Assembly (NCBI GenBank): GCA_020201275.1 | Contig: JAIVHB010000139.1 | Coordinates: 1-37,159 of the forward strand | Direction of reading: 5' to 3' | Source of the DNA: Rhodothermaceae bacterium | Lineage (GTDB): Bacteria > Bacteroidota > Rhodothermia > Balneolales > Cyclonatronaceae | DNA length: 37,159 nucleotides | Part shown: in pieces, positions 1 to 37,159 of the stretch | Position numbering within the stretch: position 1 is the first letter of the stretch | Layout of the letters: every line of letters begins with the position of its first letter | The notes under the pieces: generated by a model | The model's database searches: none | What the model was told of the DNA's origin: nothing | The model's input: the letters and a program-made list of their open reading frames with translations, nothing else | Made by a program: the position numbers and the translations under genes

Positions 1-523
1 ACTTGAGCCCTGTATCCATGCCGCCCCAGAACGGAGAGCTGGTCGACAGGCAGAGCAGATGTGGCAGAAAATAGCTGATCTGGTTCATCAGATCGATGCG
101 CAGTTCCTGATCTTCGATGCCCACGTGCATATGCATACCGCAGATCAACAGTTGTCGTGCAAGCAGGCGGTTCTCCATTTCGAGGCCGCGATATCGGGCA
201 CGGGAGGTCATGTCCTGGTCGGTCCATTTGGAGATCGGATGGGTGCCCGCCGCCACAATGGCCACCCCGTTTTTGCGCGCGATATCGTTCACTTCCCGCC
301 TTACCGTGGTTATCTGCTCCCTGGCCTCCTGAATGCTGGTACATACTCGCGTACCCACCTCCACCTGGCACTGCATCATTTCTGTTGTGATCTGGTTGCC
401 AAGACGGTCCTGACCGTCCTTGAGCAGAATCTCCACCGATGAGCTGAGCTCGCGGGTTTCGGGATCCACGATCTGATACTCTTCCTCAATACCGATGGTA
501 AACTGATACGGAGATTTCGCCAT
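1..523 (-). CDS. YbdK-family carboxylate-amine ligase (GCS2 type), 3' end cut by window edge
   Basis: The first 174 codons read from an ATG at 523 down to the window edge, so the C-terminal half is missing. The N-terminus has the glutamate-cysteine-ligase-2 signature [16 protein letters not shown] (about residues 10-25), then [17 protein letters not shown] and a HMHVGI motif. These belong to the ATP-dependent carboxylate-amine ligases related to plant-type gamma-glutamylcysteine synthetase. Members join glutamate to an amino compound in the cytoplasm, but substrates are often unknown, so I do not call it GshA. bshA two genes away suggests that the main thiol here is bacillithiol, not glutathione. 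The neighbour upstream on the same strand is the hemolysin III gene, about 110 bp away. Confidence 0.88.
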
Positions 524-631
524 AGTGCTTTTTTTACTGGTTAAATGCCTGCGTTGATGCAGCTAAAAAACGGTAAATCAGCGCCATCTGCAATAGGCTT
601 CCAAGCTGGTCTTGCCGGTCTGAAAAATTCT

Positions 632-1282
632 CTAAATGGTATACAAGAGCACCGCCACAAAATGGCACGCCGTACCGGCAAAAACCAGGATGTGCCAGAT
701 CAGATGGGCAAAGTAGCGGTGCGGCATCGTAAAGAAAATGACGCCAATCAGATAGGAGGCACTGCCTGCGGCTATCCAGATCAGTCCGGCCGGCATCATT
801 GCTTCAATCAACGGACGGATGGCCACTACAATGAGCAAACCCAGGGCAATGTAGAGCGTGAGCCAGAGCTTCATGTATCGGGTACCAACTTTCACCTTGA
901 GGATGATGCCTATGATGGCGATTGTCCACACAACCGCGAACAGAACCCAGCCTGTTGTCCCTTTAAGAGCCCCGAGGGTAATTGGTGTGTAGGTACCGGC
1001 AATAAGAAGAAAAATGGCACTGTGATCTAAAATATGGAAGACTTCCTTCCATTTGCCATGGTTTAAACCGTGGTACATGGTGGAGGAGAGATAGAGAACA
1101 ATAGCCGTTGCAATGAAGACGGATGATCCGAAAATTGCCCAGAAATCGCCGTGCACAACGGCATACATTATCAGAAAAGGTGCAGCGATAATCGAACAGG
1201 CCAAACCAATTCCGTGGCTGATGCTGTTGGCAATCTCCTCTTTGGCAGTCTGATTCCTGTGGGGTTTTACGGTAAAGATCAT
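632..1282 (-). CDS. trhA: Hemolysin III / TrhA-like seven-helix membrane protein
   Basis: The protein has 216 residues, the usual length for the bacterial hemolysin III family (PAQR-like, UPF0073). It is almost wholly hydrophobic with about seven membrane segments. Conserved family motifs are visible: SISHGIG near residue 23, SSTMYHGL near 66, ILDHSAIFLLIAGTYTP near 84-100, and HLIWHILVFAGTACHF near the C-terminus, including the histidines thought to bind a metal. Bacterial members are inner-membrane proteins linked to membrane-energetics and lipid homeostasis; the name hemolysin is historical. ATG at 1282 is the first good start. The gene follows bshA on the same strand after a 244-bp gap, so it probably has its own promoter. 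Confidence 0.88.
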   Translation of the reverse strand: MIFTVKPHRNQTAKEEIANSISHGIGLACSIIAAPFLIMYAVVHGDFWAIFGSSVFIATAIVLYLSSTMYHGLNHGKWKEVFHILDHSAIFLLIAGTYTPITLGALKGTTGWVLFAVVWTIAIIGIILKVKVGTRYMKLWLTLYIALGLLIVVAIRPLIEAMMPAGLIWIAAGSASYLIGVIFFTMPHRYFAHLIWHILVFAGTACHFVAVLLYTI

Positions 1283-1526
1283 ATTACGTTATTACGAACA
1301 TTACCAACGAAGTAGTGTACAACCCTGAAAAAAACCTGGCCCTTAAAGTGATAATCATTAGTGTGATATCCAATCGTTAACCTGTCACGACATCGTCGGC
1401 AACCTTTGGTCATGACAGGCTGACTGGCATTATCGCAAATCTCCCTCATGCTATCCGGCGATGATATTGCCAGACTGATGTACTGTTTAATAAATTAAAC
1501 GTGCAGGTTCACTAATTCAAGAACGG
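1283..1526. other. Intergenic spacer between bshA and trhA with two small inverted repeats
   Basis: No gene is seen here. There is a 10-bp inverted repeat with one mismatch (CCTGTCACGA at 1381-1390 and TCATGACAGG at 1410-1419, 19-nt loop), and an AT-rich palindrome GTTTAATAAATTAAAC at 1485-1500, about 27 bp downstream of the bshA stop. The second could be a weak end-of-transcript hairpin for bshA, but it lacks GC pairs and a clean T tract. Confidence 0.35.
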
Positions 1527-2675
1527 TCAGACCGCTGCCTTTTCTTTCATCATTTCCAGCACGTCAACATAGTGCTGCTCGTACATGGCAACGACTTTAT
1601 CCTGTTCGAAATTTTCGGCCCGCCTGCGTGCATTTGCCGACATCTCGGCATGCAGTTTTTCGTTACTCAGCAGTTTCACGGCCGCCTTGCCCATGGCTTT
1701 GGTATCGCCCAGTTTGCAGACAAAACCGGTCTCCTTATGGATATTCAGGAACGGAAGTCCGCCCACATCAGAACTGATAACCGGCACGCTGCAGCTCATG
1801 GCCTCAAGTGCAGCCAGCCCGAATGTTTCGGAACCGGAGGGCATCATGAACACATCCGCAATCGACAATACCTCTTCGATCATATCCTGCTTGCCCAGAA
1901 ACCGTACATCGCCACAGATACCCAGTTCACGGCAGCGCATTTCAACATTAACCCGCTCCGGACCGTCGCCTACCAGCAGCAATTTGGCCTTGATCCCGCT
2001 CTCAAGGGCGTAATGGAACACCTCAACCACATCGGTAACCCGTTTTACTTTCCTGAAATTGCTCACATGGGCAAAAATCTTTTCACCGTTCGGGCAGAGT
2101 GCTTTCTTGAAGTGGCTTTTGTCGGATCGCGTAAACCGGGCAAGATCAACAAAATTGGGGATCACCTCGATATCCTTTTGAATATCAAAATTGCGGTAGG
2201 TTTCCTCTTTGAGGTATTCGGATACCGCGGTAACACTGTCGCTCTGATTGATCGAAAAATCGACGACAGGTTTATAACTTGGGTCGGCACCTACAATGGT
2301 AATGTCGGTGCCATGAAGCGTTGTTACCACAGCAACATGCCGGCCGCGTTCACCGAGAATTTTTTTAGCCAGGTAGGCGCTGGTGGCGTGGGGAATCGCA
2401 TAGTGAACGTGCATCACATCCAGTTTCTGGTACTGAATGATGTCGACCATATTGCTGGCCAGGGCAAGATCGTAGGGCGGATACTCGAACAACGGATAGG
2501 CGTTTATTGTTACCTCATGAAAACTCAGATTCGCATCAAGGGTATCGAGGCGGTACGGTCTCGCGTAACTGAGAAAATGGACGTTGTGCCCCCGCAAAGC
2601 CAGACCTTTTGATAATTCTGTTGCCACTACTCCGCTGCCGCCATACGTGGGGTAGCCCACCATTCCGATGTTCAT
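1527..2675 (-). CDS. bshA: N-acetyl-alpha-D-glucosaminyl L-malate synthase BshA
   Basis: This 382-residue GT4-type glycosyltransferase matches BshA in length and signature. It opens with MNIGMVGYPTYGGSGVVATE, the glycine-rich acceptor loop near residues 12-16. HVHYAIPHATSAYLA (about 89-103) and TTLHGTDIT (about 118-126) follow, and the donor-site block SGSETFGLAALEAMSCSVPV contains the EX7E element. BshA transfers GlcNAc from UDP-GlcNAc to L-malate, the first step of bacillithiol synthesis in the cytoplasm. BshB and BshC are not in this window. The start at 2675 is the only plausible one because the beta-strand MNIGMVGYP begins there. The gene is divergent from yebC across a 260-bp region. 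Confidence 0.93.
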   Translation of the reverse strand: MNIGMVGYPTYGGSGVVATELSKGLALRGHNVHFLSYARPYRLDTLDANLSFHEVTINAYPLFEYPPYDLALASNMVDIIQYQKLDVMHVHYAIPHATSAYLAKKILGERGRHVAVVTTLHGTDITIVGADPSYKPVVDFSINQSDSVTAVSEYLKEETYRNFDIQKDIEVIPNFVDLARFTRSDKSHFKKALCPNGEKIFAHVSNFRKVKRVTDVVEVFHYALESGIKAKLLLVGDGPERVNVEMRCRELGICGDVRFLGKQDMIEEVLSIADVFMMPSGSETFGLAALEAMSCSVPVISSDVGGLPFLNIHKETGFVCKLGDTKAMGKAAVKLLSNEKLHAEMSANARRRAENFEQDKVVAMYEQHYVDVLEMMKEKAAV

Positions 2676-2820
2676 ATACTAAATCCTCTTCAAATTCATA
2701 AAACAAATACAGTTAACGGTAGATCTCTATGCAATATCAACCATAGTTGTAACGATTACCTGTACCTCATAACGCAATATCCGCATAAATCATCTCAAAA
2801 ATGAGCGGTCATTTATCGCT

Positions 2821-2862
2821 TTTTTGTAAAACATAACAACTGCTTTTTGCAAAACATAACAA
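2821..2862. repeat. Two 19-bp direct repeats upstream of the yebC promoter
   Basis: TTTTTGTAAAACATAACAA at 2821-2839 and TTTTTGCAAAACATAACAA at 2844-2862 differ at one base and have a 23-bp period, close to two helical turns. They lie about 36-80 bp upstream of the predicted -7 box of yebC and also upstream of bshA on the other strand. The form suggests tandem sites for a DNA-binding protein; the regulator is unknown. Confidence 0.6.
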
Positions 2863-2872
2863 TCGCGGCTTA

Positions 2873-2905
2873 TTTCGTCGATTGTGCTTATTCTTGCTAT
2901 ATTTG
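2873..2905 (+). promoter_or_regulatory. Bacteroidota-type promoter for yebC
   Basis: TATATTTG at 2898-2905 is a perfect match to the Bacteroidota -7 consensus TAnnTTTG. About 20 bp upstream is TTTCG (2873-2877), a partial match to the -33 TTTG box. The predicted transcript would start near 2911-2913, about 24 nt before the yebC ATG. This is inferred from consensus only. Confidence 0.55.
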
Positions 2906-2935
2906 AAGAAATAACCGAACAACACTGAAGATATT

Positions 2936-3445
2936 ATGTCTGGACATTCCAAGTGGTCAAAAATCAAGAGGAAAAAGGCCGGCAACGACGCGGCAAGATC
3001 CAAAATGTTCACCCGCTACATCCGTGAGATCAGCATTGCTGCACGCGACGGCGGTGGTGATCCCGCCGGTAATGCCCGTCTCTCACTTGCTATCGAGAAT
3101 GCCAAAGGTGTGAACATGCCCAAGGAAAACATCGAACGTGCCATAAAAAAGGGAACGGGTGACCTTGAGTCCGGCAACGTGTATGAAGAGGTGAATTATG
3201 AAGGCTACGGGCCCGGCGGTGTTGCCTATTATGTGGAGACAACCACCGACAACCTGAACCGAACGGTTAGTGAAATCCGCCATACGTTTACAAAATACGG
3301 CGGTAATATGGGAACAAGCGGCTCTGTGGGCTATCTGTTCGACCAGAAAGGGGCGGAAAAACTGGAGGAGAGCGACGATGTTTCGAACGTTTTCACCAAT
3401 ATGGAGATGGACGACGAAACCATGGCTGTTGCCGACAGGCTCTGA
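2936..3445 (+). CDS. yebC: YebC/PmpR-family protein with the central domain deleted
   Basis: Residues 1-139 are a very good YebC N-terminus: [78 protein letters not shown] and [11 protein letters not shown]. At about nt 3353 the sequence jumps directly to [22 protein letters not shown], which is the normal extreme C-terminus of the family. The ferredoxin-like middle domain, usually about 80-90 residues, is absent, so the protein has 169 residues instead of about 240-250. The reading frame is kept. YebC proteins bind the ribosome or DNA, and some help translate proline-rich stretches; this form may be inactive or altered. The start follows a good promoter. Confidence 0.85.
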
Positions 3446-3562
3446 TACCCGGATATTCACAAAAACCGGTCAAATTTTGCAATACAGTATTAATGCAGTA
3501 CGTTATCAGCCGGAACTGTTATTGCTGAATATTGTTTGATGTGATCATATAAACCGTTGACT

Positions 3563-4300
3563 ATGAAATTGCTGGCAAGTTTTGCTGTTTTCCTGATAGT
3601 ATTCGCCTCACCCGACCGGGCCCGTGAGGCCAACCGGGCCTACGACCGTGGTGACTACGAAACGGCGGAACAGATCTACCGGGAGCTGCTCAGCGAAGAT
3701 CCGGGAAATACCAGGGTACTGTTCAACCTGGGCAACACATTTGCCAAACAGCAGAAATTCGATGAGGCCATTGAGGCTTTCGAACGGTTCAAGCGGATGA
3801 CCGATAACCCTCAGGAGCGATCCATTGCCGATTACAATATCGGCAACCTGCACACAGACAGAGAGCAGTGGAATGAGGCCATCGATCAGTACCGTAAAGC
3901 CCTCAGACAGAACCCCGACGACGACGATGCCCGATATAATTATGAGCTTGCCAGGCGCATGCTGCAGGAAGAGCAACAGCAGCAGCAGCAACAACAGCAA
4001 CAACAGGGCGATGGAGATTCAAGTCAGCAGAACCAATCGCAGCAGGAGCAGCAGCAACAGCAGCAACAGCAACAGGATGAATCCGACAGTCAGGACCAGC
4101 AGCAACAGGATCAGCAGCAGGGCGGCCAGGGTGACCAGCAGAGCAACGAGCAACACAGGCCTCAGGATATGGAAGGACAGTTATCACCTGAAGAGGCCGA
4201 GCGCATGCTGAACGCTCTCGAAAGCAAGGAAAAGGACCTTCTTAAAGAACACCTCAAACAGCAAGTGCCACCCCCTCCACAGAATGTCAAAGACTGGTAA
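3563..4300 (+). CDS. batC: BatC-like TPR protein with a glutamine-rich tail
   Basis: An N-terminal hydrophobic segment (MKLLASFAVFLIVFASP) is followed by about three TPR units: ANRAYDRGDYETAEQIYREL, VLFNLGNTFAKQQKFDEAIEAFERF and ADYNIGNLHTDREQWNEAIDQYRKAL. A low-complexity tail of Gln with Asp/Ser/Gly comes next, and the end is LSPEEAERMLNALESKEKDLLKEH, a typical BatC terminus. BatC-type proteins are part of the Bacteroidota aerotolerance (bat) cluster at the cell envelope; the biochemical role is not settled. I chose the ATG at 3563 over the in-frame TTG at 3557. The 3' end overlaps batD by 17 nt. The usual upstream batA/batB (VWA) genes are absent; the gene follows the damaged yebC after 117 bp. 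Confidence 0.82.
   Translation: MKLLASFAVFLIVFASPDRAREANRAYDRGDYETAEQIYRELLSEDPGNTRVLFNLGNTFAKQQKFDEAIEAFERFKRMTDNPQERSIADYNIGNLHTDREQWNEAIDQYRKALRQNPDDDDARYNYELARRMLQEEQQQQQQQQQQQGDGDSSQQNQSQQEQQQQQQQQQDESDSQDQQQQDQQQGGQGDQQSNEQHRPQDMEGQLSPEEAERMLNALESKEKDLLKEHLKQQVPPPPQNVKDW
3974..4075 (+). repeat. CAG/CAA microsatellite runs inside batC
   Basis: Two near-pure runs of Gln codons (about 3974-4006 and 4049-4075) consist of mixed CAG and CAA triplets, with a shorter run near 4098-4119. Length changes by slippage would keep the frame if whole triplets were gained or lost. Such Gln-rich tails are common in BatC proteins. Confidence 0.75.
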
Positions 4301-5791
4301 AACATATTTTTTGATTGCATCCGGGCTGCTCTTTTTTTTAACACTGACCGGTACAGTTACGGCCCAGGATCCGGTTGTGGAGGCCCTCGTCTCGGAAAAC
4401 CGTCTCTACACGGGCGAGCGGGTTAATTTCACCATCGAGATATCAGGGGCAAGCATACGCAATATGGCTCCACCACCGGCACCCGATATCCCCGAGCTGC
4501 ACCTCGTAAACCCCACACCATCCACTTCGACCAGCTTTTCGCTGATCAACGGGGTCGCTTCCACGAAGTACGCCTACACCTACAGCTATATCGCCCTGAT
4601 TGAGGGTGAATTTACTTTCCCGGCCGTAAATGTATCAGTGGCCGGGCAGAGCGTGAGTACGAAGCCTGTCAGAATTACCGTACTCGACAGAAATGCCGCG
4701 GCATCAAGTCCCGATCGTGAAAGCCTGCCCGATGTGTTCGTTAGGCTTGAGGTATCCGATAACCGGCCGGTTGTGGGCCAGCAAATCATCGCCGAACTGG
4801 TGCTCTATTTCAAGGATACTATCGAAATCATCTCCTTTCAGCCCGCGGCCGGCTGGCGGACCGACGGATTCTGGAAAGAAAACCTGAGCGACGGGTCGCA
4901 ACCACGGGCAGAAACCACCCTGATGAACGGTATCCTACTGCCAATGAAATCACGATCGGAGAACCGCTCGAAGTGATAACCCGGATTGAAGGTGTCGGGA
5001 ACGTTCCGTTAATCAGGCAGCCCGAATATACATTCCCCGATGGCTTCGAAGACTACAGGCCCCAGGAAAGCCTGAACTTCAATGCCCAGATGGGCCGTGT
5101 ACAGGGCCATAAAATGTTCACGAATGTTCTGATCGCCCGGCGTGCTGGCGAGTTCATGATTCCTGAAACTTCCATCAGTTACTACGACGACCGGGCCAGG
5201 CGCTATGTGAACAAAACGTTGCCTGCCATCAATATTACTGTGCTCAGAGATCCGAATGTGGTGTACAGCTACGTACAGGATTCCCAATTCAACCTTACCC
5301 CACTCACTGGCACCGTAACATGGATGGCATCCTCGGCCCCGGTACATCGGTCAAAATGGTGGCTTTGGGCGGGTTTTATCTTTCCGCTTCTGATTGGCTC
5401 TTCACTGCTGGGCTACCTCACATACCGTAAAAGAATTAACGATAACCCTGCTATCCAGAGGTCCCGGCAGGCTTACAGCACCGCAATGCAGAAGCTTGCT
5501 GAAGCTGAGCAGGCAGGATCCGATTTTAAAATGGCCTATGCCGCCATCTTCCGGGCCATAACCGGATTCATATCGGACAAACGGCAAACCGCGAGTGCCG
5601 GTCAACCCGACACATATTACCTGGAACATCTCAGGCAGGCGGGCCTGGAAGAGGATGTGATCAAACAGTGTAAAAAACTGCTTGACCGCTGCTCCACAAT
5701 CCGGTATGCCCCGAATACGACACGCACATTCCTTAACAAGGACATTGAAAACACAAAAGCCCTGTTGCAGCAGCTGAGGAAATTACTCTGA
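4284..5791 (+). pseudogene. batD: batD (oxygen-tolerance protein), split by an internal deletion and frameshift
   Basis: The 5' part (4284-4976) encodes a signal peptide (FLIASGLLFFLTLTGTVTAQ) and the BatD beta-domain start: SENRLYTGERVNFTIEISG, LHLVNPTPSTSTSFSLING, YTYSYIALIEGEFTFP and GFWKENLSDGSQPRAETTLMNGI. Near 4930-4940 the frame is lost and the protein stops at 4974-4976. From about 4936 another frame continues as authentic BatD: ANEITIGEPLEVITRIEG, NVPLIRQPEYTFPDGFEDY, a membrane helix (WWLWAGFIFPLLIGSSLLGYL) and a cytoplasmic helical tail, ending at 5791. By comparison with the family, roughly 80-110 residues are missing at the junction, so a single base error cannot explain it. The stop overlaps the batE start (TGATG). 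Confidence 0.8.
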
Positions 5792-6582
5792 TGTCTTTCA
5801 TTATCCGTTTCAGTATCGTATTTCTGCTCGGACCGGTAATTGCCGCGACGTTTGCATTGTCTGATCTGCCGGCGCAGCCCAACCCGCAGAGCCTGTTCAA
5901 TGAGGGTAATTATCATCTTGAGCAGCAAAGTTACCAGGATGCAATTGATAAATACCGTGAGATAACCGCTCTCGGATATGAATCCGGTCCGCTTTTCCTC
6001 AATCTGGGTATCAGCTACACGCATCTCGACAGCCTTGGGCTCGCCAAATACTACTACCTGAAAGCCCTTGGGTACCGGCAAAGCAAAGATGCAGCCGAAA
6101 CGGGCCTCCGGCATGTAAATATGCTGCTCTCACAGGCCCGGCCGAACCTTCCGGTATTGCCGGTTGCCGAATTTTATGATCGTCTCTACTTTGAAACCGG
6201 CAGCATGCCATTTTTCCTGTTATCCGTTTTGTTCATCAACCTCGCTGCTGCGGCACTGATTGTAACATGGTTCACCCCGCGATTTTCGGGATGGCTTCGT
6301 ACGATCTCCATCCTGTTACTGCTTATGAGCATTGCAACACTTGGTACGGGTTTCTTCGTGGATTCCCAGGCCAACCGCTATTCCCGGGCCATTTTGATCT
6401 ACAATGATTCGGTAGTGCGTGAACAACCCTATATCGATGCCCCGGTGGTTGCATCCGCCCATATCGGGTATACTTTTACAGTCGATACCCATACCGGCCA
6501 GGGCAATGACGAATGGCTCTATGTACGACTCAGCAACGGTCTGGAAGGATGGATTCCCGCGGTCGGGATTGTGCAGCTATAG
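5791..6582 (+). CDS. batE: BatE-like TPR-SH3 membrane protein
   Basis: The 263-residue protein has a signal/anchor helix at residues 4-25, TPR-like repeats (SLFNEGNYHLEQQSYQDAID, PLFLNLGISYTHLDSLGLAK), two membrane helices (about 140-160 and 168-190) and a bacterial SH3-like end (VVREQPYIDAPVVASAHIG to WLYVRLSNGLEGWIPAVGI). This arrangement is typical of BatE, the last gene of the aerotolerance cluster. It overlaps the batD stop by one base, showing that it belongs to the same operon. It looks intact although batD does not. It is convergent with the carbonic-anhydrase gene, 36 bp away. Confidence 0.8.
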   Translation: MSFIIRFSIVFLLGPVIAATFALSDLPAQPNPQSLFNEGNYHLEQQSYQDAIDKYREITALGYESGPLFLNLGISYTHLDSLGLAKYYYLKALGYRQSKDAAETGLRHVNMLLSQARPNLPVLPVAEFYDRLYFETGSMPFFLLSVLFINLAAAALIVTWFTPRFSGWLRTISILLLLMSIATLGTGFFVDSQANRYSRAILIYNDSVVREQPYIDAPVVASAHIGYTFTVDTHTGQGNDEWLYVRLSNGLEGWIPAVGIVQL

Positions 6583-6618
6583 AGATTCGATTGGCCTGTT
6601 GAATTATGATCGGCCTCA

Positions 6619-7164
6619 CTAACGCGGCGGATAAAACGGATTCACATCATACTTGTCCCTTTGCATATACGCCCGGCTGTATTTCACATAGTTGGCAGAG
6701 TACTGCATAATGGAGGCTATTTCCTGATCCGTGAGTTTGCGGACAGGGCGTGCAGGGCTGCCCATACACATGTAACCGGATGGCATCACCCTGCCCGGTG
6801 GAACCAGGCTGCCGGCCGCTATTATGCAATTCTCTTCGATCACCGCCTTGTCGAGAACGACCGCCTGAATACCGATCAGTACCCGGTCGTGAATGGTACA
6901 GCCGTGAATCATGGCGCTGTGCGCGATTGTAACCTCATTTCCGATCAGGGTGGGACCGGTCTGATTGGTAACATGGATGCAGGTATTGTCCTGTACATTC
7001 GAACGTTCGCCAATTTCTATCCAGTTCACATCGCCCCTGATGGTAGTGTTGAACCAGACACTGGTTTCGTGGCCAAGAACCACATCACCGATTATATCGG
7101 CGCTGGGCGCCACAAAATTGGAATCATCGAAACGGGGCTGCTTCCCAAGAAATTCATATATCAT
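6619..7164 (-). CDS. Gamma-class carbonic anhydrase-like protein (YrdA/PaaY family)
   Basis: The 181-residue left-handed beta-helix protein has hexapeptide repeats: FVAPSADIIGDVVLGHETSVWFNTTIRGDVNWIEIG, then SNVQDNTCIHV, IGNEVTIAHSAMIHGCTIHD and SLVPPGRVMPSGYMCMGSPARPVRKL. The histidines in CIHV and AHSAMIHGC match the trimer-interface metal ligands of the family. These cytosolic proteins are annotated as gamma-carbonic anhydrases, but many have acetyltransferase-like or unknown activity, so the reaction is not certain. The ATG at 7164 precedes MIYEFLGKQP. It is the downstream neighbour of the CPBP gene on the same strand, 70 bp away. Confidence 0.88.
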   Translation of the reverse strand: MIYEFLGKQPRFDDSNFVAPSADIIGDVVLGHETSVWFNTTIRGDVNWIEIGERSNVQDNTCIHVTNQTGPTLIGNEVTIAHSAMIHGCTIHDRVLIGIQAVVLDKAVIEENCIIAAGSLVPPGRVMPSGYMCMGSPARPVRKLTDQEIASIMQYSANYVKYSRAYMQRDKYDVNPFYPPR

Positions 7165-7234
7165 AGCGGTACAGGGATGGATTGATCATGACATTGGTTT
7201 ACAGGAAATATACAACTGTCCCTGCACAGTGGTT

Positions 7235-7858
7235 TCAGCTAACATAAAAGTACTTTCCGAGACCTATCGTGAACAGAAAACAACCATAAATCGTATGTTC
7301 GAGCGATACGGCCAGTAGAGACCGGGTTTCCTTGTAGGTTCGGGCAAACAGGTATCCGGCTCCGTAGGTCAGAAATACCGCCGGGTAATTGAAGTATATA
7401 ATATGAACAAAAGCAAATGCGAGCGCGCTTAGGTGTACCTGCAGCCTACCGCTGACAAATAAAAAGCGATAACGGTGAAAGATGTATCCCCTGTAGATCA
7501 GTTCCTGCGGCAGAACCGACAACAACGGGTAGAGAACTATGATCATCAGCCATGTGAGCGGTTTATTAATTACAATTACAAATAACTCTTCGGGCTCGAA
7601 CAGTGCAAAAATTATACTGATGAAGACCATCGCAAAAGCTGCTCTAACAAGAATCTGTTTATAGTGGTTTTTGAGCCCGTCGATGTTCCACAACATTTTC
7701 CGTTCAAATTCAGGATCCTTCCACAGTATGTACATACAATATATAGTACATATCAGCAGTATGAGTAATTTAGGAAGCCTGAGAATATCAAAAAATACGA
7801 GCAGGGGCATGGCCAGAAAAAGCACACAAAACTCAATGATCAGTACAATATTTTTCAT
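7235..7858 (-). CDS. CPBP-family intramembrane metalloprotease (CAAX/Rce1-like)
   Basis: The 207-residue protein has about six hydrophobic segments. The three CPBP motifs are visible: PQELIYRGYIFHRYR (motif 1, here QE instead of the common EE), AFAFVHIIYFN (motif 2 histidine) and SLLAVSLEHTIYGCFLFTIGLG (motif 3 histidine). The family cleaves substrates within the membrane or has a scaffold role; substrates in bacteria are mostly unknown. A QE motif occurs in a known CPBP subgroup, so I do not take it as loss of function. A promoter-like element lies about 110 bp upstream. Confidence 0.82.
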   Translation of the reverse strand: MKNIVLIIEFCVLFLAMPLLVFFDILRLPKLLILLICTIYCMYILWKDPEFERKMLWNIDGLKNHYKQILVRAAFAMVFISIIFALFEPEELFVIVINKPLTWLMIIVLYPLLSVLPQELIYRGYIFHRYRFLFVSGRLQVHLSALAFAFVHIIYFNYPAVFLTYGAGYLFARTYKETRSLLAVSLEHTIYGCFLFTIGLGKYFYVS

Positions 7859-7970
7859 TTCAACCTCGCCCTAGATGTACCTGTAAAATAGATTTTATAA
7901 ACAAAACAGCCCTCACCGGGGCAATGAATACTTTCCGTCTGTAAGCTCCGTCCTTACCGCCTCGATCGTT

Positions 7971-7999
7971 CAAATATATGTAAATGTGCTGCAATCCAA
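7971..7999 (-). promoter_or_regulatory. Candidate promoter for the CPBP gene
   Basis: On the minus strand TATATTTG (7978 to 7971) matches TAnnTTTG exactly, with TTG (7999 to 7997) 18 bp upstream. The transcript would have a leader of about 105 nt before the ATG at 7858. Consensus match only. The rest of the 7859-8103 spacer shows nothing else. Confidence 0.4.
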
Positions 8000-8103
8000 T
8001 ATTAAAAAGCACAATTCCCACACATCTGCACTACCATCAGCATCAGCAACAGCATATTATCATAATTCAATCATAGCAGGGCAGGCTATTAAAACGCTTT
8101 GAA

Positions 8104-9603
8104 TCACTCGGCCATCGAACTGCGCATAAAAGTGACAAAATCCTTCCGGAATTGTTGCAGTGACGGACTATGGATGTACATCATATGACCCGATTCATAG
8201 TATGTGAGGCTGATGTTGCCCCGCAATGAAGCATCTAGCCCCATCTGATTCACTGTGTATTCCGTCGCAAAATAGGGTGTAGCCAGATCGTAGTATCCGT
8301 TGGCAATCCAAATTTTCATGTACGGGTTTTTGCTCATTGCTGCACGCAGATCCTCAGCCACATTCAGATACCGGTTTTCCACATTGCTGTAACTCCATGG
8401 ACGCACCCGTCCGGTTAGTATTTCGTATGGCAGATCGCTTTTGTACCCAAGTTCAGTTCGTACATAGTTGTTCATCGTAGCCGCGTAAGGTCCGTAGATG
8501 GCACCGTTATAGCTTGGATCGTAATCAAAAAACTCGCCGGCATTGTCGGCATCGATCCCTTTAAAACGGCTGTCGAGGCGGCCCACAGTCCGGCCCTCGC
8601 CCCTCATCAATTCCTTGGTAAACCTTCTGATATGTATTCGCAGGTTTGCATCGTCCACATACTCTGTACTCATTCCCGTATAATGCGATAGCTGATTTAC
8701 GATCCGCCTGCGTTCCGTTTCTGTTAACTGATCCCCCATCATAAGCGCCTGCGCATAATCGGTAAGGGCAAAATCTTCGACATCATTCAGGGTTTTCCAT
8801 AAGTTCTGCTGCAGGTCCGGACTCAGGCGCTTGTGGTACCAGGCTGTAGCCGTATAAGATGGCAGAAACAGGATATAGGGCAGGTTATTACCCGGTTCGA
8901 AACGGGCCGTCTGAAAGTTCATGATCGACGAAATGAGCATCAGGCCGTTGATATACATGCCATGACGGTCCTGCAGCCATGCCGACAGGCCGGCCGCCCG
9001 GGTCGTGCCGTAGCTCTCGCCGGCAAGGAACTTCGGCGACTCCCACCGCTCATATCGGCTCGTGTACAGACGGATAAATTCACCCACCGACTCAATATCC
9101 TCAACGTAGCCGTGAAACTGGCTTTTGTCCTCGCCGGGTGCCGGACGGCTGTAACCAGTCATCACCGGATCGATAAAGACCAGATCTGTTTCGTCGAGCC
9201 ATGAGTACTCATTGTCGGTGAGTTCAAACGGCGGCCTGAGCATCTCCCCCTTTTCGCTCATCACCACGCGCTTTGGCCCGAGCGCTCCCAGGTGCAGCCA
9301 CACCGACGATGAACCCGGTCCGCCGTTGAATGAAAACGTAACAGGCCTTTTGGCCATATCACTCACACCATCGCGGGTATAAGCGATGAAAAAGATATCG
9401 GCCTTGTGGTTTCCCTCCTCATCCTCCATCCTCATGGTACCGGCGGTGGCCGTATAACTGATGGTCTGCCCTCCGATGCTTACCTGGTGCCGGGTTACCG
9501 AAAGCTGGTCGCCGGCAGATAATGCATTCGTTACTGAAGGAACGGCTGTGATCAACGCCAGGATCAGAATGAACAATAAGGCATGTGGAGCGGTAGAAGT
9601 CAT
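8104..9603 (-). CDS. Secreted S10-family serine carboxypeptidase
   Basis: The 499-residue protein starts with a signal peptide (about residues 6-28). The S10 fold is shown by SYTATAGTM, PVTFSFNGGPGSSSVWLHLGALGP (oxyanion-hole region, about residues 87-110), the nucleophile motif GESYG (Ser197), NGYYDLATP (Asp439) and ESGHMMY (His473), which complete the Ser-Asp-His triad. The product removes amino acids from peptide C-termini in the periplasm or outside the cell. The ATG at 9603 precedes the signal peptide directly. It appears monocistronic: galE lies upstream on the same strand with a 106-bp gap, and the CPBP gene is 245 bp downstream. Confidence 0.92.
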   Translation of the reverse strand: MTSTAPHALLFILILALITAVPSVTNALSAGDQLSVTRHQVSIGGQTISYTATAGTMRMEDEEGNHKADIFFIAYTRDGVSDMAKRPVTFSFNGGPGSSSVWLHLGALGPKRVVMSEKGEMLRPPFELTDNEYSWLDETDLVFIDPVMTGYSRPAPGEDKSQFHGYVEDIESVGEFIRLYTSRYERWESPKFLAGESYGTTRAAGLSAWLQDRHGMYINGLMLISSIMNFQTARFEPGNNLPYILFLPSYTATAWYHKRLSPDLQQNLWKTLNDVEDFALTDYAQALMMGDQLTETERRRIVNQLSHYTGMSTEYVDDANLRIHIRRFTKELMRGEGRTVGRLDSRFKGIDADNAGEFFDYDPSYNGAIYGPYAATMNNYVRTELGYKSDLPYEILTGRVRPWSYSNVENRYLNVAEDLRAAMSKNPYMKIWIANGYYDLATPYFATEYTVNQMGLDASLRGNISLTYYESGHMMYIHSPSLQQFRKDFVTFMRSSMAE

Positions 9604-9709
9604 GGCTTTACAGGTTTATGGATAATTGGCAGCAGAACGTCTCGTTCAATATCGCATCAATGCGCCACTTACACAAACCTTAGCACAGAACCCTTCGCTT
9701 TTAGCTGAT

Positions 9710-10690
9710 TCATTTTTGTTTGTAGATATTCCACATACTTTCAACCAATTCTGAAAGGCCGGAGTGTTGTGCTTTCCAGTCGATCGTTGTTTTTGCCAGT
9801 GCGGATACTGCCACCAGTTCGGCCGGATCACCTTCACGGCGACTTGTAATATCATACGCAACACGACGCCCGCTAACTTTTTCCGACTCACTGATTACTT
9901 CCAGAACGGTATAACCTTTACCGGTCGCCAGATTTAAAACCAGATCCCGCTTTTCCGACTCCAGATATTCCATGGCCTTTACATGCGCAGTCGCGAGGTC
10001 GTTAACATGTATGTAGTCCCGAATGCATGTTCCATCGCGGGTTGGATAGTCATTACCGAATACATTCATTTTAGGACGGATACCTGCGGCTACTTCCATC
10101 ACGATGGGCAGCAGATTTGCAGGATTCCTCTCCTTGCCGGTAATCCGACCATGAATATCGTAGCCGGCAGCGTTAAAATATCGCAATGCCGCATAGCGCA
10201 GATTTCTCAAGCGACTGTACCATTCCAAAGCCTGTTCAATTGCCAGTTTGGTATAACCGTAATAATTGACCGGTTTCAGGGGATGCTTTTCATCAATGGG
10301 TAAATATTCCGGGTCCCCGTATGTCGCGGCAGATGAGGAAAAGACAAAGTTTTTAATGTCGTGCTCCATCATCATATTGAGCAGGTTCAGAGTGGCTACG
10401 GTGTTGGCGCTGGTATATTTTTCCGGCTCCTGCATCGATTCTCCGGCTGCCTTCAGGGCTGCGAAGTGAAAAACTGAATCGAACGGATCTGAGGTACTAC
10501 CGTCAAACAGCCTCTTGAGAAGGGCAAGATCTTGCATATCTCCCTCAATCAGCCTTGCGCGTTCATCCACATTCTCGCGCATCCCCGTTGAGAAATTGTC
10601 GAGAATTGTAACACTGTGCCCGGAATCGATAAGTTCGTAAACAATGTGTGAGCCGATGTAACCGGCACCACCTATAACCATGATATTCAT
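9710..10690 (-). CDS. galE: UDP-glucose 4-epimerase
   Basis: The 326-residue SDR-family protein has an N-terminal NAD-binding loop GGAGYIGSH (residues 7-15), DNFSTG (31-36), SSSAATYG (118-125) and the YxxxK pair (Tyr144, Lys148). It interconverts UDP-galactose and UDP-glucose in the Leloir pathway. I place the start at 10690 because the Rossmann strand MNIMVIGGAGYIG begins there; an in-frame ATG at 10732 would add 14 non-conserved residues. It is divergent from the LacI-type regulator and opposite galK, so it belongs to the galactose locus though it is not in the symporter-galK operon. Confidence 0.95.
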   Translation of the reverse strand: MNIMVIGGAGYIGSHIVYELIDSGHSVTILDNFSTGMRENVDERARLIEGDMQDLALLKRLFDGSTSDPFDSVFHFAALKAAGESMQEPEKYTSANTVATLNLLNMMMEHDIKNFVFSSSAATYGDPEYLPIDEKHPLKPVNYYGYTKLAIEQALEWYSRLRNLRYAALRYFNAAGYDIHGRITGKERNPANLLPIVMEVAAGIRPKMNVFGNDYPTRDGTCIRDYIHVNDLATAHVKAMEYLESEKRDLVLNLATGKGYTVLEVISESEKVSGRRVAYDITSRREGDPAELVAVSALAKTTIDWKAQHSGLSELVESMWNIYKQK

Positions 10691-10770
10691 ATACTTATAT
10701 TGCTTTATGAAGTTTACAGTGTATGCGTTCAACAGGTTGATAAAAACAGCATCTGAATTATTTTGTTAAA

Positions 10771-10980
10771 ATGAACAAACCCTGCACCATTTTAAAACAA
10801 ATACAGAAAATTCGGCTGCCTTTTCTTGTGCTTACAATAGCTGTTTCCGGCTGTACGGCGCATAAAGGTGATCAATCTTACTTCGACGTACATGAAATGC
10901 AGGATACAACCTGCTGCTCAAAAGTCAACAGATTTAAGTTCATTTTTGACGTACTTTTTAATGTCAACTATTACCAATAA
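10771..10980 (+). CDS. Short putative lipoprotein ORF, possibly a gene remnant
   Basis: The 69-codon ORF begins with a convincing lipoprotein signal: Lys/Arg-rich n-region, hydrophobic LPFLVLTIAV, then lipobox VSGC with Cys at residue 28. The remaining 40 residues (AHKGDQSYFDVHEMQDTT and onward) match nothing I recognise and end just before the LacI-type gene. It could be a small real lipoprotein, or the 5' stub of a larger secreted protein (for example a glycosidase of this sugar locus) whose body was deleted, as happened to galM nearby. I cannot decide between these. Confidence 0.35.
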   Translation: MNKPCTILKQIQKIRLPFLVLTIAVSGCTAHKGDQSYFDVHEMQDTTCCSKVNRFKFIFDVLFNVNYYQ

Positions 10981-10996
10981 GATCAATTATCAACAG

Positions 10997-12031
10997 ATGG
11001 ATAAAGAAAGTCGCCGTACCGGCAATATAACACTCAAAGAAGTGGCAGAGGCCGTCGGCGTTTCAACCATGACCGTCTCCAGAGTTATTAACAACCGGCC
11101 GAATGTTGATGAAAAAACCAGGAAAAAAATCCTTGAAGCAGCCAAAAAAATGGGCTACACCCCAAATCATGTTGCCAAAAGTCTTGTCTCAAGCAGAACA
11201 TATACCATTGGGGTTATTATACCAGAGATTTCCCATTCCTTTTTCCCGGAAGTTGTAAGAGGAATCGAAGAAGCAACCAACAACAAGAATTATCAGATTT
11301 TCTTAACCAATACGTCCGACAACTTCGGGAAAGAACAGAAAGTTCTTAATGCCCTCAGATCCAAAAGAGTGGATGGAATACTGGTTTCCAGCAGTCTGAC
11401 AACCGACGATTTCAGTTTCTACAAACTGATAATCAAATCGGGTTTACCTCTTGTTTTTTTTGATCGTGGCATCGAAGATATTGGCGCCAGTTGTATCGGA
11501 GTGAACGACAAAACGGCCTCCCGTCAGATTACCGAGCACCTGATCAGTCATAAATACAAGAGGATTGGATATCTGAGCGGGCCAAAACGGGTATCAATTG
11601 GTAAAGAGCGATTTAATGGCTATATCGAAGCCATGACCAGGCACAATCTCGAAATTGATGAGCGGCTGATAATCGAGAATGGTTTTAACGAAAAATGTGG
11701 TTACGCAGCCATGAATGAATTGCTGGCACTCCCGAAAGAGATCTGGCCCCGCGCTGTTGTGGCTGTGAACGATCCCGTAGCGTTTGGTGCAATGGATGCT
11801 ATCAGGGAAGCGGGTTTGAGTATACCGAATGATATCGCGATCGTCGGCTTCACAGATGATATAAGAGCCAAACTTGTGGCCTGCCCTCTTACCACTGTTC
11901 AGCAGCCTGCATATGAAGTCGGGAAAAAAGCAGCATCAAAACTGATCAGAACGATCGAAAATAAGGATGAACCCGTTGAAACTGTGGAATTGATAACGAA
12001 GCTTGTTATCCGGAAATCCTGCGGGTGTTAA
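10997..12031 (+). CDS. LacI-family transcriptional regulator of the galactose locus
   Basis: The 344-residue protein has a LacI-type helix-turn-helix at about residues 11-32 (ITLKEVAEAVGVSTMTVSRVINN), the hinge region RKKILEAAKKMGYTPNHVAKSL, and a periplasmic-binding-protein-like sensor domain (YTIGVIIPEISHSFF, RVDGILVSSS, DRGIEDIGASCIGVND, GYLSGPKRVSIGKERFNGY, AVNDPVAFGAMDAIREAGLSIPNDIAIVGF, LTTVQQPAYEVGKKAA). Start at 10997 (MDKES) gives the normal length; upstream in-frame starts add a non-conserved stretch. A LacI-type palindrome lies 56 bp after its stop, at the symporter promoter, so it likely represses symporter-galK until galactose or a related sugar binds. The inducer is inferred. 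Confidence 0.9.
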   Translation: MDKESRRTGNITLKEVAEAVGVSTMTVSRVINNRPNVDEKTRKKILEAAKKMGYTPNHVAKSLVSSRTYTIGVIIPEISHSFFPEVVRGIEEATNNKNYQIFLTNTSDNFGKEQKVLNALRSKRVDGILVSSSLTTDDFSFYKLIIKSGLPLVFFDRGIEDIGASCIGVNDKTASRQITEHLISHKYKRIGYLSGPKRVSIGKERFNGYIEAMTRHNLEIDERLIIENGFNEKCGYAAMNELLALPKEIWPRAVVAVNDPVAFGAMDAIREAGLSIPNDIAIVGFTDDIRAKLVACPLTTVQQPAYEVGKKAASKLIRTIENKDEPVETVELITKLVIRKSCGC

Positions 12032-12054
12032 TTACCAGGATAAAAATGTGACAT

Positions 12055-12085
12055 TTTGCACTAAACCTTTTTTTTATTAGTTTCG
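12055..12085 (+). promoter_or_regulatory. Promoter of the symporter-galK operon
   Basis: TTTG (12055-12058) is followed after exactly 19 bp by TAGTTTCG (12078-12085), a one-mismatch form of the -7 consensus TAnnTTTG. Transcription would start around 12091, inside the operator palindrome. The leader to the symporter ATG is about 110 nt. Confidence 0.55.
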
Positions 12086-12086
12086 A

Positions 12087-12102
12087 ATGTTAGCGATAAC
12101 AT
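12087..12102. promoter_or_regulatory. LacI-family operator at the predicted start point
   Basis: ATGTTAGCGATAACAT is a 16-bp site with perfect 6-bp arms (ATGTTA/TAACAT) around a CG-containing centre. This is the classic form of LacI/GntR(LacI-type)-family operators. It begins 2 bp after the -7 box and covers the probable +1, a position that would block transcription. The neighbouring LacI-type gene is the obvious ligand. I did not find a second copy in the galE-lacI divergent region. Confidence 0.72.
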
Positions 12103-12203
12103 AAATTATGTTCTCTGATCGGGATTTTTTTTTGCGTCTTGGATAACTGATAGAACAACGATTCTTTCTCTACTGCATCCACCAACCACATAATGCCATA
12201 CCC

Positions 12204-13763
12204 ATGCAATTCTCCGCGATAGATTTTATTGTCTTCTTCGGCTATTGCTTCATCATCCTGTTTCTTGGTCTGTTTATAGCCAACCGAAAAGCTACAGGCG
12301 ACGCCGAAGGATACTTTCTCGCCAGCAAGTCTCTTCCATGGTGGGCGATCGGAACTTCCCTGATTGCCGCAAACATATCGGCTGAACAGATGATTGGCAT
12401 GGCCGGATCCGGTTTTGCAATCGGCCTCGCTATTGCCAGCTACGAGTGGATGGCTGCCCTGACCCTGATACTGGTGGCCAAATACATGATCCCGATATTT
12501 CTGGACAAGGGCATATACAGTATGCCGCAGTTTCTGGGTGTTCGCTATGATGAGCGGGTACGGGCCATTCTGGCCATATTCTGGTTATTGGTATACATAT
12601 TTGTAAACCTTACCTCTGTTCTCTATCTCGGAGCGCTTTCTATGGAGACCATTCTCGGTTTTCCACTCATCTACGGGATCATAGGTCTGGCACTTTTTGC
12701 TGCGATTTATTCCATCTACGGCGGACTTAAGGCCGTGGCCTGGACAGATGTGGTTCAGGTAGCCTTTCTTGTTGGTGGTGGATTATTAACCACCTGGCTG
12801 GCCCTGAATGCTTTCAGCGGGGGAGATGGTGCCATTGCCGGATTCATGAGTCTGTTCCGCGAGGTGCCTGGTCATTTTGAGATGATTCTTTCCCGGGGTC
12901 ATGAGTTTTACTATGAATTACCCGGATTAAGTGTTCTCCTCGGGGGGCTGTGGATTGCCAATATCAGTTACTGGGGATGCAATCAGTATATCATACAGCG
13001 GGCACTCGCGGCAAAGAGTGTGGAAGAGGCACAAAAAGGCCTGATGTTTGCAGGTTATTTAAAACTGCTCATGCCCATCATCGTAGTTATTCCCGGAATT
13101 GTCGCTTTTGGTTTTGGCGCGTCACTGCTTCGGCCGGATGAGGCCTATCCTTGGCTGCTTGGCGAATTTGTACCGATCGGCCTTCGCGGACTGGCCTTTG
13201 CCGCCCTGATCGCTGCCATTGCTTCCTCCCTGGCTTCCATGACCAACAGTACCTCGACCATTTTTACCATGGATATCTACAGGGTGCATTTTAACAAGCA
13301 GGCTTCCGAAAAAACACTGGTACTCACAGGAAGGTTAGTCAGCTTTGTCGCTCTGTTAATCGCCGTGATGGTGGCTCCACTGGTTGAAAATTTTGGTCAG
13401 GCATTCCAGTTCATCCAGGAATTTACGGGATATGTAAGCCCCGGAATTGTGGCCATTTTCCTTCTTGGTTTGTTCTGGAAGCGGGCCACTCCTAACTCCG
13501 CGGTATGGGCTGCCATTTTAACCATCCCGTCCGGGTTTGCCCTGCGCTGGCTTTTCCCGACTCTGCCGTTTCTGGATCGTATGGGTATCGTATTCCTTTT
13601 CCTTAGCCTTGTTATGGTAGCCATCTCGTTATACGAAACCTCAGACAAAGACCCGAACGCTATTGAATACAAGGCAAATATGTTCCGCACCGAGACCAGC
13701 TTCAACATCGGATCAATCGGTATCTGTGCGATTTTAGTCGTCCTTTACATCCTTTTCTGGTAA
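12204..13763 (+). CDS. SSS-family sodium/sugar symporter (SGLT-like, probably galactose)
   Basis: The 519-residue protein has about 13-14 membrane helices. Family marks include GYFLASKSLPWWAIGTSLIAANISAEQMIGMAGSGF cut in parts as SLIAANISAEQMIGM (sodium-site helix 1), YSIYGGLKAVAWTDVVQ, GLWIANISYWGCNQYIIQR, and AALIAAIASSLASMTNSTSTIFTMDIY with the sodium-site serines. The SISAEQ-like element and the YWGCNQYI motif resemble bacterial sodium/galactose transporters such as vSGLT. Direct linkage to galK (4-bp gap) supports galactose as substrate. It would import sugar across the inner membrane with sodium. Expression is likely under the LacI-type operator upstream. Confidence 0.88.
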   Translation: MQFSAIDFIVFFGYCFIILFLGLFIANRKATGDAEGYFLASKSLPWWAIGTSLIAANISAEQMIGMAGSGFAIGLAIASYEWMAALTLILVAKYMIPIFLDKGIYSMPQFLGVRYDERVRAILAIFWLLVYIFVNLTSVLYLGALSMETILGFPLIYGIIGLALFAAIYSIYGGLKAVAWTDVVQVAFLVGGGLLTTWLALNAFSGGDGAIAGFMSLFREVPGHFEMILSRGHEFYYELPGLSVLLGGLWIANISYWGCNQYIIQRALAAKSVEEAQKGLMFAGYLKLLMPIIVVIPGIVAFGFGASLLRPDEAYPWLLGEFVPIGLRGLAFAALIAAIASSLASMTNSTSTIFTMDIYRVHFNKQASEKTLVLTGRLVSFVALLIAVMVAPLVENFGQAFQFIQEFTGYVSPGIVAIFLLGLFWKRATPNSAVWAAILTIPSGFALRWLFPTLPFLDRMGIVFLFLSLVMVAISLYETSDKDPNAIEYKANMFRTETSFNIGSIGICAILVVLYILFW

Positions 13764-13767
13764 TTAC

Positions 13768-14958
13768 ATGCAGGAACTTCAGGCGAAAATATTGACAAAA
13801 CATTCAGACCGTTATGCCGGTGAAACCCTTCTGGTACGCTCACCGGGAAGGGTAAACCTGATCGGCGAGCATACCGACTACAACAATGGTTTCGTGCTCC
13901 CGGCGGCGATAGATAAAGCCATTATACTGGCACTATCCAAAAACAGCGATAATCTGATCCGGCTTAACTCGGCTGACATGGAACCCGGCTATTTTGAAAC
14001 CCCGGTTCTCAAAAGTTATAAAAAAACGGGTGTCCACTGGGCCGACTACATCATCGGAGTTGTCGACGAACTACAGAAAGACGGTTTTCACACCGGAGGT
14101 TTCGACTGCACCTTTGGTGGTGATATACCCATCGGTGCCGGGCTCTCATCTTCTGCAGCCCTTGAGGGGGGTGTTGCCTTTGGGCTGGCCAGACTGTTTG
14201 ATTTTGACCTGTCGCTGCTGGCCTTAACGAAAATAGCCCAGCGAGCGGAAAACAACTTTGTGGGGGTACAATGCGGCATAATGGACCAGTTTGCCAGCCT
14301 GCACGGTGAAAAAGACAGGGTCATCAAACTGGATTGCCGGTCACTGGACTATGAGTTGTATCCTTTTCAATGGGATCATACCCGTGTATTGCTCTGCGAT
14401 ACAAAAGTGCGCAGAACATTAGCCGGCTCCGAATACAACATCCGCCGCCGGCAATGCGAGGAGGGTGTCGCCATTATAAATAAATCGGATCCCTCTGTGC
14501 GAAGTCTGCGCGATGTCACTTTCCATCAATTAGAAAGCCATAAAGACAAGATGGATGCGGTGGTGTACAGGCGATGCCGGTATGTACTTGAGGAAAACCA
14601 GCGCGTAACGGATGCATGCACCATGCTTCTGGAAAACGACCTGGCCGGGTTTGGACAAAAAATGTATCAGTCGCATTACGGCCTCAGAGATGATTATGAA
14701 GTGAGCTGCCGTGAGCTCGACATCCTCGTTGAAGCTGCCGAGCAGATCGACGGTGTTCTCGGAGCCCGTATGATGGGCGGCGGTTTCGGTGGATGTACCA
14801 TCAATCTTGTTCTGGATAACACTCTGGAGGATACCATCCGGCAAATTCAAACATATTACCATGAGAAAACCGGGAAAGAGCCGGGCTTTCATATTGTACA
14901 GATCGGCCAGGGCACACATCTTGTGACCGAACTGGCTGATGACACAAAAAGCAGCTGA
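13768..14958 (+). CDS. galK: Galactokinase
   Basis: The 396-residue GHMP kinase has all three family motifs: RSPGRVNLIGEHTDYNNGFV (about residues 24-43, galactokinase signature), the ATP loop GAGLSSSAALEGGV (about 127-140), and MMGGGFGGCT near residue 335. It phosphorylates galactose at C1 with ATP in the cytoplasm. Slightly longer than most relatives because of a C-terminal extension. The ATG at 13768 is 4 bp after the symporter stop. The galM remnant begins 14 bp after its stop; no galT is found in the window. Confidence 0.95.
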   Translation: MQELQAKILTKHSDRYAGETLLVRSPGRVNLIGEHTDYNNGFVLPAAIDKAIILALSKNSDNLIRLNSADMEPGYFETPVLKSYKKTGVHWADYIIGVVDELQKDGFHTGGFDCTFGGDIPIGAGLSSSAALEGGVAFGLARLFDFDLSLLALTKIAQRAENNFVGVQCGIMDQFASLHGEKDRVIKLDCRSLDYELYPFQWDHTRVLLCDTKVRRTLAGSEYNIRRRQCEEGVAIINKSDPSVRSLRDVTFHQLESHKDKMDAVVYRRCRYVLEENQRVTDACTMLLENDLAGFGQKMYQSHYGLRDDYEVSCRELDILVEAAEQIDGVLGARMMGGGFGGCTINLVLDNTLEDTIRQIQTYYHEKTGKEPGFHIVQIGQGTHLVTELADDTKSS

Positions 14959-14972
14959 TTAAGAGCTGATAC

Positions 14973-15390
14973 AACGGTGGCCCCGGCGGGCTGCACTCCG
15001 TTGTCTGGGACATCATTGCAGTTCACAAAAACAAACTGGTTTTACGTTATCTCTCCGAAGATGGCGATAACGGATACCCGGGATATCTGGACATCAACGT
15101 TTTTTTTAGTCTTAACGATGATGGGGAGTTGATCATGGATTATTGAGCTTGAAACCACAGAACCAGGGCTGCAATTCTACTCTGCAAATGCACTGGATGG
15201 TGCCGATATCGGCAGAGAAGGAGTTCCCTACGAATCCAGAACTGCATTTTGCCTTGAACCACAGCACTTTCCCGACTCACCCAATCAGCCCGCTTTTCCA
15301 GGTGTTATTCTGGAGTCCGGGGAGATATTCAATAGCACTTCTGTCTATCGCTTTAAAACCGGCACAAAAAAGCCCCTGACATCACCATAA
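14973..15390 (+). pseudogene. galM: galM (aldose 1-epimerase) remnant with N-terminal and central deletions
   Basis: Two fragments in different frames are both clear GalM. The first (14973-15146) reads NGGPGGLHSVVWD, then LVLRYLSEDGDNGYPGYLDI and [12 protein letters not shown], matching the middle of the family. The second (15142-15390) reads [20 protein letters not shown], then [20 protein letters not shown] and SVYRF, the C-terminus. Missing are the first 110 or so residues, which should follow galK, and roughly 120-130 residues between the fragments, including the catalytic histidine region. The frame also shifts at about 15141-15146. No functional mutarotase could be made. Its former place at the end of the operon is normal for galM. 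Confidence 0.88.
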
Positions 15391-15410
15391 ACGATTAAAC
15401 ATCAGGGGCT
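15366..15410 (-). terminator. Intrinsic terminator of tRNA-Phe, overlapping the galM remnant 3' end
   Basis: Read on the minus strand, AGCCCCTGA (15410 to 15402) pairs perfectly with TCAGGGGCT (15379 to 15371) across a 22-nt loop, followed by a T run (15370 to 15366 and on). It lies 12 bp beyond the tRNA 3' end. The arm 15371-15379 is inside the galM remnant's last codons. On the plus strand there is no T tract of comparable strength. Confidence 0.75.
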
Positions 15411-15421
15411 TGAATTCGGCG

Positions 15422-15494
15422 TGGGACCGGCCGGAATCGAACCGGCGACACATGGATTTTCAGTCCATTGCTCTACCAACTGAGCTACAGTCCC
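15422..15494 (-). tRNA. tRNA-Phe (GAA)
   Basis: The minus strand folds as a complete 73-nt tRNA. The acceptor stem is GGGACTG/CGGTCCC, the D arm is GCTCAGTTGGTAGAGC, and the anticodon stem ATGGA/TCCAT holds loop CTGAAAA with anticodon GAA. A T stem GCCGG/CCGGC has loop TTCGATT, and the discriminator base is A. The 3' CCA is not encoded (ACGCC follows), so it is added after transcription. A TATATTTC element (15517 to 15510) is a likely -7 box, with transcription starting only a few bases before the tRNA. Confidence 0.96.
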
Positions 15495-15613
15495 TAAAAG
15501 GACAGAATGGAAATATACAGCGGTTTTACCCATAAATGAAAGACTGCAAAGGTAAAATTCAGATTTTCCGTTAATCTGCCGGTGTCCTGGCTTTTATTTC
15601 AGCATGCTGGCAG

Positions 15614-15629
15614 TATTCGGGCCCGAATA
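15614..15629. repeat. Perfect 16-bp palindrome in the tRNA-Phe/recJ spacer
   Basis: TATTCGGGCCCGAATA is perfectly self-complementary. It lies about 100 bp past the recJ stop and 120 bp upstream of tRNA-Phe. A palindrome without loop is more like a dimeric protein site than a terminator. No regulator can be assigned. Confidence 0.5.
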
Positions 15630-15641
15630 TCGCCGGGTCGC

Positions 15642-15722
15642 TACGTCTCAAGAATCGGATATCAAAAAGTCGCGATCCGGGCCAAAACGGGATTCATTTG
15701 ATTTAACGATTCATGAGACGTA
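15642..15722. repeat. 16-bp inverted repeat just downstream of recJ
   Basis: TACGTCTCAAGAATCG (15642-15657) and CGATTCATGAGACGTA (15707-15722) are inverted copies with one mismatch, separated by 49 bp. The recJ stop codon starts 6 bp beyond the right arm, so the structure would form at the 3' end of the recJ transcript. There is no T tract, so it may be an mRNA-end stabiliser, a terminator of another kind or the ends of a tiny mobile-type repeat. Confidence 0.5.
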
Positions 15723-15727
15723 CCGAT

Positions 15728-17473
15728 TTACTTTGAGCCTGCACTTTGGGGTTTAAGCGCCTCATCACCAATTTTAATGTCTTTGAGCCTCATCTGCAGG
15801 TTTGTACGGTTGTTCCAGGTGTTTTCTTCAAGCACATAAGCCAGGTTAAGCCCGCCTTCACCACACTCCCGTACATCCGGCAGGAATTTGTGCATATTGA
15901 ACCCGATGGCATCCAGCGGCGTCGTGCCGTTCTGGGCTACTTTCATCTTCAGGTGCCCGTTGCCAACCACGGTCGGGTTCCCCACTACACGAAGGTTACG
16001 GCTTACGAATATGGGTTTAAGGTTTTGAGGGCCGTAGGGTTCAAACTGGCTCAACTGTTTCCAGAAGATGGGTTTGATGTCACCCAGATTCAGGTCGGCA
16101 TCGATTATCAGCTCCGGATCCTGCTCGTCGAGGCCCAGGCGTTCCATTACGATCTCCTCAAACCGCTCCTTGAAGGCATCCAGGTCTTTCGCGTCCAGGG
16201 TGAGGCCGGCCGCGAACTCGTGTCCGCCGAACTGAACCAGCAGGTCGTCGCACTCCTTTAGCGCGTTGTATATGTTGAATCCCTTGATGCTCCGGGCCGA
16301 TCCTTTTACCATGCCATCCACCGTACTGAGCATAACCGTTGGTCGGCAGTAGATGTCGACCAGGCGCGATGCTACAATGCCGATCACACCCAGGTGCCAC
16401 TCGGGGTCGTGCAGCACAACAGACGATGATTTGTCCATGTCGTAATGGGAGTCGATGAGCACCATCGCTTTTTCCATGGTCAGGTTATCGGTATCGCGCC
16501 TGCGCATGTTCACGGCCTCGAGCTCTGTCGCAAAAGTTATGGCCTCATTCTCCGAATCGGTTATCATCAGTTCTACGGCCAGTTTTGCGTCGCCCATGCG
16601 GCCCGCCGCGTTAATGCGTGGACCGATCGAAAATACAATCTGGGATGTCGATATTTTTCCTATACCCATCTTGATATGATCGGCCAGAACCCTCAGCCCG
16701 ATCCGCGGATTTGTATTCAGTTTTTCGAGGCCCAGGCGCATAAGCACCCTGTTTTCATCAACAATCGGCACAATATCGGAAGCGATAGACAGGGCCACCA
16801 GGTCGAGGTACTGGTTTGCCGTTTCCATGGGCAGGCCAAGCTCCTTCAGGGTGGCCTGGGTCAGTTTGAAACCCACTCCGGCACCCGACAGGCCATCGAA
16901 GGGGTAGGTACAGCCGGGCCGTTTCGGATCGAGTACAGCCACACAGTCGGGGATTTCGGGACCGGCATTGTGGTGATCGCAGATGATGAGGTCGAGGCCC
17001 AGTTTTTTCGCCATTTTCGCCTCTTCAACTGCCGTAATGCCGCAATCGACCGAAACAATCAGCTTCGCACCCGATTTTTTGGCCTCCTCGATACCATCAA
17101 TACTGATTCCGTAACCGTCCTTAAACCGGTGGGGTATATAGTAATCGACGTGCACCCCAAAGTTCTTCAGGAAACTGTACATGATGGCGGTCGCAGTAGT
17201 CCCGTCGACGTCGTAATCGCCGTAAACAAGCACCCTTTCATGATTTCGGATGGCATGGGCAAGGCGGCTGGCCGCTTTTCCCATATCCTTCATCAGAAAA
17301 GGATCGTGCATTAACCCGGCGGTGGGCCGGAAGAAGGCTTTGGCCTGATTAAAGGTGGTAACACCCCGGATGGCGAGAAGCCTGGCGATGGTCTCGGACA
17401 CGCCGAGCTCACGCCGTAGTCTGAACACAGCTTCCCCGTCATCAGGTTTTGCATAAACCCAACGTAAAGACAT
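15728..17473 (-). CDS. recJ: Single-stranded-DNA-specific exonuclease RecJ
   Basis: The 581-residue DHH-family nuclease shows the RecJ motif series: VYGDYDVDGTTATAIMY (motif I, about residues 78-94), SVDCGITAV (motif II), CDHHNAGP (the DHH motif), VALSIASDIVPI (motif IV) and, in the DHHA1 domain, GSARSIKGFNIYNAL and FGGHEFAAGLTL. The C-terminus carries the OB-like domain (PTVVGNGHLKMKV). RecJ degrades single-stranded DNA 5' to 3' in recombination and mismatch repair with manganese or magnesium. I start it at ATG 17473 (MSLRWVY), preceded by an AGAGAA purine stretch; an earlier in-frame ATG at 17539 adds 22 unlikely residues. It is divergent from the methyltransferase gene. Confidence 0.95.
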   Translation of the reverse strand: MSLRWVYAKPDDGEAVFRLRRELGVSETIARLLAIRGVTTFNQAKAFFRPTAGLMHDPFLMKDMGKAASRLAHAIRNHERVLVYGDYDVDGTTATAIMYSFLKNFGVHVDYYIPHRFKDGYGISIDGIEEAKKSGAKLIVSVDCGITAVEEAKMAKKLGLDLIICDHHNAGPEIPDCVAVLDPKRPGCTYPFDGLSGAGVGFKLTQATLKELGLPMETANQYLDLVALSIASDIVPIVDENRVLMRLGLEKLNTNPRIGLRVLADHIKMGIGKISTSQIVFSIGPRINAAGRMGDAKLAVELMITDSENEAITFATELEAVNMRRRDTDNLTMEKAMVLIDSHYDMDKSSSVVLHDPEWHLGVIGIVASRLVDIYCRPTVMLSTVDGMVKGSARSIKGFNIYNALKECDDLLVQFGGHEFAAGLTLDAKDLDAFKERFEEIVMERLGLDEQDPELIIDADLNLGDIKPIFWKQLSQFEPYGPQNLKPIFVSRNLRVVGNPTVVGNGHLKMKVAQNGTTPLDAIGFNMHKFLPDVRECGEGGLNLAYVLEENTWNNRTNLQMRLKDIKIGDEALKPQSAGSK

Positions 17474-17803
17474 AATAGTTCTCTTTTTCTTTTTATTAAC
17501 ATGAAGGGAGTCCCGGCTGTCATACCGGTGAAACCGCATCGCTGTGTCCGGCGATTTTCTTTTTCGAATTACGCCAATATTAACAAATTTGAGCCAATAA
17601 AGGTACTGCGACTATTTCACCATTTCCATCACCCCGACTGTTACAACCACTGATAATTATTGTTATAGAGCCTTCTCGGGGTCAATTCTTACAAAGAATT
17701 ATTATTCATTTTCCCATATTTATCACATTCAGTCTCCCTATTTTTACAGTTAACCACGCAACAACCCAAAAACTTGCCCGATTTGTCCGTACCACCAGTA
17801 TTT

Positions 17804-18931
17804 ATGTCAGAACAAGCCTACCCCATCTATGCCGACACCTACCCCTCCCTGGTTTTTTACCTGAAAAAGGAGCTGGAATCGATCGGAGTATCCGGCTGGA
17901 CAGAGACGGGGCAGGGACTGATTGGTGAAGCAGGTGATCTGGACCTCTACAAGCTCATCATCCATTCCCGGCTGGCCCTTCGTTTTCATAAAGTGCTGCA
18001 CCGGTTCCCGGCATCCGAAACTGACGAACTGCAAAAAGCCTGCCGGGCAGTTGACTGGACCGGCTTGCTTACACTTAGGCGCAAATTCACTATCAGACCG
18101 CTGTTCAGTGTGAGCGGCAAGGATGTAAACGAGGTAACCGATGCGGTAAAGAGTGGTATACTCAGTTACTATCAGGAGGAATTTCAGGTTGAACCCGGCG
18201 AAGACGATATCAACCCACCGCTTTCTGTGGGAGTGGCCGTGCTGGAAAATGATGAGGTACTGGTTATGCTTGATGCGGTCGGTGAACCGCTTAGCAACCG
18301 GGGCTACCGGGTGCGCAAAACAAGCCCCCTCGATGAGGTTATGGCTGCCGGGCTCACCCGCCTCTCGGGCTGGGACCCCGAAACGGTGCTCATCAATCCC
18401 ATGTGCGGCGATGGGGTGATTGCCACAGAAGCGGCCTTTATCGCCAAAAACAAGGCACCTGCCCTGCACCGCAAACAGTTTGAAATCCTGCACTGGCCCT
18501 ACTTCCGCAGTGCTATGTGGAAGTCGATGCTCGACGAAGCGCAGCGGCAGGCAGGCAAGGAGGGTTTTGTTGTTGAGGCATCCGATCCCGACGGGCGTAC
18601 GCTCGATATGGCACGGCTGAACATCAAACAGGCACGGCTGGCCAGGAACATCCACGTAAAAAAAACCGACCCGTCACGGATTTTCATGCCCGAACAGCGC
18701 GGTGTAATTTTGATGCATTTCCCGACACAGCAGGGCCACGGGGCCATCACCTGGAGGAATATTGAGCTGGATGCGCTCATCTCGAAAATGAAAACCCTTG
18801 CCCCTGAATACCGCCTGGCTGTGTTTACTGACGATGCTGTGCTGAAGACAAAACTGGCATTCAGCACACAGAAAGAGATAGAACTGACCTATAAGGATAC
18901 AGACTATGAATTATTGATCTATCAGTTTTAG
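17804..18931 (+). CDS. THUMP-type rRNA methyltransferase homologue (RlmL N-half/YpsC-like) with degenerate motifs
   Basis: The 375-residue protein aligns by eye with the RlmL/YpsC group: a THUMP-like region at about 1-165, LSNRGYR (164-169), PLDEVMAAGLTRLSGW (175-190), then the Rossmann methyltransferase with WPYFRSAMW near 231-239 and SDPDGRTLDMARLN near 260-273. Family members form N2-methylguanosine in 23S rRNA. Two key motifs differ: the SAM loop is NPMCGDG (198-204), where DPxCGSG is usual, and the catalytic NPPYG is replaced by MHFPTQ (304-309). The fold should remain but base methylation is doubtful. The ATG at 17804 is the first ATG; a TTG lies 30 bp upstream. Confidence 0.75.
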   Translation: MSEQAYPIYADTYPSLVFYLKKELESIGVSGWTETGQGLIGEAGDLDLYKLIIHSRLALRFHKVLHRFPASETDELQKACRAVDWTGLLTLRRKFTIRPLFSVSGKDVNEVTDAVKSGILSYYQEEFQVEPGEDDINPPLSVGVAVLENDEVLVMLDAVGEPLSNRGYRVRKTSPLDEVMAAGLTRLSGWDPETVLINPMCGDGVIATEAAFIAKNKAPALHRKQFEILHWPYFRSAMWKSMLDEAQRQAGKEGFVVEASDPDGRTLDMARLNIKQARLARNIHVKKTDPSRIFMPEQRGVILMHFPTQQGHGAITWRNIELDALISKMKTLAPEYRLAVFTDDAVLKTKLAFSTQKEIELTYKDTDYELLIYQF

Positions 18932-18941
18932 GTCTATTTAT

Positions 18942-19033
18942 ACCGATGCGGCGAATATTCGGATTTTCGGTTCCGACGTTTATTCAAACCGATGTTGCGG
19001 GAATCCGGATTCAGATCCCAACATTTCTGCAAT
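18942..19033. repeat. Tandem pair of diverged 46-bp repeats
   Basis: Unit 1 (18942-18987) and unit 2 (18988-19033) both begin with ACCGATG and share GCG, CGGATT, TCC, AC and TTT elements in order, about 70% identical with one gap. Unit 2 contains the perfect 12-bp palindrome GAATCCGGATTC (19001-19012). The pair fills the space between the methyltransferase stop and the agcS promoter. Confidence 0.55.
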
Positions 19034-19060
19034 CCGCTTTTAATGAGTTTAAAAAACATT

Positions 19061-19088
19061 TTTACGGTTTCCGGTTAATAGTTATAAT
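19061..19088 (+). promoter_or_regulatory. Sigma70-like promoter for the AgcS symporter
   Basis: TTTACG (19061-19066), 16 bp and a perfect TATAAT (19083-19088) lie 33 bp upstream of the ATG. This form differs from the TAnnTTTG elements elsewhere in the window. Consensus match only. Confidence 0.4.
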
Positions 19089-19121
19089 ATCCCTCCGTAT
19101 CCATCCGGCAAAGAGATAAAT

Positions 19122-20507
19122 ATGCTTGAGACCATAGAGTCGTTTTCCGAAAAGTTTGCAAACCTGGCCTGGGGCTTCCCCCTGCTCATTCTGCTTATAG
19201 GCGGCGGGTTGTTTTTTGTGATAATCTCCCGATTTCAACCCTATTTCTATCTGGGGCACAGCCTGAAAATACTGACCGGCAAGTACGATGATCCGGAGGC
19301 CGAAGGCGACATCAACCACTTTCAGGCTCTCAGCGCCGCACTTGCCGCGACTGTGGGCATGGGAAATATTGGTGGTGTAGCCGTAGCTATTACCATGGGC
19401 GGGCCGGGCGCCCTTTTCTGGATGTGGGTGAGCGCCATGGTGGGCATGGCCACGAAATTTTTCACCTGCACGCTCTCTATCATGTACCGTGGCAAGGATT
19501 CGTCCGGCAAGCTGCAGGGCGGCCCGATGTACGTTATCATGGAGGGTCTTGGGAAAAACTGGAAACCCCTCGCGGTTTTCTTCAGCGTTTGCGGCCTGCT
19601 CGGTTGTACGCCCATGTTTCAGGCCAATCAGCTCACCCAGATTCTGCGTACCGAGCTCATCATACCGATGGGCCTGATGGGCGAGTCGCAATTGACGGCC
19701 GATCTGATTGTTGGTATTATTCTCGCCATGATCGTATCCCTGGTCATTTTTGGGGGAATCAAGCGTATTGGTTCCGTAGCCGCAGCGCTCGTACCGGCAA
19801 TGGTTTTAATCTATGTAATAGCAGTACTCTATATCATCTTCATGAACCTGGGGGATGTACCCTCATACCTGCACCTGATCGTTACAGATGCGTTTAAAGG
19901 TGAGTATGTAAACGATTCAGCCGTGTTCGGAGGCGCGGTTGGCGCAGTTATCATTATGGGCGTGCGGCGTGCGGCTTTTTCTAACGAGGCCGGTATCGGA
20001 ACGGAGTCGATGGCACACGGGGCGGCCAAAACTAAGGAACCCGTACGCGAAGGGCTGGTGGCGATGCTGGAACCGGCCATCGATACCCTGCTGGTCTGCA
20101 CCATGACCGCCCTTGCAATCCTTATGACCGGCGTATGGACATCCACCGATGCCGATGGTGTTACCCTTACTGCCCGGGCTTTTGCTTCAGAGATGTCGTA
20201 TGTCGGTATCGGTCTGCTCATCATCTGTGTTACCATATTCGCGCTCACCACCATGTTCACCTATTCCTATTACGGAACGAAGTGCCTCGGTTTCCTTATC
20301 GGAGCCGAAAGGCAGCACTACTACAATTATTTTTACATAGTCAGCATCGTTTTCGGTGCAATCGCTTCCATTGATGCCGTAATTAACGTGCTCGACAGCG
20401 CATTTGCCATGATGGCCATCCCGACAATGCTATCATCCATTCTGCTGGCTCCAAAGGTGGTGAAGGCAACCCGAACCTATTTCGCGAACTATAAAGATCT
20501 CGATTGA
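19122..20507 (+). CDS. AgcS-family alanine/glycine:cation symporter
   Basis: The 461-residue membrane protein has about 11 helices. The family signatures are ALSAALAATVGMGNIGGVAVAITMGGPGALFWMW (about residues 68-102, read in pieces as GMGNIGGVA and GGPGALFWMW), GGPMYVIMEGLG, and AAFSNEAGIGTESMAHGAAKT near 287-307. These are highly conserved in sodium:alanine/glycine symporters. It would import small neutral amino acids across the inner membrane with sodium. A sodium-coupled amino-acid and a sodium-coupled sugar transporter in one window suit a halophilic or marine lifestyle, which is only an inference. It is convergent with aat. Confidence 0.93.
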   Translation: MLETIESFSEKFANLAWGFPLLILLIGGGLFFVIISRFQPYFYLGHSLKILTGKYDDPEAEGDINHFQALSAALAATVGMGNIGGVAVAITMGGPGALFWMWVSAMVGMATKFFTCTLSIMYRGKDSSGKLQGGPMYVIMEGLGKNWKPLAVFFSVCGLLGCTPMFQANQLTQILRTELIIPMGLMGESQLTADLIVGIILAMIVSLVIFGGIKRIGSVAAALVPAMVLIYVIAVLYIIFMNLGDVPSYLHLIVTDAFKGEYVNDSAVFGGAVGAVIIMGVRRAAFSNEAGIGTESMAHGAAKTKEPVREGLVAMLEPAIDTLLVCTMTALAILMTGVWTSTDADGVTLTARAFASEMSYVGIGLLIICVTIFALTTMFTYSYYGTKCLGFLIGAERQHYYNYFYIVSIVFGAIASIDAVINVLDSAFAMMAIPTMLSSILLAPKVVKATRTYFANYKDLD

Positions 20508-20593
20508 TTACCGGGGGCTGAACCGGTATTCATCTTTCATTGGCCTGCGCACATTTATTGACCTGCGATGCTGCAGCGATCCGGACCGGACAC

Positions 20594-21172
20594 TTAAAAC
20601 ACCACTTTGATCTTCAGTGCATCTTTAAGGATCTTCTCATAGGCACGGGAGCTGATCTCAACACAGCCGAACCTGCCGAGGTGGTCGGTGTAAAACTGAA
20701 CATCCCACAGCACAAATCCGTTTTCGGTCAGATGCCGGTGGCAGAACAAAAGGGCCGCTTTCATGGCATCCTTTTCCGACTGGAACATGCTTTCAGCGAA
20801 AAAAGCACCCCCGATGGCCACACCATAGAGCCCGCCGGCCAGTTTGTCATCCAGGTACACCTCAACCGAGTGGGCGGATCCACATTCATGCAGGGCAATG
20901 AACGATTTCTTCAGGTTTTCTGATATCCAGGTACTCTCCCTCGCTGCACATCCTTCAATAACCCCCCTGAAATCACGGTCTATGCCCGGTGTGTACCCCG
21001 CCGACCGTATACGTCGCATATCCCTTTTCGACAGCCGGAATCCGTTGAGCGGTATAATTCCCCTTTTTTTTGCAGAATACCAGTTCACCTCATCTGCACT
21101 CACAGATTCAGCCATGGGAAATATTCCCATCCGGTATGCCTCGAGTAGAATTGATGATGGAATGATACCCAT
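20594..21172 (-). CDS. aat: Leucyl/phenylalanyl-tRNA--protein transferase
   Basis: The 192-residue protein carries the Aat core: LLEAYRMGIFPMAE, NWYSAKKRGIIPL, FRLSKRDMRRI, STWISENLKKSFIALHECGSAHSVEVY in parts, LAGGLYGVAIGGAFFAESMFQSEKDAMKAAL, and VLWDVQFYTDHLGRFGCVEISS. It attaches Leu or Phe from aminoacyl-tRNA to N-terminal Arg or Lys of proteins, marking them for ClpAP through the N-degron pathway. I use ATG 21172 (MGIIPSS); a TTG 9 bp earlier is also possible. It is divergent from leucine dehydrogenase over 80 bp. Confidence 0.95.
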   Translation of the reverse strand: MGIIPSSILLEAYRMGIFPMAESVSADEVNWYSAKKRGIIPLNGFRLSKRDMRRIRSAGYTPGIDRDFRGVIEGCAARESTWISENLKKSFIALHECGSAHSVEVYLDDKLAGGLYGVAIGGAFFAESMFQSEKDAMKAALLFCHRHLTENGFVLWDVQFYTDHLGRFGCVEISSRAYEKILKDALKIKVVF

Positions 21173-21252
21173 AAATACCAAGGTTCTGTAAGCGCTTTTT
21201 TCGGCTTTAGAGGCACTATAGCCTGAAATATCAATTGCATATAAAACACATT

Positions 21253-22425
21253 ATGAGTATCAAAACAGCACCGGAAAAGTCTACAGGCTACGACAAATCA
21301 GTGTTCGAACTTCTCGAGGTAAAAGAGCACGAACAGGTAATTTTCTGTTCGGATCCGAAGGTGGGGTTAAAAGCGATTATTGCCGTGCACAATACAACCC
21401 TCGGACCAGCTCTCGGAGGCACACGGATGTGGCCCTATAAATCGGAGCAGGAAGCCCTTGTCGATGTGCTCCGCCTCTCACGCGGAATGACCTACAAGGC
21501 CGCTGTTGCCGGTCTGAACCTGGGCGGTGGCAAAGGGGTGATCATTGGCGATCCCAAAACCGAAAAGACGGAAGCCCTCTTCCGCTCGTACGGACGATTC
21601 GTTGAGGGTCTTGCAGGCCGTTACATTACGGCAGAGGATGTTGGCATCGATGTGCGCGACATGGAGTGGGTGCGCATGGAGACCAAATACGTAACCGGGA
21701 TCTCACGGGCACTGGGCGGAAGCGGCGATCCTTCTACCGTGACCGCCCTCGGCTGTTATGTTGGCATGAAGGCATCGGCCAAAAGGGTATTCGGCAACGA
21801 TTCCCTGAAAGGGAAAAAAGTAAGCATACAGGGTGCGGGACATGTAAGTACACATCTGGCCAATTACCTTCGCAAAGAGGGCGCTAAAATCTACGTCAGC
21901 GACCTGTATCCTGAAAAGGTGAACCAGATTGTAACCGATACAGGTGCCATAGCTGTTGATGTGGATGAAATCTACGATCTGGATGTAGATATTTTCAGCC
22001 CCTGTGCACTTGGCGGCATCCTCAACAGCGCTACTATACCCCGCCTGAAATGCTCCATTATAGCCGGATGTGCCAATAATCAGCTTGCAGAAGAAGATAT
22101 TCACGGTCCGATGCTCATCGACAAAAACATTCTTTACGCTCCCGATTATGTTATCAATGCCGGCGGGCTGATCAATGTGGCCAATGAGCTGGAAGGGTAC
22201 AACCGCGATCATGCGCACGATCAGGCCATGCGAATCTACGATACCCTGATCGATATCTACAAGCATGCTGAAGAAGAGGGGATCCCGACCTATGCGGCCA
22301 GCAACGAACTCGCTCTTAAGCGGCTCAGGCAGATTGGCAGGATCAAGTCTATCTACGCATCCAAAAGCCGGTTCTCGGGTCGCCTGGGCGAGCTGAACAT
22401 AGGCACCGGAGCAAACAGCCTCTGA
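21253..22425 (+). CDS. Leucine (branched-chain amino acid) dehydrogenase
   Basis: The 390-residue protein belongs to the Glu/Leu/Phe/Val dehydrogenases. Seen are GLKAIIAVHNTTLGPALGGTRMW in parts, the catalytic-lysine region RGMTYKAAVAGLNLGGGKGVIIG (two conserved Lys), TAEDVGIDVRDMEWV, FSPCALGGILN, and YVINAGGLINVANEL. It deaminates leucine, valine or isoleucine to 2-oxo acids with NAD+. The dinucleotide loop is GAGHVSTHLA, so Ser stands where the third Gly of GxGxxG is usual; the acidic residue of VSDLY at the next strand fits NAD. Start at ATG 21253; a TTG 18 bp upstream is in frame. hslO follows after 16 bp. Confidence 0.9.
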   Translation: MSIKTAPEKSTGYDKSVFELLEVKEHEQVIFCSDPKVGLKAIIAVHNTTLGPALGGTRMWPYKSEQEALVDVLRLSRGMTYKAAVAGLNLGGGKGVIIGDPKTEKTEALFRSYGRFVEGLAGRYITAEDVGIDVRDMEWVRMETKYVTGISRALGGSGDPSTVTALGCYVGMKASAKRVFGNDSLKGKKVSIQGAGHVSTHLANYLRKEGAKIYVSDLYPEKVNQIVTDTGAIAVDVDEIYDLDVDIFSPCALGGILNSATIPRLKCSIIAGCANNQLAEEDIHGPMLIDKNILYAPDYVINAGGLINVANELEGYNRDHAHDQAMRIYDTLIDIYKHAEEEGIPTYAASNELALKRLRQIGRIKSIYASKSRFSGRLGELNIGTGANSL

Positions 22426-22441
22426 ATCCATATCTTTGGGA

Positions 22442-23344
22442 ATGAACAAAAAAGAGAATTTTCTTAAAAAAGACCGGATCCTGAAAGCTGTTACATCCGA
22501 CAAGTTCTTCAGAATAAGTGTGGTCAAAACAACCGATGTTGTAAGGGATGCGCAGAAAAAGCACAATCTGTCGCTTATCAGCAGTATCATACTGGGCAGG
22601 GCGCTTACCGGCGCCATGCTGCTGGCATCCGATTTAAAGAATGAGGAACGCGTATCGCTCCGGATCGAGGGCAGCGGCCCGATCGGTCACCTTATTGCCG
22701 AAGCCAACAGCAGCGGCGAGATACGCGGCTATGTTCTGAATCCCGCCGCGGTGCTGGATCCGGTGAACGGGGCCGTAATCGGCGACGGGCTCGGGCTAGG
22801 CCTGCTCACAGTTTCAAAAGTACTTTATAACGAAGCACGCCCCGTAAACGGTACCGTCGAACTCATCAGCGGAAATATCTCCGAAGATCTGGCCTATTAC
22901 CTCTTTCAGTCGGAGCAGATTGCCTCGGCTGTAAGCGTGGATGTTAGCCTCGATAATAACGGGATTGTGAACCATGCAGGTGGGGTACTGATACAGGCGT
23001 TGCCGGGTGCTCCGGCCGACAAAAGTGAACTGCTGCAGCAGAACCTGAGGGAGATGAAAACCATCAGTTCACTGCTGCGCGACGGCAATTATGTGGATGA
23101 TATCCTCAGAATTGTAACCCGGCCCTATGAGGTGAAAGAATTATCCAGATACCCGGTTCACTTTTTCTGCCGGTGCAGCAAAGAACGGTTCAAAAACGCC
23201 CTATACCTGGTTGAACTGGATGAACTGGTAGATATGTCGGATGAAGGCCACGATCTGGTCTGCCATTTTTGCAACAGCACGTACCATATATCCGGTACCG
23301 AGATCGGTGAGATCATTCAGGACCTGAAGATCAAGATGAACTGA
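22442..23344 (+). CDS. hslO: Redox-regulated chaperone Hsp33
   Basis: The 300-residue protein has the Hsp33 core (RILKAVTSDKFFRISVVKTT, LSLISSIILGRALTGAMLLAS, LRIEGSGPIGHLIAEANSSG in parts, GYVLNPAAVLDP) and the C-terminal zinc site FFCRCSKERF plus VCHFCNSTYHI, giving CxC-X28-CxxC. It is a cytoplasmic holdase activated when oxidation releases zinc and forms disulfides. I choose ATG 22442; a TTG 6 bp upstream is in frame. The 16-bp gap after leucine dehydrogenase suggests one transcript. Confidence 0.95.
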   Translation: MNKKENFLKKDRILKAVTSDKFFRISVVKTTDVVRDAQKKHNLSLISSIILGRALTGAMLLASDLKNEERVSLRIEGSGPIGHLIAEANSSGEIRGYVLNPAAVLDPVNGAVIGDGLGLGLLTVSKVLYNEARPVNGTVELISGNISEDLAYYLFQSEQIASAVSVDVSLDNNGIVNHAGGVLIQALPGAPADKSELLQQNLREMKTISSLLRDGNYVDDILRIVTRPYEVKELSRYPVHFFCRCSKERFKNALYLVELDELVDMSDEGHDLVCHFCNSTYHISGTEIGEIIQDLKIKMN

Positions 23345-23387
23345 AGCAGTGAGCCTGCTTAAAATTCAGGCTGCCGGGAAATTGAGC

Positions 23388-24200
23388 CTAAGGCGCCGAA
23401 ATGAGCACTATATCTTCGGCAACAAGGCCCTTCTCGTTCTGCACCAGGTCGAACTCAAAAATCAGGTCCCTGCTGGGCAGGAATGAGCTGTCGAAGTCGG
23501 TTTCAAACTGCGATACATGGGCAAAAACGGTTTTGTAGGGCGATTCCGACGACCGGGAATCCGTTATCCACAGATTGTCGTCGATGCGTGCCATGTAGCG
23601 TAGGAAACCGTAACCGTCTGAGTGGGAAAAGTCGTAGCAGACCCCGCGCACTCTTGAACCCACTGTACCCCATTCATAGGGCGATTTAACCGGCAGCAGC
23701 CCGGGAATGGTATAGCCCGAAATGAACATGTCGACAGACCGTTTTAGCCCGAGCGGCACATTGTCGAAACCGATCATCTCAACCCTTACCCCCAAATTCT
23801 GAACAGCATTCACCACATTGATGAATGCCTCCTCATTGGTGAGAATGATTATCCTGTCCATCTCGGCGGCCTGGGTCAGGATATCGGTGGCCATGTGGAT
23901 GTCGAGGGCGCTTTTTTTAAGGCGGTCGCGTGAATCTGTTTCGGGATTGAATTTCATGGGTTTCTCAATCACCTTGTACTCAAAATCGCGCAACACTTCA
24001 CAGAACCGGGATGTTTTAACCTTATAATTCTGATCTTCCTTCGCCCTGTCTTTATCGAAAGCCAGATAGGCATGTAACCGGCTCGGCACGCTGCCATCGC
24101 GACAGGCAAATTTTCTGAGAATATCGTATCTGAGCCCGAATCCACCGTTTAGTGTAACATCGACTGCGTCGACATAAATACCAACTTTTCTGCTTTTCAT
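23388..24200 (-). CDS. NYN/LabA-like domain fused to a C-terminal cold-shock domain
   Basis: Residues 1-163 form a NYN (PIN-like, DUF88) domain: KVGIYVDAVDVTLNGG with Asp11, LRYDILRKFA, KKSALDIHMATDIL with Asp100, RIIILTNEEAFINVVNAVQNLGVRVEMIGF and LKRSVDMFISG. Residues about 184-268 look like a cold-shock domain: GVCYDFSHSDGYGFLRYM (RNP1-like GYGFL), VFAHVSQF (RNP2-like) and FEFDLVQNEKGLVAEDIVLI. NYN proteins are usually metal-dependent RNases; here the normal SGDxDF motif is TNEEAF (121-126), so one catalytic Asp is Glu and another Ala. I infer an RNA-binding protein with altered or absent cleavage. It is the last gene of a long minus-strand series, 117 bp after the flippase. Confidence 0.72.
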   Translation of the reverse strand: MKSRKVGIYVDAVDVTLNGGFGLRYDILRKFACRDGSVPSRLHAYLAFDKDRAKEDQNYKVKTSRFCEVLRDFEYKVIEKPMKFNPETDSRDRLKKSALDIHMATDILTQAAEMDRIIILTNEEAFINVVNAVQNLGVRVEMIGFDNVPLGLKRSVDMFISGYTIPGLLPVKSPYEWGTVGSRVRGVCYDFSHSDGYGFLRYMARIDDNLWITDSRSSESPYKTVFAHVSQFETDFDSSFLPSRDLIFEFDLVQNEKGLVAEDIVLISAP

Positions 24201-24317
24201 GTAATTATTCCGTTTAATAATAATAATCCGGATGTGCTGATTTCCGGATGGTTAATACTTGCTTGTCGAATTCTTAAACTATATATCTATTACGTGCCCG
24301 GGTGCGAAAATTATATA

Positions 24318-25787
24318 TCAGGCCTTGCTAAAATATCTGAACTGTACGAAACAGAGAACCGTTAATGCGGCCCCGCCAGTTAAAAATAGTAGTAATTTGA
24401 TGTGAATGCTAAAATCATTTACCGGCCAATAAGTTCCGTACAAAACGGGACCGAGGCTTACAGCCATCATTGCAAACGCCCTGCCCCACTGGTATGATAC
24501 GGGAAAAACGCGCCGGCTTCGAACATACAGAATAGCACACATGCTGGCATAACAGGCCAGTGTGGCCAGTGCCGAGCCTGTCATCCCCAGTTTGGGAACC
24601 AGTAACAGGTTCAGCAACACCGTAACCACAGAACCTGCAATCGTGATTCCGGGAAGTTCAATCGTTTTTTCGCGGATAAATATGCCCGCCGACAGATTCA
24701 CGAACCATCCCTGGAACCAGTACGCCAGCAGCAGCCACGGTACGATGGAGAGGCCCATCCAGTAGCGGCTGTCGATAATGGTTGCATCGAGCAGTGGCAC
24801 GTTGATCCGTACTATCTCATGGGCAAACAGCCCTACCGTGAGCACAACAACTGCCGCCACATAGTTGAAATAACGAAAAACATCCCGGAAAACCAGAGGG
24901 GCATCGTCGGCGGTGGCGTGCCGCATAAAGAATGGCTGCCAGGCCAGCTTGAACATCTGTACCACAATCAGCATGAAAATGGCTAGCTTGTAGCACGCGT
25001 TATAGATTCCGGTGATATCCTCTGGCGAGTACCCCGCCCCGTAGATCCGGGTGATGTCGGCAACAGACATGGCGTTCAGGAAGAACCGGTCGAGCACCTC
25101 ATTTATCGCGAACCCGATACCGTTCGGCACATAGGGAAGGCCGAACAGCAGGGCCGTTTTGAGCAGATCATAACTCCATACACCCTTGTATTTCGGCAGG
25201 GTTATCACGAACAGAACTCCCGTAGAGAATAATGAGGCTATGATATTACTGATCAGAATGGCTTCCAGGCCCCATCCCAGCCCGATCACCAGGTACAGGT
25301 TCAGCCCCACATTTATTGCCACATTCACCAGCCGTATGCTGGCATAGCTCACGGCTTTTCTGACAAGCCGCAACTCGGCATAGGGAACAATACCGAGGGC
25401 ATCCAGCCAGATGATTACCAGCATCATAAAAAAGAGGTTCCCGCCGCCACCGTAGAGGCTCATCAGGGGCATTATTACCGGTGCAGCCAGCCACAGAAGC
25501 CCGCACAGGCCGGTTCCGATGCCCAGCAGCGACAGCTGAACGGTTTTGAAAACGTCGTCGGAACGCCCCCGGTCTGCGGCATACCGGATGTAAGACGACT
25601 CCATCCCGAAGGTGTAAATTACGTTCAGGAATACGATGGCCGCATAGATAAGCCCTATTACACCGTATTCGGCCGGGTTAAAAAACTTGGTGTAAAATGG
25701 AACCAGCAGGTAATTGATAAAGCGGGCAACAACCCCGCTCAACCCGTAGATCACCGAGTCGGATAACAATTCCCTGATGCGGCTCAA
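24318..25787 (-). CDS. Wzx/RfbX-like polysaccharide flippase (MOP superfamily)
   Basis: The 489-residue protein has about 14 membrane helices. It starts SVIYGLSGVVARFINYLLVPFYTKFFNPAEYGVIGLI in pieces VIYGLSGVVARFINYLLVP and FNPAEYGVIGLIY, the typical opening of O-antigen/oligosaccharide flippases, and has ILLLVPKLGMTGSALATL-like text (LLLVPKLGMTGSALATLACY) near residue 400. It would move lipid-linked sugar chains across the inner membrane. The start is probably TTG at 25787, within the aroQ stop (TTGA), since no ATG lies nearby. The GT2 and PlsC genes upstream fit an envelope or surface-glycan role. Confidence 0.87.
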   Translation of the reverse strand: MSRIRELLSDSVIYGLSGVVARFINYLLVPFYTKFFNPAEYGVIGLIYAAIVFLNVIYTFGMESSYIRYAADRGRSDDVFKTVQLSLLGIGTGLCGLLWLAAPVIMPLMSLYGGGGNLFFMMLVIIWLDALGIVPYAELRLVRKAVSYASIRLVNVAINVGLNLYLVIGLGWGLEAILISNIIASLFSTGVLFVITLPKYKGVWSYDLLKTALLFGLPYVPNGIGFAINEVLDRFFLNAMSVADITRIYGAGYSPEDITGIYNACYKLAIFMLIVVQMFKLAWQPFFMRHATADDAPLVFRDVFRYFNYVAAVVVLTVGLFAHEIVRINVPLLDATIIDSRYWMGLSIVPWLLLAYWFQGWFVNLSAGIFIREKTIELPGITIAGSVVTVLLNLLLVPKLGMTGSALATLACYASMCAILYVRSRRVFPVSYQWGRAFAMMAVSLGPVLYGTYWPVNDFSIHIKLLLFLTGGAALTVLCFVQFRYFSKA

Positions 25788-26236
25788 TTAGCTGATTCCC
25801 GGCGTTTTTTGATGATCAGTTCGGCGGCCCGCACACCAAGACTATAACTGTCGAACCCCAGGCCGGCTATCACCGCATCGCAGGCACCGGCCGTGATCGA
25901 ATGGTGGCGGAACTCCTCGCGGGCATGGATGTTGGAGATGTGAACTTCCACCTTTGGAACAGACAACATCGACAGGGAATCCCTGAGCGATACAGACGTG
26001 TGCGACAGCCCGCCGGGATTGATAAGTACCGCATCGTACGCATTGCTCAATGGCAGCCTCTGCAACTGGCTGATGAGGTCTCCTTCATGATTGCTCTGGA
26101 AGAATTCAAAACTGTGCTGCCCGAAGGCCTCCTGCAAAATGGACTCCAGGTCTTCAAGGGTCTGATGCCCGTAGAGCTCCGGCTCCCGTTTTCCCAGCAT
26201 ATTCAGGTTCGGGCCATTTACGACAAAAATTCTCAT
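25784..26236 (-). CDS. aroQ: 3-dehydroquinate dehydratase, type II
   Basis: The 150-residue protein has the type II signature: FVVNGPNLNMLGKREPELYG near residues 4-23 (with active-site Asn and Tyr), FFQSNHEGDLISQLQ, LINPGGLSHTSVSLRDSL and VEVHISNIHAREEFRHHSIT with the catalytic His. It makes 3-dehydroshikimate in the shikimate pathway, as a cytoplasmic dodecamer. Its ATG overlaps the HIT stop (ATGA), and its stop overlaps the flippase start, so the three genes are translated together. Confidence 0.95.
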   Translation of the reverse strand: MRIFVVNGPNLNMLGKREPELYGHQTLEDLESILQEAFGQHSFEFFQSNHEGDLISQLQRLPLSNAYDAVLINPGGLSHTSVSLRDSLSMLSVPKVEVHISNIHAREEFRHHSITAGACDAVIAGLGFDSYSLGVRAAELIIKKRRESAN

Positions 26237-26631
26237 GGTTTCAACTCACTTCTGATTTTGGCGGCCACCTGCTCCATCTGCTCTTTCGACAGGTCGGCTT
26301 TTTTGCCAAGTGAAAAGGGTTGTGACGTTTTATAGATCGGAATAAGGTGGATGTGTGCATGAGGCACTTCCAGCCCCTGAACAATGAGACCGGTTCGGAT
26401 GCATCCAAGGGCCCGGTCGATCGCCCTGGCAACATCCCTGGCATAGATCACCATCTCTGCGAGCAGGTCGTCATCCAGGTCAAACAGGTAGTCGACCTCC
26501 TTTTTCGGGACAACCAGGGTATGACCCTCGCTCGACGGGTTGATGTCAAGAAATGCAAAGAAACGTTCGTTTTCAGCTATTTTATAGCAGGGGATGTCGC
26601 CCCGGATGATTTTTGTGAATATCGTTGCCAT
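26233..26631 (-). CDS. HIT-family nucleotide hydrolase
   Basis: The 132-residue protein shows the family series TIFTKIIRGDIPCYKIAENE, FAFLDINPSSEGHTLVVPKKEVDYLFDL in parts, and the histidine triad EVPHAHIHLIPI near residues 90-101. HIT proteins hydrolyse or transfer nucleotides from nucleoside phosphoramidates or adenylated compounds. The substrate is not clear. I use ATG 26631 (MATIFTK), which is where family similarity starts; the ATG at 26652 adds seven residues and would reach close to the heptad repeats. Confidence 0.92.
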   Translation of the reverse strand: MATIFTKIIRGDIPCYKIAENERFFAFLDINPSSEGHTLVVPKKEVDYLFDLDDDLLAEMVIYARDVARAIDRALGCIRTGLIVQGLEVPHAHIHLIPIYKTSQPFSLGKKADLSKEQMEQVAAKIRSELKP

Positions 26632-26659
26632 ACGCTTTGGATTTTGAGACACTGAGAAT

Positions 26660-26757
26660 GTGAGACATCAGACGTGAGACATGAGACATCAGACGTGAGA
26701 CGTGAGACGTGAGACATCAGACATGATATGTGGGATTTGGGATGTGGGGTGTGGGAT
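26660..26757. repeat. Fourteen consecutive heptanucleotide repeats
   Basis: In one unbroken register the sequence reads GTGAGAC, ATCAGAC, GTGAGAC, ATGAGAC, ATCAGAC, then GTGAGAC three times, ATCAGAC, ATGATAT, GTGGGAT, TTGGGAT, GTGGGGT and GTGGGAT. The consensus is RTSRGAY-like, with two sub-families (…GAC, then …GAT). A preceding TTGAGAC/ACTGAGA pair (26644-26657) is partly out of register. It lies between GT2 and HIT in a minus-strand series, so it is probably transcribed as GTCTCAC-type heptads. The rest of 26758-26836 shows nothing. Confidence 0.85.
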
Positions 26758-26836
26758 ATGTTTGCGGCCTGGGCTTTTGGGTTAAGATAGATAAACATTG
26801 CAATCACACCAACGCTGTGAATGTGTTTCGTTGAAA

Positions 26837-27865
26837 TCAGGCGGCCGGAATCCAGGTGGCACCGGCGATGAAACCTTTTTTTTCGAGTTCGTTGGCGATG
26901 AGTGCCCGGGCTCCGGCTGAACCTACATAGGAAAGCACGAAGCATTTGTCGGGGGGCGGAAGCCCTGACGGCATCGAGACCGGAATACCGTGTATAACGG
27001 TGCCCTCCCTGTTCGGGTTTATATCGATGTAGCGGGTAACACGAATGCCTGTTTGCTGCAGCAGTTCAACCCGTTTCCGGGTGGTACGGCCGGCCCCCCA
27101 TACCACAACATCCGGATGGTGTGGATTGTTTTGTGCAAGCCAGCGTGCCAGGTATCCGGTTTTTATGCTGTAAAATGCCATGAAAGCATACCTTGCGTCT
27201 GTTCTCGACAGGCGGTCGTCTCTGTCGCTCCAGTAGAAGAGTTTTTCGGGTACCTTCTCCATTCTCACCCCGGCCTCAAGCCAGCGCAGCCACAGCTCGT
27301 AATCTTCCGGAAAATTCCCGTTTCTGTACCCTCCATACTCATTTACGAGCTTTTTCCGGAACATCACCGCCGGATGGGCCAGCGGCGATTCGACGAACCG
27401 GTTCAGCGCGATTTCATCATGGGTAATAAGGGTGTTGATCCACGTTACATACCGGGCATAGCCGGCCTGCCGGCGGGCGCTGCCCCCGTGTTCAACAAGG
27501 CAGGATACCAGGTCTGTTCCGGGATTTCCGAGCAGGTGATCGTACTGCCGTTCGAGCCGGGCCGGCAGACTGATATCATCGGCATCCATGCGGGCTATAA
27601 CCGGAGCCGATGCCTTCAAAATGCCTGTATTCAGCGCATCAACAATGCCGGTACCCGGATTTATAACCAGTACTATCCGCTTGTCGCGGGCGGCAGCGGC
27701 GGCAAGTATGGCAGCAGTTCCGTCGTCAGAGTTGTCGTTTACTGCTATGCACTCCCACGCTTTCAGGGTTTGTGCGGCAAGCGAATCAATTGCAGACTGA
27801 AGGGTTTCGCCGGCATTGCGAACCGGCATTACAACCGATACAAGCGGTTTGTCAGCTTCCATCAT
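26837..27865 (-). CDS. GT2 glycosyltransferase with a C-terminal Rossmann-like domain
   Basis: Residues about 8-230 form a GT-A domain: LVSVVMPVRNAGETLQSAIDSL (read in parts), CIAVNDNSDDGTAAIL, ARMDADDISLPARLERQ with the DxD metal site, and PEDYELWLRWLEAG with the acceptor-side acidic residue. Residues about 250-342 look like a nucleotide-binding Rossmann fold: VVVWGAGRTTRKRVELL followed by RYIDINP and CFVLSYVGSAGARALIANEL. The enzyme likely adds a sugar to a lipid-linked glycan; the second domain may bind a nucleotide or serve as a partner site. Its ATGATG start overlaps the plsC stop. Confidence 0.88.
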   Translation of the reverse strand: MMEADKPLVSVVMPVRNAGETLQSAIDSLAAQTLKAWECIAVNDNSDDGTAAILAAAAARDKRIVLVINPGTGIVDALNTGILKASAPVIARMDADDISLPARLERQYDHLLGNPGTDLVSCLVEHGGSARRQAGYARYVTWINTLITHDEIALNRFVESPLAHPAVMFRKKLVNEYGGYRNGNFPEDYELWLRWLEAGVRMEKVPEKLFYWSDRDDRLSRTDARYAFMAFYSIKTGYLARWLAQNNPHHPDVVVWGAGRTTRKRVELLQQTGIRVTRYIDINPNREGTVIHGIPVSMPSGLPPPDKCFVLSYVGSAGARALIANELEKKGFIAGATWIPAA

Positions 27866-28653
27866 GCTTTAGTTGGTGTTTCAGAATACCCATCGATGCT
27901 CCACCTGATGTAAGTATTTCTGAGATCATCAATTTTACGGGAGAACCCCTCTTCGTCAAGTCCCTCCAGGCTCACAGGCTTGTCGAACCAGACGTTCACG
28001 GTACCGGAACGTGAGAGCAGTGCCCCGCCCGGACACAGATCCGCGGCACCTTCAATGAAAACCGGAACAACCGGTAGCTGAAGGTCCTCTGCAATACGGA
28101 ATGCGCCTTTCTTGAACGTTCCAACAGGCATTTCGTGTTTTCTCGATCCCTCGGGGGCAACCAGCACAGACAGACCGTGCTTGCGCACGCGGCTGTACGC
28201 TTTCTGCAGTTCCATCACTGAAGCGGCTGAATTACTGCGGTTGATAAAAATCTGGCCGGTAAGGCGACCCATCAGAAAAAAAAAGGGGTTGTATTGCAGC
28301 TCATACTTCGCCACATACCTGACACGGGGCAGTCCCAGCGAAATGATGATGAACAGATCGAGTGTTGAGCTGTGATTCACGATGTAAACCACCTGCCTTT
28401 GTATATCGTTGTCACCGTAGTGTATCTTAAGCCGTACACCCAGCATCATCAGCATACTCATCCCCATAAACCTGCCCACATGGCGGATCAGCTCATTTTT
28501 CAGTTTACCAGCAGAAAGGATAAACAACACTATAGCCACAGTGCTTGCAAGAATCAGGATGATGAAAAAAAAGGGGATGGCAATCACCGATCGAAGCCGC
28601 GCAATAAGGCCGAAACCGGTATTTTTCTCATCCGCAGTGACTGCACTGTCCAT
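27862..28653 (-). CDS. plsC: 1-acyl-sn-glycerol-3-phosphate acyltransferase-like protein
   Basis: The 263-residue protein has a membrane helix at about residues 25-50 and the acyltransferase motifs IVNHSSTLDLF (the HX4D box), FFFLMGRLTGQIFINRSNS, VLVAPEGSRKHEMPVGTFKKGAF (PEGSR motif) and LPVVPVFIEGA. It transfers an acyl chain to the 2-position of lysophosphatidic acid at the inner membrane. Paralogues acting on other lipids exist, so plsC is by family. It overlaps GT2 by 4 nt and lies 50 bp after adk. Confidence 0.88.
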   Translation of the reverse strand: MDSAVTADEKNTGFGLIARLRSVIAIPFFFIILILASTVAIVLFILSAGKLKNELIRHVGRFMGMSMLMMLGVRLKIHYGDNDIQRQVVYIVNHSSTLDLFIIISLGLPRVRYVAKYELQYNPFFFLMGRLTGQIFINRSNSAASVMELQKAYSRVRKHGLSVLVAPEGSRKHEMPVGTFKKGAFRIAEDLQLPVVPVFIEGAADLCPGGALLSRSGTVNVWFDKPVSLEGLDEEGFSRKIDDLRNTYIRWSIDGYSETPTKA

Positions 28654-28703
28654 AATTCATCCCGAAATTTGAATACGCCGGCTATTTCATTGCGGCAGTT
28701 GTA

Positions 28704-29264
28704 TCAGCTTTTACCGAGCGCTTTTTCTATCCTGCTGAAAATTTCGTCGATGGTGCCGAAACCATCGATATAACTGACAAGGCCTTTTTTATCGTAGTAG
28801 GCAAGTACAGGAGCCGTCTCTTTATTATACACATCCAGGCGAATTTTCACCTTTTCAGGGTTGTCGTCGGAACGGCCTTCGCCCCGGCTGAGAATCCGGT
28901 TTACAAGTTCCGCTTCCGATACCTTCAGCATAAGGAATGCATCCAGCGAAGCGCCTTTTTTTTCAAGAAGGCTGTCGAACGCCTCAGCCTGAGGTACGGT
29001 TCTTGGAAAACCATCGAGGATGTAGCCTTCGGAATACTCCGGTCTGTCGAGCGCTTCAGCAACGAGGTCAACCACGGTTTCGTCGGGTACCAGCCGGCCC
29101 TGATCGAGTATTGTTTTAACTTTCACGCCAAGAGGACTCTGGTTCCTGATCGCAGCCCGGAACATTTCGCCGGTAGAAAGCTGCGGAATATTGTATTTGG
29201 TTTCAATTTTTTTGGCCTGGGTCCCTTTTCCTGCACCCGGAGGTCCGAATAAAATGATTTTCAT
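28704..29264 (-). CDS. adk: Adenylate kinase (short form without LID domain)
   Basis: The 186-residue protein starts MKIILFGPPGAGKGTQAKK, with the P-loop GPPGAGKGT at residues 7-15. LSTGEMFRAAI, GYILDGFPRTVPQAEAF (the NMP-kinase signature) and a short turn RGEGRSDDNPEKVKIRLDVY where long forms have the LID insert follow. It interconverts 2 ADP and ATP plus AMP. I take ATG 29264; an in-frame upstream ATG would add 19 residues before the P-loop strand. It begins the minus-strand series that runs to the NYN gene and has its own promoter. Confidence 0.95.
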   Translation of the reverse strand: MKIILFGPPGAGKGTQAKKIETKYNIPQLSTGEMFRAAIRNQSPLGVKVKTILDQGRLVPDETVVDLVAEALDRPEYSEGYILDGFPRTVPQAEAFDSLLEKKGASLDAFLMLKVSEAELVNRILSRGEGRSDDNPEKVKIRLDVYNKETAPVLAYYDKKGLVSYIDGFGTIDEIFSRIEKALGKS

Positions 29265-29339
29265 TCCACTAATACCTGGTTGATATATACAAATATTTTG
29301 ATGTATACAGGAATCATGCAACTCCTATATTTCATCCTC

Positions 29340-29370
29340 CAAAGATAAACAGCTTTACATCGACTATAAA
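29340..29370 (-). promoter_or_regulatory. Promoter for adk
   Basis: On the minus strand TATCTTTG (29347 to 29340) matches TAnnTTTG exactly, and TTTA (29370 to 29367) stands 19 bp upstream in the -33 position. The leader before the adk ATG would be about 68 nt. Confidence 0.5.
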
Positions 29371-29425
29371 CTTCTTTTGTTGCCATTAGCGGCATCAGAT
29401 TTTCACTCTTCAAAATTCCGGAATT

Positions 29426-30316
29426 ATGGACTTTACAATGGCAGACCTGTTCGATCAGTTTTACGATATCCTGAACTATTCACTGTTTACTCTTAAGCAG
29501 ACCGAGGTAACCGTTTTATCGATAGTTGTGTTTTTCGGCTTTCTTATCCTTTTCACCATTGCGGGCAAGGTGCTGAGCAGTGTGCTTTTCAACAGGGTGC
29601 TGAAGAAGGTATCGATGGATGATGGCATCCGCTATACCCTCACACGCATGACCAATTACACCATTGTTCTGATCGGCGTGGTCATAGCATTTCAGTTTCT
29701 TGGAATAGACCTGAGCGGCCTGGCCGTGATTTTCGGACTGCTGTCGGTGGGGATCGGTTTCGGCCTTCAGAATCTCACCTCCAACTTCATTTCGGGGTTG
29801 ATCCTGTTGTTTGAACGTCCAATAAGCATCGGCGACAGGGTTGTCGTTAACGACATTGAAGGAGATGTGATCGAAATCAACATGCGATCCACAACCATCA
29901 GTTCTATTAACAACATCTCCATAATTGTACCCAATTCGGATTTCATATCGGGGCTGGTGGTCAATTACTCGCACGGTGACCCTAAAATCCGGATAGAGAT
30001 CAGCGTGGGCGTATCCTACGATTCGGATCTCGACCTGGTGCTCAGCTCACTGAAGGAAGTTGCCATGCAAAATGAAGAAGTGTTGAAAAATCCGGTCTCT
30101 GAAGTGATGTTTACCGGATTCGGTGATTCATCCTGGGATCTGAAACTCCGCTGCTGGATCGGAAATCCCAAGCGGCATCCCTATGTCAGATCTGATCTCA
30201 ACATAGCCATTGTTAGAAAATTCCGTGAAAAGGGAATCGAGATTCCGTACCCGCAGCGTGACCTGCATCTGCGTTCACCGCTACCTGTTCCGCATACTTC
30301 CGAAAAAGTGGCATAA
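29426..30316 (+). CDS. MscS-family mechanosensitive ion channel
   Basis: The 296-residue protein has three N-terminal membrane helices (about residues 27-50, 72-92, 96-118). The pore-lining helix and beta domain carry the MscS signature: VIFGLLSVGIGFGLQNLTSNFISGLILLFERPISIGDRVVV, read as GIGFGLQNLTSNFISG then FERPISIGDRV. The cytoplasmic cage follows (RSTTISSINNISIIVPNSDFI). It opens under membrane tension to release solutes on osmotic downshock. It is separated from phaR by 135 bp with direct repeats, so it is probably not part of the PHA unit. Confidence 0.92.
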   Translation: MDFTMADLFDQFYDILNYSLFTLKQTEVTVLSIVVFFGFLILFTIAGKVLSSVLFNRVLKKVSMDDGIRYTLTRMTNYTIVLIGVVIAFQFLGIDLSGLAVIFGLLSVGIGFGLQNLTSNFISGLILLFERPISIGDRVVVNDIEGDVIEINMRSTTISSINNISIIVPNSDFISGLVVNYSHGDPKIRIEISVGVSYDSDLDLVLSSLKEVAMQNEEVLKNPVSEVMFTGFGDSSWDLKLRCWIGNPKRHPYVRSDLNIAIVRKFREKGIEIPYPQRDLHLRSPLPVPHTSEKVA

Positions 30317-30324
30317 ATATAGTT

Positions 30325-30362
30325 TTACAGTAAACAGGCATTAATTACAGCAAACAGGCATT
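30325..30362. repeat. Two 18-bp direct repeats between mscS and phaR
   Basis: TTACAGTAAACAGGCATT (30325-30342) and TTACAGCAAACAGGCATT (30345-30362) differ at one base, with a 20-bp period. They start 9 bp after the mscS stop and end 36 bp before the -35 element of phaR. A double protein site or slippage duplication is likely. Confidence 0.6.
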
Positions 30363-30397
30363 TAGGGTTGTGCCGGCAGCGGGTATATAAATACTAC

Positions 30398-30426
30398 TTG
30401 ACGCAGTGCGTAATAATGAGTAGATT
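30398..30426 (+). promoter_or_regulatory. Promoter of phaR-phasin
   Basis: TTGACG (30398-30403), 17 bp and TAGATT (30421-30426) form a sigma70-like promoter. The first ACGCAGTGCGT palindrome overlaps the -35 box and the second follows the -10 box, so a bound repressor would block polymerase. The ATG of phaR is at 30452, giving a leader of about 20 nt. Confidence 0.5.
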
Positions 30427-30438
30427 AACGCAGTGCGT
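30401..30438. promoter_or_regulatory. Pair of ACGCAGTGCGT operator-like palindromes
   Basis: ACGCAGTGCGT occurs at 30401-30411 and 30428-30438, each with perfect 5-bp arms around a central G and followed by AA; start-to-start distance is 27 bp. PhaR-type regulators are known to bind their own and phasin promoters, so these are candidate PhaR sites; the assignment is inferred from position. Confidence 0.65.
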
Positions 30439-30451
30439 AAAATACTTTTAT

Positions 30452-30895
30452 ATGAAAAAACCACGGATCATAACGCGATATGAGAACCGGAAACTGTACG
30501 ATACAGCCGAAAGCAGGTTCATAACCCTCACAAGGATCGGTGACCTGATCCGGCAGGGGGAAACGGTGAAGATTGTTGAAAAAGGCACCGGCAACGACAT
30601 CACATCGAACACGCTTACCCAGATTATTCTTGACGAAGACCGGAAGGGCAAGGCATTTATTCCGGTTAAAATTCTTCACGATGTAATCAGGTGGGGCAAC
30701 GATGTACTCGATACCGGAGTAGATCAGGTACTGCACACCTTTGATGATGTTGTTGAAAACAGCATCAGGCGGTTGCTGCCGGTTGCCGGCACCCGAGAGC
30801 TTGAGAACCTCCGTTCGCAGATAGGTCTGCTGGAGAAAAAGATAGAAGAACTTCTAATTAAACAGAACATTCACAAATCAGGAGATAAAAAATGA
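30452..30895 (+). CDS. phaR: PHA synthesis regulator PhaR (DNA-binding)
   Basis: The 147-residue protein has the PHB/PHA accumulation regulator DNA-binding domain: RIITRYENRKLYDTAESRFITLTRIGDLIRQGE, read as RYENRKLYDTAESRFITL, then IVEKGTGNDITSNTLTQIILDED. A C-terminal helical part (ENLRSQIGLLEKKIEELL) could form a coiled coil. PhaR proteins sense PHA polymer and repress phasin genes until granules form. The ATG at 30452 is chosen because the conserved domain starts there; earlier in-frame starts lie within the operator region. Its stop overlaps the phasin start (ATGA). Confidence 0.9.
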   Translation: MKKPRIITRYENRKLYDTAESRFITLTRIGDLIRQGETVKIVEKGTGNDITSNTLTQIILDEDRKGKAFIPVKILHDVIRWGNDVLDTGVDQVLHTFDDVVENSIRRLLPVAGTRELENLRSQIGLLEKKIEELLIKQNIHKSGDKK

Positions 30896-31332
30896 GCAAC
30901 ATTGAAAAAGTTGAAAAAAAAGTTGAGAAAGCTGCCGATAACCTCGCCGATAAAGCGCGTGAAATCTGGCTGGCCGGCCTTGGAGCCTTATCAGCTGTCG
31001 AGGAAGAGGGATCCAAATTTTACCACAACCTGGTAGATAAGGGAACCGAGTTCGAGAATCGCGGCAAAAAACAGGTCGATTCGATGTATAAAGATATCAA
31101 CGACAAGTACAAAGACCTTGAAAAAAGAATTACCGACACCTTTGGCAAGGCCGAAGACAAGGTAGAAGACAACATGGCCCAGCTTGTTAAAAAAATGGGC
31201 GTACCAAGCCGTGAAGAGGTCAAAAGCCTGTCATCCAAAGTTGAAAAGCTGATGAAGAAAGTGGACGAACTGTCTAAAAAAATCGATAACAGCGACAAAC
31301 AGACCACCAAAACCGGCAAAACTGCCAAGTAA
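30892..31332 (+). CDS. Phasin-family (PhaF/PhaI-like) granule-associated protein
   Basis: The 146-residue, Lys/Glu-rich, mainly helical protein has the poly(hydroxyalkanoate) granule-associated signature AREIWLAGLGALSAVEEEGSKFYHNLVDKG (residues about 22-51, read as IWLAGLGALSAVEEEGSKF). A coiled-coil tail (VEKLMKKVDELSKKI) and a basic Lys/Thr end follow. Phasins coat PHA granules. It overlaps phaR by 4 nt, and the pair is a regulator-target operon. No PHA synthase is in the window. Confidence 0.88.
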   Translation: MSNIEKVEKKVEKAADNLADKAREIWLAGLGALSAVEEEGSKFYHNLVDKGTEFENRGKKQVDSMYKDINDKYKDLEKRITDTFGKAEDKVEDNMAQLVKKMGVPSREEVKSLSSKVEKLMKKVDELSKKIDNSDKQTTKTGKTAK

Positions 31333-31341
31333 CATGTGACA

Positions 31342-31371
31342 ACGGTTCCGGATATTCCGGGACCGTCTTTG
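31342..31371 (+). terminator. Intrinsic terminator after the phasin gene
   Basis: ACGGTTCCGG (31342-31351) pairs with CCGGGACCGT (31357-31366), with one G-T wobble pair and a 5-nt loop ATATT. CTTTGTTT follows. The hairpin is 9 bp after the phasin stop. It separates the phaR-phasin transcript from the patatin gene, at least partly. Confidence 0.7.
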
Positions 31372-31412
31372 TTTATCAATTCCACATCTTTACACGAATT
31401 GGAGCATCCGAT

Positions 31413-32609
31413 ATGAAAACCCGGATCGGAATAGCCTGCGCAGGCGGCGGCATTGAGGGTGCGGTTTACGAGATTGGCGCCCTCTGCGCGCTCGAAGATG
31501 CCATTCAAGGGCTTGATTTCACTAAAATGCACGTTTATGTGGGCGTAAGCGCCGGTGCTCTTATCTGCTCCAGCCTTGTAAACCACATCACGCCAAGGCA
31601 GATGAGCCTCAGTATTCTGTCACGCCAGGAAGGTGTTCACCCGATTACCCCTGAAGTTTTCTATACCCCCGATATCGGCGAGTATTTCAGAAAGGTGACC
31701 CGGATCCCCGGCGTATTGCTGGAAGCGATTCAGGAGTACATTATACACCCGGGCGACATCAGCCTGTCGGGTTCACTTTCAAGACTCTCGAAACTGCTGC
31801 CGGTGGGTATCTTCACCAATGCGCCGCTTGAGGAGTATGTGAGGACAAATCTGGCCATGAATGGCCGCACCAACCGGTTTCAGGAGCTTGAGACCATCCT
31901 GAGAATCATCGCCACCGACCTCAATTCGGGTCAGACAGTGGTTTTTGGCGTTGATCCACACGCCGATGTTACCATATCGAAGGCGGTACAGGCCAGTTCG
32001 GCGCTTCCGTTCGTCTATACGCCGGTACAGATAGGCAACCGCTATTACATGGACGGCGTGGCAAGGAGAACGGTACATGCCAGCGTGGCGCTGGAAGAAG
32101 GTGCCGACCTGGTAATCTGCATCAATCCGATCGTACCCTACGAGGCCATCGAAAACGACTTCGAAATCAAAGACCTGATCCGGAAAAACCTGATTGATGA
32201 GGGGCTGCCTGCCGTGCTATCGCAGACGTTCCGCACCATGATACATTCGAGAATGGGTGTGGGAATAAAAAGTTACGAATTCACTTATCCCGGCAGGGAT
32301 ATTGTGCTGATAGAACCCGGAAAGGAAGATTACCGGATGTTTTTCACCAACATTTTCAGCTTCAAAAACCGGAAAGAGGTCTGTGAACATGCCTATCAGA
32401 CTACGCGCAAACAGTTGCTGGAACAAGCCGATGAATTGCAGCCCATTCTGCGGAAACACGGATTAACCCTTCGCACCGGGCATCTGCGCGATACCGGTCA
32501 GACCCTGTATAATACACTTGAACCCGGCGATTCCGAGATAAAGCGCACATTGGGCAAAACCCTTTTCGAACTCGATCAGCTGCTCAACACGCTCGACAAG
32601 GCGGTCTGA
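31413..32609 (+). CDS. Patatin-like phospholipase
   Basis: The 398-residue protein has the patatin pattern: oxyanion loop GIACAGGGIEGAVYEIGAL (GGGIEG, about residues 12-17), nucleophile elbow GVSAG (Ser about 46), and the catalytic Asp in YYMDGVARRTVHASVALEEG near residue 213. Membrane helices and a signal peptide are absent. Patatins are serine lipid acyl hydrolases with a Ser-Asp dyad. The position after phasin suggests action on granule-surface lipids or on the polymer, but a general phospholipase role is equally possible. A GGAG stretch lies 9 bp before the ATG. It is convergent with the UbiB gene, 9 bp away. Confidence 0.87.
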   Translation: MKTRIGIACAGGGIEGAVYEIGALCALEDAIQGLDFTKMHVYVGVSAGALICSSLVNHITPRQMSLSILSRQEGVHPITPEVFYTPDIGEYFRKVTRIPGVLLEAIQEYIIHPGDISLSGSLSRLSKLLPVGIFTNAPLEEYVRTNLAMNGRTNRFQELETILRIIATDLNSGQTVVFGVDPHADVTISKAVQASSALPFVYTPVQIGNRYYMDGVARRTVHASVALEEGADLVICINPIVPYEAIENDFEIKDLIRKNLIDEGLPAVLSQTFRTMIHSRMGVGIKSYEFTYPGRDIVLIEPGKEDYRMFFTNIFSFKNRKEVCEHAYQTTRKQLLEQADELQPILRKHGLTLRTGHLRDTGQTLYNTLEPGDSEIKRTLGKTLFELDQLLNTLDKAV

Positions 32610-32618
32610 TTTTCCTGA

Positions 32619-34376
32619 TCATCTCCCAAAAACGGTGAACAGTACCGCCAGCAGGAACAGGGGCACCCAGATGAACCAGGCACCTCCCTGCACGATCGCG
32701 ATCACTCCGCCTACTATACAGGCACCGGCCAGCACGCTGCTTCTAAGCCCGTCGAGGGGGCTTTCAGACGAACGGTTGTTTACACTGTCCTCAAATGTTC
32801 TGAGACCGTCGGCCATCAGCTTGGGAAGCCTTACGGCCATATCGATCAGTTCAGGTGTTCCGCGAATCAATTCACGGGTTAAGGAGGCCGTGCTGAACTG
32901 TTCCCTGAATATGTCGTTGATATGTTTCTGAGACAACGCGGGTACATCCAGTTTCGGGTTCAGGGCCAGTGCCACACCTTCGTAGGTAACCAGCGCCTTA
33001 ACCATCAGGGTCATCTCAACAGGAAAAAACACCTTGTGCCGGGCACCGATACCAAGCGATTGTACAATCATTCTTGCCAGGCTGAAGTCACCCTGTGCTG
33101 AATGCAGGTAGTAACGCCGCTGCAGATCTGATACTGACCTGCGGAATTCATTGAGATTGCCGCCCTTCGAGACCGTAGCCATTGCTGTGAGGTAGCGGGC
33201 TGCACCTTCAATATCGCCGGTAACCAGTGCGTGAAAATAATAGAGCATCTGCCGGCGAGTTTTTTCCTCGAATCTGCCTACCATACCCAAATCGATGAAT
33301 CCAACCTTTCCGCCCTTCATGATCATAAGGTTGCCCGGATGCAGATCGGCATGGAAAAACCCGTCTTTATAGAGCATTCTTATGATGGCCGCCGCCCCGT
33401 TTTGAATTACCAGTTCCTTGTCTTCGTCTGTAAGAAAATCGGCCATATCGGAATCGGGTTTTTTCCCTTCAAACAATTCCATGCAGAGTACATTTTCAGT
33501 GGAGTACTCGCGATATATTTTCGGAAAAAGGATGTGCGGATGATCGGCAAAATTCGCCGCGAATGTCTCTGCATTATCGGCTTCGTTGTTCAGATCGACC
33601 TCTTTGGCCGTATACTTGCAGAATTCGTCGATCAGCCGTTTCGGCTGGTACTGGGGAATACTCCAGCTCAGAAATTTACCCAGCATTTTGAGCAGGTTTA
33701 TATCGGTAAGGATCAGGGATTTGATTCCCGGCTTTACCACTTTAAGTACGACCCTCTCCCCGTCAACTGTTTCAGCGTAGTGCGTCTGGGCGATGGAAGC
33801 CGAGCCCAGCGGCTCCGGGTCAATGTACCTGAAATACTCGTCGGGTGATTTTTTGTAGTTGAACTCAAGGATTTCACGGATCACCTCAAACGGTACAACG
33901 GGGAGCTTGTCGAGCAGGTTTTTGAGTTCAAGTGTGATGTTCCGGGGCAGGATATCTTCCCTGAGGGCCAGTATCTGGCCAAGCTTCACGTAGGTGGGCC
34001 CGAGCATTTCCAGCCTTTTCCTGAGCTGAACCGGAAACGGCAGGTTTCGGATATCCTTTTTTACAAGCGGTGCGGAGAGAAAGGCAAACATGCGCGACCA
34101 TGGTGACCGTAAACCTTTTTTCCGTTCAGGCGGCAGGGCTTTCACATAGGCGATCATACCACCGCCAAAGATCGCGGAAACGTTTCTGTGTATCTGGAAA
34201 AAGCGCCTCAACAATCCTTTATAGGGCGAAAGGGGATCAAATTTATAGGGCGACTTCACCTGGCCGGTAAGTACGGAACGCTCCGGGCGGTAGGTACCGT
34301 CCATACCATTACTGCCTGTGGAGGCCGGGGCATCCTGTTTTACCGCTTCGTCCTGTTGATTTTCACCTGTCGTCAT
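32619..34376 (-). CDS. ABC1/AarF (UbiB)-family atypical kinase
   Basis: The 585-residue protein has the UbiB markers: YVKLGQILALREDILP (KxGQ motif), PLGSASIAQTHYAETVDGERVVLKVVKPG (the Ala/Ser-rich loop and catalytic Lys, read in parts), FFHADLHPGNLMIM (catalytic loop) and KVGFIDLGMVGR (metal-binding Asp). Two C-terminal membrane helices (about 545-580) end in FTVFGR. Family members are ATPases/kinases needed for quinone or lipid metabolism at the inner membrane. The quinone here is presumably menaquinone, which I cannot see. ATG 34376 (MTTGENQQ) is preferred to a GTG at 34388. Confidence 0.92.
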   Translation of the reverse strand: MTTGENQQDEAVKQDAPASTGSNGMDGTYRPERSVLTGQVKSPYKFDPLSPYKGLLRRFFQIHRNVSAIFGGGMIAYVKALPPERKKGLRSPWSRMFAFLSAPLVKKDIRNLPFPVQLRKRLEMLGPTYVKLGQILALREDILPRNITLELKNLLDKLPVVPFEVIREILEFNYKKSPDEYFRYIDPEPLGSASIAQTHYAETVDGERVVLKVVKPGIKSLILTDINLLKMLGKFLSWSIPQYQPKRLIDEFCKYTAKEVDLNNEADNAETFAANFADHPHILFPKIYREYSTENVLCMELFEGKKPDSDMADFLTDEDKELVIQNGAAAIIRMLYKDGFFHADLHPGNLMIMKGGKVGFIDLGMVGRFEEKTRRQMLYYFHALVTGDIEGAARYLTAMATVSKGGNLNEFRRSVSDLQRRYYLHSAQGDFSLARMIVQSLGIGARHKVFFPVEMTLMVKALVTYEGVALALNPKLDVPALSQKHINDIFREQFSTASLTRELIRGTPELIDMAVRLPKLMADGLRTFEDSVNNRSSESPLDGLRSSVLAGACIVGGVIAIVQGGAWFIWVPLFLLAVLFTVFGR

Positions 34377-34446
34377 TGAAATGGGCACCTTGTAAAACGT
34401 AATTCACTCAAGATAGTGAATTCGGGGAAGATGCTGACAGATTCTG

Positions 34447-36198
34447 TTACTTGAGCAGTGTCATTTTGCGGGTCTGAATACCCGAATCGGTAGCGAGGCG
34501 GTACAGATAAACACCACTGGCAAGATCGGAAGCATTGAATTCCACCAGTTGTGTACCGGCGCTGAATTCCCTGTTACTGAAAAGTGTGGTGACCCTGCGG
34601 CCGAGTATATCATAAATAACCAGCGATGCATTACCCGAAGATGGCATGGTAAACCGGATGGTTGTTGACGGATTGAACGGATTCGGATAGTTCTGATCGA
34701 GTTCGGCGGCAAGCGGCAATTCGGTTGTTTCCACCTCAACGGTGTAGTCCATGCCTGTGTCGTGGCTGGAATTGACAACGGCTATCCCGATTTTTTCAAT
34801 TTCCTCCCATGAACGGCCGGTTGGCACAATCAAAGTACCGGACCCGTCATCGGTGGCCAGATATTCGGCCACATCCCCGTTTTTCAAATAGATAAGAACG
34901 CCTGCACCGGGTACGCCGTTATGTGACATAACACGGATGTGGGCAATCCCATTTTCGCCGGCCGGTGGTTCAATCATAAAAAAGTTTGCCGAAAGCTTGT
35001 TCAGTGAGCGGTCGTGGCCATAGGTTACAAATTTCACGTCAGAGAACGTCTGTACCAGTGTGGGCGTGGGGTAATCAAATTTTTCACTGAAACCATAACC
35101 GGCAGGTGCGAAGTTGCCTGAAGCAAGATGCCACAGAAGGTTGCGGGTATTCATCTCGCCAAACGTAAGGTTCCTGTTCTGCAGTTCCTCGGTAATTGAT
35201 GCCAGCATATCGCCGGATCCGGTTCCGATCCTCGACCAGGTATCCACCCAGAAGTCGATGCCCAGGTGTTCGGCATAGAAGAGCATCCATGTGGCATGGG
35301 AATAGGCCAGAGGGGTACTGCGCTCGGGTGCACTGAATACAGATTGTGAACCCAGGTAGTTGTAGTAATCCTTCACATCACTGAAAACCACATTTTCCAT
35401 CATAGTGGCGTCCATTTCCAGCCAGTTAAGATATCCACTCACACCTTTCCACTGATTTACCGTGTACTGCACGGCATGTTTTATCTCGTGGGCAAGTGTA
35501 ACTTTCAGTGACCCGAGCCTGTGTCCGTCAGGATCGCGGTTTTCCGGGAAACCTTCGAAGGTCGAATGTACGACGATAGATGTAGACTGGTTGCCTGTTG
35601 GCATGGTATAACCGTATGAGCGTATATCCTCGAAAAAGATGTTGTACTTGCGGTCGGGGGTTATAAATTCGGGGAAGCCGAGGCCGTTTACCATATAATT
35701 CCAGGACGAATCGGCATATACGGCCGCCTTCTCAATGTAATCGGGTATACCGTTCATATCCGCATCGCTGGCCGGCACAGCGTGATTGCCGTCTACAGAA
35801 TAGTACAGCACGAACTTACCCGACGGCGAAGTATAGCTTTCGCTGTGGTTCCGGGTCGAGAACAGCAGATCATCCATCGCAAGGGTCACATCCAGATCGT
35901 AGTCATCGCGGTGGTTGTGGTATTCCGTTATTACAGGTGTGAGGCAGCGGATGAACCCGGCATCATCAAGGTACTGAGGTGATGCGCTGCCGGGATCGAG
36001 TGTAAGGCGCAGCTGTTCAACGAGTGCATGCTGCCTGGTGATTGCACCTCTCTCCAGATCTTCCGATAGTTTCTCAAAACCGATTTTGACTGCATGATGG
36101 TTGTCACCTTGAGTTTGCTGCGCATGCACCTGTCCCGTACATACTATAAGCAGTATAACGGAAGTCAGTTTCACTCTTTGTAACAGTTTTCTTTTCAT
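34447..36198 (-). CDS. Secreted HExxH metalloprotease-like protein with Por sorting domain
   Basis: The 583-residue protein has a signal peptide ending in VHAQ (about residue 27). A TSP3-like calcium loop SDADMNGIPDYIEKA lies near 145-158. The zinc motif HEIKH (His237, Glu238, His241) is followed by WLEMDATMMEN (Glu261), which resembles the MXAN_6640/peptidase-MA-like set. The C-terminal 91 residues (from about 493) are a type IX secretion sorting domain with DQNYPNPFNPSTTIRF, YDILGRRV and SGVYLYRL. It is probably exported across the outer membrane and anchored or released; peptidase activity is inferred from the motif. Confidence 0.85.
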   Translation of the reverse strand: MKRKLLQRVKLTSVILLIVCTGQVHAQQTQGDNHHAVKIGFEKLSEDLERGAITRQHALVEQLRLTLDPGSASPQYLDDAGFIRCLTPVITEYHNHRDDYDLDVTLAMDDLLFSTRNHSESYTSPSGKFVLYYSVDGNHAVPASDADMNGIPDYIEKAAVYADSSWNYMVNGLGFPEFITPDRKYNIFFEDIRSYGYTMPTGNQSTSIVVHSTFEGFPENRDPDGHRLGSLKVTLAHEIKHAVQYTVNQWKGVSGYLNWLEMDATMMENVVFSDVKDYYNYLGSQSVFSAPERSTPLAYSHATWMLFYAEHLGIDFWVDTWSRIGTGSGDMLASITEELQNRNLTFGEMNTRNLLWHLASGNFAPAGYGFSEKFDYPTPTLVQTFSDVKFVTYGHDRSLNKLSANFFMIEPPAGENGIAHIRVMSHNGVPGAGVLIYLKNGDVAEYLATDDGSGTLIVPTGRSWEEIEKIGIAVVNSSHDTGMDYTVEVETTELPLAAELDQNYPNPFNPSTTIRFTMPSSGNASLVIYDILGRRVTTLFSNREFSAGTQLVEFNASDLASGVYLYRLATDSGIQTRKMTLLK

Positions 36199-36357
36199 GC
36201 GCGGCTCTGAGCCAATTGTGCCAAATCGGGGGATTATTGCAACTAACTATATGATACACGCAAATTTAGATTAAGTTTGATTAGACTATCTTAACCAATC
36301 AAAGATAAGGAAGTGCAAAAAAGCAGATAACGTACTTAAATAAAGTTATTATTAAAA

Positions 36358-37159
36358 CTACTTAATTAAACTAAGCTTTATGATGTCCCTGTTCTCACCC
36401 TTTTGTAAAACAAGGAAATAGGTCCCCGAGCCCAGCGTCATGCCGGATGTATCCAGGTGCAGTTCATGCCGGCCGGCCTCCCTGTATTCTTCGGCGGGAG
36501 TTGCCACCAGCCGGCCCGCAGTATCGTACATCCTGAGGCTGAATTGCCCGCTCTCAGGCAGATCGAACCGGATCACAGTACCCGGGTTGAACGGATTTGG
36601 ATAATTCTGATGCAAAGCAAGCTTTAATGGTAACTCTTCTCCCTGGTCAATTCCCACAGCCGGCCTGGTGTTGATCACCACGTTTGTATCTGCCGATGTT
36701 ACTTCACGGGCTGTAAATTCATCGATCTGCAGTGACAGGATGGCCAGATCAGCAACACCCTCTTCCAGCGCAAACAAAGGTATGCCTGCAATTCTTCCAG
36801 ACACCAGCGGCCCGTTTCCGGACATGGCAACAGTTAGTGTATCGCCCGATACATTCATTGACCACATCCCCCCGGCAAAAGCCTCCCCCGGTTGCAGATC
36901 CGGCAGTACCTCAAGGTGGAGTTGTGGGATCAAAAGCCTTATCAAAACAGAATAAAAGGGGTCATCACCCTTGTTAACGACTATGATATCAAGCTCCGTT
37001 TCGAGGTCTTCTGCCGTTTCCGTTGCCTGCAGACGAAATTCCAGTTCACTCATAAATTCCCCGCTGTTACCCCTGAGCCCGGCAAACGGACTTGAATTGC
37101 CGGGTGCGATCAGTTCATATTCAGGTCCGAACCCGTTTCCGTTCACATCGGCGGGATAG
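36358..37159 (-). CDS. C-terminal part of a secreted protein with Por sorting domain (5' end outside window)
   Basis: The reading frame is open through the window edge (…YPADVNGNGFGPEYELIAPG), so the gene starts upstream, and any internal start is unlikely. The DVNGNG text resembles a dockerin/EF-type calcium loop. The middle portion is a beta-rich, cohesin-like region (LDIIVVNKGDDPFYSVLIRL, FAGGMWSMNVSGDTLTVAM), but the family is uncertain. The last 80 or so residues are a sorting domain: HQNYPNPFNPGTVIRFDLPE, MYDTAGRLV, GSGTYFLVL. It is on the same strand as the metalloprotease-like gene, upstream of it by 159 bp. Confidence 0.8.
   Translation of the reverse strand, partial: YPADVNGNGFGPEYELIAPGNSSPFAGLRGNSGEFMSELEFRLQATETAEDLETELDIIVVNKGDDPFYSVLIRLLIPQLHLEVLPDLQPGEAFAGGMWSMNVSGDTLTVAMSGNGPLVSGRIAGIPLFALEEGVADLAILSLQIDEFTAREVTSADTNVVINTRPAVGIDQGEELPLKLALHQNYPNPFNPGTVIRFDLPESGQFSLRMYDTAGRLVATPAEEYREAGRHELHLDTSGMTLGSGTYFLVLQKGENRDIIKLSLIK

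Follow-up and report, generated by a model that had tools for sequence, protein, structure and literature searches.

Does a NYN domain that is joined to a cold-shock domain, and that carries an altered nuclease motif, still cut RNA, or has it been kept for another function? The question is raised by a gene on the reverse strand of the DNA analysed here, a stretch of 37,159 nucleotides from Rhodothermaceae bacterium (order Balneolales; contig JAIVHB010000139.1) that is referred to below as the window. Its open reading frame (23388-24200, coordinates that include the stop codon) encodes a 270-amino-acid protein, exactly as stated in an initial annotation made from the sequence.

Domain architecture and active-site residues of the window protein

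The following features were assigned to the gene and its product:

23388-24200, reverse strand: NYN-cold-shock (NYN-CSD) gene, 270 amino acids (open reading frame and matches in 60 of 98 genomes)
23706-24188, reverse strand: NYN domain, residues 5-165 (Pfam PF01936; 2qip profile and fold matches)
24168-24170, reverse strand: D11, the first catalytic Asp, retained in 62 of 62 orthologues (family alignment)
23901-23903, reverse strand: D100, equivalent of VPA0982 D92, retained in the window and E, A, S or N in 13 of 62 orthologues
23823-23840, reverse strand: degenerate motif TNEEAF, residues 121-126 (TGDGDF or SGDGDF in intact relatives)
23391-23660, reverse strand: cold-shock domain, residues 181-270 (profile, predicted fold and family alignment)
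Residues 196-200, within the cold-shock domain: RNP1-like GYGFL
Residues 225-230, within the cold-shock domain: RNP2-like VFAHVS
23535-23594, reverse strand: insert of about 20 residues (203-222) between RNP1 and RNP2, with invariant W211 and T213-R216

The window protein is a member of the NYN/LabA family (PF01936; LabA/DUF88-type, PIN-like). The Pfam NYN model matches residues 5-161 with E = 1.3e-14 and 55.4 bits (curated cut-off 24.2), and a profile of the NYN part matches VPA0982 (2qip) at E = 3.1e-9 in a PDB profile search. The predicted model has a PIN-like fold close to both VPA0982 and MARF1 (Foldseek E = 1.5e-8 to 2qip and 4.5e-6 to 6fdl, the MARF1 NYN domain); the mean pLDDT of this full-length AlphaFold2 model is 70, much of the NYN part being good and the C-terminal part poor. 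PADLOC matches only residues 64-144, to its generic 'LabA-like protein, NYN family nuclease' model, and Pfam gives no match to an OST-HTH domain in the protein.

The initial annotation described the C-terminus as cold-shock-like, and this is right: the C-terminal domain is a cold-shock domain. With the single sequence the Pfam CSD model (PF00313) remains below its cut-off for the full protein (E = 0.007), and the C-terminal domain alone (E = 2.9e-4, 21.1 bits) does not reach the gathering threshold of 27 bits, the match being confined to the second half of the profile, past a long insert. A profile of the C-terminal domain was then compared with the PDB, and all matches at E < 0.3 are cold-shock domains (YB-1/YBX2, CspE, Tm Csp and CspC; best E = 9.5e-4). 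Modelled alone, the domain comes out better than within the full-length model (mean pLDDT 77, pTM 0.70) and forms the five-stranded OB fold of the cold-shock type, with strands at 11-20, 25-31, 50-56, 75-83 and 86-96 of the model. Nearly all top matches in a fold search with this model are cold-shock-domain proteins (CspE, CspA, CRHSP-24, YB-1, Unr and Lin28). Another identity of the C-terminal domain, which the initial annotation had named as a possible outcome of structure prediction, is hence ruled out by the profile and fold matches. The domain has the fold and the RNP1- and RNP2-like motifs in common with CspE, CspA and YB-1, but differs from them by the insert between the two motifs and by its fusion to a NYN domain. 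GYGF (RNP1, GxGF) and F-x-H-x-S (RNP2, FxHxS) are both invariant across 62 Balneolales orthologues (G196, Y197, G198, F199, F226, H228 and S230), and from these residues the domain is predicted to bind RNA. The insert has a similar length in the genomes G236-G238 from another family of the class and is shorter in more distant homologues.

The active-site acids of NYN proteins are D14, D92 and D115 in VPA0982, with D358, D426 and D452 as their MARF1 equivalents (PMC11346440). According to the profile and family alignments their counterparts in the window protein are D11, D100 and E123, while the second Asp of SGDxD corresponds to A125; D11 is mapped by the common VDxxN start, and D92 and D115 are placed on the assumption that the 2qip chain carries a three-residue tag, an offset that suits both residues. 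The three positions are thus not all Asp, with Glu at 123, and the SGDxDF motif of an active NYN nuclease is missing, TNEEAF standing in its place as first reported. The initial annotation also counted two differing metal-binding acids, one of them at the start of the domain. Both Asp residues of the motif have changed (D to E at 123 and D to A at 125), but the start, YVDAVDV, keeps the catalytic D11 and departs from DxxN only at the Asn, which is Asp here. Acids still occupy all three canonical positions (D11, D100 and E123), and residual activity of the window protein may be possible.

Decay of the nuclease motif across Balneolales

Our family alignment comprises 62 distinct orthologue sequences from Balneolales. 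Position 122 is occupied by N, S or H and in no sequence by G, and position 125 by S (40), K (11), N (4), G (4), A (2) or E (1) and in no sequence by D. At position 123 we found N in 29, S in 15, Q in 8, D in 5, E in 4 and H in 1, a non-acidic residue in 53 of the 62; at least 13 changes are placed at this site on the tree, and its rate is at the 74th percentile. The former motif region now contains 22 different hexamers, and the motif has therefore decayed and has not been replaced by a new fixed one. This does not agree with a 'rewritten' motif, as it was first called, nor with conservation of TNEEAF among two-domain homologues, which the initial annotation proposed to look for: the string is private to the genus of the window, where two genomes carry it, whereas the degeneration is order-wide. 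TNEEAF as a new fixed motif is accordingly ruled out.

Six homologues from outside the order (L038, L039, L040, L061, L062 and L076) have the same layout, DxxN, D100 and an intact TGDGDF or SGDGDF. Homologues of this kind were expected by the initial annotation to imply a local mutation; they do exist, but all of them lie outside the order, and the change is therefore old and lineage-wide. Local mutation or sequencing error is also ruled out, since the 62 distinct sequences that show the degeneration come from many assemblies. In the maximum-likelihood tree the outsiders are split from Balneolales by one long branch (bootstrap 100), and parsimony reconstructs S125 and N123 as the basal states within Balneolales. 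The simplest reading of these patterns is that G122 and D125 would have been lost once, in an ancient event, and that drift at 123 followed. The SGDxD-type motif is generally conserved in NYN proteins, and it is from this conservation and from the small outgroup (six sequences, three of them near-identical) that the direction of change, from intact to degenerate, is deduced. As a control, all 16 LOTUS/OST-HTH-type NYN genes found by tblastn in genomes of Balneolales keep SSDSDF.

The alignment also bears on the possibility that the protein is still an active nuclease with an altered and sparser metal site, in which D11, D100, E/D123, D106 and D157 would hold one metal ion and cleavage would be slow, or the cold-shock domain would limit it to certain substrates. 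D11, D106 and D157 are invariant in all 62 orthologues and among the slowest-evolving sites, residue 100 is acidic in 58 (D 49, E 9; otherwise A 2, S 1 and N 1), and residue 123 is acidic in the window and in eight other sequences, two of which (L030 and L044) keep Asp at 11, 100 and 123 alike. Moreover, the equivalent of D11, retained in the window protein, is indispensable in a NYN protein of B. fragilis (PMC11346440). However, the active site of MARF1 consists of D358, D426, D427 and D452, and mutation of D426/D427 impaired silencing (PMC6294520). Because the equivalent of D452 is non-acidic in 53 of the 62 orthologues, a catalytic mechanism that relies on this residue cannot be shared by the family, and D106 and D157 may be structural. 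We regard a still-active nuclease as unlikely, though it deserves some weight.

Two further observations concern NYN proteins elsewhere. L078 (G129:C12:169200-170700; 214 amino acids as read), which belongs to a different family of the class, reads SGNGHF instead of SGDGDF and is possibly an independent degenerate NYN-like protein. L098 and L080 are NYN proteins with intact SGDGDF or SGDSDF, and their C-terminal stretch looks S1-like by eye, a NYN-OB fusion within the phylum.

Distribution, selection and genomic neighbourhood

Of the 98 genomes of relatives that were searched, 60 carry the NYN-CSD gene, which is represented in 25 of the 33 genera; complete matches to other genomes are 54-97% identical. 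An orthologue with 97% identity is that of Balneolaceae bacterium DLM2.Bin41, and those of Fodinibius/Aliifodinibius are 66-67% identical, one of them (L032) being carried by an isolated host, Fodinibius halophilus. In the rest of the class a strong match is seen in one family only, in three species (G236-G238), together with one more marginal match (E = 7e-4), and a wider scan detected homologues in one Saprospiraceae, one Syntrophobacteria and one Nitrospinota record.

Strong purifying selection acts on the gene, and its cold-shock domain is the more conserved half. For every pair with usable dS the dN/dS ratio is 0 to 0.05, in the NYN part and the cold-shock domain alike, with dS near saturation for many pairs. 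The mean site rate is 0.66 in the cold-shock domain versus 1.00 in the NYN part, and 30 of the 62 invariant residues sit in the former, which makes up a third of the protein length. A pseudogene is ruled out by these dN/dS values and by the lack of internal stops in any of the 60 genomes.

The neighbours of the gene are as follows:

22436-23344, forward strand: Hsp33 gene, convergent with the NYN-CSD gene and 43 bases apart from it
24318-25787, reverse strand: polysaccharide flippase (Pfam Polysacc_synt_3), the conserved upstream neighbour, next to the gene and in the same orientation in 54 of 59 genomes
25784-26236, reverse strand: aroQ, type II dehydroquinase (Pfam; same neighbour in at least eight relatives)
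26233-26652, reverse strand: HIT-domain gene (Pfam; same neighbour in at least six relatives)

In the 54 genomes the NYN-CSD gene lies directly downstream of the flippase gene, at 61-336 nt in 53 and at 1,091 nt in one. The five exceptions are two genomes without a close flippase match, two with the flippase on another contig (G011 and G035) and one in which it is 3 kb away (G070). The initial annotation placed the gene at the end of a series of adk, plsC, a GT2 gene, aroQ and a flippase. All of these are present in the window, but the HIT-domain gene had been missed, and adk, the acyltransferase gene (plsC) and GT2 are local only; the upstream series conserved across families is HIT-aroQ-flippase. 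Within the 120 nt upstream of the gene a structured leader is not supported (z = 0.25), no defence neighbours were recognised around it, and a PHROG search for a phage origin gave no notable match. With the generic PADLOC match as the only sign of a defence system, both this reading and a phage origin were set aside.

Such conserved adjacency could mean that the role of the protein is tied to the flippase/aroQ operon, for instance by regulating the export of envelope polysaccharides post-transcriptionally, in which case the state of the nuclease site would be irrelevant. However, the operon persists without the NYN-CSD gene in the genera g25 and g8 (several genera, g25 and most of g8, lack the gene), the outgroup genome G238 has the gene without a flippase- or aroQ-type neighbour, and the adjacency may only reflect slow rearrangement within one order; we consider a role bound to the operon very improbable. 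Eight genomes that lack the gene still have the flippase, in most cases with aroQ and HIT recognisable beside it, and no trace of a former NYN-CSD gene was detected at the flippase locus. As the operon is kept without it, the gene is dispensable over evolutionary time.

Alternatively, the protein could lack catalysis of its own and, as a partner, complete the active site of a different PIN/NYN nuclease, for which the composite PIN of SMG5 and SMG6 is a precedent (PMC12923823). The genome of the window does contain a second NYN gene, L085 (G000:C47:8717-9124), with an intact SSDSDF; it was aligned with the L087 protein, which is taken as LOTUS type from its layout. Sixteen Balneolales genomes have a LOTUS NYN gene of the L085 type, many others do not, and NYN-CSD is the sole NYN match in many near-complete genomes (e.g. 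G014, G017, G019, G028, G034, G040, G049 and G051). A NYN partner is therefore not general according to the NYN searches, an obligate one in the same cell is unlikely, and we hold the whole partner explanation to be quite improbable.

A probable pseudo-nuclease and its known relatives

We think it fairly probable that the Balneolales NYN-CSD protein is an old pseudo-nuclease kept as an RNA-binding adaptor. In the ancestor of Balneolales the SGDxD motif would have been stripped of its Gly and its second Asp. Drift of the metal-binding Asp123, mostly to Asn or Ser, would have followed, and as a metal-dependent RNase the NYN domain is most likely no longer efficient. The cold-shock domain would still bind single-stranded RNA through its conserved RNP1/RNP2-like residues, and the protein would for this reason have been retained. 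The NYN fold, with conserved D11, D106, D157 and an NGGxGxRYD segment, may serve as a scaffold for binding RNA or a partner, and the adaptor would hold, shield or present transcripts. Loss of cleavage, RNA binding and the adaptor role are the parts of this reading that we infer, whereas the domains, the order-wide loss of the motif, the purifying selection, the slower evolution of the cold-shock domain and the conserved gene order were observed. The initial proposal of a conserved pseudo-nuclease with an RNA-binding domain seems to fit the order-wide motif loss, the purifying selection and the conserved cold-shock domain. Against the adaptor stand the retained D11 and D100 and the Glu at 123 in the window, the two orthologues with all three Asp, and the missing gene in g25 and most of g8, where its function is dispensable.

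The 'new type' of RNA regulator first suggested is too strong a term: in 2010, Anantharaman, Zhang and Aravind reported bacterial proteins in which NYN/LK-nuclease domains are fused to S1/cold-shock OB folds (PMC2848206). The combination of NYN with a cold-shock or S1 domain is thus already known. Like the window protein, the fusions of 2010 combine a nuclease-type domain with an OB-fold RNA-binding domain, but they are predicted RNases and are mentioned alongside OST-HTH proteins. LabA/LK-nucleases such as VPA0982 (DUF88, NYN PF01936) have the same fold, NYN layout and D11 and D100 positions, whereas the window protein lacks SGDGDF and has gained the C-terminal domain. The NYN domain of MARF1 (6fdl, 5yaa) is a fold match and is likewise linked to RNA-binding domains; however, MARF1 keeps all four of its acids and cuts RNA, while the position of its D452 is occupied by E123 in the window and, in most orthologues, by Asn or Ser. 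The PIN domain of SMG5, in which the acidic residues are missing, is on its own inactive as an RNase (PMC6294520). It resembles the window family as a PIN-superfamily domain that is conserved and functional although its metal-binding acids are lost, but SMG5 is a eukaryotic NMD factor without a cold-shock domain that completes SMG6 (PMC12923823). A search of the open literature, with most subscription papers outside its scope, found nothing on a catalytically degenerate bacterial NYN or NYN-cold-shock family.

We tentatively suggest, as a possibility on the doubtful side, that the family is an order-wide dead NYN nuclease turned RNA-binding regulator and the prokaryotic equivalent of SMG5 and similar pseudo-PIN proteins, in which the cold-shock domain would select targets and the pseudo-nuclease domain would protect them or recruit another factor. 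Known pseudoenzymes of the PIN/NYN superfamily are mainly eukaryotic. The annotation 'LabA-like protein, NYN family nuclease' may mislead for NYN-CSD genes, and a bacterial family that has an isolated host and intact relatives within its class would allow tests of the role that a nuclease fold takes on once it has stopped cutting.
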